DNA of 64,000 bases from contig NZ_JAKGTQ010000002.1 of the NCBI RefSeq assembly GCF_021568285.1, forward strand, positions 186,001 through 250,000, written 5' to 3'. This document shows, in pieces, positions 1 to 64,000 of the stretch. Below the pieces are notes generated by a model that did no database searches, was not told the origin of the DNA, and saw only the letters and a list, made by a program, of their open reading frames with translations. How positions within the stretch are numbered: the first letter of the stretch is position 1; the number at the start of each line of letters is the position of its first letter. This stretch comes from Rheinheimera sp. UJ63 (GTDB taxonomy: Bacteria; Pseudomonadota; Gammaproteobacteria; Enterobacterales; Alteromonadaceae). Both the position numbers and the translations under genes were made by a program.

Positions 1-456
1 TTGTTAAAAGAAATTGGTAAAATTATTAATCCAATCAATAACTTTTTAAGAGTTAGAGGCTATACTGATAATATCCCTATCCGCAATGAAGTGTTTTCAT
101 CTAATTGGGAATTATCCGTTGCTCGTGCCACTTCAGTGCTACGCTTATTAGAAGACTCTGGTACGCCGTCGCATCGCATGGCGATTGAAGGCTTCGGTCA
201 GTATTATCCCAGTGCCGATAACAGTACCGCCAGCGGCCGTGCTGAAAATCGTAAAGTGGTGATTGCCATTTCTCGTTATGGCTATCGCCCCGAACAGCCA
301 AGCCCAGAAGCAGATGCCGCCCTAGAGCAGCAACTGCGACAAGTCACTCAAGAAGATGGTTCTATTCAAGTTATTGCTTTACCTGGGGGCGGGATACGTA
401 TTACAACGCGTCAGGAAAATCCCGACGCCGTGCCGCAAGGACAGGATCCTGAATAG
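1..456 (+). CDS. motB: Flagellar motor stator protein MotB/MotD, C-terminal part (5' truncated by window)
   Basis: The reading frame is open from base 1 and ends with TAG at 454-456, so only the C-terminal ~151 residues are present. They form an OmpA/MotB peptidoglycan-binding domain: VRGYTDNIPIRN, then the W-ELS-ARA helix, then IEGFGQYYPSADN and the GRAENRKV signature. MotB-type proteins anchor the stator to peptidoglycan and feed ion flow into flagellar rotation. The gene directly precedes parA/cheW-type genes, the order known for Pseudomonas motC-motD-parA-cheW, so MotD is an equally good name. A short acidic Gln/Pro-rich tail follows the domain. The family is clear; B versus D cannot be decided without the N-terminus. 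Confidence 0.85.
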   Translation: MLKEIGKIINPINNFLRVRGYTDNIPIRNEVFSSNWELSVARATSVLRLLEDSGTPSHRMAIEGFGQYYPSADNSTASGRAENRKVVIAISRYGYRPEQPSPEADAALEQQLRQVTQEDGSIQVIALPGGGIRITTRQENPDAVPQGQDPE

Positions 457-1232
457 TGGTTATTTGGACAGTCGCAAATCAAAAAGGTGGAGTAGGTAAA
501 ACCACCACCACAGTGACGCTGGGTGGCTTATTGGCCGAGCGCGGTCATCGTGTGCTGTTGGTGGATACCGATCCCCATGCTTCCTTAACCTATTATTTTG
601 GTATTGACGCCGAAGAGCTGGAAGTGAGCGTGTTCGATATTTTTATGCGCGGTAAACAGATTACCCGTGAAGAAATCTTACAATCGCTGTGCCCGACTCA
701 GGCTGAAGGTTTAGATATTCTGCCCGCATCCATGTCGTTAGCGACCCTCGATCGTGCCATGGGCAATAAAGGGGGGATGGGCTTACTACTGAAAAAAGCC
801 TTACAGTTAATTGCCGCCGATTACGACTATGTACTGATTGATTGCCCCCCGGTGATGGGGGTTTTAATGGTCAATGCGCTGGCGGCTTGTCAGCGCGTGT
901 TAATACCGGTGCAAACCGAGTTTTTGGCACTGAAAGGTTTAGAGCGAATGATTGCGACCATGGCGTTAATGCGCGGCTCAAAACAAGCTTTAGCCTATAC
1001 TATTATTGCTACTATGTACGACAAACGTACCCGAGCCTCGCTAGAAGCTTTTAAAGCGTTAAAAGAGACGTATCAGGATCAAGTGTGGTCTTCTGTGGTG
1101 CCAATAGATACGAAGTTTCGCGATGCGTCGTTAGCACAAACGCCCCCGCATATGTTTACCAGCAATGCCCGTGGTGTATTTGCCTACAATACGTTGCTGA
1201 CTTATTTACTGCAATTAGCGCCGGAGGCTTAA
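456..1232 (+). CDS. parC: ParA/MinD-family ATPase, ParC-like chemotaxis-cluster positioning protein
   Basis: 258 aa with GTG start at 456, sharing one base with the upstream TAG, so translation is probably coupled. The N-terminus carries the deviant Walker A of ParA proteins (KGGVGKTT, residues ~10-17). DTDPHAS and the DCPP switch region (~129) follow. Because it sits next to a CheW-like protein and CheW, it matches the ParC ATPase known from polar flagellates, which recruits chemoreceptor arrays to the cell pole, rather than a chromosome-partition ParA. No parB gene is adjacent. The family is certain; the ParC role is inferred from context. Confidence 0.85.
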   Translation: MVIWTVANQKGGVGKTTTTVTLGGLLAERGHRVLLVDTDPHASLTYYFGIDAEELEVSVFDIFMRGKQITREEILQSLCPTQAEGLDILPASMSLATLDRAMGNKGGMGLLLKKALQLIAADYDYVLIDCPPVMGVLMVNALAACQRVLIPVQTEFLALKGLERMIATMALMRGSKQALAYTIIATMYDKRTRASLEAFKALKETYQDQVWSSVVPIDTKFRDASLAQTPPHMFTSNARGVFAYNTLLTYLLQLAPEA

Positions 1233-1233
1233 C

Positions 1234-2049
1234 ATGAGCCAGTTAATTGCCAGTCAAAAAGTGATTCAAAGCTATTTAGATTCGTTATTAACCGAAGACG
1301 ATGAGAGCGCTGAGGTAGCCAGTAGCGCTGTAGCGGAAAAACAACGTGCTGAATTAAACACCTTATTGGCGCAAGCCGTTACTGCGAAGCCCGTTGCTGT
1401 GCCAGCCGCCCCTACGGTTAGTGTAAAAACGCCCGTTGAACCCGTTTTAGCGCCGGCTAAATTGGCCGTGCAGCCCGCTGAGCTCACCAGTAATAGAGCA
1501 ATCCCCATAGCACAGCGTTTAGCGACGAATACCGTTACCGCTGCTACCGATACAACGGCGAAAGCCTATCGGCAAGGCCGTTTTCAAGCGTTATTTTTTA
1601 ATGTGGCCGGTTTAAAAGTCGCGGTACCTTTAACTGAGCTTGGTGGTATTCACGAGCTAAGTACTATCACCAGTTTGTTTGGTAAACCCAATTGGTTTCT
1701 TGGTGTGATGTTGTATCGTGAACAAAAAATCAATGTGGTCGACACAGCACGTTGGGTTATGCCAGAAAAATATAACGAAACCTTGGCGCAAGAGTTAAAC
1801 TATAATTATCTCATTATGTTAGGGTCGAGTAATTGGGGGCTGTGTTGTGAAAGCCTAATTGATACCATTAGCTTAGAACCTGAAGAAGTGAAATGGCGTG
1901 AACACGAAGGCAAGCGCCCGTGGATGGCCGGATTGATCAAAGAACATATGTGTGTCTTACTTGAAGTTGACGAGTTAATCGCCTTGCTTAACCAAGGCCT
2001 CGATATCAACGCCCGCAGAATTAGAGCACAAGGAGCTGTAGATGAGTAA
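1234..2049 (+). CDS. parP: CheW-domain protein with Pro/Ala-rich N-terminus (ParP-like)
   Basis: 271 aa. Residues ~1-105 are a low-complexity Ala/Pro/Val/Thr segment, and ~110-265 form a divergent CheW-like domain (FQALFFNVAGLKVAVPLTELGGI, WFLGVMLYREQKINVVDT). The start is only 1 nt after the parC stop with GGAGG just upstream. In Vibrio the equivalent gene encodes ParP, which links ParC to CheA/receptor arrays through its CheW-like C-terminal domain. Here the same order, parC-parP-cheW, is seen. The stop overlaps the cheW start by 8 nt. ParP identity rests on architecture and synteny. Confidence 0.8.
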   Translation: MSQLIASQKVIQSYLDSLLTEDDESAEVASSAVAEKQRAELNTLLAQAVTAKPVAVPAAPTVSVKTPVEPVLAPAKLAVQPAELTSNRAIPIAQRLATNTVTAATDTTAKAYRQGRFQALFFNVAGLKVAVPLTELGGIHELSTITSLFGKPNWFLGVMLYREQKINVVDTARWVMPEKYNETLAQELNYNYLIMLGSSNWGLCCESLIDTISLEPEEVKWREHEGKRPWMAGLIKEHMCVLLEVDELIALLNQGLDINARRIRAQGAVDE

Positions 2050-2536
2050 TAAAGTTTCCCAGTCGGCAGATAAAAAACAGGTTGTCGACGAAGTGTTGCA
2101 ATGGGTAACCTTCCGTTTGCAGGAAGAAACTTACGGCATCAATGTGATGCAGGTGCAAGAGGTGTTGCGTTATAGTGAGATCGCACCGGTTCCTGGCTCA
2201 CCAGAGTATGTACTGGGCATCATTAATTTACGCGGAAACGTTGTTACCGTTATTGATACGCGGGCGCGATTTGGTTTACCGCCAGCCGAAGTCACCGATA
2301 ATACCCGTGTGGTGATTATCGAAGCAGAAAAGCAAGTGATTGGTATTTTGGTCGACAGTGTCGCCGAAGTGGTTTATTTAAAACAGTCTGAGGTGGATAG
2401 TGCACCGAATGTCGGTACCGATGAAAGTGCGCGTTTTATTCAAGGTGTGGCTAATCGCGAAGGCGAGTTACTCATTTTGGTTGATTTGAATAAAATGCTG
2501 AACGATGAAGAATGGGACGAGATTAACAGCCTTTGA
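2042..2536 (+). CDS. cheW: Chemotaxis adaptor protein CheW
   Basis: 164 aa, the usual length for CheW. The single SH3-like CheW domain spans ~20-155: VTFRLQEETYGINVMQVQEVLRY, then PEYVLGIINLRGNVVTVID, then IGILVDSVAEVV. CheW bridges methyl-accepting chemoreceptors and the kinase CheA in the cytoplasm. It overlaps parP by 8 nt and touches the next gene (TGATG), which marks it as part of one polycistronic chemotaxis/flagellar message. Nothing unusual was seen. Confidence 0.95.
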   Translation: MSNKVSQSADKKQVVDEVLQWVTFRLQEETYGINVMQVQEVLRYSEIAPVPGSPEYVLGIINLRGNVVTVIDTRARFGLPPAEVTDNTRVVIIEAEKQVIGILVDSVAEVVYLKQSEVDSAPNVGTDESARFIQGVANREGELLILVDLNKMLNDEEWDEINSL

Positions 2537-2973
2537 TGAACATACCCGTTTGGTTAGTCTGGCCGTTGTTAGGCCTAGTCATAGTCAGTGTGTTGCTAAT
2601 GGCCTTATGGCTGCGTAAGCGTTTGGCACAAGTTGAGCGTAAAGTCAGTTTACTGAGTGCTCAGCTTGAGAGCAGCCAGCAACATGCGGCCACAGCGCAG
2701 GCTGAGCTAGAAGAGCTGCGCTCAGGAGTAATCGGTGTTGGCCAGCGAGTACTCAATTTACAAGAGTCGCAACAGCGCTTAAAAAACCAATTAGCTGAGC
2801 TACACGAACAGCATCAAGTGATTGCGCTAAGCGATCCTGAGAGTAAAATTTATAGCCGAGCGATGAAGATGGTAGAGCTGGGCGCGGATCTCGAAGAAAT
2901 TATCCGTGAATGTGAATTACCACGCGCTGAAGCTGAATTACTGGTCAATTTGCATCAACAAAAACAAGGTTAA
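2536..2973 (+). CDS. DUF2802 family membrane-anchored coiled-coil protein
   Basis: About 145 aa. The ATG at 2536 overlaps the cheW TGA, and a TTG one codon upstream (2533) is an alternative. One N-terminal membrane helix (PVWLVWPLLGLVIVSVLLMA) is followed by a coiled coil rich in Gln/Glu/Leu (~30-95). The compact C-terminal segment AMKMVELGADLEEIIRECELPRAEAELLV is typical of DUF2802, a family found after cheW in polar flagellates. The function is unknown. The C-terminal part resembles a small helix-turn-helix. Its position suggests a role linked to motility or chemotaxis arrays. Confidence 0.8.
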   Translation: MNIPVWLVWPLLGLVIVSVLLMALWLRKRLAQVERKVSLLSAQLESSQQHAATAQAELEELRSGVIGVGQRVLNLQESQQRLKNQLAELHEQHQVIALSDPESKIYSRAMKMVELGADLEEIIRECELPRAEAELLVNLHQQKQG

Positions 2974-2990
2974 GCCAAGCAGAGGTCGCT

Positions 2991-3296
2991 ATGAGTGATC
3001 AGCCAGAGCAAAGCGCTACCGCGCTTAAATATGACGGTGCCGGCGCGCCCATTATTATTGCCAAAGGGCATGGCCAGTTAGCGGCAGATATTATTGCCCT
3101 AGCGCGTGAGCACGGTGTATTAATACATGAAGATGCCGAGTTATCTCGGCTGTTAAGCCAATTACAATTAGGCGATCAGATCCCTAAGGCCTTGTATCTG
3201 ATTATCGCCGAGTTAATTGCCTTCTCCTATGTACTGCAGGGTAAGTTTCCTGAAAACTGGCATAACATTCACCAGCGTATTGACCTAAAAGCCTAA
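2991..3296 (+). CDS. Solitary FlhB C-terminal-domain protein (FhlB/EscU-C like)
   Basis: 101 aa, matching only the cytoplasmic export-switch domain of FlhB: ALKYDGAGAPIIIAKGHG, AREHGVLIHEDAELSRLL, GDQIPKALYLIIAELIAFSYVL. The four membrane helices of FlhB are absent, and so is the NPTH autocleavage motif that should precede the ALKYDG segment. Such stand-alone FlhB-C paralogues occur in flagellar loci and can partly substitute for the cleaved FlhB C-domain. It starts 17 nt after the DUF2802 gene and closes the operon. The homology is clear; its exact function is open. Confidence 0.82.
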   Translation: MSDQPEQSATALKYDGAGAPIIIAKGHGQLAADIIALAREHGVLIHEDAELSRLLSQLQLGDQIPKALYLIIAELIAFSYVLQGKFPENWHNIHQRIDLKA

Positions 3297-3328
3297 GCTC
3301 CTAAGCTGCATGTTCTTTGTAGCTAAGG

Positions 3329-3925
3329 CTATTCAGCCGTTTCTGGTTTTTGCCATACCAGCGCTTTAAAGTGCTGACGACACATCGAAACATAGCTTTC
3401 ATTACCGCCAATTTGTACTTGCGAGCCCGCTGTCGCAGCCTGGCCATGTTCATCTAAGCGCACCACGAAATTCGCTTTGCGGCCACAATGACAAATGGTT
3501 TTTAATTCAATCAATTTATCCGCCCAGGCTAAAAGTGCCTGACTTCCAGCAAAGGTTTCCCCCAAGAAATCAGTACGTAAGCCAAAGGCCAACACCGGCA
3601 CATTTAGCTCATCTACTACGTCGGTGAGTTGCCGTACCTGTGTTTTTGATAAAAATTGCGCTTCATCAATCAACACACAATCTAAACGGCCTGCGGCTTT
3701 TTGTTGTTGCAGTGTAGTGAAAAAGTCGAATTGGTGATCAAAAATGTGCGCATCCATGGCCAAACCAATGCGCGAACTGACTTTACCTAAACCAAAGCGA
3801 TTATCTAAAGCGGCGGTAAAAATGGCCACCGTCATGCCGCGCTCTTGATAGTTATAGGCACTTTGTAGCAAAGAAGTGGATTTACCGGCATTCATTGCCG
3901 AATAATAAAAATACAATTGAGCCAT
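3329..3925 (-). CDS. tdk: Thymidine kinase (type II)
   Basis: 198 aa. It phosphorylates thymidine and deoxyuridine to the monophosphate in the pyrimidine salvage pathway. The P-loop SAMNAGKST lies at residues ~9-17 and the DEAQFL Walker B/catalytic-Glu motif at ~87-92. A zinc-binding lasso with a CHCG knuckle and a distal C-x2-H follows. The substrate-contact segment near [10 protein letters not shown] is typical of bacterial and viral type II kinases. It is convergent with the chemotaxis operon, with 32 nt between stops. Full-length and ordinary. Confidence 0.95.
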
Positions 3926-4060
3926 TACGTTACCCTAAAAATGCTGACGGCGCAGTATAGCAACTTACCGCAGAAAATCAGCTAGCTGCGCTTTGTGACT
4001 AGCAGAATTTTCTTGCCTGCTGCGGCTGAAATTGACCGGCAGCAGGGCGTTGGTATGGTG

Positions 4061-6127
4061 TTAATGATCCGCAGTTTTAACCCTTTCTTGGGGTTTTTCT
4101 GTGCGCTTAACGGCGCTGTCATCTGATTTTTTATTGTTTTGTGTTGGTTTAGCGGGTTGCACTATCGGAAAGAATAAATTCAACGGGTTTTGCTTGATTT
4201 GATCGATCACACTTTTTAGTAATAACGAAAACTTACCAATTTGCGTGCCGCGGGCGCGCAGTGCCACGGTTAGGGCGAGAGTAAAGCTCACCCACAAATT
4301 AACAAAACCAATTAATAGCACCATCACTAGATAAAACAAAAAGCCGAAGAGGCCCAAATCGCCATCGACTGTGCTGTAGCCTAAATTGGCTGAAGCAAAG
4401 GCGACATGCCGAATATCCAGCGGTAAATCAAGCAAGTAGCCTAAGTAGCTGGTCATGCCCAATAACACACCAAAAAAGAAATTACCGGCCAAGGCGCCAT
4501 AGTTTTCATGCCAATATTCGGCAAAAGCTTTACGCGCGCGCTGCGGTAACAGCCTTTTCAGTAAGGGGTGTTGGTATAGCCGTAAATTTAACTCAAGGTA
4601 ATTGGCGCGGTTTTCAAAAAAACCGGCAATAATGCCCGAGCAGAATAACCAAACCCCCGCAATAGCCGCAAAAAACAGTGAGCCATGCCAAGGCGAGATG
4701 GCATCTAACTGATAAGACACCGCCGCAGCATCTAAAATGGGGCGATCTTGCCAATACCAAAAGCTCAAGGCAATAATTGAAGCGGTTATCACGGCAATAC
4801 TGACGTTACCCCATACTGCAGCCCACTGCGACCGATTTACGTCAATCAGTAGGGTTGCCAGTTTTTTATGGGCTGCCCGGCCGTTTTCACCTTTTTCAAC
4901 TTCAGCGGCAAAACTGGCCGCAGTCATGGCTGGCTGCTTGGTGGCGACAGTCAGGCCTAACATATGAATGAGCACAAAACCTAAGCCATAATTTAAACTG
5001 GCCAGCGCAGCGGTAGAGAAAGGGGATAACCCCAGCGCTTGGATATGAATTTTAATCAGTGCCATCACGGCAATAATCACGCCTGCACCTGCGGCTGAGG
5101 CCACTAAACCAAAAAATTGGCTTTTATCGCGGGTGATGTAATGTTCACCATGACTGCTTTTGTTCACGCTGATGCTTTTCGATAACAGCTGAGTACTACT
5201 GCGCCAGAGCGCACGCACGCTTTTTTTCTCGCGGCTGGTATACAGTAACTGCTCGGTTAACTCTAAAGTATGCCGGTGCAGCTCGGCGCGATCCTGACCG
5301 GTGATCAATATCACTAATTGTTCTATCCGGCTTAGCGTTTGCTCTAAGCGTTCTAACAGATGAGACACGGCCACCGTGCTGCCTGCTGCTGCTGCACGGC
5401 GTCTTAAGCGGTCTATTTGCTCATAGCATTGCTCAACCATCACGATGTAATGTGCACAGTCGTAGAGCGGTAATTCCACATCCGGTTGTTTTTGCCGATA
5501 ATGACCCACTAACATATTCAGTTCACGATGCAGCGCAATAAATGCGGAATCAATGTTGTTGAGCCGCTTATCCAAGCGCATCAAATCCGGTTCCATCTCT
5601 TCTGCAGCGATCCAGACACTGAGCATTTCCAGTGCGCACAAGGCATCTTCATGCATGTGCTCTTCAAATGCCGTTAGCTTTTCTTTGCTAACTACGCTCA
5701 GAAAAAAGCAGCTGAACTCAGTAAACAAGCCAGGGCCATCAACATGCTCTTCATCATCAATAACAATGTTTTTAAAGACTTCGGCCAGCACATCTTTTAA
5801 TTCGCTCAGATCGCGCGGTGCTGGGTTCACTTTTTCATAGAGACGGCTTGATAATTCGCGAAAAAAACCGCGACGCGAAAATACGCCAAGGCTGACTAAT
5901 GCCGGGTAGATATGCACACTGCACAGCCAACTGAACAAGTTATTGGCAATCATTTCGCTTTCAGCGAGATTTTGTTGCAGTGTTTCTAATAATTTTTTAG
6001 CGCGTTTTTTACGCTCAAAGCTAAAGCGTGACTCGTTTACCCAACCCACTAATTGTTTTAGCAGGGGTAATCCTTCTTTTTCAGCGGCCAAAGCGCGAAC
6101 GAGCATCAGCGCATTTAATTTATCCAT
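4061..6127 (-). CDS. Gcr-type (SpecificRecomb) polytopic membrane protein
   Basis: About 688 aa. I chose the ATG at 6127 because GAGG lies 5 nt upstream; a GTG two codons earlier lacks this spacing. The N-terminal ~330 residues are soluble and helix-rich. The C-terminal half has about six hydrophobic segments (SAAGAGVIIAVMALI, YGLGFVLIHMLGLTV, FAAIAGVWLFCSGIIAGFF and others), with a basic tail. It matches proteins annotated as site-specific recombinase Gcr after a Neisseria gene, but I see no tyrosine- or serine-recombinase motif. The recombinase label is doubtful and it is better viewed as a membrane protein of unknown function. Confidence 0.7.
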   Translation of the reverse strand: MDKLNALMLVRALAAEKEGLPLLKQLVGWVNESRFSFERKKRAKKLLETLQQNLAESEMIANNLFSWLCSVHIYPALVSLGVFSRRGFFRELSSRLYEKVNPAPRDLSELKDVLAEVFKNIVIDDEEHVDGPGLFTEFSCFFLSVVSKEKLTAFEEHMHEDALCALEMLSVWIAAEEMEPDLMRLDKRLNNIDSAFIALHRELNMLVGHYRQKQPDVELPLYDCAHYIVMVEQCYEQIDRLRRRAAAAGSTVAVSHLLERLEQTLSRIEQLVILITGQDRAELHRHTLELTEQLLYTSREKKSVRALWRSSTQLLSKSISVNKSSHGEHYITRDKSQFFGLVASAAGAGVIIAVMALIKIHIQALGLSPFSTAALASLNYGLGFVLIHMLGLTVATKQPAMTAASFAAEVEKGENGRAAHKKLATLLIDVNRSQWAAVWGNVSIAVITASIIALSFWYWQDRPILDAAAVSYQLDAISPWHGSLFFAAIAGVWLFCSGIIAGFFENRANYLELNLRLYQHPLLKRLLPQRARKAFAEYWHENYGALAGNFFFGVLLGMTSYLGYLLDLPLDIRHVAFASANLGYSTVDGDLGLFGFLFYLVMVLLIGFVNLWVSFTLALTVALRARGTQIGKFSLLLKSVIDQIKQNPLNLFFPIVQPAKPTQNNKKSDDSAVKRTEKPQERVKTADH

Positions 6128-6344
6128 TAACACCTCATACCCTATACAAGCCTTTACTGCGTCGTTGTCCTAAGCTGTTTGCTCAGCATAGCCACAGCAT
6201 TTGCCAGTGCGCCCTTATGATACCGCAGTGTCTACTAGCTTGCGTAGTTTAAATTTACATTAGCTTTTAGACCTTTAATGGTTGTTTTACCTTAAAACAG
6301 GCATACTGCCCAGCAACAATATCGTTGATTTAAGGAAATAAAAG

Positions 6345-6758
6345 ATGGAAAAGTGGCTATTATTGACCGTTTTTGCGCAAGTCGTGCTGACCAGCGTGGT
6401 CATGGTGCTGATGGGACGGCGACGTTTTAAAGCGGCCCGTAACAAACAAATTAACATGGCCGCTTTTCAAACCATGGATTTACGTGGCGCGGATCAACAA
6501 GTTATAGCGACCGGCCGTAATTTCGATAATCAATTTCAGATGCCCATGCTGTATCTGTTTAGTGTGTTATTTATACTGCAGTTTGGTTTGGCCGATTTAA
6601 CCTTTTTGTTGCTGGGTACGGCCTTTGTGCTGTTACGTATCGCACATACCGTGGTGCATATTGGTAGCAATACCTTGCGTCCACGTTTTCGGTTATTTGT
6701 CTTAGGCTGTGTGGTGTTGTGGGTGATTTGGGGCCGTTTGCTGCTATTGGCATTATAA
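6345..6758 (+). CDS. MAPEG family membrane protein
   Basis: 137 aa with four predicted membrane helices: ~5-24, ~68-83, ~86-102 and ~118-137. Family hallmarks are the NFDNQFQMPMLYLF motif near residue 60 and the R-AHT-VHIGSN segment before the last helix. MAPEG proteins include membrane glutathione transferases and eicosanoid enzymes; bacterial members of this size have no fixed substrate. AAGGAAA lies about 10 nt upstream of the ATG. It stands alone between two unrelated genes. A catalytic role is not established. Confidence 0.85.
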   Translation: MEKWLLLTVFAQVVLTSVVMVLMGRRRFKAARNKQINMAAFQTMDLRGADQQVIATGRNFDNQFQMPMLYLFSVLFILQFGLADLTFLLLGTAFVLLRIAHTVVHIGSNTLRPRFRLFVLGCVVLWVIWGRLLLLAL

Positions 6759-6956
6759 TTTGTGCATTTGTTAATAAAATACACCGGCTTGTACTTAGGC
6801 TTGAAAATAAAGGGTTAGCGCCTTAACCAACCAAAACAAAAATAGCGGGTAACGCAGAACTAACCCTAGAGTACACTGGGGTTTAGCTGCTATGATTAAC
6901 GAAGACTAACCCTTGATTTGCCCTATCGCGGTAGATCAGTAGTAGATGAGGTTATT

Positions 6957-8153
6957 TTGCTAAAAGCGTTATGCGGTTTGTTATGTTTAGGTGCTAGCTT
7001 TGCAGTTTTTGCCGAGCCCTCGCCAGAACAATTAAAAGAATTCGACAAGTTCTTTCAAGAACAAGTCCAGCAACAGCAAGTGCCTGGTGCTGCCTATGCT
7101 ATTGTCTATAAAAATAAGATTATTCGTGCCAAAGGTTTTGGTGTACGTGAAGTGGGTAGCAAGCTACCGGTTGATGCCTTTACCGTATTTCGGATTGCTT
7201 CTGTTTCTAAAACCTTCGCCGGCGGTTTAGCCAGTATTCTCGCATCGCAAGGTCACTTTAAATGGGATGATCCGGTCAATCGCTATTTGCCTGATTTTTC
7301 GTTTAAAACGCGCTCGTTTAATAATAAATTAAAAGTAGAGCATTTACTGTCGCAAAGCACTGGGGTGATTGCCAATGCTTATGACAACCTGATTGAGGCT
7401 AATTTTCAGCCTGAACGTATTTTACCGCAATTTCAAAAGTTAGATCCGCTGTGTACACCCGGCCAGTGTTATGGCTATCAAAATGTCTTGTTCAGTTTAA
7501 TTGAACCCATTATGCAGCAATCGACCTCGCAAGATTATGCCAGTTTGTTACGGCAGAATATTTTTGAACCGCTGCATATGCCAACGGCATCGGTGGGCTA
7601 TCAGGGTTTTTTAGATACTGAAAATCGCGCCATTCCGCATGTGAAAGCTAAAGGTAAATGGTATCCACGTACCGTTAGCGAAAGTTACTATCGTTTTGCA
7701 CCGGCCGCAGGGGTCAATGCCAGCGCTATCGATTTAGGCTATTGGTTAATTGCGCAATTAGGTTATAACCCCGAGGTGCTAAATAGCGAACAACTGCAAT
7801 ATATGACCAATAAGCGGGTACGCACGGTTCGCGATCTGCGCCGTCGTCAGTGGCGTGAGCATATTACCGATGCCCATTATGCCCTGGGCTGGCGCGTTTA
7901 TCAGTTTGGTCAAGAGCAACTGGTGTATCACGGTGGTTGGGTTCAAGGCTTTCGTGCCGAGTTAGCGTATTCTAAAGATCGTGAGTTGGGTTTGGTGATT
8001 TTATTAAATGCGGAATCGAATGTGGTTGCGGAATTAAGCACGCATTTTTGGTCTACCATGTTTACGGCAATGCAAAAAGAAGACAAAGCCAGTTTACTGG
8101 CAGGTTGCAAACTTCCCGAGAAAAACAGTACAAAAAAAGCGGCTAACTGTTAA
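6957..8153 (+). CDS. Secreted serine hydrolase, class C beta-lactamase/penicillin-binding-protein family
   Basis: 398 aa from the TTG at 6957, which has GATGAGG 5 nt upstream and yields a clean signal peptide (MLKALCGLLCLGASFAVFA, then E). An in-frame TTG at 6918 is the alternative. The mature protein carries the catalytic SxxK tetrad (SVSK, within FRIASVSKTFAGG), a YQN triad matching the YxN motif, and a C-terminal HGG matching KTG/HxG. This family covers AmpC, esterases and D-Ala-D-Ala peptidases, so antibiotic hydrolysis cannot be inferred. It acts in the periplasm or at the surface. Its stop overlaps the convergent rlmA stop by 4 nt. Confidence 0.85.
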   Translation: MLKALCGLLCLGASFAVFAEPSPEQLKEFDKFFQEQVQQQQVPGAAYAIVYKNKIIRAKGFGVREVGSKLPVDAFTVFRIASVSKTFAGGLASILASQGHFKWDDPVNRYLPDFSFKTRSFNNKLKVEHLLSQSTGVIANAYDNLIEANFQPERILPQFQKLDPLCTPGQCYGYQNVLFSLIEPIMQQSTSQDYASLLRQNIFEPLHMPTASVGYQGFLDTENRAIPHVKAKGKWYPRTVSESYYRFAPAAGVNASAIDLGYWLIAQLGYNPEVLNSEQLQYMTNKRVRTVRDLRRRQWREHITDAHYALGWRVYQFGQEQLVYHGGWVQGFRAELAYSKDRELGLVILLNAESNVVAELSTHFWSTMFTAMQKEDKASLLAGCKLPEKNSTKKAANC

Positions 8154-8953
8154 GCCGCCGCGACTTTCTGATATAAATCTACATAGAAATCACATTGAAT
8201 TGCTGGCGCTTGCGCCAGTAATTCTGCTTTGACTGCAGCACTGAACTTCCAGCCTAATGGCACCATTGTGATCAACTGCATTAAATCGGTTGCCGTTAAC
8301 TGCGTTAGCTGAAAACTTAACCGTTCTCTTGTAACATGCTGAAAATGCGTTATTTCAGTAACGGCATCACTGTGCAATCTCACTTCGCTATAAATCGCTT
8401 GTTTAAGTTGCAGTAAATGCTCAGGGGCGGGGGTAACGGTAAGTAAGTGACCACCCACTTTGAGCACACGGCTCAGCTCACTGGCTAAAGAGGGCGCATA
8501 AATACGCACTATGGCATCAAAATAGCCGGCGGCAAAAGGCAAGCTATAGGCACTAGCGACCGCAAAATGAACCTGTGGATACTGCTTGGCGGCTGAGCGA
8601 ATGGCGCTTTTTGAAATATCGATACCATGCTGTTCTTCGAGAGTTAATTGTTGCTGTAACAGATGGCTGTAATAGCCTTCGCCGCACCCTAGATCCAACA
8701 ACTTAGCGGCTTGAAGAGGTTTTAACATGGCGCCAACTTGCTCGGCCATTGGCCGATACCAATCGGCTTGCAAGAATGCGCGGCGGGCTTGCATCATCTC
8801 TTTATTATCACCCGGATCTTGCGAGTTTTTTTGCTGTACTGGCAACAGGTTAACGTAGCCTTCTTTAGCCTGATCAAAACTATGTCGATTGACACACTGA
8901 TACTGTTTATTATTCAGAACTAAAGCTTGTTGACACAGTGGGCACAGGTACAT
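8150..8953 (-). CDS. rlmA: 23S rRNA (guanine-N1)-methyltransferase RlmA
   Basis: 267 aa. The N-terminal zinc finger is formed by C4, C7, C20 and H24, followed by SFDQAKEGYVNLLP, a very characteristic RlmA segment. The Rossmann methyltransferase domain begins with LLDLGCGEGYYS at ~85 and continues with IDISKSAI and PFAAGYFDAIV. In E. coli RlmA methylates G745 in helix 35 of 23S rRNA using S-adenosylmethionine. The gene is single and ends head-on with the hydrolase gene. Confidence 0.93.
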   Translation of the reverse strand: MYLCPLCQQALVLNNKQYQCVNRHSFDQAKEGYVNLLPVQQKNSQDPGDNKEMMQARRAFLQADWYRPMAEQVGAMLKPLQAAKLLDLGCGEGYYSHLLQQQLTLEEQHGIDISKSAIRSAAKQYPQVHFAVASAYSLPFAAGYFDAIVRIYAPSLASELSRVLKVGGHLLTVTPAPEHLLQLKQAIYSEVRLHSDAVTEITHFQHVTRERLSFQLTQLTATDLMQLITMVPLGWKFSAAVKAELLAQAPAIQCDFYVDLYQKVAAA

Positions 8954-9046
8954 AGTTAAACCAAGATAGCAAAAACGCTATTGTAGCAGCAGGCAAGCTT
9001 TCGCCGCAAAGCCTTGGTATACTGCGGCAAATTATGTGGGGGATCT

Positions 9047-9370
9047 ATGCAAGAATTGGAAATGTGGTCTTTAGATGAATTATGTGACCATGCCTTTGAT
9101 ATATTTGAAGAATTAGCAGCCGATAACCTATCTGCTGAAGACTATCAGTTTTATCAACAGCATTATGAAGCACGCGGCTATGTCGATTTGGTGGTGCCAG
9201 GAGCGGATTGGCTAGATACGGTCAACCAAGAGCTTGAACCGGAACTGCACTTCGAAGCCCAAATTGGTGTGACGGGCGAGAACGGCAGTGCCGACTTGGT
9301 ATTAGCCCGTATTTTGTTAAGTCGCGAAAAACATGAGACCCTATGCCATGCGTTGTGGCGTGGGCAATAA
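9047..9370 (+). CDS. yciU: DUF440/YciU-family acidic (putative DNA-mimic) protein
   Basis: 107 aa from the ATG at 9047, preceded by GGGGGA at ideal spacing; an upstream in-frame start at 9014 has no such site. The protein is strongly acidic, with HAFDIFEELAADNLSAEDYQFY near the N-terminus and ARILLSREKHETLCHALWR at the C-terminus. Both match DUF440 proteins such as E. coli YciU and Haemophilus HI1450. HI1450 is reported to mimic double-stranded DNA charge and bind HU. Which DNA-binding protein it targets here is unknown. Confidence 0.85.
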   Translation: MQELEMWSLDELCDHAFDIFEELAADNLSAEDYQFYQQHYEARGYVDLVVPGADWLDTVNQELEPELHFEAQIGVTGENGSADLVLARILLSREKHETLCHALWRGQ

Positions 9371-9424
9371 AACGGATGATTCGGCAAGGGTGTTTTAGCT
9401 AAAAGGTTTAGTAAAGGAGTCTTT

Positions 9425-9970
9425 ATGTTATTGCAGGTACAACAGAGTCAGGTTTTGCTGATTGATATCCAAAGCAAATTGGCTCCAGCCATTGCTGATC
9501 AGGCGCAGCTGAGTCAGGCTGCCGCTTGGGTGTTACAAATTGCCAGCTTATGTGACGTGCCGGTAATGGCGACAGAACAGTATCCCGCTGGCTTAGGTCA
9601 TACTATCCCCTCATTGCTCGAATTACTTCCTAGTGGCGCCGTGCATGAAAAAATTCATTTTAGTGCTATGCGTGAACCCGAGATTGTTGCGGCTGTTGCC
9701 GCACAGCAACGGCCACAAGTCGTGGTGCTTGGCACTGAAGCCCATGTTTGTGTGTTGCAAACGGTGCTGGACTTACTAGCCGCAGGGTATCAAGTGTATT
9801 TAGTTAGTGAAGCGGTCGGCTCGCGTACACCTGAAAACAAACAATTGGCGCTTAGCCGCATGCAACAAGCCGGTGCGGTGGTGATCAGTAAGGAAATGTT
9901 AGCCTTTGAATGGCTAGAGCGCGCCGGAACAGAGTTGTTCCGGCAAATTAGCAAAGGGTGGATCAAATAA
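9425..9970 (+). CDS. Isochorismatase-family cysteine hydrolase
   Basis: 181 aa. The fold is marked by VLLIDIQSKLAPAI (catalytic Asp), ATEQYPAGLG, and VVLGTEAHVCVLQTVLDLLAAGYQVYLV carrying the nucleophilic Cys. The SRTPENKQLAL segment is typical of the YcaC/ribonuclease-like subgroup. Members hydrolyse amides or related bonds; the substrate cannot be told from sequence. AAAGGAG precedes the ATG. It is a single gene after DUF440, with 54 nt between them. The true isochorismatase pathway (siderophore genes) is not nearby. Confidence 0.9.
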   Translation: MLLQVQQSQVLLIDIQSKLAPAIADQAQLSQAAAWVLQIASLCDVPVMATEQYPAGLGHTIPSLLELLPSGAVHEKIHFSAMREPEIVAAVAAQQRPQVVVLGTEAHVCVLQTVLDLLAAGYQVYLVSEAVGSRTPENKQLALSRMQQAGAVVISKEMLAFEWLERAGTELFRQISKGWIK

Positions 9971-9997
9971 CCGCTTGGTTGCTTTAAGGCGAAAACC

Positions 9998-10777
9998 TTA
10001 TTGACCGAGCAGCTGTTCTAGCAAAAGCGCCAATCGCACTGCAGCTTGTTGTAAACGCTGCTCTAACGTCGCTTGATACTGCGCTAAATAGCTGTCGTCA
10101 ATTAACATGCCTGGCCGATAATGCTGATAAATATCAAAGGTTAACCGTGCTGATTCATTTGCCCAATCTAACACGCTGCCTTGTTGCCACAGCGCCGTGT
10201 TTTCTGGGTTAATTTGCAAAAATAACCATTCTTGTCTCTGGTAATCTTCGTCATAACCTAGCTTGTGCAGCATGCTGCTATCCCAAATGCCGTGTAAATT
10301 AGCCGGCGTTTCTGGGTTATAAAAATATACAGCAGTGCGATTGCCGCCAAGATCATCGGCATAACTGACATGCAGTGGCTGATGTAAATCACCCAGATAA
10401 TGCGCTAAAAATAACAAAGCTTGCCAGTCAGTCGCATCTGCGGTTAAACGCTGCTGCATATCGGCGATGGCCGATAAAATACAGCCTTGTTCAGGGCAGT
10501 GTTCATGCTTAATTTCTTGTTCTGGGCGCGGCATATTCACATAGTGATGGGGCGCACTCCAACGATATTCCTCTTCACTGCGCACTTCATCTGGCCACGC
10601 GCAAGCACTGGAGAATTCGGTATGGGGTGAGGCGGCAACTAAGCTCGCCACGTGCTGTTGGGTTTGTACCGACAGTAATTGTAAGCTCATATTACAGATC
10701 AGCGCATGCCCCGTGCGCCCAAAACCAAAGCTATTGAAGCTGATTAACAGTGCACATAACACTAAAAAACTGCGCAT
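9998..10777 (-). CDS. S1/P1-type zinc-dependent nuclease, secreted
   Basis: 259 aa. An N-terminal signal peptide (MRSFLVLCALLISFNSFG) precedes FGRTGH. Zinc-site residues of the family are visible: TGH, CAWPDEVR, HHYVNMPR, HYLGDLHQPLH and HGIWDSSML. These enzymes cleave single-stranded DNA and RNA and act as 3'-nucleotidases outside the cytoplasm. Usually the first mature residue is Trp, whose backbone binds zinc; here the matching position appears to be Phe. The start lies 2 nt from the rlmJ stop, so the two may be cotranscribed. Confidence 0.9.
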   Translation of the reverse strand: MRSFLVLCALLISFNSFGFGRTGHALICNMSLQLLSVQTQQHVASLVAASPHTEFSSACAWPDEVRSEEEYRWSAPHHYVNMPRPEQEIKHEHCPEQGCILSAIADMQQRLTADATDWQALLFLAHYLGDLHQPLHVSYADDLGGNRTAVYFYNPETPANLHGIWDSSMLHKLGYDEDYQRQEWLFLQINPENTALWQQGSVLDWANESARLTFDIYQHYRPGMLIDDSYLAQYQATLEQRLQQAAVRLALLLEQLLGQ

Positions 10778-10779
10778 AC

Positions 10780-11619
10780 TTATTCTCCAACCAGTTGAGT
10801 AATACTAAAGCGGCTGGCCGCTTCACCGATCTGTTGTTGCACTTCGTTTAACGCCGCTTGCATGTCCTCGGCTAAGGTGTAAGGCGGGTTAATCACTAAC
10901 ATACCACTGCCCGTCATGCCATGCCCCTGGCTATCGGCATGTAAATTAAACTCAATACGTAACTGATTTTTAATGCCAGTAGCAACAAGGCTATTGATAA
11001 AGGCTTCAACCGCGCTGCGTTCAATGACCGGGTACCAAATAGCATAGGTCGCTTGCGGAAAGCGTTTATAGGCTTCTTGTAAGCCTGTAACCAAGTCTTG
11101 ATATTCAGTTTTTAACTCATAAGGCGGGTCTATTAACACTAAACCGCGTTTGACCAAGGGCGGCAGCATGGCTTTAAAGCCGGCATAAGCATCGGTATTT
11201 TCAATACGCGTATAACGGCGGCGCACAAATTGGCTTTTTAGCACCGGAAAGTCGGTAGGATGCAGTTCAGTGGCTTGAATATGATCGTCATTGCGCAGCA
11301 TTAACGCGGCAATTTTGGGTGAGCCTGGATAAAAGTTAAGCTCGCCATCTGGGTTGAGCTGTTTTACTAATGCAATATAGCGCTGTAACAACGGGCTTTG
11401 TGCTGGATAATGCCAAAGTTTAGCAATACCGCCTTGGTACTCTGCGGTTTTTAGTGCGTGTTCGCTTTGCAAGCTATACAGGCCCGCACCGGCATGCGTA
11501 TCGTGATAGCACAGCGGTTTATCTTTTTTTAGTAGGTAGTCTAAGATGGCTACCTCGGTAAGATGTTTTACCACATCGGCGTGATTACCCGCATGGTAGC
11601 TGTGACGATAACTGAGCAT
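10780..11619 (-). CDS. rlmJ: 23S rRNA (adenine(2030)-N6)-methyltransferase RlmJ
   Basis: 279 aa, the family's usual length. The N-terminus MLSYRHSYHAGNHADVVKH is diagnostic. DTHAGAGLY forms the SAM-binding loop and LIDPPYE (~162-168) is the N6-adenine methyltransferase DPPY motif. In E. coli RlmJ modifies A2030 of 23S rRNA. It starts 212 nt upstream of the yfiF remnant, reading away from it, and leads directly into the S1/P1 nuclease gene. Confidence 0.95.
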   Translation of the reverse strand: MLSYRHSYHAGNHADVVKHLTEVAILDYLLKKDKPLCYHDTHAGAGLYSLQSEHALKTAEYQGGIAKLWHYPAQSPLLQRYIALVKQLNPDGELNFYPGSPKIAALMLRNDDHIQATELHPTDFPVLKSQFVRRRYTRIENTDAYAGFKAMLPPLVKRGLVLIDPPYELKTEYQDLVTGLQEAYKRFPQATYAIWYPVIERSAVEAFINSLVATGIKNQLRIEFNLHADSQGHGMTGSGMLVINPPYTLAEDMQAALNEVQQQIGEAASRFSITQLVGE

Positions 11620-11831
11620 AAAAAAGAGCCTTGCGTTGCCATTTAAGGCGCCAAGGATACTGCGTTAGCCTAAAAAAACAAGTGTTAAAACCATGGCACT
11701 AATAGCAATCGCTTTGCAGTAGACCCACGCGGACTCGGTGCAAGAAAAAACCAAGTATTGTCGGCGCCTAACTGGTAAAATCTGCGGTATACAGCAAGTG
11801 ATAGCAAAATGCTAAAGAAACGGGAATGGGT

Positions 11832-12298
11832 ATGTCACAACAACGGCCAAAAGGCGGCAAAGCAGCGGATCCGTTGCAAAAGCCATGGATGAAAAACGCG
11901 AAATCAGCAGCAAATAAAGCAAAACGTCCGGTAGCCGCATCAAAACCGCTAACCGCTAAGCCGATGAAAACCGTGTTGGATAACGAAGGTTAAATCTACG
12001 GAGAGAATGCCTGTCGGGTGATGTTTCAACAACGGCCAGAGGCAGTGATCCGTTTGTATTTGTCGGCGCAGTTGGCACCAAAGTTCGCTGATGTAATGAA
12101 GTATTTAGCCGCAGCGAAAAAAGCCTACCATATTGTTGATGATGCCGAGCTTGAAAAAGTAGCCGGCAGTGGCCATCACGGTGGCATAGTGCTGCTGGTA
12201 AAACGTAAAGCGCAGCAAAAACTTGCTGACTATTTACAACAGAAAGGCCGCAAGCAAGATTGTTTGCTGGCGTTAGATGGTGTGGGTAATCCGCATAA
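11832..12298 (+). pseudogene. yfiF: Broken yfiF (SpoU/TrmH-type RNA methyltransferase) remnant
   Basis: The first 467 bases of a yfiF-like gene are present, in the same frame and with no net insertion or deletion against the intact copy at 16543. The frame starts MSQQRPKGGKAADPLQKPW and meets TAA at codon 54 (11991-11993), where the intact copy has Lys (AAA). After it the coding sequence resumes as IYGENACRVMFQQRPE. Homology stops abruptly after ...DGVGNPH at about 12298, and the remaining frame runs into unrelated sequence to a stop at 12351-12353. The whole catalytic SPOUT domain is missing. A shorter protein could start inside (12018) but would be non-catalytic. Confidence 0.85.
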
Positions 12299-12558
12299 AA
12301 GAGGTAACACGATCTCTGACTTTTTCAACAATACTGTAGCCCCTGTTTTATAAAGCTTGTAAGCCTTCTTTCAACGCAATTCAATTCGCGTTTCTGATCC
12401 ATTAAACCCATCTCTGAAAGCAACAATTGCCGTGATTTCGGCCTAGCAATCAGGTTTAAACTGTCCCGAATACCTACTTTCACTGTGGTGTTAAGACAGA
12501 AAGCAAATTACTATCTAAAAAAACAACTAAGATTCATGCATTAAGGGAAGTACAGGCT
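12299..12558. other. AT-rich junction between yfiF remnant and island genes
   Basis: No gene is supported in this 260-bp stretch. It holds the abrupt end of yfiF homology and the motif CACGATCTCT (12308-12317), which recurs inverted at 16400-16409. A short minus-strand open frame (about 50 codons, ending near 12329) has no recognisable domain and could be a decayed mobile-element end. A GGGAAG about 8 nt before the KAP gene can serve as its ribosome-binding site. Confidence 0.5.
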
Positions 12559-14004
12559 ATGGCTGCATTAAGCTGCAAATACGAAAAGTGGCTGACAAAG
12601 TATACGTTTGAAAACTGTAAGCTTGATCGTGGCGAGTACGGCGAATTCCTTAAAAATTACCTGGCCGGTGAGCATGATGGTTTTGTCCTCAACTTAAATG
12701 GTGCTTGGGGTACAGGAAAAACCGAGTTCTTAAGGCGGTTATATTCTTTATTTATCACAGAAGGCCATCCAACCATATATATTGATGCTTGGGAAAGTGA
12801 TTTTTCCGAAATGCCGTTATCTGTCGTATCAAGTGAACTTTTGAACCAGCTTTCTGCGATTAACGAAGATATTGGTACTGAACTTAGTAAAGTCGGAGAA
12901 TTTTTAGGTAAGGCCGTTAAGGGGGCCATTATCGGCGGTGCAGGTCTTTTATCTAAGCATTTACTAGCTGACGCAAGCGCAGGTAGTGAAATGGCTAAGG
13001 CTCTGTTCGAAAAGTCACCAAACGACTTTCTTGATAGCGTGAAAAAAGAACATGCTGAACAGATTGAAGCAATAAAAAGCATTCGTACAGAACTGGGAAA
13101 TCTTGCTGAAGTTATTCAGAAAAATTACAGCAAACGGTTACCAGTTTTTGTTTTAGTCGATGAATTAGATCGGTGCCGCCCAAGCTATGCAATTGAAATG
13201 CTGGAAGTTATTAAGCACTTTTTCACAACAAAACATTTTGTTTTTGTAGTCGCAACTGACACTAAGCAACTCCGTGAGTCTATAAAATCCGTATATGGTT
13301 CCTCATTCGACTCGACGACTTACTTGAAACGATTTTTTAATAGAGAAGCAAGGCTGGATGAACCAAAATTAGAGAAGTACATAGGACTTTCAAAAGTTAG
13401 TAACAATGAATATGGTTCAAGAGTGATACTTTATCCTGAAATTAGTAACTTAGGGCGCCAAAGCACAACTAAATACTTAGAATGGTTGTCAGTTGCATTC
13501 GATCTAAGCTTAAGAGACATAGATCAATTAATAAATAAATTAAACGCCTGCTTACGTACAGCGATTCATGCCTATGATCTAAGTCAAAAAGTTCAGCTAA
13601 TTAATGTTTTTTCATTAATAACTGCGTTAATTGAGTTCGATAAGGAGCATTCTCAGTTTATTGAAAGAAAAACCAGCAACCCTATGATTTCCGGTGTGTT
13701 TACAAATACGGATTTCACTTTAAACGGTGAATTAGTCAGTCTCTCAGAGATCTATAAAATCAATATGATTTGTTCTGTCATGCATGAAGAAACTGTGGAT
13801 AGTCATCATGGTGAGCAGTATAAGGAGCTTTATTTTGGAGTTAGGCAGTTAAGAAGCTCAGACTACAGTAATGATTTTACTTTAAGGACTATCATAGCGA
13901 ATATAAGCAATGTACTTTCACACCATCATAAAAAAACAACCAGCAAAATATGGTTATGGCATGATTATCAGAGAGTAGTGAGGCTTGCAGGCATGATTGA
14001 GTAA
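12559..14004 (+). CDS. KAP-family P-loop NTPase (candidate defence ATPase)
   Basis: 481 aa. Walker A GAWGTGKTE lies at ~48-56 and Walker B VFVLVDELD at ~195-203, followed by RCRPSYAIEMLEVIKHFF, the hallmark of KAP NTPases. Between them is a Gly/Ala-rich hydrophobic insert (~115-140, AVKGAIIGGAGLLSKHLL), matching the membrane-segment insertion seen in many KAP proteins. ATDTKQLRESI fits the sensor region. Some KAP proteins, such as F-plasmid PifA, exclude phage, and others occur in defence loci. Codon use is clearly more AT-rich than in its neighbours. It converges with the SEC-C gene, with 38 nt between stops and a weak GAGTAAT/ATTACTC hairpin at the end. The role is inferred. Confidence 0.85.
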   Translation: MAALSCKYEKWLTKYTFENCKLDRGEYGEFLKNYLAGEHDGFVLNLNGAWGTGKTEFLRRLYSLFITEGHPTIYIDAWESDFSEMPLSVVSSELLNQLSAINEDIGTELSKVGEFLGKAVKGAIIGGAGLLSKHLLADASAGSEMAKALFEKSPNDFLDSVKKEHAEQIEAIKSIRTELGNLAEVIQKNYSKRLPVFVLVDELDRCRPSYAIEMLEVIKHFFTTKHFVFVVATDTKQLRESIKSVYGSSFDSTTYLKRFFNREARLDEPKLEKYIGLSKVSNNEYGSRVILYPEISNLGRQSTTKYLEWLSVAFDLSLRDIDQLINKLNACLRTAIHAYDLSQKVQLINVFSLITALIEFDKEHSQFIERKTSNPMISGVFTNTDFTLNGELVSLSEIYKINMICSVMHEETVDSHHGEQYKELYFGVRQLRSSDYSNDFTLRTIIANISNVLSHHHKKTTSKIWLWHDYQRVVRLAGMIE

Positions 14005-14042
14005 TGCACAAATTACTCATAAAACCATTTAAAATAATTAGA

Positions 14043-16241
14043 TTATACGATGCAGCAATGTTTATGCTTTTTGCCACTTCCGCATGGACAAGGTGCATTT
14101 CGACCAATCTTTTTTCCGCCACTTCTCATAGATTGTTTTGGGGATGATCTAGGAGTTGGAGTTATAGAATGCAGAGGTTTTAGGTCGGCCACCAACTTGT
14201 CCATTTCACTAGATTGTTCCCACTCTGATTCATGATAAGACGCAAATCTCAATCTGCCGTGTGCTGGGCTAAGACAACATCCGACCCAATAATTGGCTTT
14301 GCAGATATATTTCCGCTTCTCGCAATGGACTATTAACCTTTTATACGCAGTTTCATGATCGTCCTCGCTGCAGTGAATGGTCAGGCCTGATTTAACGTCA
14401 AATAGTGGGAGTGTTATATCATGGTGGCGATAATCTTTTTTAAATTGTTCAATAAGTTTTGCGATTGCCGAGTTAAGTAAATCAATACTTTTGCCACACA
14501 TTGATAAAAGATGAAACCCAAGTTTTTGAAGCGCATAATCTGATGAATTCTCTATATCCTCTATGATACCGCTGACATAGGTATTCTTATGAGCAGTTAG
14601 AAATCCCTCAGGAGTTTTTGTTCCATCAAATCCATCTCTTCTCGCAAGCATTGCTAATTCTAGGGCGCCAGAGATATCGTCTCCAAGCATAACCATATTG
14701 GGATTTTCGTCAAAATATAGGTTTTGTAAGATATATGTTGAAAGGGTCACTAGCTCATGGTTTGAAACTATTGAATCACCGAAATCACTGCGCTTGGTCA
14801 TGTAGTCTAGAAACCGTAAGGGTGATTGCAACATTTCTGAAATCATATCCAACAAAAAAACATCCATAACGTAAGGGTGTTTTATGGTGTTAGTAACTTT
14901 ATAGTCAAGAAAGTGGCTTGCTTGAGCGGCAAGAGCTGGAAAGTGGTCTGATACAAGGCAGATAGGAAATATTGCTTTAAAATCAGTTCCTATAGATTCT
15001 ATAGCTGTACCCGATGAGTCTTTTAGCGTTAACCCTCCACTAATTAGCGCCTCGCTACATATAAGCGATTGGTCGTACGCATCTTGGATCGCCAATTTAA
15101 AGTCTTTTTTAAGTTGTGAACTGTTTCCTTTACGTGCTTCAATTGTTAGCTTTTTAGATTTTGCTTGGACAACGATTGCATAAGCTCCGAATGTGACCAG
15201 TACATCAATCTCACCAATTTTATTTTTTCCATCAAATAGATCGATGTTGGATAAAACATTTTTCTCCCCAAACACTAATGCTAAACGTTCTTTAGCGAAT
15301 TCTTCAGTAAAGACACCTCGATGGCTGCTGGCTATTACATTGTATTTCTTGTCTGCTCCAAACCAGAAAAATGGGCTTTCATAAAGGCTTTCCCATAAGC
15401 TATATGACTGGAAGCTCAAATATTTGTCTGTGTCTATTTTAATTAAAGGAAAAGCATTTCTATGATTAAAATCATCGACACTGTTAAAACAATCCATACC
15501 CTCTTCTGGTTGAGCAGAAAAAGCATCAATTACGGCAGTGACAATCTTTAGGTCGAGGCCGCTCTGTTTAGTAATTTCAGACGGTTCAAACATAAAAACG
15601 GGCAGATGGTAGGGCAATGGCCAACTTCGAGATTCAGATACTGCATGATTTACTTTTTGTAGTTGAATTTGGTCTATTGCATTTATCACAGTTGCAGCTT
15701 GAATTATGCTAAAACCTTTGTTCGTTTGTAGCCAATTATCATCATACGAATAACGTCGCTTTGCTAAATCTCTATATTGGTGTTTATAGGCTCCATCACC
15801 GCCATAAAAAATAGCCTCTCGCATAAAAGCATTATGCTCATTGCTGTGGATAAAGTCAGAAAAAATCTTATTTGAAAAGGTTGCTCTCTCATCTTCTTGT
15901 TTAACTTTTGCTACCAAACTTGAAAAGTCTAACGTTGTGTAAAATGAATTATGCAGTTCGTCAAGAAGGTGCCATAAATCTTCTGCTCTGCATTTCAATT
16001 CATCGAAACTTAATTGAGTTGCCTTAAAGCCATGTTTACACGCTAAGCCAACTAGAGTTGAAAGTTCAGTTCGGGATAGCCTAGTGCGATCAAATTGCCC
16101 AGAAAACGCTTTTTCATCTAGTTTGTCACCGGAAAAGTGAATAAATGTATCTTTCCAGCAGAAGAAGGCAATTATTTCCCAAAAACCATCTTGTCTACTT
16201 AACTCTTCAAGTGCTTCAAATATCTGCTGTTCTGTTCTCAT
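14043..16241 (-). CDS. Large PD-(D/E)XK-like nuclease candidate with C-terminal SEC-C zinc motif
   Basis: 732 aa, not assignable to a named family by eye. A central segment reads GEIDVLVTFGAYAIVVQAKSK (~343-363). An Asp (D346) followed 13 residues later by Q359-x-K361, with an upstream Glu pair in FTEEFAKERL (~313), fits the restriction-endonuclease-like PD-(D/E)XK fold. The last 20 residues hold a SEC-C zinc motif (C718, C720, C729, C730 within CPCGSGKKHKHCC). The N-terminal 300 and the 450-700 regions are unrecognised and soluble. It is AT-rich like the KAP gene and converges with it. Nuclease activity is inferred from the motif only. Confidence 0.75.
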   Translation of the reverse strand: MRTEQQIFEALEELSRQDGFWEIIAFFCWKDTFIHFSGDKLDEKAFSGQFDRTRLSRTELSTLVGLACKHGFKATQLSFDELKCRAEDLWHLLDELHNSFYTTLDFSSLVAKVKQEDERATFSNKIFSDFIHSNEHNAFMREAIFYGGDGAYKHQYRDLAKRRYSYDDNWLQTNKGFSIIQAATVINAIDQIQLQKVNHAVSESRSWPLPYHLPVFMFEPSEITKQSGLDLKIVTAVIDAFSAQPEEGMDCFNSVDDFNHRNAFPLIKIDTDKYLSFQSYSLWESLYESPFFWFGADKKYNVIASSHRGVFTEEFAKERLALVFGEKNVLSNIDLFDGKNKIGEIDVLVTFGAYAIVVQAKSKKLTIEARKGNSSQLKKDFKLAIQDAYDQSLICSEALISGGLTLKDSSGTAIESIGTDFKAIFPICLVSDHFPALAAQASHFLDYKVTNTIKHPYVMDVFLLDMISEMLQSPLRFLDYMTKRSDFGDSIVSNHELVTLSTYILQNLYFDENPNMVMLGDDISGALELAMLARRDGFDGTKTPEGFLTAHKNTYVSGIIEDIENSSDYALQKLGFHLLSMCGKSIDLLNSAIAKLIEQFKKDYRHHDITLPLFDVKSGLTIHCSEDDHETAYKRLIVHCEKRKYICKANYWVGCCLSPAHGRLRFASYHESEWEQSSEMDKLVADLKPLHSITPTPRSSPKQSMRSGGKKIGRNAPCPCGSGKKHKHCCIV

Positions 16242-16542
16242 ATTTTTAATTTACAGCCTTGAATATTAAGAGATAGGAAAGTGGCGTTATATAGCAACTG
16301 GATGCTAGTTTCCAGCACGATATAGAACATTAACCTAAAAAGCTCCTATTTCAAAATTCAGCTCTAGGTCGATGTTATCAGTAGCTGAGGTTGGTCTTTA
16401 GAGATCGTGCTTTAATCTGCTATTGGCCATTGGTGTGATGAAGTAGGGTTGCCAGTTGCAAAACAGAAGTATTGTTGCCGCGCAGCTGCTAAAATTCGCC
16501 GCATTAATGATTGCAGGCCATAAGGCTAATACAGGAACACCA
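16242..16542. other. Right island junction and yfiF upstream region
   Basis: No gene is supported here. AGAGATCGTG at 16400-16409 is the inverse of the motif at 12308-12317. From about 16467 the sequence resembles the region upstream of the broken yfiF copy (AAGTATTGT followed by GC-rich sequence and TAAAAT), so the promoter region was duplicated along with the gene. A TTG at 16456 keeps the yfiF frame open, but its product would lack a conserved N-terminus. Confidence 0.55.
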
Positions 16543-17415
16543 ATGTCTCAACACCGTCCGAATAAAAACAAAGCCGCTAATCCATTACACAAGCCGTGGA
16601 ACAAAACCGATAAGGCTGCCGCTGGTAAGCCTAACCGCAATACTGCAACTGCAAAAGCACAGGCGGCGAAATCGGTGAAGTCAGTGCAGGGCGATGAGAG
16701 CAAAGTTTATAGCCCAAACGCTTGCCGTGTACTGTTTCAACAGCGGCCTGAATCGGTAATACGGTTGTATGTATCAGAGAAAGTAGCACCGAAATTTTCG
16801 GACGTAATGAAGTATCTGGCGGCGTCTAAAAAAGCGTACCACATAGTGGAAGATACTGAATTAGAGAAAATCGCTGCCAGCCAGCATCATGGCGGCATTG
16901 TGATGCTGGTAAAAAATAAGCCTATCCAATCCATTGCCAGTTATTTACAACAAAATAGGCTTAAGAAGGACTGCTTACTCGCTTTAGACGGAATAGGAAA
17001 TTCGCATAATTTAGGCGCCATTACCCGCAGCTGTGCCCATTTTGGCGTGGGCGGCATTATTATGAAGCAGCCTGAGTTATTACAATCGGGCGCGGCGCTA
17101 CGCACCGCTGAAGGCGGCGGTGAATTTGTGGATGGTTTAAGTTGCGACAATCTGCCACTGGCGCTGAAGCTTTGTAAAGAGGCGGGTTATACGCTTATTA
17201 CAACCTCTAGCCATGGCGGAAGCTCGTTATATAACACGCCATTACCGGCCAAAGTGGTGATTGTGTTTGGTGAAGAAATGTTTGGTGTATCGCAACATGT
17301 CGCGAAAAACGCCGATATCGCGCTGCAAATACCCGGCACCGGTAAAGTGGAATCGCTTAATGTGAGCGTGGCAGCGAGCTTAATTCTGGGTGAGTGGTAT
17401 CGGCAACAAAGTTAG
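16543..17415 (+). CDS. yfiF: YfiF-like SPOUT (TrmH/SpoU) RNA methyltransferase, intact copy
   Basis: 290 aa from the ATG at 16543, with AGGA 5 nt upstream. It has a Lys/Ala-rich basic N-terminus (~1-50) and a substrate-binding L30e-like domain (YSPNACRVLFQQRPE to ~135). The SPOUT catalytic domain follows with DGIGNSHNLGAITRSCAHFG (motif 1), VIVFGEEMFGV (motif 2) and IPGTGKVESLNVSVAASLILGEW (motif 3, knot). These match E. coli YfiF, a putative tRNA/rRNA 2'-O-methyltransferase whose target I do not know. It is a divergent second copy of the remnant at 11832 and probably restores the lost function. Confidence 0.9.
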   Translation: MSQHRPNKNKAANPLHKPWNKTDKAAAGKPNRNTATAKAQAAKSVKSVQGDESKVYSPNACRVLFQQRPESVIRLYVSEKVAPKFSDVMKYLAASKKAYHIVEDTELEKIAASQHHGGIVMLVKNKPIQSIASYLQQNRLKKDCLLALDGIGNSHNLGAITRSCAHFGVGGIIMKQPELLQSGAALRTAEGGGEFVDGLSCDNLPLALKLCKEAGYTLITTSSHGGSSLYNTPLPAKVVIVFGEEMFGVSQHVAKNADIALQIPGTGKVESLNVSVAASLILGEWYRQQS

Positions 17416-17470
17416 GGCGCGTTGTAGTATGGGTAACAGCGACGATTATTAGCGTCGCTGCTGTTCATCG

Positions 17471-17740
17471 TTAAGGGGTATTTGCCAGTGAGCTTAGTGC
17501 TTTGGATAAGGTTGAGCCAACATAACTGAAGCGCGGGCTCAGTTCGCCAGCAATATCAACGTTTTCACTAAACATGGTGGCAGGGCGAGCCCACAGGCCA
17601 AAATCGCCGTACAGCGCACGATAGATCACCAGCCATTCGGCGGTTTCGCTATGCATAGCCAAGTCAACAACTTGGTAATAACGCCCTTTGTAGTGTTGAT
17701 AATAGCCTTGTGGCAAATCAGGCTTAGTGTTGTTGTTCAT
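17471..17740 (-). CDS. DUF1653 domain protein
   Basis: 89 aa from the ATG at 17740, with GAGGG 5 nt upstream; a TTG four codons earlier is less likely. The small beta-rich domain has [21 protein letters not shown], then [22 protein letters not shown], the DUF1653 pattern. The function is unknown. It overlaps the 3' end of ruvX by 17 nt, suggesting the last place in the rsmE-gshB-yqgE-ruvX transcript. Confidence 0.85.
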
Positions 17741-18143
17741 GCCAGCCCTCAAAAATAATTTGTGCCGATAGGCTGTCTACTTTGTCTTTACTCAGATTAC
17801 GATAACCGCCTTCTGCAAATAGTCTACTGCGCGCATCTGCGGTGGATAAACGCTCATCATGTAGCGCGACGGCTAAACCAAAACGGCCATGGAGGCGGTT
17901 GGCGAATTTACGTGTTCGCACGGTAAAGTCTTGCTCAGTACCGTCCATATTAAGCGGTAAACCGACTAACAATAACTGCGGTTGCCAGTCTTTTATTAAG
18001 CGCTCAATCTGCTCCCATTCCGGAATGCCATCACGCGCTTTTAAAGCAGGCAGTAAGGTAGCACTGCCGGTTAATTCTGAACCGACAGCGACCCCGATAC
18101 TTTTGGTGCCATAATCAAAACATAAAATGGTGCGATGTTGCAT
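17724..18143 (-). CDS. ruvX: RuvX/YqgF, RNase H-fold putative Holliday junction resolvase / pre-16S rRNA nuclease
   Basis: 139 aa from the ATG that overlaps the yqgE TAA (TAATG); the family is usually ~138 aa, so longer starts are rejected. [13 protein letters not shown] carries the first catalytic Asp (~10). [23 protein letters not shown] (Glu) and [12 protein letters not shown] (Asp) complete the YqgF active site. The protein is implicated in 16S rRNA 5'-end processing and was first proposed to resolve Holliday junctions. Translation is likely coupled to yqgE. Confidence 0.95.
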
Positions 18144-18700
18144 TAAGCGTGGCCAGCCTCGTTGGTTAATTGCCAAGGTTTAATGCCAATGGCCGCGGTT
18201 GCGGATTGCCATTTTTCAGCATGGATCAAATCAAAAATGATATGATTATCAGCAGGCACTACTAGCCAGCTATTATCCGCAATTTCTTGCTCTAACTGGC
18301 CGGCGGTCCAACCGGCATAGCCCAGCGCCAAAATAAATTTCTCTGGCGCAGCGGCGGTGGTTAAATCCATCAAAATATCTTTTGAGGTAGTGACCATTAA
18401 GCCGTTTTCCAATGGCATACTGCTATGATAGCCCGGTTTAGCGGTATGCAATACAAAGCCACGATCACTCTGTACCGGCCCGCCAGCACAAACTTGGCTA
18501 CTGGCCACCGGGCTGTCGGCATCAAAGGTTATTTCGAGTTGTTTCAATAAATCAGCCACGCTGACCGAGAGTGGGTGATTGATAACAATACCCATAGCGC
18601 CTTCATCATTGTGCTCACAAACATAGGTTACACTGCGTTTGAACATCGGATCGTCCAAGGCAGGCATTGCAATGAGAAAATGGTTCTGAAATCCTTGCAT
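18143..18700 (-). CDS. yqgE: YqgE/AlgH family protein (DUF179)
   Basis: 185 aa. [37 protein letters not shown] is the diagnostic N-terminal stretch, read here in pieces. Further motifs are [13 protein letters not shown] and [24 protein letters not shown] is 4 nt before the ATG. The molecular function is unsettled, although AlgH in Pseudomonas was linked to alginate regulation. Its fixed place between gshB and ruvX is conserved in gammaproteobacteria. Confidence 0.95.
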
Positions 18701-18718
18701 ACAACCTCCGCGATATCA

Positions 18719-19681
18719 TTACGGCGTTAAGCGTGCTGCCAGGCGCTGTTCAATGGCGTCAAACAACATGCCGGTAATACTGATCGGAAAAGCGGCTTCG
18801 ATTTCCCGAATACAGGTTGGACTGGTGACATTGATTTCAGTTAATTTATCGCCGATAACATCTAGGCCGACGAAGATTAACCCTTTGGCTTTTAGTGTTG
18901 GACCGATGGCTTTAGCGATTTGCCAATCGGTTTCAGACAAGGCTCGAGCTTCACCTCGACCACCCGCAGCCAGATTGCCGCGTGTTTCCCCTGAAGCAGG
19001 GATCCTTGCTAAGCAGTATGGCACAGGTTCACCATCGATCACCAATATTCGTTTATCACCTTGGGTAATTTCTGGAATAAAACGTTGGGCCATAGCGTAA
19101 CGACTGCCATGTTCAGTCAGCGTTTCAATGATAACACTGATATTCGGATCGCCCGGTTGTAAGCGGAAAATCGATGCGCCGCCCATACCATCCAACGGCT
19201 TCAAAATGATATCTTGCTCAGCTTTATAAAAGGCTTTTAACCGCGCGGGATCACGGCTGACTAAGGTTTTAGGCGTAAACTGACTAAACCAGCTGGTATA
19301 GAGTTTTTCATTGGCATCACGCAGGCTTTGCGGCTTGTTGACGATCAAGGTCCCCAAGTCTTCTGCTCGCTCTAGCATGTAAGTGGCATAAATATATTCG
19401 GTATCAAACGGGGGATCTTTACGCATCAGGATCACATCAAGTTCGCTCAGGGCGATATCTTGTTCAGTACCAAATTGATACCAGCTTTGTTGATCTTGTT
19501 GAACCCGCAGCGTAACCGTGCGGGCACGCGCTTGGCCTTGTAACAAATACAAGTCGGCCATTTCCATATAATGAATTTCATAACCACGATTTTGCGCCTG
19601 CAGCAGCATGGCAAAGCTGGAATCTTTATTGATGTTGATTTGGCTGATGGGGTCCATCACGATACCCAGTTTTATCGTCAT
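18719..19681 (-). CDS. gshB: Glutathione synthetase
   Basis: 320 aa ATP-grasp ligase joining gamma-glutamylcysteine and glycine. MTIKLGIVMDPISQINI and KDPPFDTEYIYATYMLE are typical of the N-terminal domain. KPLDGMGGASIFRL is the ATP-binding loop, and FVGLDVIGDKLTEINVTSPT carries the Mg2+-binding Glu/Asn. It lies between rsmE (11 nt upstream) and yqgE (18 nt downstream) on the same strand. Confidence 0.97.
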   Translation of the reverse strand: MTIKLGIVMDPISQININKDSSFAMLLQAQNRGYEIHYMEMADLYLLQGQARARTVTLRVQQDQQSWYQFGTEQDIALSELDVILMRKDPPFDTEYIYATYMLERAEDLGTLIVNKPQSLRDANEKLYTSWFSQFTPKTLVSRDPARLKAFYKAEQDIILKPLDGMGGASIFRLQPGDPNISVIIETLTEHGSRYAMAQRFIPEITQGDKRILVIDGEPVPYCLARIPASGETRGNLAAGGRGEARALSETDWQIAKAIGPTLKAKGLIFVGLDVIGDKLTEINVTSPTCIREIEAAFPISITGMLFDAIEQRLAARLTP

Positions 19682-19692
19682 AACATTTAACC

Positions 19693-20421
19693 TTAGGCAA
19701 GATCGCCAAATTGCAATTGCAAGGCACTAATGGCGGTTAGTGCAGCCGTTTCTGTTCGTAAAATGCGCGGTCCGAGCTGAATACCCGTAAACTGAGCTTG
19801 GGCCGTAGCGATGACTTCGGCATCAGTAAAGCCGCCTTCCGGGCCAATAACCAGCCGAATTGTTTGCGCTGGACTTAATGTTTTAATGGTGGCGCTGGCG
19901 CGCGGATCCAAGGTGAGTTTTAATTCTTTTGTTTGTTGGGCCAGCCATTGCGCTAAAGAAATCGCCGAATGTACCCTTGGCACAACACTGCGACCACTTT
20001 GCTCACAGGCACTTATGGCAATTTTTTGCCATTGCTCGTTACGTTTAGCTAAACGTTCACCATCCAGTTTTACGCCACAACGTTCGGTAAACAGGGGGGT
20101 AATCTCAGTCACACCTAACTCTACGGCTTTTTGAATGGCAAAGTCCATGCGATCGCCGCGTGAAATACCCTGACCTAAGTGAATAGATAGCGGTGACTCA
20201 ACCGGGTTAGCCTGTTGTGCCACAACCTGTACCTGCACTTGCTTTTTGCTGACATCAACAATGTGGCTGTCGTAATTAAAGCCATCGCCATTAAAGAGTT
20301 GTATGGCTTGGCCCGTTTGCATGCGTAACACGCGAGACACGTGATTTGCTGCGTCATCATCAAGAAGCAGTGTTTGATTAACACTCAAAGTTTGAGGAGT
20401 ATAAATACGAGGTATACGCAT
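19693..20421 (-). CDS. rsmE: 16S rRNA (uracil(1498)-N3)-methyltransferase RsmE
   Basis: 242 aa. The N-terminal PUA-like domain begins MRIPRIY and includes HVSRVLRMQTG and FNGDG. The SPOUT domain contains QKAVELGVTEITPLFTERC, then LVIGPEGGFTDAE and LGPRILRTETAALTAI, the cofactor-binding knot. In E. coli the enzyme methylates U1498 of 16S rRNA. First gene of the gshB-yqgE-ruvX-DUF1653 group. Confidence 0.96.
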   Translation of the reverse strand: MRIPRIYTPQTLSVNQTLLLDDDAANHVSRVLRMQTGQAIQLFNGDGFNYDSHIVDVSKKQVQVQVVAQQANPVESPLSIHLGQGISRGDRMDFAIQKAVELGVTEITPLFTERCGVKLDGERLAKRNEQWQKIAISACEQSGRSVVPRVHSAISLAQWLAQQTKELKLTLDPRASATIKTLSPAQTIRLVIGPEGGFTDAEVIATAQAQFTGIQLGPRILRTETAALTAISALQLQFGDLA

Positions 20422-20477
20422 GCCGGCGGTTCCGATGCTAAAAGCGTTAATGTTAGCAGCCTGAGCTGCGGGTTCAA

Positions 20478-20508
20478 AATAAAAAACCGCTGCGAGCAGC
20501 GGTTTTGC
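20478..20508 (-). terminator. Rho-independent terminator of the AbgT-type transporter gene
   Basis: A 10-bp stem, AAAACCGCTG / CAGCGGTTTT with loop CGAG (20483-20506), is followed on the minus strand by a run of six T. It lies about 20 nt after the transporter stop and separates that gene from rsmE. Confidence 0.85.
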
Positions 20509-20526
20509 AAAGTGGCCGTAAACAAC

Positions 20527-22107
20527 TTAGCGCACTGGCACGTACTCGTAAGTTGAACCGAGGCCCAGTGGAATATCTAACGCCCAGAAGCCTAGTAAGA
20601 AGGCCGTCCAAAGCACCAGCATCACGACCGAGAAGGGCAGCATAAGCGCCACTAGGGTACCGATACCGCTATTTTTCACGTATTTCTGGCAGAACACCAC
20701 AATTAGCGGGAAGTAGGGTAGCAGTGGCGTAATAATATTAGTTGAGGAATCACCCACCCGATAAGCCGCTTGCGTTAAGTCAGGCGAGATCCCTAACTCC
20801 ATCAGCATGGGCACCATGATAGCGCCAATCAATGCCCATTTAGCCGACGCTGAACCGACCACTAAATTGACAAAGCCAGATAAGAATACAATACCCACCA
20901 GTGTCATACCCAAAGGCAAGCCCATGGCTTTTAACGCATTGGCGCCTTTTAACGCGAGTAACACACCCAGATTAGACTGGTTAAAAGCATATAAAAACAA
21001 GGCGCAGAAAAACGCCATCACAATATAATAGCCCATACCACTCATGGCATGGCTCATACCTTTGACCACATCACGGTGATTTTTTACCGAGCCAGACACA
21101 TAGCCATACACAATACCTGGCACTAAAAAGAACACAAAGATAATGGTCACAATCGATTTCATCAGTGGTGCGGCGGCAGTAAGCAATGGGTTTACACCGG
21201 CTAATACCTCTTCTGGTTTTGCTGCCCATGGCGTTTGCTCTGGCACCACGATACTCAGGGCAAGTAAGGCGATAACCGCTAACATCGATAAGCCTGCTGC
21301 TCTTAAACCACGAGACTCATTAGGCGTTAAGGCTTCCATTGTCACCATTTGTGACGTATCACCATCAACTTTAGTACTTTTCAACCGAGGTTCAATCACT
21401 TTATCCGTCAGCACCCAACCAATGGCAACAATCAAAAAGGTTGAAGCGGTGGTAAAGATATAGTTGTTAAGCGGGTTGATGGTGACACTGGGGTCAAGAA
21501 TTTGTGCTGAGGTTTGCGTTAAACCGGCCAGTAATGGATCTAAGCTTGAAGGCACAAAAAAGGTGGCAGAGAAGCCGCCAGATACACCCGCGAAGGCGGC
21601 AGCAATACCGGCTAATGGATGACGACCTGCAGCATAGAATATCACTGCGCCAAGCGGTACCACGAGCACATAGCCTGCATCAACGGCAACGTGGCTGAGT
21701 ACACCTACCGCAACAAGTACTGGGGTCAGTAGCATTTTCGGGGTAACGGATAAAATTGAGCGTAGGCCAGCATTAATAAAACCGGTATATTCGGCAACGC
21801 CTAAACCTAGCATCGCAACCAGTACCACACCCAGCGGCGGGAAGGTGACAAAGGTATTGACAATATTGGAGGTGAAGTTCGTTAACGCTTCACCAGAAAG
21901 CAAGTTGACTATGGCAATTTGTTGACCAGAGCGAGGGTCCAGTTCATCAAAGCTCACGCCAGACAGTAACCACGAGGTTACCCAAACAATCACCATTAAC
22001 AATGCAAATAATACGGCAGGATCGGGCAATTTATTACCCACCACCTCAATCGTATTGAGCGCACGATTCATCCAGCCATTGTTATTGGCTGCGGTTTGTT
22101 CAGACAT
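20527..22107 (-). CDS. AbgT-family transporter (p-aminobenzoyl-glutamate/drug efflux type)
   Basis: 526 aa with about 12 hydrophobic segments. Family marks are a NKLPDPAVLFALLMVIVW opening, AYRVGDSSTNIITPLLPYFPLI near the C-terminus, and GSASAKWALIGAIMVPM. E. coli AbgT imports p-aminobenzoyl-glutamate for folate salvage, while the homologues MtrF and YdaH export sulfonamides; the direction here is unknown. GGATAT precedes the ATG. It is transcribed alone, with its own terminator downstream. Confidence 0.92.
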   Translation of the reverse strand: MSEQTAANNNGWMNRALNTIEVVGNKLPDPAVLFALLMVIVWVTSWLLSGVSFDELDPRSGQQIAIVNLLSGEALTNFTSNIVNTFVTFPPLGVVLVAMLGLGVAEYTGFINAGLRSILSVTPKMLLTPVLVAVGVLSHVAVDAGYVLVVPLGAVIFYAAGRHPLAGIAAAFAGVSGGFSATFFVPSSLDPLLAGLTQTSAQILDPSVTINPLNNYIFTTASTFLIVAIGWVLTDKVIEPRLKSTKVDGDTSQMVTMEALTPNESRGLRAAGLSMLAVIALLALSIVVPEQTPWAAKPEEVLAGVNPLLTAAAPLMKSIVTIIFVFFLVPGIVYGYVSGSVKNHRDVVKGMSHAMSGMGYYIVMAFFCALFLYAFNQSNLGVLLALKGANALKAMGLPLGMTLVGIVFLSGFVNLVVGSASAKWALIGAIMVPMLMELGISPDLTQAAYRVGDSSTNIITPLLPYFPLIVVFCQKYVKNSGIGTLVALMLPFSVVMLVLWTAFLLGFWALDIPLGLGSTYEYVPVR

Positions 22108-22236
22108 AACATATCCTTTTTTATTTTTTTATTGTGTACTCACTGTTACAGTGAATGACCCTGGAAGGTACAACTAATCAATAATCATACACAAAACTTG
22201 GCGTCAGGTAAGCGGCAAATCAGCTGAACGGCCATT

Positions 22237-22276
22237 AAAAAAAGAAAAAAGGAGAGCTGAGCTCTCCTTTTTTTAG
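22237..22276 (-). terminator. Rho-independent terminator of metK
   Basis: The palindrome GGAGAGCTGAGCTCTCC (22251-22267) is flanked by A-rich sequence to the left and a T-run to the right. On the minus strand the hairpin is followed by T6-C-T7, 28 nt past the metK stop. It is nearly symmetrical and could work in both directions. Confidence 0.85.
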
Positions 22277-22294
22277 TTTTTATACAACAACTGC

Positions 22295-23443
22295 TTATTT
22301 TGCGTACTGACGCAGTAACTCGGCTTTATCGGTTTGTTCCCACGGGAACTCGTTGCGGCCGAAGTGACCATAAGCGGCAGTAGGCAGATAAATCGGTCTT
22401 TCCAGTTGCAGCATTTCAATTAAACCGTGTGGGCGAAGATCGAAATGTTCACGCACCAGTTTGATTAACTCATCTTCACTCAGTTTGCTGGTGCCGAAGG
22501 TTTCTAAGCTGATAGAAGTTGGCTCAGCTACGCCGATGGCATAAGACACTTGTAATTCAAGACGCTCGGCCAAGCCGGCAGCCACTAAGTTTTTCGCAAC
22601 ATAACGCGCAGCGTAAGCCGCTGAGCGGTCAACTTTTGATGGATCTTTACCTGAGAAAGCGCCACCACCGTGACGTGCCATACCACCGTAAGAGTCAACG
22701 ATGATTTTACGACCGGTTAAACCACAGTCGCCCATTGGGCCGCCAATGACGAAACGGCCAGTAGGGTTAATAAAATATTTGGTTTTGCTGGTGAGCCATT
22801 CAGCCGGTAATACCGGTTTAATAATGGTTTCCATTACGGCTTCACGTAAATCAGCGGTGCTAATCGTGTCACAATGCTGCGTTGACAATACCACTGCATC
22901 GATACCGATGGGCTTACCGTCTTCATAAATGAAGCTTAACTGCGATTTCGCATCGGGGCGTAACCACGGTAAAGTACCGTCTTTACGTACTTGCGCCTGA
23001 CGCTGTACTAAACGGTGAGAATAAGTAATAGGAGCAGGCATCAAAACGTCGGTTTCGTTGCTTGCATAGCCAAACATTAAACCTTGGTCACCTGCGCCTT
23101 GCTCGCTTGGATCGGCACGGTCAACACCTTGGTTAATGTCAGGAGATTGTTTACCAATTGCGTTTAACACTGCGCAAGAGTCAGCGTCAAAGCCCATGTC
23201 TGAATGGGTATAACCGATTTCACGCACGGTTTTGCGAACGAGCTCTTCGATATCAACCCAAGCTGAAGTAGTGATTTCACCACCCACAAGTACCATACCG
23301 GTTTTAACGAAGGTTTCACACGCAACACGTGCTTTACTGTCTTGTTCTAAAATTGCATCCAGCACTGCGTCTGAAATCTGATCGGCAATTTTATCCGGAT
23401 GTCCTTCAGAAACTGACTCAGACGTGAAAATATGTTGTGCCAT
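22295..23443 (-). CDS. metK: S-adenosylmethionine synthetase
   Basis: 382 aa from the ATG at 23443 ([19 protein letters not shown]); upstream in-frame starts add an unconserved 24-residue tail. [16 protein letters not shown], the loop [12 protein letters not shown] and [16 protein letters not shown] (phosphate/metal binding) are all present. The enzyme makes SAM from methionine and ATP, feeding the several methyltransferases of the window. A perfect met-box octamer sits ~190 nt upstream. Confidence 0.97.
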
Positions 23444-23805
23444 TAGTTGTTTTCCACCACGTTGGTTAATGCGGAATGCGCCAAAGCGCCTGTCTAAAAT
23501 TACGCCTATTTGCAAAAGGTTGTACCGGCAAGCTATGCCAGTGCAGGTTGCAAAGTGATGGGCGCCAAAAAAATAGCCGCTAATTTTAGTGAAAACCGCG
23601 GCTGATTACCAGTAATATTTGACGCCCAGACGTCTTTCTTTCCGTCAATTACGCCACTCGTTGTTTTTAGATCAGATGCCAAGGAAATAAAGGCATCTAG
23701 CAAGATTAACATTTGCCATCTGCCGGCAGCTGAGTGAAAATAGTGGCAATTTAAGCAGCAAGCTAGGCGCTTAACCTGCCTTGCGCCCAATTTTCAGGAG
23801 TAAAC
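23444..23805. promoter_or_regulatory. metK-tkt divergent intergenic region with a MetJ-type met box
   Basis: This 362-bp gap between divergent metK and tkt has no supported gene; a minus-strand open frame here has no conserved features. At 23628-23635 lies AGACGTCT, identical to the E. coli MetJ half-operator, with a weaker neighbouring octamer GGGCGTCA read on the metK strand. MetJ needs at least two adjacent boxes, so this is a plausible but incomplete operator. A TTGACG that could serve as a metK -35 lies just upstream of it. On the plus strand CAGGAG is a good tkt ribosome-binding site. Confidence 0.5.
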
Positions 23806-25803
23806 ATGCCATCTCGTAAACAACTTGCTAATGCTATCCGTGCACTCAGCATGGATGCGGTACAACAAGCTAAATCGGGCCACCCAGGTGCACCCATGGG
23901 CATGGCAGATATTGCCGAAGTACTCTGGCGGGATTACTTGAAGCATAACCCAACCAATCCAAATTGGGCTGATCGTGATCGCTTTGTGTTATCAAACGGC
24001 CATGGCTCAATGCTGATTTATTCTTTATTACATCTTAGTGGTTATCAGTTAAGCATTGACGATCTAAAACAATTTCGTCAATTACACTCTAAAACCCCGG
24101 GTCACCCAGAATACGGTTATGCCCCTGGTGTAGAAACCACTACGGGTCCATTAGGGCAGGGTATTACTAACGCCGTAGGTATGGCTTTAGCAGAAAAAGC
24201 CTTAGCCGCACAATTTAATCAGCCAGGTTTTGATATCGTTGATCACTTTACTTACGTGTTCTTAGGCGATGGCTGCTTAATGGAAGGCATTTCGCATGAA
24301 GCCTGTTCTTTAGCGGGTACTTTAGGCTTAGGTAAGCTGATAGCCTTTTGGGATGATAACGGTATTTCTATCGATGGCCACGTTGAAGGCTGGTTTACTG
24401 ATAATACTCCAGCGCGCTTTGAAGCCTACGGCTGGCACGTTGTGCCGAATGTCGATGGTCATGATCCTGAAGCAGTAAAAGCAGCCATTGAGCAAGCGCG
24501 TGCGGTTACCGATAAACCCACCTTGATTTGTTGTAAAACGGTGATTGGTTATGGCTCGCCTAATAAAGGTGGTAGCCATGATTGTCATGGCGCACCGCTG
24601 GGCGATGCCGAAATTGTCGCTGCTCGCGCCTTTTTACAATGGCCCCATGCGCCTTTTGATATTCCAGCAGATATTTATGCAGATTGGGATGCGAAAACCA
24701 CTGGCCAACAAGCAGAAGCAAAGTGGCAACAACTGTTTGCTAGCTATCAAGCGGCTCACCCCGCTTTAGCCGCGGAGTTTTTACGGCGCAGCAGTGGAGC
24801 ATTACCGGCGAATTGGGCAGAGCAAAGCCAAGCCTATATTGCTAAGCTACAAGCTAACCCGGCAACGATTGCCACGCGTAAAGCATCGCAAAATGCGCTA
24901 AATAATTTTGGCCCTTTATTGCCTGAGTTTATGGGCGGTTCGGCCGATTTAGCCGGTTCTAACCTAACTATTTGGTCGGGCAGTAAGCCGCTGACTGCCA
25001 AGGATGCCAGCGGTAATTATGTTTATTACGGCGTGCGTGAGTTTGGCATGTCAGCCATGATGAATGGTATTGCCTTACATGGCGGCTTTGTACCTTATGG
25101 TGCGACCTTCTTAATGTTTATGGAATATGCACGCAATGCCGTGCGCATGGCCGCATTAATGAAGCAACGGGTTATTTTTGTTTACACGCACGATTCCATT
25201 GGTTTAGGTGAAGATGGTCCAACACACCAACCGGTAGAGCAACTAGCCAGTTTACGTGTTACCCCTAATTTAATGAATTGGCGTCCTTGTGACCAAGTTG
25301 AATCAGCGGTGGCTTGGCAACAAGCTATCGAGCGAAGTGAAGGGCCAAGCAGCCTGATTTTTACGCGTCAAAACTTGGTGCAACAAACCCGTAATGCTGA
25401 GCAATTAGACGCGATTAAACGCGGTGGTTATGTGCTATTAGATAGCGTTGATGCACCTGAGCTGATTTTTATTGCCACAGGTTCAGAAGTGGAACTGGCT
25501 ATGCAAGCAGCAAAACAATTACAAGCTGACGGAAAAGCGGTACGTGTTGTTTCCATGCCCTCCACCGATGTGTTTGAGCAACAAGATGCCGCATATCGTG
25601 AAGCCGTTTTGCCAAAAGCCGTAACCAAACGTGTTGCGGTAGAAGCGGGCATTACAGATACATGGTATAAGTATGTGGGTTTGAACGGTGCCATCATTGG
25701 TATGAACTCTTTTGGTGAGTCAGCCCCGGCAGAGCAATTATTTGCTCACTTTGGTATCACTACCGAAAAAGTACTTGAGGCGGCTCAGCAATTACTGAGC
25801 TAA
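23806..25803 (+). CDS. tkt: Transketolase
   Basis: 665 aa, full length. It moves two-carbon ketol units in the pentose phosphate pathway using thiamine diphosphate. Visible are [25 protein letters not shown], the ThDP motif GDGCLMEG...NG (~155-187), and the pyrimidine-binding region with [19 protein letters not shown]. The next gene makes use of erythrose-4-phosphate, a transketolase product. CAGGAG precedes the ATG. Confidence 0.97.
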
Positions 25804-26003
25804 GTTAAGCTTTTATAACGGCTCATGTTGAGCCTGTGCTGTTCATATCAACGCTAATGGGGCCAACAAGGCCTCGTTACGCCGGCAAGGATGCATGAGG
25901 TATGGTGGTGATGTTTTGCATCATCACCCTGCTTCATTTCATATTTGCACGGCGCGTTAGGTGCACAGTATTACCCGCAGATAAGGTTCTTGCAGTTACG
26001 TTT

Positions 26004-27011
26004 ATGGCAATAAAACTGGCAATAAACGGCTTTGGCCGTATTGGACGCAATATCTTACGTGCCATTTATGAAAATGGCTGGCAACAGCAATTTCAAGTCG
26101 TCGCGATTAATGAATTGGCCGACGCAGCCGGTGTCGCACATTTATTAAAGTATGACAGCTCGCACGGTCGATTTGGTTATGCTGTGCAATCGTTTGCGGG
26201 GGGGATAACGGTGGCTGGCGATAATATTGCGTTATTTGCTCAGGCCGATCCGTTGGAATTACCTTGGCGCGAATTAGCAGTGGATGTGGTACTGGAGTGT
26301 ACCGGCATTTTTTCTACCCGAGAGCACGCACAGTGGCATCTCGATGCGGGTGCCAAGCAAGTGTTATTTTCACATCCCGCGGCAGCGGACATTGATGCCA
26401 CTATTATATACGGTATTAATCAGCACTTACTCGAACCGAGCATGCAAGTTATTTCAGCCGGTTCTTGTACCACTAATTGTATCGTGCCGGTGATTCAGGT
26501 GCTCGATCAGCATTTTGGTGTGGAAAGCGGTACCATCACGACGATCCATGCCTCGATGAATGATCAACAAGTCATCGACGCTTATCATCCTGATCTCCGC
26601 CGCACGCGAGCGGCCAGTCAATCGATTATACCGGTGGATACCAAATTAGCCTTGGGTATCGAACGCATTATGCCACACTTAGCTGGCCGTTTTGAGGCCA
26701 TTGCAGTGCGGGTACCTACGTTAAATGTCACGGCAATGGATTTAAGCGTTACCTTAGATCATGATGTCAGTATTCATGATATCAACCGGGTGTTACGCGA
26801 AGCCAGCCAACAAGCATTGCGCGGTATCCTCGATTATACTGAAGAGCCTTTAGTTTCTGTCGATTTTAATCATGATCCACATTCCTGTATTGTTGATGGC
26901 TCGCAAACGCGGGTTAGTCATAAACGTTTAGTTAAGTGTCTAGTTTGGTGCGATAACGAGTGGGGTTTTGCCAATCGTATGTTGGATACCGCCAGAGCTA
27001 TGGCAGGGTAA
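26004..27011 (+). CDS. epd: D-erythrose-4-phosphate dehydrogenase (Epd, GAPDH family)
   Basis: 335 aa from the ATG at 26004; the frame extends upstream to 25902 but that part is not GAPDH-like. NAD-binding [17 protein letters not shown] opens the protein. The active-site Cys is in [38 protein letters not shown] and [16 protein letters not shown] are typical of Epd rather than glycolytic Gap. Epd oxidises erythrose-4-phosphate for pyridoxal phosphate synthesis. It is followed by pgk and fba, the classic epd-pgk-fba order. No clear Shine-Dalgarno is seen. Confidence 0.92.
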
Positions 27012-27033
27012 GCTTTTTGCAATGGAGAATAAA

Positions 27034-28215
27034 ATGTCAGTAATTCGCATGTCCGAACTGGATCTTAGCGGTAAAAGAGTTTTAATCCGCGAAGATTTAA
27101 ATGTCCCTGTTAGTGAGGGGGTTGTTACCTCAGATGCGCGCTTAAGAGCGGCAATGCCAACCATCGAGTTAGCGTTAAGCAAGGGCGCAAAAGTGATGGT
27201 GATGTCGCATTTAGGCCGACCTGAAGAAGGCGTCTTTGACAGCGCCTCATCGATGCAACCCGTGGCTGATTATTTAGCAAAAGCACTCACTGTCCCTGTG
27301 CGGTTAGTCGCCGATTATCTTGAGGGGATCGAGGTTAACGCTGGTGAAGTGGTGGTTTTTGAAAACGTGCGCTTTAATAAAGGCGAAGGCAAAAACAATG
27401 ACGAGCTGGCAAAAAAGTTAGCGGCATTATGTGATGTGTTTGTGATGGACGCTTTTGGTACAGCGCATCGCGCACAAGCGTCTACTCACGGTGTGGCTAA
27501 GTATGCACCTGTTGCCTGTGCGGGCCCTTTGCTCACCGCTGAATTAGATGCCTTAGCCGCAGCACTGAAAAATCCGAAACGGCCATTGGTGGCTATTGTC
27601 GGTGGTTCGAAAGTGTCAACTAAACTCACGGTACTGGAATCTTTATCCAATATTGTGGACCAACTGATTGTCGGTGGCGGTATTGCCAATACCTTTATTG
27701 CCGCCAATGGCCATAATGTCGGTAAATCGTTATGCGAAAATGATTTAATCCCAGAAGCGCAGCGCTTGATGGCTCAAGCAAAAGCGCGCGGTGGCAACAT
27801 TCCTGTACCCACAGATGTCGTGGTGGGTAGCGCCTTTAGTGCTGATACAGTAGCGGTTTTAAAACCGGTTGCTACAGTTAACAATGATGACATGATCTTT
27901 GATATCGGACCAGACAGCATTGCCGAACTTACCGCTATACTAAAACAAGCCGGCACGATAGTCTGGAATGGTCCTGTTGGGGTGTTCGAATTTGCGCAGT
28001 TTGGCGCAGGTACTGAAGCTTTAGCTCGCGCTATTGCAGAAAGCTCAGCGTTTTCTATTGCAGGTGGGGGAGATACCTTAGCCGCAATTGATAAATATGG
28101 TGTAGCGGCAGATATTTCTTATATCTCAACCGGTGGTGGTGCCTTTTTGGAGTTTTTAGAAGGTAAAACCTTACCAGCGGTCGCCATTTTAGAAGAACGT
28201 GCAAAAAAATCTTAA
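27034..28215 (+). CDS. pgk: Phosphoglycerate kinase
   Basis: 393 aa from the ATG at 27034 ([16 protein letters not shown]), which has GGAG at proper spacing. [40 protein letters not shown] and the C-terminal [14 protein letters not shown] nucleotide motif are present. It transfers phosphate from 1,3-bisphosphoglycerate to ADP in glycolysis. It starts 22 nt after epd. Confidence 0.97.
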
Positions 28216-28268
28216 AATAACAAAACTAAAATCTTACTACTGTACCTAACAAAAAAAGAGAGGAACTC

Positions 28269-29333
28269 ATGGCACTGATATCATTACGGCAAATGCTGGA
28301 TCACGCCGCCGAATTTGGTTACGGCATCCCGGCATTTAACGTGAATAATCTGGAGCAAATGCGCGCTATTATGCTGGCAGCTGAGAAAACCGACAGTCCG
28401 GTTATCGTGCAAGCATCGGCAGGCGCGCGGAAATATGCTGGCGCACCTTTCTTGCGTCACTTAATTTTAGCTGCGGTGGAAGAGTTTCCACATGTGCCGG
28501 TTGTGATGCATCAAGATCACGGTACCTCATTAGGTATTTGCCAACGCTCAATTCAGTTAGGTTTTTCATCAGTCATGATGGATGGCTCGCTAGCGGAAGA
28601 CGGTAAAACCCCAACTGACTATGCTTACAATGTGAATATAACGCGCAAAGTTGTTGAAATAGCGCATGCTTGTGGTGTATCGGTTGAGGGCGAGTTAGGT
28701 TGTTTGGGCTCGCTTGAAACTGGCGACGCGGGTGAAGAGGATGGCATTGGTGCAGTGGGTAAACTAACGCACGATCAAATGCTTACTGATCCGGAAGAAG
28801 CCGCACAGTTTGTTCGCGAAACACATGTTGATGCCTTAGCCATTGCTTGTGGTACTTCTCATGGTGCCTATAAGTTTAGTCGGCCACCAACAGACGACAT
28901 TCTGGCGATTGACCGGATTAAAGCGATCCACCAACGTATTCCAAATACTCACCTTGTTATGCATGGCTCTTCTTCAGTGCCGCAAGACTGGTTGGAGATT
29001 ATTAATGAATATGGCGGTGCTATTCCTGAAACCTATGGCGTTCCGGTTGAACAGATCCAGCAGGGAATCAAATTTGGTGTGCGTAAAATTAACATCGATA
29101 CTGATTTGCGCTTAGCGTCTACAGGTGCTATACGGCGTTATATGGCAAAGCACCCTGCAGAATTTGATCCTCGTAAGTATTTACAAGAGTCTGTGAAGGC
29201 AATGTCTGATATCTGTATTGCACGTTATGAGGCATTTGGCTGTGCTGGCCAAGGTAGTAAAATTAAGCCATTATCTTTAGATGCGATGGTAGATTTGTAT
29301 ACGGCAGGCAAATTAGTGCCGCATATAAAATAA
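28269..29333 (+). CDS. fba: Class II fructose-1,6-bisphosphate aldolase
   Basis: 354 aa. The zinc-site region [30 protein letters not shown] is read here in pieces; it carries the two metal-binding His and the catalytic Asp. [10 protein letters not shown] and [14 protein letters not shown] mark the phosphate-binding C-terminal part. The length and the long [17 protein letters not shown] region fit the CbbA/Fba type of class IIA-B aldolases found in marine gammaproteobacteria. GAGAGGA lies before the ATG, and the gene is the last of epd-pgk-fba. Confidence 0.96.
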
Positions 29334-29449
29334 GCAGAGTTATTAATAAGAGTTAAAAAAATTTAATAATGAGTTTATCGGTACTCAGAAAATGGTGTTA
29401 AACCATACAAAACCCGCATAAATACAGGTGTTTCAGGGGCGTCTGTCAG

Positions 29450-29478
29450 TTGACATCTTACTTTTTACCTGTAATGAT
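29450..29478 (+). promoter_or_regulatory. Sigma70-type promoter of the TonB2 operon
   Basis: A perfect -35 box TTGACA (29450-29455) is followed after 17 nt by AATGAT (29473-29478), a four-of-six match to the -10 consensus. The predicted message would begin near 29485 and carry a ~90-nt leader before the DUF3450 start at 29578. Confidence 0.55.
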
Positions 29479-29489
29479 GCGGTTGGTTT

Positions 29490-29532
29490 ACCCTCTAAAA
29501 CGAGGGTCTGCCGTCGTTATCAACGGCGACCC
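29490..29532 (+). promoter_or_regulatory. Leader with two mutually exclusive hairpins before DUF3450-ttpC
   Basis: Hairpin 1 is ACCCTC / GAGGGT (29490-29507). Hairpin 2 pairs GGGTC-T-GCCGT with ACGGC-GACCC (29504-29532), a 10-bp stem with a single bulged T. Both need bases 29504-29507, so only one can form at a time. No T-run follows, so it is not a simple terminator. A switch-like or stability function is inference. Confidence 0.5.
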
Positions 29533-29577
29533 TTACAACATCAGGTTACGTTAATCAGCAATCATTGGTTGGGAACT

Positions 29578-30348
29578 ATGTTTAATAAAAAAACTCATAT
29601 GAGTCTTGTGGCATCTGCGTTGGCAGGCAGCTTCGCGCTGGCTGGTTCAGCTGCAGCAACAGACTTAAAAGATCTTCATCAAGCAAATAATCAAATTCAA
29701 CGTGCTGCTGTTCAGTCACAAGAGAAAATCAACACAATTTATGAGCAAGCTCAAGAATTGTTAGGTGAGTACCGTGTAGTTGTTGACCAAACAGACAACT
29801 TAAAAGTATACAACGATTTCTTAGCTACCTTAGTTGCTGACCAACAACGTCAAATCAACTCTGTGCAACGCCAGATTGACGGTCTTGAAAAGACTAACCA
29901 AGGTACAGTTCCGCTCATGTTCCGCATGATCGATTCTTTAGAGCAATTCATCAAAGCCGATATTCCACTGCGTACTGAACGTCGTTTAGAGCGTATTGAG
30001 CGGTTACGTGAATTGATGGCTCGCTCAGACGTACAACGTTCAGAGCAATTCCGTCAAATCCTTGAAGCCTATGAAATTGAAATGGGTTACGGTAGCGAGT
30101 TAGCGGCTTTCCAAGGCACGTTAACCACTGGCGGTAGCGAAATTACGGTTGATTACGTTCACTTAGGCCGTTTATCTTTAATGGCAATCGCTTTAGATGG
30201 CAGCGCTGGTTGGGTGTTCAATAAGAGCACTGGCGAGTGGGTTTCATTAGACGCTTCCTATTTACCTTCAGTAGGTAATTTCATCAAGATGGCTCGTCGT
30301 GAAGCCACGCTTGAAATGGATCGTGTACCACTTTTCGCAGCGGAGTAA
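29578..30348 (+). CDS. DUF3450 periplasmic coiled-coil protein of the TonB2-type system
   Basis: 256 aa from the ATG at 29578, which starts a clear signal peptide (KKTHMSLVASALAGSFALAGSAAA). The frame upstream to 29428 lies in the leader and is rejected. Residues ~30-130 are a long coiled coil (AVQSQEKINTIYEQAQELLGEYR onwards). The compact C-terminal part contains YVHLGRLSLMAIALDGSAGWVF. DUF3450 genes routinely precede ttpC-exbB2-exbD2-tonB2 in Vibrio and Shewanella relatives. The product probably works in the periplasm with TtpC; no mechanism is known. Confidence 0.88.
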   Translation: MFNKKTHMSLVASALAGSFALAGSAAATDLKDLHQANNQIQRAAVQSQEKINTIYEQAQELLGEYRVVVDQTDNLKVYNDFLATLVADQQRQINSVQRQIDGLEKTNQGTVPLMFRMIDSLEQFIKADIPLRTERRLERIERLRELMARSDVQRSEQFRQILEAYEIEMGYGSELAAFQGTLTTGGSEITVDYVHLGRLSLMAIALDGSAGWVFNKSTGEWVSLDASYLPSVGNFIKMARREATLEMDRVPLFAAE

Positions 30349-30354
30349 GAATAG

Positions 30355-31722
30355 ATGAAAATGGCAATTAAAAGTTTAGTTGTTGCTGCGGCAGTTACAC
30401 TTTCTGCGTCAGTAGCTTTCAACGCGGTAGCAAATACCGAAAAGTTAGACCAATTACTGCAACAAATTCAACAGCAACGTACAGTTGAAGGCCGCGTTAA
30501 CCAAGAGCGTGAGCGTGCATTCTTAGCTGAGCGTGCTGATAAGCAAGCATTATTAAATGCGGCGAAAAAAGCCTTAGCTGATCAAGAAGCTCGTGGTAAA
30601 CGTTTACAGCAAGAATATGCTCAAAACGACATCCTTATCGCCCAAAAGCAACAAGAGTTACAAAGCGCTTTAGGTACTATGGGTGAAGTATTCGGTGTGG
30701 TTCGTCAAACAGCCAACAAAACACTGGGTACCATTAGCAGTTCAATCATCAGCGCTGAATATCCTGGCCGTGATGTACCATTACGTGAAATCGCTGCAGC
30801 AACTGAACTTCCAACGTTAGATCAGATGGAAGACCTGTGGGTGGCTATGTTAACTGAAATGACTGAATCAGCTAAAATTTCAAAATTTGACGCTGAAGTG
30901 GTTGAGTTAGCCGGTGGTACTTCTACACAACGTGTAACTCGTTTGGGTTCTTTCCACTTAACCACAGCGACTGATTATTTGATCCGTAACGTTGATACTG
31001 ACCAAATCCAGCCACTGGGTCGTGCACCACAGTCTAAAATCCAAAGCTCAGTTGCTGCATTTAACAGCGCAGGTGCTGGTGAATTAGCGGGTATGTATGT
31101 GGATCCAACTAAAGGTAACTCACTGTTACGTTTAAACCAACAGCGCGCAACATTGATGGAATACTACCATCAGGGCGGCACGGTTGGTTATTTGATCACC
31201 GTATTATTAGCTATCGGTTTACTGATTGCTTTAGAGCGTATCCTAGTATTAGCTTCTGTTGGCGGCAAAATGCGTGCACAGCTGAAAAACCTGGGTGCAC
31301 CATCAGAGAAAAACCCACTGGGTCGTATTCTGAAAGTTTACCACGACAACAAATCAGCTGATGTTGAAAACTTAGAGCTTAAGTTAGACGAAGCCATCCT
31401 ACGTGAAACCCCAGCGGTTGATCGCGGTATCGGCTTAATCAAACTGTTTGCTGCAGTAGCACCGTTAATGGGTCTATTAGGTACAGTAATCGGTATGATT
31501 TTAACGTTCCAACAAATCACGTTATACGGTACAGGTGATCCGAAACTGATGGCAGGTTCAATCTCTTTAGCATTGGTAACCACTGCTCTAGGTCTGATTT
31601 GTGCTTTACCATTGTTGTTCGTTCACAGCATCGTACAGTCACGTGCTAAATCAATTCTACAAGTTCTAGATGAGCAAAGCGCTGGTATTGTTGCTGCTCA
31701 CGCGGAGAAGGAGAAAGCCTAA
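30355..31722 (+). CDS. ttpC: TtpC: ExbB/TolQ-type proton channel with periplasmic coiled-coil domain
   Basis: 455 aa, roughly twice the size of ExbB. A signal peptide (MKMAIKSLVVAAAVTLSASVAFNAVA) is followed by a periplasmic coiled coil and beta region to ~265. A MotA/TolQ/ExbB channel with three membrane segments follows (GGTVGYLITVLLAIGLLIALE, FAAVAPLMGLLGTVIGMILTF, LALVTTALGLICALPLLF). Vibrio TtpC is the fourth component needed by TonB2 for iron-siderophore and heme uptake. It starts 6 nt after the DUF3450 gene; its stop overlaps the exbB2 start by one base (TAATG). Confidence 0.92.
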   Translation: MKMAIKSLVVAAAVTLSASVAFNAVANTEKLDQLLQQIQQQRTVEGRVNQERERAFLAERADKQALLNAAKKALADQEARGKRLQQEYAQNDILIAQKQQELQSALGTMGEVFGVVRQTANKTLGTISSSIISAEYPGRDVPLREIAAATELPTLDQMEDLWVAMLTEMTESAKISKFDAEVVELAGGTSTQRVTRLGSFHLTTATDYLIRNVDTDQIQPLGRAPQSKIQSSVAAFNSAGAGELAGMYVDPTKGNSLLRLNQQRATLMEYYHQGGTVGYLITVLLAIGLLIALERILVLASVGGKMRAQLKNLGAPSEKNPLGRILKVYHDNKSADVENLELKLDEAILRETPAVDRGIGLIKLFAAVAPLMGLLGTVIGMILTFQQITLYGTGDPKLMAGSISLALVTTALGLICALPLLFVHSIVQSRAKSILQVLDEQSAGIVAAHAEKEKA

Positions 31723-32249
31723 TGAATCTCCAGCTAGTAGGGCTGTGGGAATCAGTACAGGATTTTATCCATACGGGAGGCAACGTCCTGTACGTTGTCG
31801 CCATAGTGCTCTTCGTCATGTGGGTATTGATGATAGAGCGTTACTGGTATGTCACTTCAATCTTTCCTAAGATGAAACGGGAAATCATTGCTAAGTGGGA
31901 TGCTCGGGAAGATACAACTTCCTGGTATGCGCATAAAGTCCGTGATTGCTGGATTTCTGAAGCGACGGATCAACTCGATCAAAGAATGTTACTGATTAAG
32001 ACACTGGTTGCAATGTGCCCATTAGTGGGTCTGCTTGGAACGGTAACGGGTATGATTGCGGTGTTCGATATCATGGCCACCCAAGGTACCGGTAACCCTC
32101 GCACAATGGCGGCGGGTATCTCCATGGCAACTATCCCGACAATGGCGGGTATGGTTGCGGCTTTGTCAGGTGTATTTTTCAGTTCGCGGCTGGAAGTTAA
32201 AGTCAAACGAGAGAAAGCTGATCTCGTAGACAGCTTACCGCATCATTAA
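31722..32249 (+). CDS. exbB2: ExbB2 proton channel subunit
   Basis: 175 aa with three membrane helices: ~18-38 (GGNVLYVVAIVLFVMWVLM), ~96-120 (LVAMCPLVGLLGTVTGMIAVF) and ~130-155 (GISMATIPTMAGMVAALSGVFF). It belongs to the MotA/TolQ/ExbB family and with ExbD2 converts proton flow into TonB movement at the inner membrane. The start overlaps the ttpC stop, and exbD2 begins 12 nt downstream. Confidence 0.93.
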   Translation: MNLQLVGLWESVQDFIHTGGNVLYVVAIVLFVMWVLMIERYWYVTSIFPKMKREIIAKWDAREDTTSWYAHKVRDCWISEATDQLDQRMLLIKTLVAMCPLVGLLGTVTGMIAVFDIMATQGTGNPRTMAAGISMATIPTMAGMVAALSGVFFSSRLEVKVKREKADLVDSLPHH

Positions 32250-32261
32250 GAGAGAATTTTT

Positions 32262-32666
32262 ATGGCACGTAAACGTATACGCGAAGACGAAGAAGCCGCA
32301 ATCGACATTACGCCGATGATGGATATCGTTTTCATTATGTTGATCTTCTTTATCGTTACGACTTCTTTCGTGAAAGAAGCGGGTATCGATGTCAACAAAC
32401 CTGAAGCGGCCCAGGCCACTAAAAAGCCTAGTGCGACAATCTTTATTGCTATCCGTGCTAACGGTGAAGTTTGGATGGACAAGCGTCCGGTTGATGTAGA
32501 GCGGGTTTCTGCGAACATCGAGCGGTTAAGAGCTGAGTCACCTACTGATACCATTATCATTCAGGCAGACAAAGAATCGAAACACGGTGTAGTAATGGAA
32601 GTTATGGACCAGATTAAAGCAGCTGATCCGTCACTTGTTATTACTGTTGCTGGGGAGAATAACTAA
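32262..32666 (+). CDS. exbD2: ExbD2 biopolymer transport protein
   Basis: 134 aa with one N-terminal membrane helix (~22-42) preceded by IDITPMMDIVFIMLIFF, whose membrane Asp is the conserved proton-path residue of ExbD/TolR. The periplasmic C-domain includes IQADKESKHGVVMEVMDQIKAA. It lies between exbB2 and tonB2, with 12 and 2 nt gaps. It is a partner of ExbB2 in the TonB2 motor. Confidence 0.95.
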   Translation: MARKRIREDEEAAIDITPMMDIVFIMLIFFIVTTSFVKEAGIDVNKPEAAQATKKPSATIFIAIRANGEVWMDKRPVDVERVSANIERLRAESPTDTIIIQADKESKHGVVMEVMDQIKAADPSLVITVAGENN

Positions 32667-32668
32667 TT

Positions 32669-33286
32669 ATGGTACGTTTCCTAACATCGTTAATTATCGG
32701 TGCCGTGGTAACGTTCCTGTTGTTTCTGATTATGGCGCTGCTCATTGAGGGCAGCGGCGAGCGGCGTCCTCCTGAGCAGGAGCGTATTATTATAGAGATT
32801 AATACGACACCGCCGGATTCAGATACACAGACGCGGACTCCACCACCACCGCCACCACCACCACCACCGGCCCAGCCGCCTAAACAGCAGCAGCCGGAGC
32901 CAGAAATGAGCAATACGGCAGGTGGCGTTTCGTTCAACATGCCAGGTCTTGATCTGGGTGCGAACACCGGCTTAGGTGATCCAGGTTCTTTATTACGTGA
33001 TGGTGATGCAACGCCTATCGTACGTATTGAACCACGGTATCCTGTGCAAGCAGCGCGTGACGGCTTACAAGGCTGGGTACGTTTAAGCTTTACTATCATG
33101 GAAGACGGCAGTGTGGATGAGGTTGAAGTGATTGAAGCCGAACCACGTCGTGTTTTTGACCGTGAAGCTATCCGTGCACTGCGTCGTTGGAAATATAGCC
33201 CGAAAGTTGTTGATGGCAAGCCGATGCGCCAGCCTGGCCAACAAGTACAGCTAGATTTCAGCTTAGATATGCAACAGGGAGATTAA
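32669..33286 (+). CDS. tonB2: TonB2 energy transducer
   Basis: 205 aa. One N-terminal membrane helix (SLIIGAVVTFLLFLIMALLIEG) precedes a run of ten prolines (~52-61) and a short Gln/Pro spacer. The C-terminal TonB domain reads PRYPVQAARDGLQGWVRLSF, then EAIRALRRWKYSPKVVDG. It is short, as TonB2 proteins are. It couples the inner-membrane motor to TonB-dependent outer-membrane receptors. The long minus-strand open frame opposite it is only a codon-bias artefact of the CCA/CCG repeats. Confidence 0.95.
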   Translation: MVRFLTSLIIGAVVTFLLFLIMALLIEGSGERRPPEQERIIIEINTTPPDSDTQTRTPPPPPPPPPPAQPPKQQQPEPEMSNTAGGVSFNMPGLDLGANTGLGDPGSLLRDGDATPIVRIEPRYPVQAARDGLQGWVRLSFTIMEDGSVDEVEVIEAEPRRVFDREAIRALRRWKYSPKVVDGKPMRQPGQQVQLDFSLDMQQGD

Positions 33287-33290
33287 AGAA

Positions 33291-34556
33291 ATGAAAAAAT
33301 TATCTTTATTAACCTCAGCTCTGATCGTTGCCGCCAGTTTTAGTTTTTCTGTGCCAGCAATGGCACAGGTTAACATTACTGATGCTGACAGAGCGCGCAT
33401 TGAAGAACGCAAAAACCGTAAAACGCAGTTACCTGGTGAGCGGGTAGGTCGCGGTGTAACTAAAGCATTTGAGTTATACAGCGAAGAAAAAGTTGACGAA
33501 GCTTTGCAAGTGTTATTAGAAATTCGCGGTGGTAATGATTTCGATAACGCGTTTTTAGCACGTTTCATCGGTAACTTGTATGCCACTAAAGATACTAAAC
33601 AAGCGATCAAGTATCTTGAACAAGCCGTTAAATCTGACTTACTAAGTTTTACGGATCACTCTGCATCGTTAAGGTTGGTTGCAGATTTGCAATCAATGGA
33701 AAATATGCATAAAGATGCCATTAGAAACTATGAAGCTTGGATGAAGTTTACCGGTGAGCAAAATGCTGATGTCTATCTGCGTATTGCGAATGCTTATTAC
33801 CAACTAGGTGATTACAAAAACGTTCTTACTCCAATTGATAATGCTATTCGTTATGCTAAAGAGCCTAACAAACAGTATTACATGCTGAAGATGGGCGCCT
33901 TGTATGAGTCTAAAAACTACCCGAAAACGGTAGAAACGGTAGAAACGATGGTGAAACTGTTTCCTGAAGAACGCCAATACTGGGTTTATTTAGGTAACTT
34001 TTATACTTTAGTTGAAGATTACCAAAAATCGTTAAGTGCTCTGCAAATTGCTTACAATAATGGTTATTTGCAATCAGAGTCTGAGCTAAAAACGCTTGGT
34101 CAAATGTATGCAAATAACAACATTCCGCATAAAGCGGCAGCGATTTACGAAAAATACATGAAAAGCGGTAAGATCAAAAAAGATCGTACCATGTTAAATG
34201 CTATTGCATCTAACTTCCAAGCTGCTCGTGAATTTGGTAAAGCCGCTGAGTACTACGGTGAATTAGCTAAAATGACCAATGAAGCTGATGCGTATCGTCG
34301 CCAAGGTATGGCTTACTTAGCCATTCAAAAGTACAACGATGCCATTAAAGCTTTTGATGCTTCTTTAGCCATTGATTCACGTGATGCCGGTAAGATCCAC
34401 ATGAGCATGATGGAAGCCTACTTCTATCAAGGCAAATATCGCGAAGCGAATGCTGCATTGCAAGCGGCTAAGCGGGATCCTGCAACTGAGCGTCAAACAC
34501 GTAGTTGGCAGAGCTACATCAATGAAAAAGCGCGAGTGAAAAACATCAGCTTATAA
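33291..34556 (+). CDS. Periplasmic TPR protein of the TonB2 operon
   Basis: 421 aa. A signal peptide (MKKLSLLTSALIVAASFSFSVPAMA) is followed by about nine TPR-like helical repeats from ~60 to 400 (for example DVYLRIANAYYQLGDYKNVLTPIDNAI and KYNDAIKAFDASLAI). It is 4 nt after tonB2 and closes the operon before a strong terminator. In Vibrio a TPR gene also follows tonB2. It is probably a periplasmic scaffold; no catalytic motif is visible. Confidence 0.88.
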   Translation: MKKLSLLTSALIVAASFSFSVPAMAQVNITDADRARIEERKNRKTQLPGERVGRGVTKAFELYSEEKVDEALQVLLEIRGGNDFDNAFLARFIGNLYATKDTKQAIKYLEQAVKSDLLSFTDHSASLRLVADLQSMENMHKDAIRNYEAWMKFTGEQNADVYLRIANAYYQLGDYKNVLTPIDNAIRYAKEPNKQYYMLKMGALYESKNYPKTVETVETMVKLFPEERQYWVYLGNFYTLVEDYQKSLSALQIAYNNGYLQSESELKTLGQMYANNNIPHKAAAIYEKYMKSGKIKKDRTMLNAIASNFQAAREFGKAAEYYGELAKMTNEADAYRRQGMAYLAIQKYNDAIKAFDASLAIDSRDAGKIHMSMMEAYFYQGKYREANAALQAAKRDPATERQTRSWQSYINEKARVKNISL

Positions 34557-34570
34557 TTGATACGCTTACT

Positions 34571-34599
34571 AAAAAACCCGCTAAATAGCGGGTTTTTTT
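34571..34599 (+). terminator. Rho-independent terminator of the TonB2 operon
   Basis: The stem is CCCGCT / AGCGGG with loop AAAT (34577-34592), extended by A-T pairs, and followed by seven T. It begins 15 nt past the TPR stop. Confidence 0.92.
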
Positions 34600-34636
34600 A
34601 TCAAATTGTTTAAGCAATTTTGTATTACAGGTGATG

Positions 34637-35242
34637 ATGAACTATTTGGCACATCTGGCTCTAGCGCAGCCTACAGCGTCATCGTTAGTGGGGAATTTGT
34701 TGGGCGACTTCTCTAAAGGCGTATGCCTTGTTTCTCTTGCTCCCTCAATTAAAGCCGGCCTTGCTAATCATCGAGCAGTAGATGCCTTTACTGATGCAGA
34801 TAGTGCTATTTGTCTGGCTAAACGGCAATTTTCATCGACAAGGCGGCGCTTTGCTGGGGTGGCTTTGGATGTATTATTTGACCACTTTTTAACAGTACAT
34901 TGGTCTCGCTTTTATGCAGAACCTTTTAGTCGCGCTAAATTAGCGCTCTACCAGCAATTAGCCCATGCGGAGCCTCTAATGCCAGCGCAGATGTTGTGGA
35001 CTATGCAAAAAGTGCGACAGCAAGATTGGTTTGAAAGCTACCAGCAATTGCCTCGAGTCGGCATGGCGTTAGATAGGATTGCTCAGCGAATTCGTTTTGC
35101 CAATCAATTCGCCGGTATTATTACTGAAATTACTCCGCGCTATACTGAGCTTGAACAGGTATTCTTAGACTTTTACCCCAGGTTACAACAGCATGTGAGA
35201 CAACAGGCTTTAGAGTCAATTATCATGCCCGCGCAGCGTTAG
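34637..35242 (+). CDS. acpH: Acyl carrier protein phosphodiesterase (AcpH, DUF479)
   Basis: 201 aa from the ATG at 34637; GTG and ATG codons at 34631 and 34634 are alternatives, and the AGGTG just before fits this choice. MNYLAHLALA, SSLVGNLLGDFSKG, the His/Asp-containing HRAVDAFTDAD and ALDVLFDHFLTVHWSRF match E. coli AcpH. AcpH removes the 4'-phosphopantetheine arm from acyl carrier protein. It is a single gene between the TonB2 terminator and a convergent ion-channel gene. Confidence 0.9.
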   Translation: MNYLAHLALAQPTASSLVGNLLGDFSKGVCLVSLAPSIKAGLANHRAVDAFTDADSAICLAKRQFSSTRRRFAGVALDVLFDHFLTVHWSRFYAEPFSRAKLALYQQLAHAEPLMPAQMLWTMQKVRQQDWFESYQQLPRVGMALDRIAQRIRFANQFAGIITEITPRYTELEQVFLDFYPRLQQHVRQQALESIIMPAQR

Positions 35243-35303
35243 CTAGTGCCTTGCAAACGCCTATCAAGCCTGTAAATGGCTATTTCTTTAAAGCGGTATT
35301 GCT

Positions 35304-36164
35304 TTAGCCTTCGGTATGTTTTTGCTGCTCAGCCAGTTTGCTGGCTTCAGCGGCTCTTCTTTCTTCTAAATGTTTTAAGTGTTGTGCTTTATGTTCGCGG
35401 GCTTGTTGATAAGCATCGCTAAAAGCGGCCGCCAATATGCCCGTTGGCATGGCGACTAAACCAATACCAATTAACGCGGTTATTCCGGCACAAAACTTAC
35501 CCAGTGGCGACAGGGGGGTAACATCGCCATAGCCCACAGTGGTGAGTGTGGCAATTGACCACCACATGGTACGCGGGATACTGCCAAAGTCTGCTGGATT
35601 ACTTTTCCCTTCCACCAAATATAACAATATCGACGTGAGTAACAGTAATAAAAGGGCTATCAGAAAGCTGATCCCCAATTCGGTTTGCCGTTTACGAATG
35701 GATTGCAGCAGTAAAGTGAGGGAGTAATTAAAGCGTGTCAGCCGGGATAGACGCAGAATACGGAAAACGCGCATCAAACGAATCACCAACAGCGGTAAAT
35801 CTTCAGACAATGGCATAAAAGTTAACAGCACTAAGATATCCAGCAAAGTCCAGCCAGAAATGATAAAGCGCCAACGGCTAATGCCCTGTTCACCATGCCC
35901 ATAGGGTGCAATATAGATACGTAAGGCTAACTCAGTAGCAAATATGATTAATAATATCTGATTAATTAAAACAAAGTATTCAGGGTAAGCCTCTGTTAAT
36001 AAGGGTTCTGTTTCTAAAATGGCGAAGATTGTGGAAAGTACAATGACAACGCATATAAATAAATTGAATGGCGATAGCCCTTCTTGACGCCATGACGAAG
36101 GATCTATCTGTTTTGCCAGCCAATTTCTTTTATTCATAGAGGTTAAAGCGCTCGTTTTACTCAT
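35304..36164 (-). CDS. Voltage-gated-type potassium channel
   Basis: 286 aa with six predicted membrane segments. An S4-like helix has spaced arginines (RLMRVFRILRLSRLTRFN, ~130). The pore helix and selectivity filter are WWSIATLTTVGYGDVTPLS (~205-223), with TVGYGD indicating K+ selectivity. The C-terminus (from ~250) is a charged Ala/Glu/His-rich cytoplasmic coil. It sits in the inner membrane. It is followed at its 3' side by acpH in convergent orientation. Confidence 0.92.
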   Translation of the reverse strand: MSKTSALTSMNKRNWLAKQIDPSSWRQEGLSPFNLFICVVIVLSTIFAILETEPLLTEAYPEYFVLINQILLIIFATELALRIYIAPYGHGEQGISRWRFIISGWTLLDILVLLTFMPLSEDLPLLVIRLMRVFRILRLSRLTRFNYSLTLLLQSIRKRQTELGISFLIALLLLLLTSILLYLVEGKSNPADFGSIPRTMWWSIATLTTVGYGDVTPLSPLGKFCAGITALIGIGLVAMPTGILAAAFSDAYQQAREHKAQHLKHLEERRAAEASKLAEQQKHTEG

Positions 36165-36194
36165 AAACTAGCCTAGCAGTACTGGGCTTTCGAC

Positions 36195-36431
36195 TCAAGC
36201 ATCGTCCTTGCTTTGCAGTGTAATAGCATGGCTTAATTTAAATATCAGTGGTCGCAAGATAACTTCTGCCAAAATGGCCGCATACAACCAGCTTATCAAT
36301 AACACACTTATCCCGGCCGATAATACGTTTTGCTTTAAGGTACTTTCGTAGTAAAACACGCTTATTAGCCCCAGTAAGCTGCATAAAAAAGCGGCACTGG
36401 GAAAGTTGCGGCGGGTTTGTGATAACGCCAA
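36195..36431 (-). CDS. Small two-helix membrane protein, unknown
   Basis: 78 aa at most. It has two hydrophobic segments (AAFLCSLLGLISVFYYE and VLSAGISVLLISWLYAAILAEVIL) and a charged C-terminus. The only available start is TTG at 36431 with a poorly spaced AGG, so the true start is unclear and it could be a fragment. It lies 30 nt upstream of the channel gene on the same strand and might be cotranscribed. No family was recognised. Confidence 0.4.
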   Translation of the reverse strand: MALSQTRRNFPSAAFLCSLLGLISVFYYESTLKQNVLSAGISVLLISWLYAAILAEVILRPLIFKLSHAITLQSKDDA

Positions 36432-36615
36432 GCCTATTCAAATACAGCGACACGTTGCTGTCATGCTCCGTTATTTTGTTTTACCACAGATTATTTGTAC
36501 AACAACGTTTTCAGTCTAGGCCTTGCAGCCGCTTTCAGGTAGGCTAGTTATGGCAATTTAAACTGTTATACCATTTAGACAGTGAGGTTAGATAGCAGCG
36601 CTAACAGAGGACATT

Positions 36616-37542
36616 ATGACAGAAGTATATTACCCGATTGGCCGTTTAGGCCAGCCTTGGCAAGCGGCTGAAAAACAACAATGGTTGGCGTTACAAAAAG
36701 TACAACGCAGTTATCAGCAGGATGTGTTAGCGTCATTCGCCTCTCTCGATGCGCATTTCGAGAGAGAGCAATATGGTGAGGTTGATTATCAAGCGCAAGG
36801 TTTTGCTTGTTACCCGCTTTATATTTTAAAGAGTCGTGATTGGCGAGACGATAAACCCTTAGCGTTAATTACCGGTGGCGTACATGGTTATGAAACCAGT
36901 GGTGTGCATGGCGCTTTGCGATTTGCGGCGCAGCATGCTGCAGCGTATTTAGCTGATTTTAATCTGTTAATTGCACCTTGTATCAGCCCTTGGGCCTATG
37001 AAACGATTAATCGCTGGAGCCCTTTGGCGGTGGATCCAAATCGCTCATTTAGCGGTGATAGTGCAAGTGACGAAGCACGTTATTTACGTGAGTATTTACA
37101 GCGACTGGGTATCACCCCTTTGTTACACATTGATTTACATGAAACCACCGACAGTGATAATACGGAGTTTCGCCCAGCAAAAGCTGCGCGCGATGGCACC
37201 GTCAATACCAATTGGAACATTCCGGATGGTTTTTACCTCGTTGGCGATACAGAGCGACCCGAGCCGGCATTTCAGCAAGCGATTATAAATGAAGTCGCCA
37301 AGGTAACGCATATCGCGCCGCCGGACGAAAACGGTGAGTTAATTGGTGATCCTATGGTACAACCGGGGGTGATCAATTATCCAAAGAAAGCCTTGGGTTT
37401 ATGCGGTCGTGTTACAGAGGCCCCATATGTGACCACCACTGAAGTGTATCCAGACAGCCCCATTGCCACGCCTGAACAATGCGTTATGGCACAAGTTACC
37501 GCGATTTGTGCTGCTTTAAACTTTGTAAGGCAAGCGAGCTAG
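36616..37542 (+). CDS. M14-family metallocarboxypeptidase
   Basis: 308 aa. The zinc-binding H-x-x-E is in GGVHGYETSG (H90, E93), and the third ligand is in LLHIDLHETTD (~171-175). The catalytic-Glu candidate is in GRVTEAPYVTTTEVYP (~277). ISPWAYETINRWSPLAVDPNR supplies the substrate-binding Asn/Arg. The family includes carboxypeptidases and succinylglutamate-desuccinylase/aspartoacylase relatives, and the substrate is not clear. No signal peptide is visible, so it is probably cytoplasmic. The GNAT gene follows after 1 nt. Confidence 0.88.
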   Translation: MTEVYYPIGRLGQPWQAAEKQQWLALQKVQRSYQQDVLASFASLDAHFEREQYGEVDYQAQGFACYPLYILKSRDWRDDKPLALITGGVHGYETSGVHGALRFAAQHAAAYLADFNLLIAPCISPWAYETINRWSPLAVDPNRSFSGDSASDEARYLREYLQRLGITPLLHIDLHETTDSDNTEFRPAKAARDGTVNTNWNIPDGFYLVGDTERPEPAFQQAIINEVAKVTHIAPPDENGELIGDPMVQPGVINYPKKALGLCGRVTEAPYVTTTEVYPDSPIATPEQCVMAQVTAICAALNFVRQAS

Positions 37543-37543
37543 C

Positions 37544-38056
37544 ATGGATGTCAGGATCCGTCTGCTGCAAGCGGATGATCTTGCTAAGGTGGTTGCCTTG
37601 CAAGATCACTGCTATAGCGACGATTTATATGAACCGCCGGCGTTACTCGGTGCGCGTTTAAAGGTGGCGACAGAAAGTTGCTGGTTGGCCGAAAATACGG
37701 CGGGTGAGTTACTTGGCTATTTATTCAGTTATCCTGCGCTGACGCAGCATGTGACTGTTTTAGCCAGTCAATTTGAGCGTGCAGCGGCAGCGGATTTATT
37801 GTACCTGCATGATCTTGCCGTTAGTGAGGCTGCGCGGGGTAAAGGCATTGCCGCCATACTGTTAAAACAAGCTGAGCAGCATGCGGCTGCTTTATCGCTG
37901 CCATGTTTAGCCTTAGTTGCTGTTCAAAAATCGCAGCGTTTTTGGCATAAACAGGGCTTTATTGCGCACAGGCTGTTAGCCGAAAAAGCACTGTGCGCTT
38001 TGCATAGTTATGGCTTAGATGCAGTGTATATGCAGAAGCCTTTAACCAGTGGCTAA
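37544..38056 (+). CDS. GNAT-family N-acetyltransferase
   Basis: 170 aa. The acetyl-CoA-binding motif is LYLHDLAVSEAARGKGIAAILLKQAE (~90-115) with RGKGIA as the pyrophosphate loop, and the C-terminal KSQRFWHKQGF is typical. The acceptor substrate is unknown. It starts 1 nt after the M14 peptidase stop, so the two are very likely cotranscribed and may act in one pathway. Confidence 0.9.
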   Translation: MDVRIRLLQADDLAKVVALQDHCYSDDLYEPPALLGARLKVATESCWLAENTAGELLGYLFSYPALTQHVTVLASQFERAAAADLLYLHDLAVSEAARGKGIAAILLKQAEQHAAALSLPCLALVAVQKSQRFWHKQGFIAHRLLAEKALCALHSYGLDAVYMQKPLTSG

Positions 38057-38249
38057 TTTTTTAGTGATGGGTGTATCAAGTTGCTCCCTGCTGCTGTTGT
38101 AACTGCTAAAAACTGGCTTGTTGGCTTTTAGTCTTTGGGGCTATAGCCTTATTGCCTGCTTGTAATATCTACAGTAGCGCCGCAACGAGTCGCTAAAACG
38201 CAGAGTAATCTGCTATAGTCGGTTTATTTGAATAAATTCAGAGACAAAC

Positions 38250-39302
38250 ATGCAGTATTCACCATTAGGTAGCAGCGATCTTAGTGTATCTCGAGTTTGC
38301 TTAGGCACCATGACTTGGGGCCAGCAAAATACCCAGGCAGATGCCAATGCGCAGTTAGCATTGGCGTTAGAGGCTGGCGTAAACTTTATTGATACTGCTG
38401 AGCTTTACGCTATTCCGCCACGTCCTGAAACTTATGGTGCCACAGAGCGAATTTTGGGTAATTGGTTAAGCCGCCATGCTGCGCAGCGCGATAAGTTGAT
38501 TATTGCCAGCAAAATTGCCGGTAATGGTATTAGTCATATTCGTAACGGTAGCACGATCAGCCCGCAAAGTATCATCACAGCCGTTGAGGGCTCACTTAGC
38601 CGTTTAAATACCGACTATATCGATTTATATCAATTGCATTGGCCGAATCGCACATCTCCACATTTTGGTAAGCATGCGGTTAACCGCATCAATTTTGCTG
38701 CGGTCAATGTGCAGCAGCAACAAGATGAAATCTTAGCGATTTTGCAGACACTGGCCGATTTAGTGCAGGCCGGTAAAATCCGTTATTGTGGCTTGTCAAA
38801 TGAAACCCCGTGGGGGATCAGCCAATATTTACAGTTAAGTAAGCAGCATAACTTGCCTCGAATGGTCTCAGTGCAAAACGAATTTGGCCCGCTGCACACC
38901 AAAGACTGGCCTTATTTGTTAGAGCAATGTCAGCATGAGCAATTGGCATACCTGCCTTGGTCGCCTTTGGCGGGTGGGGCATTGTCGGGTAAATATCTCG
39001 GCGGGGCGCGACCTGCCGGCAGTCGCTGGTCTATCGCTCAGCGTAATGGCTTGTTTCGAGATACCGCACAATCTAATGCAGCGATCGCTGACTTTGTTGC
39101 ACTGGCGGCGAATTTTCGCATCAGTCCAACGCAGCTAGCATTAAGCTGGACCAATCAAGTTGTCGGCGTTACCTCCACGATAATCGGTGCCACTAACACT
39201 CAACAATTACAGGAAAATATTGCGGCTTTTGCCATACCGCTAAAACCTGCAGTACTTGATGCCATGAACGATTGGTTACAACGGCATCCACAGACCTTTT
39301 AA
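38250..39302 (+). CDS. tas: Aldo/keto reductase, Tas-like
   Basis: 350 aa. LGTMTWGQQNTQADANAQL, NFIDTAELYAIPPRPETYGATE with the catalytic Asp/Tyr, and SKIAGNGISH follow in order. TDYIDLYQLHWPNRTSPHFG and GLSNETPWGISQYL come next. These, with the PPRPET motif, match E. coli Tas, an NADP(H)-dependent aldo-keto reductase. The physiological substrate is unknown. It is a single gene, with TATAGT 36 nt upstream as a likely -10 element. Confidence 0.9.
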   Translation: MQYSPLGSSDLSVSRVCLGTMTWGQQNTQADANAQLALALEAGVNFIDTAELYAIPPRPETYGATERILGNWLSRHAAQRDKLIIASKIAGNGISHIRNGSTISPQSIITAVEGSLSRLNTDYIDLYQLHWPNRTSPHFGKHAVNRINFAAVNVQQQQDEILAILQTLADLVQAGKIRYCGLSNETPWGISQYLQLSKQHNLPRMVSVQNEFGPLHTKDWPYLLEQCQHEQLAYLPWSPLAGGALSGKYLGGARPAGSRWSIAQRNGLFRDTAQSNAAIADFVALAANFRISPTQLALSWTNQVVGVTSTIIGATNTQQLQENIAAFAIPLKPAVLDAMNDWLQRHPQTF

Positions 39303-39320
39303 ATTTCCCTTCTACTTTAA

Positions 39321-39354
39321 CCATCAGCTCTGAGCCTATGCTCGGAGCTGATGG
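39321..39354. other. Strong hairpin between tas and the ars operon
   Basis: A 15-bp stem, CCATCAGCTCTGAGC with GCTCGGAGCTGATGG and one T-G wobble, has a CTAT loop. It begins 19 nt after the tas stop. No T-run follows on either strand. It could be a processed 3' end or an atypical terminator isolating the ars operon. Confidence 0.45.
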
Positions 39355-39451
39355 TGGATCGTTTCTTTATCTCAGTATGCCTAAAGTCGGTAACGACGGG
39401 TCCGTTTCAAAATGTGTTATGTGACAGTTTGATGAATTTTGCGTTTTAGGC

Positions 39452-39514
39452 TTGCAGTTTCAATAAACACATATAAAATAATTCGCATATTCGTTTTTTC
39501 ATATGTGAATAATT
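39452..39514 (+). promoter_or_regulatory. ars operon promoter with ArsR-type operator
   Basis: TTGCAG (39452-39457), 16 nt, then TAAAAT (39474-39479) can act as a promoter. Just downstream CATAT-N10-ATATG (39486-39505) forms an inverted repeat whose T-rich centre resembles classic ArsR operators. A further CACATAT lies at 39468-39474. Binding of the ArsR domain here would block transcription start near 39486. No clear Shine-Dalgarno is present before the GTG at 39515. Confidence 0.55.
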
Positions 39515-40288
39515 GTGACCTTACCCACTCTACTGTTTATTTGCACCGAGAACTCGGCGCGTTCTATTTTAGCGGAAGGCTTAGCTCGGCATAAATATGC
39601 GGATCGTTTTACAGCATACAGTGCTGGTAGTGCGCCTGCTGTTGCCGATCCTCGCGCTTTGAGTACTTTAGCCGCTCAGGGTATCAGTACCGAGGGTTTG
39701 TACGCCAAACCCCTCAGTAAATATCGGCATATCAATTTTGATTATGCGATTGTGCTATGCAATAAAACAACGGCAGAGTGCGCCAACGAAATCACCGCTA
39801 AGCATTTATTGGCTTGGGATTTTAGCGATCCAAAGCAAAGCTCTGATTCTCATGCTTTTGAAACCACACTTCATCAATTAGCAGAGCGCTTAAGTATGTT
39901 TGTGCTGCTATACGATCGACAGCATCAGCACAAACCCTTAACCCCACTGAGTTTTTTTAAATTACTGGCCGATGAAACCCGGCTAAATGCGTTGTTATTA
40001 ATTATGGCCGAGCAAGAATTATGTGTTTGCGAGCTCACTACCGCCTTACAAGATACCCAGCCCAAAATTTCACGCCACTTGGCAATGCTGCGAAAAACCG
40101 CGGTGCTGCTCGACCGTCGTCAGGGGCAGTGGGTGTATTACCGTCTAAATCCAACCTTAGCGCCGTGGGCGCAAGCTTGCCTTGAGCAGACGGCGATCGC
40201 GCAGCAACCCTTTCTCGCGCCGTTACAAGCGAATCTTGCGGCTATGGGCGATCGTCCAACGCGTGACAGTCAATGTTGTCGTGAATAA
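39515..40288 (+). CDS. arsR: Fusion of thioredoxin-type arsenate reductase (ArsC) and ArsR repressor
   Basis: 257 aa from GTG. Residues 1-135 form a low-molecular-weight phosphatase-fold ArsC: the P-loop C10-TENSAR, the general-acid region DFSDP (D105), and redox Cys at 82 and 89 give the complete C10/C82/C89 set of S. aureus-type ArsC. Residues ~145-240 are an ArsR winged helix with ELCVCEL (C170, C172) as the As(III) site and TQPKISRHLAML as the recognition helix. The third Cys of R773 ArsR is Thr here, but CC occurs at 254-255. It heads the gap-arsJ operon. Both activities are inferred from intact motifs. Confidence 0.9.
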   Translation: MTLPTLLFICTENSARSILAEGLARHKYADRFTAYSAGSAPAVADPRALSTLAAQGISTEGLYAKPLSKYRHINFDYAIVLCNKTTAECANEITAKHLLAWDFSDPKQSSDSHAFETTLHQLAERLSMFVLLYDRQHQHKPLTPLSFFKLLADETRLNALLLIMAEQELCVCELTTALQDTQPKISRHLAMLRKTAVLLDRRQGQWVYYRLNPTLAPWAQACLEQTAIAQQPFLAPLQANLAAMGDRPTRDSQCCRE

Positions 40289-40407
40289 CGAGGCACTGCA
40301 TAAAGTCACCACAGAGTTTTAAGCGCTTGGCATTGTGGCTGGCAAAAGTTTAAAAACGGCCGCAACAGTCGAAACTGAATAATGTTAATGAAAAACAGGA
40401 CAGCATA

Positions 40408-41412
40408 ATGACAATTAAAGTAGGAATTAACGGTTTTGGCCGCATCGGCCGCTTAGCACTGCGCGCAGCCTTTGACTGGCCTGAGTTTGAATTTGTGCAA
40501 ATTAACGATCCGGCGGCCGATGCAGCCACCTTTGCGCACTTAATTAACTTTGATTCGGTACATGGCCGTTGGCAACATGAGGCCACGGCCAATGACGATG
40601 CCATGATAATCAAAGGGCAGCACATCAAGGTAACCGCCAATAAAGCCATTGCTGACACGGATTGGTCGGGCTGTGATGTCGTAATCGACGCCTCGGGTAA
40701 AATGAAAAGCAAGGCGCTGCTGCAAGCCTATTTAGATCAAGGGGTAAAACGGGTCGTGGTTAGCGCGCCTGTTAAAGAAGCCGGTGTGTTAAATGTGGTG
40801 ATGGGGGTTAATCAGCAGTTGTTTGATCCCTCAATTCATCAGATTGTCACGGCGGCAAGTTGTACAACTAACTGTTTAGCGCCAGTGGTAAAAGTGATCC
40901 ACGAAAAATTAGGCATTAAACACGGTGCCATCACCACTATTCATGATTTAACCAATACCCAATCTATTTTAGATACGCCGCACAAAGACTTACGCCGCGC
41001 GCGGGCTTGTGGCAGCAGTTTAATACCCACGACTACCGGCTCGGCCACGGCGATTACCGAAATTTTCCCTGAGCTAAAAGGCCGTTTAAACGGGCATGCC
41101 GTGCGTGTGCCACTGGCCAATGCGTCACTCACAGACTGTGTATTTGAAGTAGAACGTGCCACCACAGCAGAAGAAGTCAATGCGCTACTTAAAGCCGCGG
41201 CAGAAGGCGAGTTGGCCGGTATTTTAGGCTATGAAACGCGGCCTTTAGTGTCCGTAGATTACAAAACCGATCCGCGCTCGAGCATTATTGATGCGCTTTC
41301 CACCATGGTGGTAAACGGTACCCAAGTAAAAATTTATGCGTGGTATGACAACGAGTGGGGCTATGCCAATCGCACCGTTGAGTTAGCCAAATTAGTTGGC
41401 TTGGCCAAATAA
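40408..41412 (+). CDS. gap: ArsJ-associated glyceraldehyde-3-phosphate dehydrogenase
   Basis: 334 aa. NAD-binding [17 protein letters not shown] and the active-site Cys in [15 protein letters not shown] are both present. [24 protein letters not shown] follows; the TNTQ variant is typical of GAPDHs paired with ArsJ. In this pathway GAPDH uses arsenate in place of phosphate, making 1-arseno-3-phosphoglycerate. The gene lies between the ArsC-ArsR fusion and arsJ, separate from the glycolytic epd/pgk/fba block at 26-29 kb. Confidence 0.93.
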
Positions 41413-41435
41413 GCCATTTTGCAGCAGAGAGCAGC

Positions 41436-42626
41436 ATGAACGCAGATGTACGGCAATATTTAATCGTAACCGGTAATTACTGGGCCTTTACTTTAACCGA
41501 TGGGGCGCTGCGCATGCTAATTGTGCTGCACTTTTATCAGCTAGGTTACAGCCCACTGGCCATCGCCTCATTATTTGTGTTCTATGAGTTTTTTGGCATT
41601 GTCACCAATTTAGTGGGGGGCTGGCTAGGTGCGCGTTTGGGGTTAAACAAAACCATGAATCTGGGGTTATTGCTGCAAATTGTCGCACTTAGCATGTTAT
41701 TGCTCCCCACGGCACAGCTTACCGTGGTGTGGGTGATGGCGGCGCAGGCCTTGTCAGGTATTGCCAAAGATCTGAATAAAATGAGCGCAAAAAGTGCCAT
41801 AAAGTTGCTGTTACCCGATGAAGCGCAAGGCGCGTTATACAAGTGGGTGGCCCTGTTAACCGGCTCTAAAAATGCCCTTAAAGGCGTGGGGTTCTTTTTA
41901 GGCGGGGTGTTATTAGCCTGGTTAGGTTTTCAAGGCGCGATGGCGGCGATGGCAGGCAGTTTGTTGCTGGTATGGGTATTAAGTTTAGTCTTGCTGAAAC
42001 AGGATCTTGGCAAAAAAAGCTTTAAACCGAAATTTACAGAGCTGCTGTCTAAAAGTGCCAGTTTAAATTGGTTATCGGCGGCACGTTTTTGTTTATTTGC
42101 GTCGCGCGATGTATGGTTTGTGATTGCGTTGCCGTTGTATTTGGCGAGTATTGCCGGTTGGTCACAAAGTGCAGTGGGGGCGTTTTTAGCCAGTTGGGTT
42201 ATTGCCTATGGCATAGTGCAAGCGTTTACCCCTAAGCTTACCCGCAGTAATAAGCAAGCGCCGCCAACGGCCAGTACAGCACTTAATTGGGTACTGCTGT
42301 TAGCCTTGTTGCCTTGGTTAATAGGTGTCGCCATGCTGTATAGCGCTCAGCCGTTACTCGCGCTGTTGTGTGGTTTATTGCTTTACTGTGTGTTTTTTGC
42401 CATTAACTCGAGCTTACATAGCTACTTAATTGTTGCCAGTGCTAATCGTGATGGCGTGTCGCTGGATGTAGGCTTTTATTATATGGCCAATGCCGCCGGG
42501 CGTTTAGCTGGAACCTTACTATCAGGCTGGGCATACCAAAGTTATGGGTTAGTGGCGTGTTTGTGGTTATCCGGTTTGCTGTTACTCGGGGCGGTGTTGT
42601 GTACTTGGCGATTAAAACTTCAATAA
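41436..42626 (+). CDS. arsJ: ArsJ, organoarsenical (1-arseno-3-phosphoglycerate) efflux permease
   Basis: 396 aa major-facilitator transporter with about 12 membrane segments. YLIVTGNYWAFTLTDGALRMLIVLHF and LFVFYEFFGIVTNLVGGWLGAR are ArsJ signatures, as are GIAKDLNKMSAKSAIKLL and VSLDVGFYYMANAAGRLAGTL. ArsJ exports 1-arseno-3-phosphoglycerate, which then breaks down outside, giving arsenate resistance without arsenite efflux. It starts 23 nt after gap. No acr3 or arsB is present in the window. Confidence 0.94.
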   Translation: MNADVRQYLIVTGNYWAFTLTDGALRMLIVLHFYQLGYSPLAIASLFVFYEFFGIVTNLVGGWLGARLGLNKTMNLGLLLQIVALSMLLLPTAQLTVVWVMAAQALSGIAKDLNKMSAKSAIKLLLPDEAQGALYKWVALLTGSKNALKGVGFFLGGVLLAWLGFQGAMAAMAGSLLLVWVLSLVLLKQDLGKKSFKPKFTELLSKSASLNWLSAARFCLFASRDVWFVIALPLYLASIAGWSQSAVGAFLASWVIAYGIVQAFTPKLTRSNKQAPPTASTALNWVLLLALLPWLIGVAMLYSAQPLLALLCGLLLYCVFFAINSSLHSYLIVASANRDGVSLDVGFYYMANAAGRLAGTLLSGWAYQSYGLVACLWLSGLLLLGAVLCTWRLKLQ

Positions 42627-42695
42627 ATAAATGAAGTGTGACATACAAAATTACACCATCAGCTGTTTCACTGTAGTGTGCTTGTGAATTTTTGC

Positions 42696-43300
42696 ACATA
42701 AAAAAGTTTTGTGAATTGAATACGGTGAGGAGCTACGTCCCTCATCCTGATGGGTGTTTCATCATGTATTCTGGTTTAAGTAGCAGTATAAAACGAGGTG
42801 GTAAACGCAGAGTACACTTTGCAAGGGGACGTGTTTTTCAGGGATGAAAAACAGGAGCGTACAAGGATGTATCCACAGCGTACTTTGCAAAGTTGTACGT
42901 CACGTTTAGCTACCGGACGCACAAAACTTAAAGCAATAGGTGAAAAGATATATGCCACAACGTGCCGCGACATAAAAAAGTTTTGTTAATTGAATACTGC
43001 GAGGAGTTTCGCCCCTCACCTTGATTAGTGTGTCGTTATGTATTCCGGATTAAGTAGCAGTTTAAGACGAGGTGGTAAACGCAGAGTACACTTTGCAAGG
43101 GGACGTGTTTTTCAGGGATGAAAAACAGGAGCGTACAAGGATGTATCCACAGCGTGCCCCGGCAAAGTTGTACGTCGCGTTTAGCTACCGGACGCACAAA
43201 ACTTAAAGCAATAGGGAACAAATATATGCCACAGCGTGCTGGGACATAAAAAAGTTTTGTGCACTAAATACGGCGAGGAGCTACGTCCATTTTTTCTGAG
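42696..43300 (+). repeat. Two-and-a-bit tandem copies of a 274-bp structured repeat
   Basis: Copy 1 is 42696-42969, copy 2 is 42970-43243, and a truncated third copy begins at 43244 and fades near 43290. Each opens with ACATAAAAAAGTTTTGT. Each contains a nested palindrome (42811-42897 and 43086-43173): an outer stem GTAC-x-CTTTGC...GCAAAG-xx-GTAC and an inner perfect hairpin GTTTTTCA-GGGA-TGAAAAAC. Copies differ by scattered substitutions, so the duplication is not very recent. Short open frames across it differ between copies and are not credible genes. Confidence 0.85.
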
Positions 43301-43302
43301 GT

Positions 43303-43390
43303 ACGCCGTGAATCCACCCTTAGGGCCAGCAGAGCTGTCCAAATTCGTTCCAGACGAATTTGTCAGGCATCCATGCCGGAGACGCTTTGC
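43303..43390 (-). repeat. Degenerate inverted copy of the same repeat family
   Basis: Read on the minus strand this shows the CATGGATGCC loop region and the GGCGTAC end of the family. The central part is unlike the other copies, and the outer stem has decayed. It is flanked on the right by about 110 bp without recognisable features. Confidence 0.4.
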
Positions 43391-43504
43391 TTAGCAATAT
43401 CGGCTCGCTGCTTGGCTAGAAAATACTTTTAAAAGATAACGTTATACATGGCGTTCTGTAACGGTAAGCATCTTATAATGTTTGTTTCAGCTTAGATGAT
43501 ACAT

Positions 43505-43915
43505 AAATATCAGACGAGGTGACAAGTGCGCAGTACCCTTTGCTGGGGACGTCTTTGGCATGGATGCCAAAGAGGAGCCTACAGGGAGGTATTTACGGCG
43601 TGCCCCAGCAAAGGTGTACGGAGTACTGGGTCACCGGATGAACTGAACTCGCAGCGATAGTTGAACGAATATGTATCCACAGCGTACCCGGAAAAGTTGT
43701 AAGTCGCGTTTAGCCACCGGATGCACCAAACTCATAGTAATAGGTGAACAGATAGGTATTTACGGCGTGCCCCAGCAAAGGTGTACGGAGTACTGGGTCA
43801 CCGGATGAACTGAACTCGCAGCAATAGTTGAACGAATATGTATCAACAGCGTACCTGGCAAAGTTGTGCGTCGTGTTTAGCCACCGGGTGCATCAAACTT
43901 GCAGCTAAGAGCCGT
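43505..43915 (+). repeat. Second repeat subtype with internal 167-bp tandem duplication
   Basis: A full palindrome lies at 43533-43619. The outer stem GTACCCTTTGCTGGGG pairs with CCCCAGCAAAGG-TGTAC, and the inner hairpin is CTTTGGCA-TGGA-TGCCAAAG. This is the same architecture as the 274-bp units but with different paired bases on both sides. The 3' half plus a following half-unit (43588-43754) is duplicated at 43755-43915. The array ends about 40 nt before chrA. Confidence 0.82.
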
Positions 43916-43952
43916 TGCTCAATAATAATGAAAACGCTATCACAGGTTAACC

Positions 43953-45152
43953 ATGACTGAAACCGCATCACACAGCAGCTTCTGGAACTTGTTCCGGATC
44001 TTTTTCGTACTCGGGATCACCTCCTTTGGTGGCCCCGTGGCGCACCTGGGCTATTTTCGTCACGCATTCGTTGAAAAACGCCAATGGCTTAGCGAGCGTG
44101 ATTATGCCGAACTCGTTGCGCTGTGCCAGTTTTTACCTGGCCCCGCCAGTAGCCAAGTGGGTTTAGCCATTGGCTTGCTGCGTGGCCATTACCGCGGCGC
44201 CTTGGCTGCGTGGTTAGGCTTTACCTTACCCTCAGCCATACTACTCATTGCCTTTAGTATAAGCTTACCGCTATTACAAAGCGCGCTCACACAAGGCGTG
44301 TTGCATGGTTTAAAGCTGGTAGCCGTTGCCGTCGTAGCCCATGCCGTCTGGGGCATGGCAAAAACCCTGTGTAATACCAAAACAAAAATCAGCATTATGA
44401 CAATCAGCACATTGCTGCTATTAGTATTCCCGCTTGTTTGGTTACAACCTGCGGTAATTGTACTTGGTGGCTTGTTAGGCTATCTGTGGTTAGCACCAGA
44501 GCCGAGCAGCAGCAACGCCTTACCCTTGAAGATCTCAAGAACTGCCGCCAAAGGTTTTGGGCTACTGTTTCTGCTGTTGTTAATTGGCTTGCCGTTATGG
44601 GTACAGTTGTATCCCAGCGCTGCGTTAGCGCTGTTTGAATCCTTCTACCGAGCCGGAGCCTTAGTGTTTGGCGGCGGCCATGTAGTACTGCCGTTATTAC
44701 AAGCAGAGGTAGTGCCAAATGGCCTAGTTGATGCCGATACCTTTTTAGCAGGCTATGCCGCTGCACAGGCGGTGCCAGGCCCACTCTTTACCTTCGCGGC
44801 TTTTCTAGGTGCCGCAAGCACAGGCAGTGTTACGGGTGTTACTGGCGGTGTTTTAGCCCTTTTAGCCATCTTTTTACCGTCATTTTTAGTGCTGGCGGCG
44901 GTATTACCCTATTGGCAACAATTGCGCAGCTCTGCCACGATCAGCCAAGTGATGGCCGGGGTAGGGGCTAGCGTAACCGGTATTTTATTAGCAGCCTTAT
45001 ATCAGCCCATTTGGCAAAGCAGTATTTTTACCGCCGTTGATCTGGCTATTGCACTTGCTGGGTTTGTGGCGTTGCAATTTTGGCGCCGGCCAGCCTGGCA
45101 ACTGGTGCTGGCTGGCGGCGCTTTGGGCGCGCTTTTAACGCTAATTAGCTAA
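43953..45152 (+). CDS. chrA: Chromate transporter ChrA (two CHR domains)
   Basis: 399 aa membrane protein made of two homologous CHR halves (~10-180 and ~205-395). The first half has FFVLGITSFGGPVAHLGYFR and CQFLPGPASSQVGLAIGLLRG. The second repeats the pattern with FYRAGALVFGGGHVVLPLLQ and AQAVPGPLFTFAAFLG. ChrA exports chromate at the inner membrane. It follows the repeat array and the arsJ operon on the same strand, giving a small oxyanion-resistance region. No chrB regulator is seen. Confidence 0.95.
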   Translation: MTETASHSSFWNLFRIFFVLGITSFGGPVAHLGYFRHAFVEKRQWLSERDYAELVALCQFLPGPASSQVGLAIGLLRGHYRGALAAWLGFTLPSAILLIAFSISLPLLQSALTQGVLHGLKLVAVAVVAHAVWGMAKTLCNTKTKISIMTISTLLLLVFPLVWLQPAVIVLGGLLGYLWLAPEPSSSNALPLKISRTAAKGFGLLFLLLLIGLPLWVQLYPSAALALFESFYRAGALVFGGGHVVLPLLQAEVVPNGLVDADTFLAGYAAAQAVPGPLFTFAAFLGAASTGSVTGVTGGVLALLAIFLPSFLVLAAVLPYWQQLRSSATISQVMAGVGASVTGILLAALYQPIWQSSIFTAVDLAIALAGFVALQFWRRPAWQLVLAGGALGALLTLIS

Positions 45153-45155
45153 GGC

Positions 45156-47012
45156 TTAGTTAGCGAGTTTTAAGATCTCATCAACACTGCCTTGCGCTAA
45201 GGGATGATAGCCAGGGCGAGCTTGCTGATACACTTTGCGCGCCAGGGCTAACCCCTCTGGCGTGCTGGCCAGTTGCTTATACAGCGGCAGAATCAGCTTA
45301 CGCCGACCAATTTTCAGCAAATAGCCCTCAAGTGCCGGTAACACCGTGGTGTAATTAGTTTTTAACGCCAACAAAAACCAAGCATGGGCAATTTCACTGT
45401 TAATTGATTGCGTAAGTGCAAAGGCACTGTCTAACTGCTGTAATTGCCCAAGGCTGATATCAAGTGGCAAGTTATTAATAAAATACAGCCATTCATGCAC
45501 CGTCCACTCGCTGGTGGGGATCTCGGTAAGGGCCGTTAAACCGGAGCGCCAAGCATTGATGTATTGCTGCACACGTAAAAACGCATCCGACTGCGGCTTA
45601 GGCGAGCTAGCAGGCAAACCGCTACCGTGGATCCACTCTTGCACCTCTGCGCTGCTAACTTTACCCGGGTGGGCTTGCAGTAAATTCGCGGCAAAATAGC
45701 GTTCAAATTCTGCGGTGGTGATACTTTCAAAGGCATGATCGGCAAAGTATTGGCGCACAAAAGCGTCAAAGTCCGCACGGCCAAAGCGCTGTTCTAAAAA
45801 CATTAAAAACAGTTGGCCTTTGGTGTAGGGTACGCCAGTAAAAGCATCGTCTGGATCACGGCCTTTTAAATCCAGATAAAGCCGAGTGTCATCAGCGGCT
45901 AAACGGGGCAGCTCTTGCATTAAATCTTGCACCGATAAGGCCTGCTCCATTAGCGCACGATCAGTACCAAACACCTGCTCCATAATGCGATTCTCGACAT
46001 AAGAGGTGAAGCCTTCATTAAGCCACAGATCTTGCCAAGTCGCATTGGTCACTAAGTTACCGGACCAAGAATGCGCTAACTCATGCGCAATTAAATTCAC
46101 TAAGCTGCCATCGCCAGCCACCACCGTGGGGGTAATAAACGACAGCACCGGGTTTTCCATGCCACCAAAGGGGAAGCTGGGCGGTAAAATCAATAAATCG
46201 TACCGGCCCCAACGGTACTCACCGTAGAGCTGTTCGGTAGCCGCTATCATTTGTTGGGTGCTAGCAAATTCTTTGGCCGCCGCCTCTAAAATATAACGCT
46301 CGGCATACACACCGGTTTGCTCGCTCATCGCTTTAAAGTGCAAATCACCAACAGCCAGCGCTAACAAATAGGGCGGGATGGGGTGTGGCATGTTAAAGCG
46401 ATAATCACCGCTGCGCTCGGCGCTTGGTGAGTTGGGGGCGCTCATCACCGCCAGCAGTTCAGGATCGGTTTGAATACGTGCCGTGTAAGTTAAGCGCAGC
46501 GCGGGGCTATCTTGAATTGGGATCCAGCTTCTGGCATGAATAGCTTGGTTTTGACTAAACATAAACGGCTGGGTTTTTCCGGCGGTTTGCGCTTTAGTCA
46601 GCCACTGTAAGCCTGACGCGGCCGGAGTAGATTGATATTGAACACGAATTCTCTTCGGTTGAAACCCCGGTGTAATGGTCAGTTTACTGCCGAGGACCGC
46701 ATCGCGCGCGGCAAGCTGAAATGGCACTTGTCGCCACTGGCCATCAGCACGACGGGCATACACCTGTTTAATGGCTAAATCGCGGGTATCAAGTGTAATG
46801 TGATTACGCTCTTCTTGTTGCCAATCCAGTGTAAGCTCAGCAAAACCGATTAAGGCCTGCTTTTGAAAATCTACCTGTAAATCTAAGTACAAATGGCTAA
46901 CGCGTACTTCTTCTAGGTTGGCATAGGTATAGCTATCTTTTACCTGAGCTGCTTGAGTAAACGGGCTGACGAGTAACAGTAAGCATGCGAATATTAGCGG
47001 GCGCACAAACAT
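45156..47012 (-). CDS. M1-family zinc aminopeptidase (LTA4H/cold-active aminopeptidase type), secreted
   Basis: 618 aa. A signal peptide ([22 protein letters not shown]) is followed by an N-terminal beta domain. FPFGGMENP is the substrate-recognition motif, and [26 protein letters not shown] contains the HExxH-x18-E zinc site (read here in two parts). The C-terminal alpha-helical domain resembles leukotriene-A4-hydrolase-like enzymes of marine bacteria. It is probably periplasmic and releases N-terminal residues from peptides. It is convergent with chrA, with 3 nt between stops. Confidence 0.94.
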
Positions 47013-47157
47013 AGTGGTTCCTGCAAGAGTATTAAAAATGAAGATTTGCAGTGTACGGCCAAAGCTGGCGCCAATACAAGACGGCTATCTGTTTGCTCAA
47101 CTACCTAAACCGCGTAAGGGTGCGTGGTAAATTTTTTGCGCTTAAGCTAGATGATGC

Positions 47158-47511
47158 TTAGTCGGTTTCAGTTGGCAGTTGATTAAGCAGCACGCTATCG
47201 CGCTCTTGCTCGGTCAGGATGCCGGTTAACAGCGTTTTGCGGCGCAGCCGGCGCATACTGTCACTGTCTTCAAGTAATGCCTGTTTAAAGATCTCAGGCT
47301 CATGCATCATGGTTAGAATACTGTGCCAACGAATATAGCCCCAATGCTTAATTAAACCGGTTTGATAGCGCAGTTCTAACTTTTCAAGTAAGGGGATGGC
47401 GAGCTCAGGATTGGCCAACAGTTTATCGGCAATGCGCGCATGTAATTGCAGTAACTGCAAATCGGATTGTTGCTGCGCTTTGGTGCGCACACGGTGACGA
47501 GGAGGACGCAT
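47158..47511 (-). CDS. Small conserved-looking protein, unknown
   Basis: 117 aa, helical, basic at the N-terminus (MRPPRHRVRTKAQQQSD) and with a central segment LLEKLELRYQTGLIKHWGYIRWHSILTMM. No membrane segment, signal or metal motif is seen, and I do not recognise the family. It begins 3 nt after the DCC protein stop on the same strand, so it is probably the last gene of the DUF3429-DCC operon. Confidence 0.65.
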   Translation of the reverse strand: MRPPRHRVRTKAQQQSDLQLLQLHARIADKLLANPELAIPLLEKLELRYQTGLIKHWGYIRWHSILTMMHEPEIFKQALLEDSDSMRRLRRKTLLTGILTEQERDSVLLNQLPTETD

Positions 47512-47514
47512 TGG

Positions 47515-47892
47515 CTATTTTATCTCACACTGGCCATCGGTACATTTTAGGCGTTTGCGCGCCCAATACTGATAAACCCAATTGGCAATGGGGCGGATCA
47601 ACGGAAAAGCCAAAATAGCCGGTAATAGCCTTAAACCAGCAAGGCGCCAATAAAACAGTGTGGCAGTTAAACCGATCTGAAACTGCTGGCCATCCCAAAC
47701 ATGAATTTGCTGCATCATCTGGGCTTTGCTGGCACCATTAAAGCCATCAAACTCAGCTTGGCTAATATCCACCAGTTGCATTTTGCCCTGTAGCTTAGGG
47801 CCTAACCAATTGATTTCATGGCGACATAACTTACAACTACCATCAAAAAATAACGCGGCTTGCGCCGGATTTATGGTCATTTGCTTATCCAT
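47515..47892 (-). CDS. DCC-family thiol-disulfide oxidoreductase-like protein (DUF393)
   Basis: 125 aa. ALFFDGSCKLCRHEINWL near the N-terminus has the DGxCxxC motif of the family, and a WRLAGLRLLPAILAFPLI segment is near the C-terminus. DCC proteins resemble thioredoxin-fold oxidoreductases but their partners are unknown. The ATG at 47892 overlaps the DUF3429 stop by 8 nt; a second ATG at 47880 with GGA upstream is an equally good start. Confidence 0.85.
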   Translation of the reverse strand: MDKQMTINPAQAALFFDGSCKLCRHEINWLGPKLQGKMQLVDISQAEFDGFNGASKAQMMQQIHVWDGQQFQIGLTATLFYWRLAGLRLLPAILAFPLIRPIANWVYQYWARKRLKCTDGQCEIK

Positions 47893-48295
47893 AAAAAAAG
47901 TAAAACCCCAGATGACTTAGTACCACGACAGTCGTTAACTGATAGCGCAGTGTGCGGTAACTTTGCTGATACTGTTGGCTAATACCGGAAAAATGTTCAT
48001 AAAAGCTTAGCGCTAAAAATAAGCCCGCTTGGATCAGCACACTGTAAGCAGGCAACAGCGCTAAGGCTAAAAAACTAACTATCGGGAAGCTGACCGCTGC
48101 TAAGGCTTGCTGTGTAGCCGCCTTAGGCTGATGTAATACCGGCCATAATACGCCTGCCATAAAACCTAAAATTAAACAGCTATAAAACTGAAATAACAAC
48201 AATGCTTGCGCGGGTGCCAGCAGCGGCCAAACCATGCTGGCCAACGGCAAAAAAACAAAGGGGATTAAACCGGCATAGCTAAGAACGCGAATCAT
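47885..48295 (-). CDS. DUF3429 membrane protein
   Basis: 136 aa with four predicted membrane helices. LSYAGLIPFVFLPLASM and the LILGFMAGVLWPVL segment fit DUF3429, whose members often occur beside DCC-family genes. The function is unknown. It is the first gene of a three-gene minus-strand operon with the DCC protein and the 117-aa protein. Confidence 0.75.
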   Translation of the reverse strand: MIRVLSYAGLIPFVFLPLASMVWPLLAPAQALLLFQFYSCLILGFMAGVLWPVLHQPKAATQQALAAVSFPIVSFLALALLPAYSVLIQAGLFLALSFYEHFSGISQQYQQSYRTLRYQLTTVVVLSHLGFYFFYG

Positions 48296-48429
48296 GTGTT
48301 TCTCCTAAGATAGTCGGTTTATTACGTTTTATGCTTTCAACGCGATCAAAAATCTTTGGCTCTAAGGCTTACGCTATGGTTGTGAATGATGACAACGAAC
48401 ACCGTACTGCAGTTGTTAAAGTACCGTTT

Positions 48430-49752
48430 TTAAAGCGTTTTTATAGCGACAATCATTGCGCCAGCAACAGCTTTGCCTTTTTCGAAGCGAGGCACAATAC
48501 TTTCGAAACTACATAGGGTAAATCCGGCTTGCTGCAAACTGCTCTCTATATATGTTTTAGTGTGGCTATAACGGCCATTTAATTGTAAAAAATAATCCTG
48601 ATGAGTATCCGCAGGGCTGTGCTGTTCAACGCTAAAAATGAAATAGCTAGCCGGTTTTAACACGCTAAACGCTGCTGTGAAAGCGTGTTGCAGCTCACCA
48701 AAATAGACAAAGGTATCGGCACAAATAATGTAATCAAATGGCATTTCAGTGTTTAACATGAACATACATAACTCAGTTTCATGCAATTCGGCATAAAGTT
48801 TTAGCTCTGCCGCTTGGGCTAACATTTTGGCCGATAAATCTACGCCAACTAATTGTCTTGTAACAGGTTTCAACAATGGCGCACAGAGACCCGTGCCGCA
48901 GCCAAGATCCAGGATATCGTATTTTTCGCCTGAAACAGCAAGTTGATTAAGCACTTTTTCTGCAATAAGTTCTGGCACCTGATAATTAAGTTGAGCTAGT
49001 GATAAGTTGAAACTTGATGAGTAATCATCAAACGTTTGTTTTATATAGTTATCTGTGGCTCTGGTTGGGGTATTTTTTTGTGAGTAAGCGGTAAGTAAAT
49101 GTTGTGCAATCGCATCATCAGGACGCGAGACCATGAGGTTTTCTAAGAGTTTAATGGCTGCCTGCGTTTCATCAAGCTCGGTTAATACATAAGCCAGTTG
49201 CTTGGTGGCTTGATGGTGCTGCGGATCAATGGCTAAAACTCGCAGAAATGAAGATTTTGCTTGTTCATACTGTTGTAAATCAATTTGAATATTACCGAGA
49301 TTATGATGCGCAAGCAGATGCTGGGGGTCAAGTGCTAAGGCGCGATGAATAAGATGAAGTGCTTCTTTTTTTTGCTGGGTTTGCCTAAGAACTATCGCCA
49401 GATTAATCAATGCATTGGTATGATTGGGTGCGATGCTCAGTAACCGCCTATACAGTGCTTGAGCTTCTATAAGCTTACCTGTTTCTTTGTAAATATTCGC
49501 TAAATTGTTCATCGCATCAGCATAGTGTGGTGCGATCACAAGCGCCCGCTTTATTTGTACTAACGCTGCATTAACTTGCCCGGTTTGATAAAGAACTAAT
49601 CCTAAATAGTGCAGTGCATCTGGTTGCGTAGGGGCTAGACGCAATATTTTTTTATAAGCCGCCGCCGCTTGTGTCAAGTTGCCTTGTTGATGCAGCGTTC
49701 TCGCTAACACTAAATTATGCATGATTTTTTGGTTATTAGTTGGCGACATCAT
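48430..49752 (-). CDS. TPR protein with C-terminal SAM-dependent methyltransferase domain
   Basis: 440 aa from the ATG at 49752; a GTG at 49779 is an alternative. About six TPR units fill residues ~10-215 (for example AAAYKKILRLAPTQPDALHYLGLVLYQTGQVNAAL). The methyltransferase domain opens with YDILDLGCGTGLCAPLL (~280) and continues with VGVDLSAKMLAQA and FDYIICADTFVYFGELQHAF. TPR-methyltransferase proteins of this type occur in aquatic Proteobacteria, and the substrate is unknown. It is divergent from the Hcp-like cluster with a 624-bp gap. Confidence 0.85.
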   Translation of the reverse strand: MMSPTNNQKIMHNLVLARTLHQQGNLTQAAAAYKKILRLAPTQPDALHYLGLVLYQTGQVNAALVQIKRALVIAPHYADAMNNLANIYKETGKLIEAQALYRRLLSIAPNHTNALINLAIVLRQTQQKKEALHLIHRALALDPQHLLAHHNLGNIQIDLQQYEQAKSSFLRVLAIDPQHHQATKQLAYVLTELDETQAAIKLLENLMVSRPDDAIAQHLLTAYSQKNTPTRATDNYIKQTFDDYSSSFNLSLAQLNYQVPELIAEKVLNQLAVSGEKYDILDLGCGTGLCAPLLKPVTRQLVGVDLSAKMLAQAAELKLYAELHETELCMFMLNTEMPFDYIICADTFVYFGELQHAFTAAFSVLKPASYFIFSVEQHSPADTHQDYFLQLNGRYSHTKTYIESSLQQAGFTLCSFESIVPRFEKGKAVAGAMIVAIKTL

Positions 49753-50376
49753 CAGACTCTTAACTGACTTTACCTGCACCTTATCCTAAGGTGTAGACAA
49801 TTTATAGCTAAGATGATTGTGATATTTTTAAATTAGTCAGCAACAGGCAATTGGATCTGATGTCAACAGCAGTAAAAACAGCTAAAAAAGTAACATTTTA
49901 TCTGCAACGCGGTGTTAGTTTTTAGGGCTTTTATTGTAATAATAAGTGTTTTAAAGCTCGAACAATGATGCACAGAGGGCGCATTTCAAAATCATCATTT
50001 TAAACTAATCATAAATCCTTATTGGGATTAACGGCCGCAAAATTTCTTGTTAAAAAATAATCAGCATAAAGGTGGTGTCAGCTTTCTTTACAAAGCTGGC
50101 TTGCCATTATTCACTGTACTTTTTAAATGGCTAATTTAACGTGCTTTAATTTTAATGGCATTAATTATGCTTTAAATAATACTGAATTAAAAATGCAAAA
50201 AATCGGCTCAACACTATGAGGCGTTTTATAAACATTTCTAATGTGGATTGGTGTTATTGGTTTGAGTTTTTCTCAAAATCGGAATGCCACTGTCTTATTA
50301 AATGATTTTTACTATTAATTTACATAAATAGGTGCGGCGCAGTAAAAACACCTTAACTTCTAATTAAGGCTAATTT
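49753..50376. other. Long AT-rich intergenic region between TPR-methyltransferase and hcp-like genes
   Basis: No gene is supported in 624 bp. At 50156-50171 a TGGCA-N10-TGCT-like site has the GG-N10-GC spacing of sigma54 promoters but two mismatches, and it is ~205 nt from the next ATG. A TTTGAG-TTTTT-CTCAAA hairpin lies at 50261-50277. The rest is AT-rich sequence that could hold distal regulatory sites. Confidence 0.4.
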
Positions 50377-50940
50377 ATGAAAACACTAAACCCACTTTCA
50401 AAAAGCTTACTAACCATCACAACTACCGCTAGCTTATTACTCATGCCCATTGTCAGTTATGCTGCTGTTGATATGTTTTTAGAAATTGACGGTATTGTTG
50501 GTGAAAGTTATGACAAAGATAACCGTGGCGCGATGGATATTTTGGCTTGGTCAGAAGGTTTATCGCAATCTGGATCTTTTCAAACTGGCGGTGGCGGTGC
50601 AGGTAAAGCCAATTTTCAAGATATTAATTTTACTAAGTGGCTAGACAGTGCCAGCCCAGCGCTCAGGTTATCCGTGGCGAATGGGCAACATATTCCAACG
50701 GCGACTTTAACGGTTAGGCGAGCCGGCGCGAACCCGTCGCAATATTTTAAAATAGAAATGAAAAATATCATTGTTACCTCGGTATCGTCAGGTGGAAGTG
50801 GTGGTGACGATCGGCTGACTGAAAATATTACATTGAATTTCGCTGAGGTTACTTGGACATACTATCCTATTGATGAAGGTGGAAATCCGAAACCACCCAT
50901 TTCAGTTGGTTGGAATATCGCTGAGAATAAACAGTTATAA
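50377..50940 (+). CDS. Sec-exported Hcp-fold (T6SS tube-like) protein
   Basis: 187 aa. The N-terminus (KTLNPLSKSLLTITTTASLLLMPIVSYA, read in parts) is a typical signal peptide ending SYA before AVDMFLEIDG. From ~32 on it is a complete Hcp1 domain: MFLEIDGIVGES, ILAWSEGLSQSGSF, GGGGAGKANFQDINFTKWLD, SGGSGGDDRLTENITLNFAEV, GWNIAENK. Hcp normally builds the type VI secretion tube and has no signal peptide. No T6SS genes are near. The export signal suggests a periplasmic or surface role, alone or as tubes. The fold call is firm; the role is unknown. Confidence 0.88.
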   Translation: MKTLNPLSKSLLTITTTASLLLMPIVSYAAVDMFLEIDGIVGESYDKDNRGAMDILAWSEGLSQSGSFQTGGGGAGKANFQDINFTKWLDSASPALRLSVANGQHIPTATLTVRRAGANPSQYFKIEMKNIIVTSVSSGGSGGDDRLTENITLNFAEVTWTYYPIDEGGNPKPPISVGWNIAENKQL

Positions 50941-50975
50941 CCTGTCAGTAACCCCAATTATGAGGAGTTAATCAC

Positions 50976-51881
50976 ATGAGGTTATTGATAAAAAGCATAC
51001 ATAGCCTTTCATGGTTATTAGTAGGATTGTTAGTTGCTTTTTCAGGTTTTGCGGTGTCTGAAGTTATTAATGATCATATTATTATTGATGATAAAAATTT
51101 TACTTTAGTCAGTTCGCGAAGAGTAACCCGTACTGTTAGCGAATATAAATTACGTGTGCTGGCACAAAATGTCTCTGCTGTCGATTTGAGCAATGTAAAA
51201 GCCAGTTTAATCTCTGCACCTACAAGCATCTCAATCATTCAAGGTAACTTGGCATTTGGCGCTATTCCGGCTAATAGCAGCGTTTTAAGTTCTAATGACT
51301 TTACCATTCAAATTAATTTACGCGAAGCTTATAACTTAGCGGATCTTGTTTGGAAAATTGATGGAGATTTACCACCGCCCCCTCCACCGCCGTCCACCAG
51401 CCCAACAGCAGTGGGCATCTTTATGAAGATTGATGGGCCTGCCATTAAAGGTGAGGTGGAAAGTTCAAGCCACAAAGATTGGATCCAAGTATTAGCCTGG
51501 AGTGAGGGGTCAAGTAACTCCGGTACTACCCATGTCGGCGGAGGGGCAGGCGCCGGCTCGTTTATGCTTGGTAATGTTAACGTCACCAAATACATAGATA
51601 CCGCAAGTAATCCGCTCAGATTAGCGATTGCAAAAGGCGAGCTTTTTGAAGAAGTGCAAATCGATGTTATTAAGCAATGTGGCACGAGTTTGTATACGCA
51701 ATATGCCATTACGTTAAGTAACGTTATGGTGGTCGGGCTAAGCAGTGGTGGCAGTGGTGGAGAAGATCGTTTAACCGAAAATGTTGCTTTTAATACCGCG
51801 ATGATTCAAACGATGTATACCCCAGTAGGCGATAAATGTCGTTTTCAGCAACCCATTTATTCCATTCAGTCTTATAACTGA
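50976..51881 (+). CDS. Exported two-domain protein: unknown beta domain plus Hcp-fold domain
   Basis: 301 aa. A signal peptide or anchor (~8-27, SLSWLLVGLLVAFSGFA) precedes an unrecognised beta-rich domain (~30-130). A run of seven prolines (~133-139) forms a linker. An Hcp domain (~147-290) follows, with IFMKIDGPAIKGEV, VLAWSEGSSNSGTTHVGGGAGAG, VNVTKYIDTAS and SSGGSGGEDRLTENVAFN. It has two Cys (~235, ~287) that could form a disulfide. GAGGAG is 8 nt before the ATG, and the gene is 35 nt after the first Hcp gene. It may extend or cap the partner encoded upstream; this is inference. Confidence 0.82.
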   Translation: MRLLIKSIHSLSWLLVGLLVAFSGFAVSEVINDHIIIDDKNFTLVSSRRVTRTVSEYKLRVLAQNVSAVDLSNVKASLISAPTSISIIQGNLAFGAIPANSSVLSSNDFTIQINLREAYNLADLVWKIDGDLPPPPPPPSTSPTAVGIFMKIDGPAIKGEVESSSHKDWIQVLAWSEGSSNSGTTHVGGGAGAGSFMLGNVNVTKYIDTASNPLRLAIAKGELFEEVQIDVIKQCGTSLYTQYAITLSNVMVVGLSSGGSGGEDRLTENVAFNTAMIQTMYTPVGDKCRFQQPIYSIQSYN

Positions 51882-51916
51882 TTGAAGCGTAATGTATAAA
51901 TTTTGGAAGAAAAAGT

Positions 51917-52468
51917 ATGCAAATAAAAAAAATAATCTCGGCGTTAACCTGTTTTGTAATGCTGAGTTTTCAGCCTGCGTTTGCGGCGTTGATTACTGGC
52001 TCGGCGACCAATATATCCGGTACAACTTGGGAGACGCGTTATACCATAACCAATAATTTATCGGATAATATTTATTGGTTTACACTGTTCTTTCAAGCTG
52101 ACCAATATTCGAACTTAGAATATGTAAGAACTGCTGAATTTGGGCCTGAGTGGGATATATTCACATTCGATCCATTTTTTACAGATGATGGTTTTGTTGA
52201 CGCTTACTCTTTTGGTGCAGGTATAGCCGTTGGTCAAAGTGTTTCAAACTTTGTGGTTCGATACACTTACTTGGGGGCTAACCTGCCGAGGTTGCAGCAA
52301 TTTGAAGTGTATGATGCGAGTCTTAATTTTGATGATGCTTTAGCAAATCCTCTTGCTGCTGGTGATATTTCCATCGCGGCAGTACCTGAACCGAGCTCTT
52401 TATACTTGTTCGGGTTGGGGCTTTTGGCTTTTGCCGCTTATCGTATAAAGCAATTGCGATTAAACTAA
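51917..52468 (+). CDS. PEP-CTERM sorting-domain protein
   Basis: 183 aa. The signal peptide MQIKKIISALTCFVMLSFQPAFA is followed by a beta-rich ectodomain (ITGSATNISGTTWETRYTITNN, FWFTL-like strands). The tail reads VPEPSSLYLFGLGLLAFAAY, then RIKQLR: the PEP motif, one membrane helix and a basic end. Exosortase is expected to cleave and pass such proteins to the surface or an exopolysaccharide matrix. No exosortase gene is in the window. It is 35 nt after the second Hcp-like gene, likely the same transcript, and ends at a strong terminator. Confidence 0.9.
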   Translation: MQIKKIISALTCFVMLSFQPAFAALITGSATNISGTTWETRYTITNNLSDNIYWFTLFFQADQYSNLEYVRTAEFGPEWDIFTFDPFFTDDGFVDAYSFGAGIAVGQSVSNFVVRYTYLGANLPRLQQFEVYDASLNFDDALANPLAAGDISIAAVPEPSSLYLFGLGLLAFAAYRIKQLRLN

Positions 52469-52496
52469 CCGTTAAAGTGTATTTTCAGTACTCAAC

Positions 52497-52525
52497 ATAC
52501 CCCCAATCAATTGGGGGTATTTTTT
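52497..52525 (+). terminator. Rho-independent terminator of the Hcp-like/PEP-CTERM operon
   Basis: The stem ATACCCCCAAT / ATTGGGGGTAT with loop CA (52497-52520) is followed by TTTTTT. It starts 29 nt past the PEP-CTERM stop. The stem is nearly symmetrical and may also serve the convergent yccF gene. Confidence 0.92.
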
Positions 52526-52567
52526 CATGTAAACTAAGTTACTTAAACCGAACATAATTAAGTCAAT

Positions 52568-52972
52568 TTAGCGCCCCACAATGCCTTTACCAATGGGCGC
52601 GATACTTAAACCGGCTAATTTTAAGTGCTGGATGCCAAAAGGAATGCCAATAATACTCAGGAAGCAAACCAAGGCATGCATTAAGTGGCCAATGGCCAGC
52701 CAAATACCAAAGAAGATAAACCAGACAATATTGCCCAAAGTACCAAAAGCCGAGGTGCCAAAATCTTCTACGTGGTTAATATAGCGGCGATTAATCGCAT
52801 CGCGGCCAAAGGGCCAAAACGCCAGTTTGCCCATCACAAAGCAGGCACGACCAAACGGAATGCCAATAATGCTGATAAAGCAAACTAAGCCAATAATCCA
52901 CCAGGCTAAGCCCATCACCAGCCCGCCGAGTAAAAACCATAAAACATTAAAAATTAACCGTAATACACTCAT
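52568..52972 (-). CDS. yccF: YccF-family inner-membrane protein (DUF307)
   Basis: 134 aa from the ATG at 52972, with GGAG 6 nt upstream; a longer frame to 53044 lacks conservation. Two homologous halves each carry a CFISIIGIPFG or CFLSIIGIPFG loop. Membrane helices lie near VLWFLLGGLVMGLAWWIIGL and GNIVWFIFFGIWLAIGHLMHAL. This tandem arrangement is the YccF hallmark. The function is unknown; E. coli YccF lies in the inner membrane. Confidence 0.9.
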   Translation of the reverse strand: MSVLRLIFNVLWFLLGGLVMGLAWWIIGLVCFISIIGIPFGRACFVMGKLAFWPFGRDAINRRYINHVEDFGTSAFGTLGNIVWFIFFGIWLAIGHLMHALVCFLSIIGIPFGIQHLKLAGLSIAPIGKGIVGR

Positions 52973-53313
52973 CTTGCGCTCCACAACCTCATTAAGTTCA
53001 AAACGCTTGCCATCCAAATGTGATAGCACTTTCGCAGCTGGCAAAACAAAGCGATAAATGTGCCAACTTTAAACTATTGTTTATCTTCGTTTTATTTTTA
53101 GCTTGTAACTGGATAAGCGTATTTTTGTGTGAATTTAACCAGTTTTTAGTAAAAATACTCAGGCACATGTAGCACAACCCTAACCCGACAATGTTGCCCA
53201 GATAGCGCTTAGCTGCGTCTGTGATAAAACTTTTACTGTACCAACTGGTCGGTTTGTGATTTTGCCGTTATACTGTACCGACTAGACGGTTTTAATTTGA
53301 GGGTGCAGCAAAC
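52973..53313. promoter_or_regulatory. yccF-tetR gap with two palindromic TetR-type operators
   Basis: This divergent 341-bp gap holds two matching palindromes: ACCAACTGGTCGGT (53240-53253) and ACCGACTAGACGGT (53277-53290), 37 nt apart, each preceded by CTGT. TATACT (53269-53274) between them is a good -10 box, so a repressor at both sites would cover the promoter and its start. They are probably bound by the TetR protein encoded at 53314. The rest of the gap shows nothing. Confidence 0.65.
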
Positions 53314-53850
53314 GTGAATAAAGCGCAAATTACCGTACAACAGATTTTACAAGCGGCCTTAGCCGTCGCTGCAGAAAAAGGGCCGGGTAAGGTCACCTTG
53401 GATGCGGTGGCACAAGCCAGTGGCTTGAGTAAAGGTGGCTTGTTATATCACTTTCCGTCAAAAGAAGCCTTGCTCAGTGCCATGGTGCAGTTTTTAGTGG
53501 ATGATGCTGAGCAAAACCGCCAACAGTTTGTCGCCACCGAGTCATCAAAATTAGCGGCTTTCTTAAAAGCGCGAGAGTGTTTCACTCAGCAATTAAGCAG
53601 TAATACCGCGATGGCTATCTTAGCGGCGGCAGCAGAGCAACCGGCGCTGTTAAAGCCGCTGCAGCAACATAACCGTAAGGTATTTAACGACATTTTAGCT
53701 GAGCATCATCACAGTCCCGAAGTGATGTCATTATTGCTAGTCAGTGAAGCCTTGACCTTTCATCAGTTGCTGAACATTTCACCTTTGACCCCGGAACAAC
53801 ACAGTCAATTGGAAAATTATATGACGACTCGTGCACAGGAGCTAAGTTAA
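53314..53850 (+). CDS. TetR-family repressor of the RND efflux operon
   Basis: 178 aa from GTG. The N-terminal helix-turn-helix is VTLDAVAQASGLSKGGLLYHFPSKEALLSAM (~27-57, read in parts), the classical TetR motif. The C-terminal ligand-binding part is a TetR C-domain of the YbiH/AcrR-like group with no recognisable ligand. Its stop overlaps the start of the membrane-fusion gene (TAATG), so regulator and pump are cotranscribed. Two palindromes lie just upstream, suggesting autoregulation. Confidence 0.92.
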   Translation: MNKAQITVQQILQAALAVAAEKGPGKVTLDAVAQASGLSKGGLLYHFPSKEALLSAMVQFLVDDAEQNRQQFVATESSKLAAFLKARECFTQQLSSNTAMAILAAAAEQPALLKPLQQHNRKVFNDILAEHHHSPEVMSLLLVSEALTFHQLLNISPLTPEQHSQLENYMTTRAQELS

Positions 53851-54908
53851 TGAACCGCCCATCTTTTACTCTGATCAGTAGCATACTTAGCCTGCTGATA
53901 TTTCTCAGTGCTTGTTCCGATTCGGTAAGCCAAGAGTCTGATACCACGCTAACCACGGTGAAATTATATACCGTTAGCGGAGATGAACATGCCAACAGTC
54001 GCAGTTTTATCGGGCGAATTGATGCGGTCAGTACTGTCGATTTAGCTTTTCAAGTGGGCGGTCGGGTTACCGCTTTACCGGTGCAGCAAGGCGAAATTAT
54101 TCCTGCAGGTGAGCTATTAGCGGCACTGGATAACACCGATTATCAATTGGCCGTGCAACAAGCCGAAGTGCAACTTGCTCAAGCGCAGCGAGATTTAGAG
54201 CGGGCTAAACCTCTACGCGAACAGGGTATTTTAACCCCGTCAGCTTTTGACCAGTTGCAAACTAATTTTGATATTGCGCAAGTTGCGTTGCAAAACGCCA
54301 AGCGTAATAGCCAGTACACGCAGTTAAACGCCCCTTTTGATGCGTTAGTTACGCGCCGCTTAATCGAGCGTTATTCCACCGTCACGGCCGGTACACCCAT
54401 TTTACGCGTGCAGAATGTCTCTGAATTACGTGTGCACATTAACGTGCCAGAGCAAATGATGCGCCAAGTGCAAGATAAAGCCGATTATGCGGTGTATGTG
54501 AAATTATCTGATGATAATGCCAGCCTTCACCCGCTTACTTACCGTGAGCATGCGACGGAAGTGGATGTGGTCACGCAAACCTATCAAGTGTCGTTTGCTA
54601 TGCCGCGACTCGCCGGTGAAAATTTATTGCCAGGCATGACGGTGACGGTGGTCACCGAGAACAATGCTGCTCAGAATAATATGTTGATCCCCGTCTCGGC
54701 ATTAGATACTTCAACGCCAGAGCAATTCCATGTTTGGATTTATCAAGCCGAAACTCAGCAAGTCAGCCGACAACCGATCCAAGTCAGTCGGATCCACCAG
54801 CAGCAAGTTGAAGTACTCTCCGGTTTAAAAGCCGGCGATCAGGTGGTCTCTGCGGGTATTTATCATTTACAAGACGGCCAAGTCGTGCGTCCGTTTGAAA
54901 AATATTAG
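53850..54908 (+). CDS. RND efflux periplasmic adaptor (membrane fusion) lipoprotein
   Basis: 352 aa. The lipobox LSAC puts the lipidated Cys at 22. DAVSTVDLAFQVGGRVTALPVQQGEII is a lipoyl half-motif. The coiled-coil hairpin follows (~85-135), then NAPFDALVTRRLIERYSTVTAGTPILRV, the beta-barrel, and MTVTVVTEN. It bridges an RND pump and an outer-membrane channel. It starts on the tetR stop, and the pump gene follows 11 nt downstream. Confidence 0.95.
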   Translation: MNRPSFTLISSILSLLIFLSACSDSVSQESDTTLTTVKLYTVSGDEHANSRSFIGRIDAVSTVDLAFQVGGRVTALPVQQGEIIPAGELLAALDNTDYQLAVQQAEVQLAQAQRDLERAKPLREQGILTPSAFDQLQTNFDIAQVALQNAKRNSQYTQLNAPFDALVTRRLIERYSTVTAGTPILRVQNVSELRVHINVPEQMMRQVQDKADYAVYVKLSDDNASLHPLTYREHATEVDVVTQTYQVSFAMPRLAGENLLPGMTVTVVTENNAAQNNMLIPVSALDTSTPEQFHVWIYQAETQQVSRQPIQVSRIHQQQVEVLSGLKAGDQVVSAGIYHLQDGQVVRPFEKY

Positions 54909-54919
54909 GAGTCAACCGC

Positions 54920-57900
54920 ATGAAAATGGCGAGTTATGCGATTGATAAACAGGTCAACACTTGGATGTTGATTATGCTTTGTTTTTTGGGTGGTCTTTGG
55001 GCGCTAAATACCATTGGTCGTTTAGAAGATCCGGCCTTTACCCTAAAAGAAGCCATGGTAATCACCTACTATCCTGGGGCGACGGCAACCGAGGTGGAAG
55101 AGGAAGTCACTGAGGTACTCGAATCGGCAGTGCAGCAGTTACCGCAATTAAAACGTGTGACGTCTAAATCCTTTCCAGGCAAATCTGAGATCCGCGTAGT
55201 GATCCAAGATACTTACAATGGCCCAGCCATGCCGCAAATTTGGGATGAGTTACGCCGAAAAATCAGCGATAGCAGTCGGTCACTGCCTGCTGGGGTAATG
55301 ACGCCCTCAGTCAATGACGATTTCGGTGATGTGTTTGGTATTTTTTATGCGGTCACTGCTGAAGGGTATAGCGATCGCGAGATCCGTGAGTTGGCCACGT
55401 TTTTACGGCGCGAAATGCTGATGGTGCCGGGTGTGGCTAAAGTACAAACCGCGGGCGAGCCACAAGAGAAAATTTATGTAGAGATTGCCCAAGAGCGGTT
55501 GCTGGGTATGGGCTTACCTTTAGATTTAGTGATTGGAACCTTACAAGCTGAAAATACCGTCGCGGCGGCCGGCTCTTTAGCCGTTGGCGATAAGCGTATC
55601 CGTTTAGTCAGTAAGCCTGGCTTAGATTCGATCAGTGCGATTGAGAACTTACGCTTAGGTAATTTGGGCTCCACAGAGCAACTGAGTATTTACGATGTTG
55701 CTAAAGTGAGTCGAGAAGAGGCGGAAACGCCGACACACTTGATCCGTCATAACGGCAAAGCGGCTTTTACGCTAGCCATTGCCGGCTTAAGTGATGCCAA
55801 TATTGTGGATGTAGGTAATGCCGTTGATTTGCACTTAGCCTCTTTAACGCCGCGTATTCCACTTGGCATCGAGTTACAGCCGATCTACCAGCAACATATT
55901 GTGGTGGATAAAGCGATTAATGATTTTATTGTGAATTTATTAATTTCTGTGGTGATTGTGGTCGCCGTGCTGTGTTTAACCATGGGCTGGCGCGTGGGTA
56001 TTGTTGTCGGCGGCACCTTATTACTGACTGTGCTGGGCACCTTGTTCTTTATGCGCATATGGCAAATCGAAATGGAGCGAATTTCGTTAGGTGCGCTGAT
56101 TATCGCCATGGGGATGTTGGTTGATAATGCCATTGTGGTGGCCGAAACCATGCTGATAAATATGCAGCGAGGCATGGCATCACGCCAAGCTGCAGCGGAG
56201 GCGGCCAGTCGCACCCAAGTGCCGTTATTAGGTGCCACGGTTATTGGCATTATGGCCTTTGCTGGTATTGGCTTGTCGCCTGATAGCACGGGTGAGTTTT
56301 TGTTTTCGTTATTCGCAGTGATTGGTATTTCCTTATTATTAAGCTGGGTGTTGGCGATTACTGTTACGCCTTTGTTAGGTCATTATTTGTTTAAAGTGGC
56401 CGCAGACAGCGAGCAACGTGATCCCTATGCCGGTTTTGTTTATCAGCGTTATGCCAAGGTGCTCCGTTTAGCTTTACGGCAGCGCGCCGCTACCATCGGT
56501 TTGCTGATGGTGCTAACTGTGATCAGCGTTATTGGTTTTGGCCAAGTTAAGCAGGTGTTTTTCCCTGCCTCTAATACCCCGTTGTTTTACTTAAATTATT
56601 ATTTACCGCAAGGCACCGATATTCGTGCCACCGAGCGCGATATTGCCGAAATAGAAAAGATTATTTTGGCCGAAGCGTCAGTGGAGTCGGTCAGTAGTTT
56701 TATTGGCGCAGGCGCCAGCCGTTTTATGTTGACCTATGCACCGCAATTGCCGAATAGTGCTTATGGTCAATTGATTATTCGCACCAAGGAGCGTGATGCG
56801 ATCCCGCCCTTGATGCAGTATTTGCGGCAAACCTTACCCGCTCGTTATCCTAGTGCCGAAATTTATACTGAGCGATTGATGTTCGGCCCCGGTACCGGAG
56901 CCAAGTTACAGGCCCGCATTTCTGGTAGTGATGAGGCCGTTTTGCGTCAGCTCGGCCAGCAAGTGGCGGATATTATGCGCAATACCGACGGTGTGACCGA
57001 TATCAGGCAAAATTGGCGGCAGCGTGAGTTGGTGATAGCGCCAGATTTTAATGAAGAACGGGCACGTATTGCCGGTGTTAATCGTACGGATTTAGCGCAA
57101 ACTTTGGCTTTTGCCAGTGAGGGCTTAGTTAGCGGTGTATATCGCGAGCAAGAAAAACAAATTCCTATTGTGGTGCGGCCACCGGCAGCAGAGCGATTTG
57201 ATTTAGACAGACTAAATGACCGAATGATTTGGAGTAGCATCGACAACAGCTATATCCCGCTAACGCAGGTGATTAATGGCTTTGTTACCGAGCACGAAGA
57301 AGCGGTGATCCAAAGGCGCAATCGGGTACGCACCTTAACAGTTGAAGCTGAGCCCACCACGGCCATAACCGCCGATCAGGCCTTAAAGCGTTTGCGGGCG
57401 CCGGTTGAGCAATTAGTATTGCCACATGGCTATACGTTGGAGTGGGGAGGCGAGTATGAAAGCTCAGCGGAAGCACAGGCTTCATTAGGTAAACAATTGC
57501 CCTTAAGTTTTTTGGTGATGTTAGCTATTAGCATTTTGTTGTTCGGCTCCCTAAAACAACCCTTAGTTATTTGGTTAATTGTGCCGATGTCGATATGTGG
57601 TGTTAGTGCTGGGCTTCTGTTGACGGGCTTTCCTTTTGGTTTTACTGCGCTGTTGGGCTTTCTGAGTTTATCCGGCATGCTGATGAAAAACGCCATAGTG
57701 TTAGTTGACGAAATGGATTTGCAATTAAGCCAAGCAAGCGATAAGGCTCAAGCCATTATTGATGCGAGCATCAGCCGGATCCGGCCGGTGATCTTAGCGG
57801 CATTAACCACTATTTTAGGTATGTTGCCGCTGATTTGGGATGCGTTTTTTAACAGTATGGCGATAACCATTATGGCCGGTTTGGCGTTTGCCACCGTGTT

Positions 57901-57961
57901 AACTCTGGTGGCAGTGCCGGTATTGTATTCGCTGGTGTTTAAAATCAAATTAGCCCGCTAA
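54920..57961 (+). CDS. RND-family efflux pump inner-membrane transporter
   Basis: 1013 aa with the 12-helix RND layout and two large periplasmic loops. TM4 holds GMLVDNAIVVAET (~398-410). HAE-1 pumps such as AcrB have two adjacent Asp here, but this one has Asp-Asn. SGMLMKNAIVLVDEMD in TM10 supplies the expected Lys. The porter and docking motifs TYYPGATATEVEEEVTEVLE and GGEYESSAEAQASL are present. Drugs or other hydrophobic compounds are likely substrates. No outer-membrane factor gene is adjacent, so a TolC encoded elsewhere must serve. Confidence 0.95.
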   Translation: MKMASYAIDKQVNTWMLIMLCFLGGLWALNTIGRLEDPAFTLKEAMVITYYPGATATEVEEEVTEVLESAVQQLPQLKRVTSKSFPGKSEIRVVIQDTYNGPAMPQIWDELRRKISDSSRSLPAGVMTPSVNDDFGDVFGIFYAVTAEGYSDREIRELATFLRREMLMVPGVAKVQTAGEPQEKIYVEIAQERLLGMGLPLDLVIGTLQAENTVAAAGSLAVGDKRIRLVSKPGLDSISAIENLRLGNLGSTEQLSIYDVAKVSREEAETPTHLIRHNGKAAFTLAIAGLSDANIVDVGNAVDLHLASLTPRIPLGIELQPIYQQHIVVDKAINDFIVNLLISVVIVVAVLCLTMGWRVGIVVGGTLLLTVLGTLFFMRIWQIEMERISLGALIIAMGMLVDNAIVVAETMLINMQRGMASRQAAAEAASRTQVPLLGATVIGIMAFAGIGLSPDSTGEFLFSLFAVIGISLLLSWVLAITVTPLLGHYLFKVAADSEQRDPYAGFVYQRYAKVLRLALRQRAATIGLLMVLTVISVIGFGQVKQVFFPASNTPLFYLNYYLPQGTDIRATERDIAEIEKIILAEASVESVSSFIGAGASRFMLTYAPQLPNSAYGQLIIRTKERDAIPPLMQYLRQTLPARYPSAEIYTERLMFGPGTGAKLQARISGSDEAVLRQLGQQVADIMRNTDGVTDIRQNWRQRELVIAPDFNEERARIAGVNRTDLAQTLAFASEGLVSGVYREQEKQIPIVVRPPAAERFDLDRLNDRMIWSSIDNSYIPLTQVINGFVTEHEEAVIQRRNRVRTLTVEAEPTTAITADQALKRLRAPVEQLVLPHGYTLEWGGEYESSAEAQASLGKQLPLSFLVMLAISILLFGSLKQPLVIWLIVPMSICGVSAGLLLTGFPFGFTALLGFLSLSGMLMKNAIVLVDEMDLQLSQASDKAQAIIDASISRIRPVILAALTTILGMLPLIWDAFFNSMAITIMAGLAFATVLTLVAVPVLYSLVFKIKLAR

Positions 57962-58002
57962 TTGATTCTGCTGGTTGCTAACAGTGCGGCTTTGCTGCGC
58001 TG

Positions 58003-58317
58003 TTAGTGGCTGCAGTTAACACAAAATGCGGTGGCGGGTAACGCTTCTAAGCGTGCTGGATTAATATTTGCACCACAACGGGTACATTTAGCATAAACAC
58101 CTTGTTCCATCCTTAGCAAGGCCTGATTAATTTCAGCCAACTCTGCCTCGGCATGGTGTTTTAGGCTGGTTAGCACATCATCGTTTTCTCGCTCTTGTGC
58201 TTGTTCTGCAAAATCATGGCTGTGTTCTTTCGAGAGGTCTTGCTGCAGTGATATCTGCTGTCGCTCTAGTTCCATTTTACGTTGAATTAGGCGACGTTTG
58301 TATTCTTGAAATGGCAT
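58003..58317 (-). CDS. TraR/DksA-type zinc-finger protein
   Basis: 104 aa. An N-terminal coiled coil (EYKRRLIQRKMELERQQISLQQ and HHAEAELAEINQALLRMEQG) precedes a C4 zinc finger: CTRCGANI and CVNC at ~78-102. It is shorter than DksA (~150 aa) and resembles the small DksA/TraR proteins that can bind RNA polymerase through the secondary channel. It lacks the obvious DxxDxA tip of DksA. The target is unknown. GGAG precedes the start. Confidence 0.9.
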   Translation of the reverse strand: MPFQEYKRRLIQRKMELERQQISLQQDLSKEHSHDFAEQAQERENDDVLTSLKHHAEAELAEINQALLRMEQGVYAKCTRCGANINPARLEALPATAFCVNCSH

Positions 58318-58402
58318 GATCTACTCCTTGTCTCTGCGCTGTCTTAAATTTAGCAGCACTTCGTTAAAAAAGCTTGATCTAGCACAAATAAACAGCAATG
58401 GC

Positions 58403-60214
58403 TTAGGTGGTAAGACGTGTCTGCTTGGCCTGTTGCTGCCACATTTTGGCATATTCCCCCGCTAAATCTAGCAACTGTTGATGGCTGCCTTGCTCAATCA
58501 ATTCGCCCTGCCGTAATACTAATATGCAATCAGCATCGGTAATGGTTGATAAACGATGAGCGATAACCACGCTGGTGTGTTGTTTGGCGACTTCACGCAT
58601 AGCAGCAACAATGCTTTGCTCGGCTAAGGAATCTAATGCCGAGGTGGCCTCGTCAAAGACTAAAATAGGCGAGCCTTTTAATAACGCTCGGGCAATCGCA
58701 ATGCGCTGTTTTTCACCGCCAGAGACCTTTAAGCCGCGTTCACCCACTAGCGTTTGATCGCCTTGTGGCAAGCTATCAATAAACTGACGTAACTGGGCTA
58801 ATTCAATAACCTGGGCAATCTCATTGGCACTGGCTTCGGGTTTGGCGTAAGCAATATTATCTCGCATGCTACTGTTAAATAACACCGTATCTTGCGGCAC
58901 AATAGCAATCGCTTGGCGCAGAGAGTCGAGGGTTAGCCCAGTAATATCTTGCTGATCAATTAAAATGCGGCCGCCGCTCACATCGTAAAAGCGATACAGT
59001 AAGCGGGCAATGGTACTTTTACCCGCACCAGACGCGCCGACAATCGCCACTTTTTGGCCTGCGGCAACGGTAAAACTGAGATTATTGAGAATGGGGCGAT
59101 CGGCCTGATAGGCAAAACTCACCTGCTCAAACTGAATACTGGCCCCATGGGTGACTAAGGGTTTGGCATCTGCTTTATCGACAATGCTGCTTTTGCGTCG
59201 TAATAAGCCCAGCATATTTTCTAAATCGGTTAACGCGCGGCGAATTTCACGATACACAAAGCCTAAAAAATTCAACGGTAAAAACAGTTGGATCATGTAA
59301 GCATTCAGCATTACTAATTCACCGATACTCATTTCACCGTTAACCACCTCGGCTGCGGCTAGCCACATTAATGCGGTAATAGCAGCGGCAATTAATAGTG
59401 CTTGGCCAGAGTTAAGTAAGAGCAGACTTAAACGGTTTTTTAAACGAGCTTGTTCCCAAGTGGCTAAAAAGCCATCGTAAACCTGTGCTTCATGCTGCTC
59501 ATTATTAAAATATTTCACCGTTTCATAGTTAAGTAAGCTATCAACGGCACGGCTATTGGTGGTGTTATCCGCTTGATTCGCTTCACGAATAAACTTGTTG
59601 CGCCATTCCGTAATATACACGGTAAAAAAGATATAGAGACTGACCGCCACCACGGTGATCAGCGCATACATGGGCGAGAACAGTAAGCTGAAGATCACGG
59701 CAACCGCCACGATTTCAAGTAAGGTTGGCACAATATTAAACATCAAAAAGCGCATTAAAAAGCTTAGGCCATTGCTGCCTCGCTCTATATCGCGACTGAT
59801 GCCACCGGTTTGTCGGTCAAGGTGAAACGCTAATTCTAAACTATGCAGGTGTTTAAAAACTTTTAAACCTAATTGGCGCATGGCATGTTCGGTGACACGC
59901 CCAAACAGTGCATCCCGCACTTCACCAAAAAACACCATGCCAAAGCGCAGCGCGCCATACAAAAGTAATAACCAAACAGGAACAAGCAGTAATTGTTGGC
60001 GGTTGGCATCTACCGCATCGATGATTTCTTTTAAGGCCCAAGGCAGCAGTAAGGTGGCGCTTTTGGCAGCAATAAGTGCCAGTAAGGCTAACAATACCCG
60101 CCCTTTAAAGGCCATTAAATAAGGCCAGAGGGTTTTAATACTCTGGCCTAGCGGCATGGCGTAATCACGCTTTAACGGTTCAGGTTGTTTCGCGGCGCTT
60201 CGCATGCCTCGCAT
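58403..60214 (-). CDS. ABC exporter, Atm1/HMT1-like heavy-metal or thiol-conjugate type
   Basis: 603 aa half-transporter. The membrane domain (~25-330) has NYETVKYFNNEQHEAQVYDGF, typical of Atm1/ABCB7 relatives, which move glutathione-linked persulfides or metal complexes. The ATPase domain has Walker A GASGAGKST (~392), a Q-loop, VSGGEKQRIAIARAL and Walker B ILVFDEATSALD. It acts as a dimer in the inner membrane. The substrate is inferred only from family. TGAGAG precedes the first ATG. Confidence 0.92.
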   Translation of the reverse strand: MRGMRSAAKQPEPLKRDYAMPLGQSIKTLWPYLMAFKGRVLLALLALIAAKSATLLLPWALKEIIDAVDANRQQLLLVPVWLLLLYGALRFGMVFFGEVRDALFGRVTEHAMRQLGLKVFKHLHSLELAFHLDRQTGGISRDIERGSNGLSFLMRFLMFNIVPTLLEIVAVAVIFSLLFSPMYALITVVAVSLYIFFTVYITEWRNKFIREANQADNTTNSRAVDSLLNYETVKYFNNEQHEAQVYDGFLATWEQARLKNRLSLLLLNSGQALLIAAAITALMWLAAAEVVNGEMSIGELVMLNAYMIQLFLPLNFLGFVYREIRRALTDLENMLGLLRRKSSIVDKADAKPLVTHGASIQFEQVSFAYQADRPILNNLSFTVAAGQKVAIVGASGAGKSTIARLLYRFYDVSGGRILIDQQDITGLTLDSLRQAIAIVPQDTVLFNSSMRDNIAYAKPEASANEIAQVIELAQLRQFIDSLPQGDQTLVGERGLKVSGGEKQRIAIARALLKGSPILVFDEATSALDSLAEQSIVAAMREVAKQHTSVVIAHRLSTITDADCILVLRQGELIEQGSHQQLLDLAGEYAKMWQQQAKQTRLTT

Positions 60215-60234
60215 AGTACTCTCAGTAATTCAAC

Positions 60235-60516
60235 TTACGCATAAGTACAAAGGTACGCGGTATCCTGTTGTACTTGCAATTGAAACTTCACGTTAGCTTC
60301 TACTTCAAACGCCTGACCTGATGTAAATGTCAGCCAATCATCACTGCCAGGCAGTTTTACGGTAAGGGCGCCGCTAATCACGGTCATCACTTCATGTTGG
60401 CTGGTACCAAACTCATATTCACCGGGTGCCATTACGCCGACCGTTGCAGGTAGCTTTTCGCCTTGAAAACTAATTGAGGCGACTTTGCCATCAAAATAAT
60501 TGTTGACTTTAAACAT
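60235..60516 (-). CDS. ppnP: Pyrimidine/purine nucleoside phosphorylase PpnP
   Basis: 93 aa. [31 protein letters not shown] (read in parts), [18 protein letters not shown] and TAYLCTY match the small cupin PpnP (formerly YaiE/DUF1255). The E. coli enzyme phosphorolyses diverse nucleosides to base and ribose-1-phosphate. It ends 20 nt from the start of the ABC exporter on the same strand, so the pair may be cotranscribed. AAGGAG precedes the ATG. Confidence 0.95.
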
Positions 60517-60700
60517 CGTTAACTCCTTATATATCGGGCTGTTTAGTAAAACGGAAAAAAGCCCGTTTGTATAGCTTTTTTAGCTATTTAGATGTCTTGA
60601 AGTCTTTTTCTAATCAGTAACGCATTCTTAAAAAGTTAATCAGATTGCCACATTCGTGGCTTAGTCTGCACAATCCTAATAACAGATCAGGGAATAACAC

Positions 60701-63286
60701 GTGAAGAAAACACTTATCGCGGCAACCTTAGCGCTTATTTTAGCGCCCGTTGCTCAAGCAGAACTTTTTATATCAGAATATGTTGAAGGTTCTAGTAATA
60801 ATAAAGCGTTAGAATTATACAACCCAGGTACTTCGGCAATTAATCTCAGCGATTACCGTATCCGGGTTTACTCTAATGGTGCGTTAACATCCAGCGTTAA
60901 TCAACAGTTGAGTGGCAGCTTAGCTGCGGGTGAAACTTTTATTTATGCCGCTTCTAATGCTGCAGCAGCTATTTTAGCGGTAGCGAATGTCACCACCGGT
61001 TCCGGTCTTTGGAATGGTAACGATGCCATTGTGATTGAGAAAAATGGTGAAGTTGTCGATAGCTTTGGTCGAGTAGGTGAAAACCCAGGCACGGCATGGA
61101 CCGGCAATGGCGTGACCACCATAGATAAAACGCTCCGCCGCAAGAGTGTGCTAAGAGATACCAATATCAGTGATGCCTTTGATCCTTCTGTGGAATGGAT
61201 TCAATTTGATCGGGATGATTTTTCTGATCTGGGCATGTTTAATGGCACAGGCGCACCAATTGATCCTGAAGAACCTGTCGATCCCGAGCCATTACCACCT
61301 TTAGTGTGTGGGGCAACCTTTACGCCCATTTCTGCGATTCAAGGTGCCGGTAATGTGAGCCCGTTAATTGGGCAAACGGTAGTAGTCGAGGCGGTTGTAA
61401 CGCATACTTTACCTGGCTTACGGGGTTATATGATCCAAGCCAGTGACCTTGAGCAAGATACCGATCCGTTAACCTCCGAAGGTGTTTTTGTCTTTACCGA
61501 TAATGCAAATCTGAATGTTACCGCAGGTCAGCGTGTGCGCTTACAAGCACAAGTTGCCGAAGCCTTTAGCAATACCCAGCTACAGAATGTCACGCAAAGC
61601 GTAGCCTGTGGTACAGCTGAATTGCCTAGCGCGGTAACCGTGAGTTTACCGGTCGCTGCATTAGATTATTTAGAACGTTACGAAGGCATGTTGGTGCAAT
61701 TCGCGCAAGAGTTGACGGTAAACAGCAACTTTACCTTAGGCCGTTTTGGCGAGTTAGTGTTATCAAACGGTCGTCGTTACACACCGACTCAAGTTGTTAC
61801 GCCAGGTGCCGCCGCACAAGCCTTAGCGGCTGAGCATGCCTTAAATCGCATTATGTTAGATGATGCCTCAACAGTGCAAAACGCTGCCACGGTCATTTAT
61901 CCAGCACCGGGTTTAACGGCGATGAATACCGTGCGTGCCGGCGATACCGTCGTGGGCTTAACGGGTACCCTTTATTACAGCTTTAATGAATATCGGGTTA
62001 ACCCGATTAATAGCGTGAACTTTGTCGCGACAAATCCGCGCACAGCGCAGCCTGAGCTCAGTGGCGATGGTAATGTGAAAATTGCTAGCTTTAATGTGTT
62101 GAACTATTTCAATGGTGACGGCTTAGGCGGTGGTTTCCCAACCGCCCGTGGCGCCAATAATCTGTTTGAGTTTGAGCGTCAGCGTGCCAAGATTTTAGCG
62201 GCTTTAGCGGCGTTAGATGCCACCGTGATTGGCGTGATGGAAATTGAGAATGATGGTTTTACAGAAACCTCTGCCATTGCTGATTTAGTGCGTGGTTTAC
62301 AGCAAGTCAGTGGGCAAGACGATTGGCGCTTTGTCTCAGTTAACACGCCGGTGATTGGTACCGATCAAATTACCGTGGGTATGTTATATCGTGCTAATTT
62401 AGCCACCCCAGTGGGGGATGCTCAGGTACTAGATGAAAGCAACTCTGCCACGGATGCTAATGGCGTAGCGTTATTTAATACCCGCAGTAACCGCCCGATG
62501 CTGGCGCAGCGCTTTAAGCTCACCAGTAACAATGCTGAGTTTGCGGTGATGGTGAATCACCTTAAATCAAAGGGTTCAGCTTGTAGCGGTGATCCAGATC
62601 TTAATGATGGTCAGGGTAATTGTAATATCACTCGGACGCGCGCGGCGGAGGCAGTAGGGCAATTTGCCGCGCAGCACTTTAATGCTATTCCGGCACTGGT
62701 TATCGGTGATTTGAATTCTTATGCGAAAGAAGATCCATTAACGGCACTGGCGCATGCCGGTTACGCTAACGTATTTGATGTGTTAGAGAAAACGCCCACC
62801 TACGGTTATGTGTTTGATGGTTTAGCGGGTCAACTCGATCATGCTTTACTGAACGAGCCTGCACGCCGTTACTTAGTAGATGCGGCAGAATGGCATATTA
62901 ATGCCGATGAGCCTATTTCACTGGATTACAACCAAGAGTTTAAATCTGAGCAGCAACGAATCGATTTTTATGCGCCCGATGCTTATCGTTCGTCTGATCA
63001 TGATCCGGTGATTGTAGCGCTGGATCTGATTGCGCCTTTGGATATTGATTTAAACCTGATCAAAGTGAATCAAGGTAATGCTAAATCAGGTTCGAAACTG
63101 GTGCAGTTACGTTGGAGCAGTGTGCAAACAGGCTTAACGCTGTATCGCGATGGCGAAGTGGTGGCGGTGTTGGACAAGCCTGGTCAGTACAACAATCAAT
63201 TTAAAACCAGTGCGCCAGCCGTTACATATACCTTATGTTATGACGCGACCGCACAGTGCTCTGCGCCATTAACCGTGCAGTTCTAA
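60701..63286 (+). CDS. ExeM/NucH-type large extracellular endonuclease
   Basis: 861 aa. A signal peptide (MKKTLIAATLALILAPVAQA) is followed by a lamin-tail domain (~20-185: FISEYVEGSSNNKALELYNPG). A DPEEPVDPEPLPP linker comes next, then an OB-like region (~205-450). The endonuclease/exonuclease/phosphatase domain spans ~455-780: VKIASFNVLNYF, VIGVMEIENDGF, MVNHLKSKGS, VIGDLNSY and SSDHDPVIVA carry the catalytic residues. Such nucleases degrade extracellular DNA for phosphate or biofilm turnover. A short beta domain ends the protein and no GlyGly-CTERM tail is seen. It is a single gene. Confidence 0.94.
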   Translation: MKKTLIAATLALILAPVAQAELFISEYVEGSSNNKALELYNPGTSAINLSDYRIRVYSNGALTSSVNQQLSGSLAAGETFIYAASNAAAAILAVANVTTGSGLWNGNDAIVIEKNGEVVDSFGRVGENPGTAWTGNGVTTIDKTLRRKSVLRDTNISDAFDPSVEWIQFDRDDFSDLGMFNGTGAPIDPEEPVDPEPLPPLVCGATFTPISAIQGAGNVSPLIGQTVVVEAVVTHTLPGLRGYMIQASDLEQDTDPLTSEGVFVFTDNANLNVTAGQRVRLQAQVAEAFSNTQLQNVTQSVACGTAELPSAVTVSLPVAALDYLERYEGMLVQFAQELTVNSNFTLGRFGELVLSNGRRYTPTQVVTPGAAAQALAAEHALNRIMLDDASTVQNAATVIYPAPGLTAMNTVRAGDTVVGLTGTLYYSFNEYRVNPINSVNFVATNPRTAQPELSGDGNVKIASFNVLNYFNGDGLGGGFPTARGANNLFEFERQRAKILAALAALDATVIGVMEIENDGFTETSAIADLVRGLQQVSGQDDWRFVSVNTPVIGTDQITVGMLYRANLATPVGDAQVLDESNSATDANGVALFNTRSNRPMLAQRFKLTSNNAEFAVMVNHLKSKGSACSGDPDLNDGQGNCNITRTRAAEAVGQFAAQHFNAIPALVIGDLNSYAKEDPLTALAHAGYANVFDVLEKTPTYGYVFDGLAGQLDHALLNEPARRYLVDAAEWHINADEPISLDYNQEFKSEQQRIDFYAPDAYRSSDHDPVIVALDLIAPLDIDLNLIKVNQGNAKSGSKLVQLRWSSVQTGLTLYRDGEVVAVLDKPGQYNNQFKTSAPAVTYTLCYDATAQCSAPLTVQF

Positions 63287-63324
63287 CCTAGCTAAAGCGT
63301 TGCGAGCAACGCTTAAACAGATAA

Positions 63325-63356
63325 AAAAAGGGCCCGTCGTCAGACGGGCCCTTTCT
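63325..63356. terminator. Bidirectional terminator between exeM-type nuclease and fadE
   Basis: A 12-bp perfect stem, AAAGGGCCCGTC / GACGGGCCCTTT with loop GTCA (63327-63354), lies between two convergent genes. A-rich sequence on the left gives a T-run on the minus strand, so it serves fadE best. On the plus strand only three T follow the GC stem. Confidence 0.9.
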
Positions 63357-63374
63357 AATTACAGTGTCTCGCGC

Positions 63375-64000
63375 TTAAGCGGCTGCTGTTTTGGTTTGCT
63401 TCTTACTTTCAGCTTTTAACGCTTCAGCACCATTGGGTTGCTGGGTTAAGGTTTTGTCTGCCGCTAAGTAATCGGGTTCAAAATCATCAACGTTAATCAC
63501 AAACAAGCGGCTATCTTCAGCTTTACGTAACTTATCCGCTTCTTGTTTATTAATCACCCCCAGCTCTAAGCCAATATCAGCCACTTCATGTAACTTGAAG
63601 AAGGGCAGGCGTTTACCTGAGGCTTTGCTGACTTTATCAAACAGCGGCTCTGCAGCTAACACATCCAATAAGGCTTGTTCTACGCGACCTAATTGATTAC
63701 CCGGTTCAACCGTTAAATATAAGTGCTTACCTAAGCGGTTACGCGCTTCACAAGGGGTCATCATGATGCGTGAAACTTGATGATCCAGCATATCTGATGG
63801 TTTGCGCAACGTGCGACCAAATGGGAAGACAATGCGTTTTAGCACGATACCAATGACGCGGTTAGGGAAGTTATCGAATAACTCGGTCAGCGCCAACTGC
63901 GCTTTGGCCATGTTATCTTCACAAGCCCATTTTACCAAAGGTAAGTCTTGAACTTGGCGACCTTCATCTTGATAACGTTTCAGTACTGATGACGTGATAT
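63375..64000 (-). CDS. fadE: Acyl-CoA dehydrogenase FadE, C-terminal part (truncated by window end)
   Basis: The frame is open to base 64000, so only the C-terminal ~208 residues are visible. SSVLKRYQDEGRQVQDLPLVKWA, LTELFDNFPNRVIGIVLKRIVFPFGR and PSDMLDHQVSRIMM, then KHLYLTVEPGNQLGRVEQALLDVLAAEPLFDK, match the FadE-specific C-terminal (DUF1974) region. FadE catalyses the first step of fatty-acid beta-oxidation with FAD. A Lys/Ala-rich tail ends the protein. The catalytic domain lies outside the window. Confidence 0.9.
   Translation of the reverse strand, partial: ITSSVLKRYQDEGRQVQDLPLVKWACEDNMAKAQLALTELFDNFPNRVIGIVLKRIVFPFGRTLRKPSDMLDHQVSRIMMTPCEARNRLGKHLYLTVEPGNQLGRVEQALLDVLAAEPLFDKVSKASGKRLPFFKLHEVADIGLELGVINKQEADKLRKAEDSRLFVINVDDFEPDYLAADKTLTQQPNGAEALKAESKKQTKTAAA

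Follow-up and report, generated by a model that had tools for sequence, protein, structure and literature searches.

The interval between an rlmJ-type gene and a yfiF-type RNA methyltransferase gene of Rheinheimera sp. UJ63 carries an insert of two AT-rich genes in convergent orientation, encoding a KAP-family ATPase and a NERD-type nuclease. The question raised by this locus is whether the two genes act as one anti-phage system, as a preliminary description of the DNA had proposed, or as separate genes at a shared site. All positions refer to the window, the whole stretch of 64,000 nucleotides analysed here.

The insertion between rlmJ and yfiF

The pair of AT-rich, convergent genes of 481 and 732 aa in the preliminary description was confirmed (Table 1), and a spacer of 38 bases separates their stop ends. 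GC content is 0.375 for the KAP gene and 0.383 for the nuclease gene (GC3 of 0.34 and 0.31), against 0.47–0.48 GC for the measured neighbours. The left neighbour we take to be rlmJ. Across the 30 genus genomes with a fetched site, the rlmJ–yfiF distance is at most 220 bases in 19, leaving the site nearly closed, 527 bases in one and 1.1–5.8 kb in eight, while in two rlmJ is absent from the fetched stretch; these gaps support the proposed insertion. As described earlier, no transposase is found among the ORFs of the insertion. Within 11620–17420 the repeats found, apart from the yfiF duplication, are short, promoter and terminator scans of the insertion region returned no more hits than shuffles, and Rfam at gathering score gave no match within 11000–18000.

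Table 1. Features of the insertion and its flanks, in window coordinates
Feature	Coordinates	Strand	Evidence
rlmJ-type gene, left neighbour, conserved at the site	10780..11619	-	close to yfiF in 28 of the 30 genus stretches fetched
yfiF-type (PRK10864) RNA methyltransferase gene, broken, 5′ half plus upstream region	11751..12311	+	matches intact copy
KAP-family P-loop ATPase, 481 aa, PADLOC candidate family PDC-S20	12559..14004	+	Pfam, PADLOC, AlphaFold
NERD-type PD-(D/E)XK / SEC-C protein, 732 aa	14043..16241	-	Pfam, 81-sequence alignment, AlphaFold, fold matches
yfiF-type RNA methyltransferase gene, intact, divergent, right edge of the insertion	16456..17415	+	PRK10864 at 7.6e-105, over cut-off

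The broken yfiF half on the left flank had been overlooked in the preliminary description. It shares 59% protein identity with residues 4–189 of the intact copy and contains in-frame stops, four of them within the matched stretch, and the ORF at 12018–12353 matches PRK10864 at 4.5e-36. DNA homology to the intact copy ends near 12299–12306, and a 45-nt repeat (71%) lies upstream of the yfiF copies. The 5′ part of intact yfiF is nearest in DNA to sites L140, L139 and L138, the flanking genes being nearest to L150, and DNA comparison with genus relatives did not mark the intact gene as clearly chimeric. Probably, the KAP and nuclease genes arrived at the rlmJ–yfiF site together with a foreign yfiF copy, which would have left the resident yfiF behind as a broken relic.

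Since the genes sit in a housekeeping locus, both might be ordinary host genes of DNA repair or housekeeping. The nuclease is present in one of 31 genus genomes and a KAP match in two, the second of which lies elsewhere in its genome; this patchy distribution contradicts the housekeeping role, as do the AT-rich composition and the nearly closed site in most relatives. We consider such a role extremely improbable.

Sequence and predicted structure of the two proteins

The 732-aa protein comprises a helical N-terminal part, a PD-(D/E)XK core at approximately residues 301–430, a helical and alpha/beta C-terminal part and a SEC-C tail. The Pfam NERD domain (PF08378) matches residues 309–398 at 1.3e-5 (26.1 bits vs a cut-off of 22.1), and SEC-C (PF02810) matches residues 714–730 at 5.4e-8 (33 bits vs 20.4), in agreement with the terminal zinc motif proposed earlier. 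Among 81 nuclease sequences, E313, D346, Q359 and K361 are invariant and C718, C720 and C729 are conserved at 90% or more, so that both D346 and K361 of the previously noted D...QxK motif belong to the invariant set. The AlphaFold model (pLDDT 89.1) likewise displays the expected nuclease core around residues 340–365, with a helix at 301–324, strands at 329–337, 340–351 and 354–361 and a helix at 374–401. Because the model is confident and the catalytic set invariant, the predicted membership in the PD-(D/E)XK nuclease superfamily by core fold is sound. Fold matches found with VIA include the BspD6I nickase (Z 10.8, 172 aligned residues, rmsd 4.0), Can2, Cdn1 and Card1 (approximately 7.5–9.5) and Shedu SduA (6.8); a BFVD fold search at E 0.001 returned no match. 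Families missing from the VIA or Foldseek lists may still be related.

The searched defence catalogue, PADLOC, gives this nuclease family no name, and version 2.0.0 picks it up chiefly via the zinc tail or the nuclease core. Nothing was found for 'SEC-C metal-binding domain' in the open-licence literature, and the main texts of PMC9519451 and PMC13092281 leave KAP, NERD and SEC-C unmentioned. Upon infection, the NERD core might cut DNA; the N-terminal helical region, together with the C-terminal part, would sense an infection cue or keep the enzyme inactive, and the zinc-type SEC-C tail may dock a protein, the ribosome or nucleic acid.

The 481-aa protein matches Pfam KAP_NTPase (PF07693) at 1.5e-37 (129.9 bits vs a cut-off of 20). 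Its Walker A motif GAWGTGKT spans residues 48–55 and the Walker B region VLVDELDRC residues 198–206; W50, G51, G53, K54 and D201–C206 are invariant across 52 KAP sequences. The AlphaFold model has a pLDDT of 86.7. The protein belongs to PDC-S20 (PDLC04959), a candidate defence family in PADLOC, which it matches at 2.9e-80 over nearly the full length (residues 15–453 to profile positions 14–441 of 464). A full-text search of the open-licence literature found no paper under the name PDC-S20.

Two further properties had been ascribed to this KAP NTPase, a membrane-type insert and kinship with PifA, and neither was retained. By hydropathy, no membrane segment was found, with the best 19-residue Kyte–Doolittle mean at 1.17 (residues 119–137), and on this measure the transmembrane insert was rejected; among viral KAP relatives, 3 of 76 reach 1.6 within residues 80–230. 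The PifA profile covers residues 37–259 only (1.8e-11, profile positions 36–246 of 720). This partial match and the closer PDC-S20 place the protein outside the PifA family. The KAP profile found no match in PDB sequences at 0.01. As a query in IMG/VR the single KAP sequence had no match, and the KAP alignment had 322. The protein could form a ring-type assembly and serve as an ATP-driven sensor or effector.

Distribution, neighbourhoods and co-occurrence

One pattern-limited scan with one genome per species confirmed at least 208 nuclease relatives. Their distribution is wide and patchy, with copies on plasmids, in prophages and in an integrated island with conjugation genes. Of 5426 E. coli genomes, 7 carry copies that are 99.5–99.6% identical to a Providencia gene. 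The nuclease had no match in 50,697 phage records. Such carriage would also suit a mobile-element gene not directed against phages, acting for example in competition among plasmids or prophages, in the uptake of DNA or in maintaining the element, and a NERD core by itself does not indicate defence. The neighbourhoods argue otherwise and render this alternative unlikely. In two loci (L131 and L134) the nuclease lies between Phage_GPA and the phrog_68 portal, the gpA–gpQ interval of P2-like prophages, and in L130 it adjoins a relative of the phrog_68 portal; an excerpt of PMC9122126 describes this interval as a P2 hotspot. Elsewhere a nuclease homologue, as a separate gene, adjoins MkoA/MkoB of Mokosh (L042), and neighbours include PifA (L082, profile match 1.2e-199), PDC-S39 and PDC-S02 (L038), Mrr_cat (L125) and, at approximately 3 kb, a type I restriction locus (L037). 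HamA and Cap4 domains occur near the nuclease among the 25 listed of 105 Pfam families in the near set, and a guaA-linked E. coli island with the nuclease holds HigA, PIN and DUF262 genes. No conserved gene for transfer or replication was seen repeatedly next to the nuclease.

When the 2441 ORFs lying within 8 kb were clustered, no neighbour cluster spanned more than six loci, and a conserved nuclease partner was therefore rejected. On inspection by eye, most of the larger clusters are spurious ORFs or genes for housekeeping functions, regulators, integrases or transposases. In three loci (L039, L066 and L069) an unannotated protein of approximately 400 aa converges with the nuclease at a gap of 13–14 bases; its L066 copy matched nothing in Pfam at 0.01 or in PADLOC at 1e-5. 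A long nuclease ORF is present in 104 loci, 68 of which offer at least 2 kb on each side. In L133 the nuclease is in pieces with no nuclease ORF above 400 aa, L044 is missing from the neighbour table, and by their gaps L003/L053, L077/L078, L128/L129 and perhaps L130/L131 appear to be near copies. A PADLOC scan of loci L045–L124 covered 89 of the 127 genes closest to the nuclease and 89 of the 95 far ones (at least 6 kb away), from random samples of 90 each with L064:1489-2298 (a piece of the nuclease gene) and L052:20159-21100 left out. Near and far sets both hold defence-type proteins (25 families listed) and no excess beside the nuclease is shown, in a comparison based on longest-ORF gene calls, some of them spurious, and without a random-gene control.

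The KAP family displays a prophage site of its own. Among 79 viral KAP loci, counted without reduction to distinct phages, 27 have the KAP gene 3–465 bases upstream of a gene for an integrase; 23 of these 27 also carry a gpA relative, and in 10 a CI-type gene lies upstream. In 48 of the 79, the integrase and CI queries found no relative. This site upstream of int in P2-like prophages resembles the second hotspot in the excerpt of PMC9122126. Taken singly, each family thus bears out the defence association suggested earlier, the nuclease by the P2 hotspot and its defence neighbours and the KAP family by its place upstream of int.

If the two genes formed one system, the KAP ATPase would sense infection and license the NERD nuclease. 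The short spacer in the window fits such a system, and a PDC-S20-type KAP gene beside the nuclease on a Vibrio europaeus plasmid (L041) repeats the convergent layout at identities of 36% (nuclease) and 32% (KAP), which by our estimate chance would seldom give. At L082 the PifA gene, a weak KAP relative encoding a larger KAP protein, lies 149 bases upstream of the nuclease on the same strand. These two cases, however, stand among 105 other nuclease loci, one each, and the nuclease is found at 1 of 92 other KAP loci, again the V. europaeus plasmid; in the flanks seen, the 79 viral KAP loci and 12 further ones have none. Three further Vibrio nuclease loci have no KAP gene within approximately 6 kb, and the V. 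europaeus plasmid is the one shared record seen between 28 KAP plasmid records and the 30 listed of 36 nuclease plasmid records. At the genome level there is no excess either, with KAP detected at E 1e-25 in 1 of the 79 genomes that carry the nuclease vs 7 of 368 class genomes, not counting that of the window, the taxonomy being unmatched in that the former span many phyla and the latter are of the window's class; none of these seven is among the four other class genomes with the nuclease. As the genes converge, they have no common operon and need separate promoters.

Co-occurrence of homologues, put forward in the preliminary description as a check, therefore speaks against the proposed module of KAP and NERD/SEC-C genes, which we reject because the families rarely meet at loci, on plasmids or across genomes. 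With convergent genes and separate prophage sites in addition, we give a two-gene system only a slim chance. Rather, the insertion probably holds two independent single-gene anti-phage candidates that share a site, and the evidence favours the earlier remark that either gene may work alone. Judged from sequence and model, a stand-alone nuclease directed against phages is the most likely identity of the 732-aa protein, in view of its PD-(D/E)XK core, invariant catalytic set, patchy distribution, mobile carriage and location within defence regions. For the KAP protein, the most likely identity is a soluble AAA+-like ATPase working alone as a PDC-S20-type defence protein, as suggested by its conserved Walker motifs, its fold match to RdrA (below) and its placement beside int in P2-like prophages. 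Two genes at one defence site need not form one system.

Comparison with known systems

The best fold match of the KAP protein is RdrA of RADAR (VIA Z 17.9, 339 aligned residues, rmsd 5.6). RdrA entries occupy ranks 1–7 (15.1–17.9), with other AAA+ proteins at 12.9 or below. Identity is 13%, and the RdrA chain has 835 aa against 481 aa. A shared fold is not membership, and RADAR was rejected since the sole other gene of the insertion encodes the NERD/SEC-C protein and no RdrB adenosine deaminase partner is present. QatABCD was rejected as well, the QatA equivalog score being 47.1 bits against a cut-off of 600. The KAP-family exclusion proteins Tmn and PifA have the KAP P-loop domain in common with the window protein. 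Tmn has two transmembrane domains according to an excerpt of PMC11846954; these were not found by hydropathy in the KAP protein, and identity with Tmn was rejected.

For the nuclease, NERD-domain defence proteins tabulated in an excerpt of PMC10952713 include Mokosh type I and Nhi-like, and a rare YprA-linked NERD system appears in an excerpt of PMC12458937. Mokosh type I and Nhi-like proteins share the Pfam NERD domain with the window protein, whereas the window insertion has no helicase or PLD partner; Mokosh type I was rejected, as the PADLOC profiles of the MkoA helicase and MkoB PLD match neither window protein at E 1. A Vibrio phage-linked gene cluster in an excerpt of PMC12409351 lists a 'NERD domain-containing' group, possibly of this family, along with integrases. 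The CRISPR ancillary nucleases Can2, Card1 and Cdn1 share the PD-(D/E)XK core in matches of approximately 125–140 aligned residues. A CARF-type sensor in the N-terminal part of the nuclease is unlikely, as this part of the model is mostly helical.

The best solved match to the nuclease model is Upx, which we take to be a single-protein anti-phage system with 9wuf as its solved structure; name and system reportedly originate from Gao et al. 2020. VIA aligns 406 residues of Upx with model residues 3–569 (rmsd 4.4) at a Z of 12.8, which lies under approximately 13, the level below which VIA cautions that mostly helical models may match through a common arrangement. Foldseek gives E 7.6e-6 and a TM of 0.35 on the query. 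Identity is 10%, and the Upx chain has 1212 aa against 732 aa with a SEC-C tail in the window protein. A sequence-profile search of the nuclease against 9wuf gave no match at E 10, and Upx is absent from the PADLOC matches of the window nuclease and 10 homologues, in a version (2.0.0) that may lack an Upx model. We see close to an even chance that the NERD/SEC-C protein founds an undescribed, widespread single-protein anti-phage system that has spread across several phyla on P2-like prophages, plasmids and genomic islands and uses its SEC-C zinc tail in activation. If right, the defence catalogue would gain a common one-gene nuclease, perhaps a distant structural relative of Upx.

The rlmJ-yfiF insertion

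Two convergent genes in the window, encoding a KAP ATPase and a NERD/SEC-C nuclease, have an rlmJ-type gene on one side and, on the other, a gene for a yfiF-type RNA methyltransferase. The GC content is 0.375 for the KAP gene and 0.383 for the nuclease gene, against ~0.47 for their neighbours, and GC3 is 0.34 and 0.31, respectively. Coordinates, GC and GC3 thus bear out the two AT-rich, convergent genes of the preliminary description.

Features of the insertion and its borders in the window
Feature	Coordinates	Strand	Remarks
KAP ATPase, 481 aa	12559-14004	+	convergent with nuclease gene
Nuclease, 732 aa	14043-16241	-	convergent with KAP gene
Broken 5' half of yfiF, with stops	11751-12311		left of KAP gene; 59% protein identity to intact copy
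Intact divergent yfiF-type methyltransferase gene	16456-17415		right of insertion

Among the 30 genus genomes with the site fetched, the rlmJ-yfiF distance is at most 220 bases in 19, 527 bases in one and 1.1-5.8 kb in eight; two fetched stretches contain no rlmJ. Both the KAP and the nuclease gene are absent from these 30 stretches. Within 31 genus genomes, the nuclease is confined to that of the window, and a KAP match occurs in one other, distant from yfiF. At the site in another species of the genus (L144, 2951-4316), we observed a lone Abi_2 gene (2.5e-57; GC 0.39). Seven further genomes carry inserts of 1.1-5.8 kb there, with no defence-like genes apparent among ORFs judged by eye.

Homology between the two yfiF copies stops near 12299-12306, and a 45-nt stretch 5' of each copy is also similar (71%). 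Among sites of the same genus, the closest match to the 5' part of the intact yfiF is in L140, L139 and L138, that to the broken copy in L149 and that to the flanking genes in L150, so that both copies depart from the pattern of the flanks. These sequence relationships would be explained most simply by arrival of the KAP and nuclease genes with a foreign yfiF copy, leaving the resident yfiF broken. The broken and intact pair around the insertion resembles incoming DNA carrying a replacement for the gene being broken.

Elsewhere in the window, an AT-richer stretch (50377-52468) encodes two adjacent secreted proteins that look by eye like repeats of an Hcp-type domain, each with a signal peptide; next comes a protein whose tail is PEP-CTERM-like. 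At 39515-42626, an apparent fusion of an ArsC-type phosphatase with an ArsR-type regulator, also seen by eye, precedes GAPDH and MFS genes and resembles an arsenic gapdh-arsJ operon.

The NERD/SEC-C nuclease

Pfam places NERD at residues 309-398 and SEC-C at 714-730, both above cut-off, and all 81 aligned sequences share E313, D346, Q359 and K361. The AlphaFold model (pLDDT 89.1, pTM 0.88) places these residues within a PD-(D/E)XK core, on its helix and strands, in agreement with the nuclease core previously suggested around 340-365. The best solved fold match is Upx (9wuf), a single-protein anti-phage system, with a Foldseek E of 7.6e-6 and a TM of 0.35 on the query. VIA gives Z 12.8 over 406 residues (model 3-569), a value below the ~13 under which mostly helical models may share merely a common arrangement. 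BspD6I nickase (10.8), FokI, Can2, Cdn1 and others follow. Because of this caution, and because no sequence-profile link between the nuclease and Upx was found, we treat the modelled kinship as a lead.

In the one-genome-per-species collection, 208 nuclease stretches were confirmed by a pattern-limited scan (80 kept), with titles from Pseudomonadota, Bacteroidota, Cyanobacteria, Acidobacteria, Planctomycetota, Nitrospinae and others. The gene occurs in 5/369 genomes sampled from the class, including the window's own (two of the five weak), in 4/196 Vibrio-genus genomes and in 7/5426 E. coli genomes, the latter 99.5-99.6% identical to a Providencia gene. Judged by sequence, the nuclease represents a widespread NERD/SEC-C family, found without a name in the searched libraries and literature. 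Relatives are present on 36 plasmid records (28 covering at least 80% of the protein; 19 of the 36 from Agrobacterium) and on 13 IMG/VR contigs, with no match in 50,697 phage records. We consider it unlikely that the nuclease is a mobile-element gene with no anti-phage role; its neighbourhoods bear on this point.

At two loci (L131, L134), the nuclease sits between a Phage_GPA gene and a phrog_68 portal gene, and at L130 it adjoins a relative of that portal. Anti-phage systems are reported to concentrate at the gpA-gpQ locus of P2-like phages, a hotspot that in P2 itself is occupied by old and tin (PMC9122126). An Mrr_cat protein neighbours the nuclease on a viral contig (L125). Nearby genes at other loci include MkoA and MkoB (L042), PifA (L082), PDC-S39 and PDC-S02 (L038), a type I restriction locus (L037) and an AbiEii-type gene ~5.6 kb away (L044), and the E. 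coli copies lie in a guaA-linked island with HigA, PIN and DUF262 genes. Among the Pfam families listed for nearest neighbours (n=89), AAA_15 occurs four times and HamA, Cap4_nuclease, S_4TM, HipA_C and KAP_NTPase once each, alongside many housekeeping families (best 25 of 105 families). No evident defence neighbour is among the genes listed at L039, L040 and several chromosomal loci. Genes at least 6 kb away likewise include defence proteins, so our claim is that the nuclease is located in defence regions, and does not extend to an excess directly beside it.

At three loci (L039 10161-11357, L066 12162-13427, L069 5814-7010), a protein of ~400 aa with no annotation is encoded convergently with the nuclease across a 13-14 base gap and might be a recurrent partner; Pfam and PADLOC searches with the L066 copy returned no match at the cut-offs used. 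In Providencia (L096, 12462-14849), a second protein, 795 aa long and likewise bearing a SEC-C motif, is encoded after the nuclease in the same orientation, and the gene in the corresponding place in E. coli (L176, 14513-16849) is YecA family, by annotation alone.

The KAP protein

The KAP protein matches the PADLOC candidate defence family PDC-S20 almost over its full length (2.9e-80), and the PifA and QatA profiles partially; by sequence, it can be assigned to this already known family. Its Walker residues do not vary across 52 sequences. Hydropathy reveals no membrane segment, at odds with the membrane-type insert earlier ascribed to it. The model (pLDDT 86.7) is closest to RdrA of RADAR (Z 17.9, 339 residues); other AAA+ proteins score 12.9 or below.

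Viral KAP loci were represented by 79 kept from 322 confirmed. In 27, a gap of 3-465 bases separates the KAP gene from a downstream relative of the integrase adjoining the V. furnissii KAP copy; 10 of these loci have a CI-type gene upstream, and 23 hold a gpA relative. Four of the 79 have the integrase match on the other side or overlapping, and 48 match neither the integrase nor the CI query. The placement upstream of the integrase appears to fit a second reported hotspot, between cI and integrase of K139-like phages (PMC9122126).

Partnership and proposed action

The preliminary description had proposed a candidate two-gene defence module, while allowing that either gene may work alone; we consider the module very unlikely, as homologues of the two were seldom together in the loci and genomes covered. 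A clear relative of the KAP protein occurs in 1/105 other nuclease loci, flanks extending 2 kb or more to either side in 68/104 loci with a long nuclease ORF. This one locus is a Vibrio europaeus plasmid (L041) with the layout of the window; the weak match at L082 is its PifA, and KAP genes are absent within ~6 kb at three further Vibrio loci. Conversely, no nuclease was found among 79 viral and 12 other KAP loci (flanks just ~1-1.5 kb in 7 of the 12), giving 1/92 once L041 is counted. Plasmid records number 28 for KAP and 36 for the nuclease (30 listed), and V. europaeus is the only one shared among the matches listed. There is no genome-level excess either, with KAP matches at E 1e-25 in 1/79 searched nuclease genomes vs 7/368 class genomes besides the window's. 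A loose partnership is possible, because the V. europaeus plasmid has the pair.

Domain make-up, conservation and context of both genes are established. We infer that the nuclease would act as a stand-alone effector, kept inactive until infection, and the KAP protein as a soluble, ring-forming ATPase acting by itself. The two genes are probably independent single-gene anti-phage candidates. That the nuclease founds an undescribed, widespread single-protein anti-phage system, perhaps distantly related to Upx, we propose tentatively, as close to an even call. Both estimates are kept modest in view of the borderline score for Upx and of the place of L041 among the KAP loci as well. The NERD/SEC-C nuclease is the part of the insertion that merits testing.

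Known systems offer functional leads by analogy. Upx is the best, though borderline, fold match of the nuclease, with no sequence-profile link found. NERD domains, present in the nuclease, are also reported from Mokosh I and from Nhi-like systems (PMC10952713). For the KAP protein, RdrA provides the nearest fold, and Tmn, of the same KAP family, is reported to block several phages by a mechanism described as unexplored (PMC11846954).
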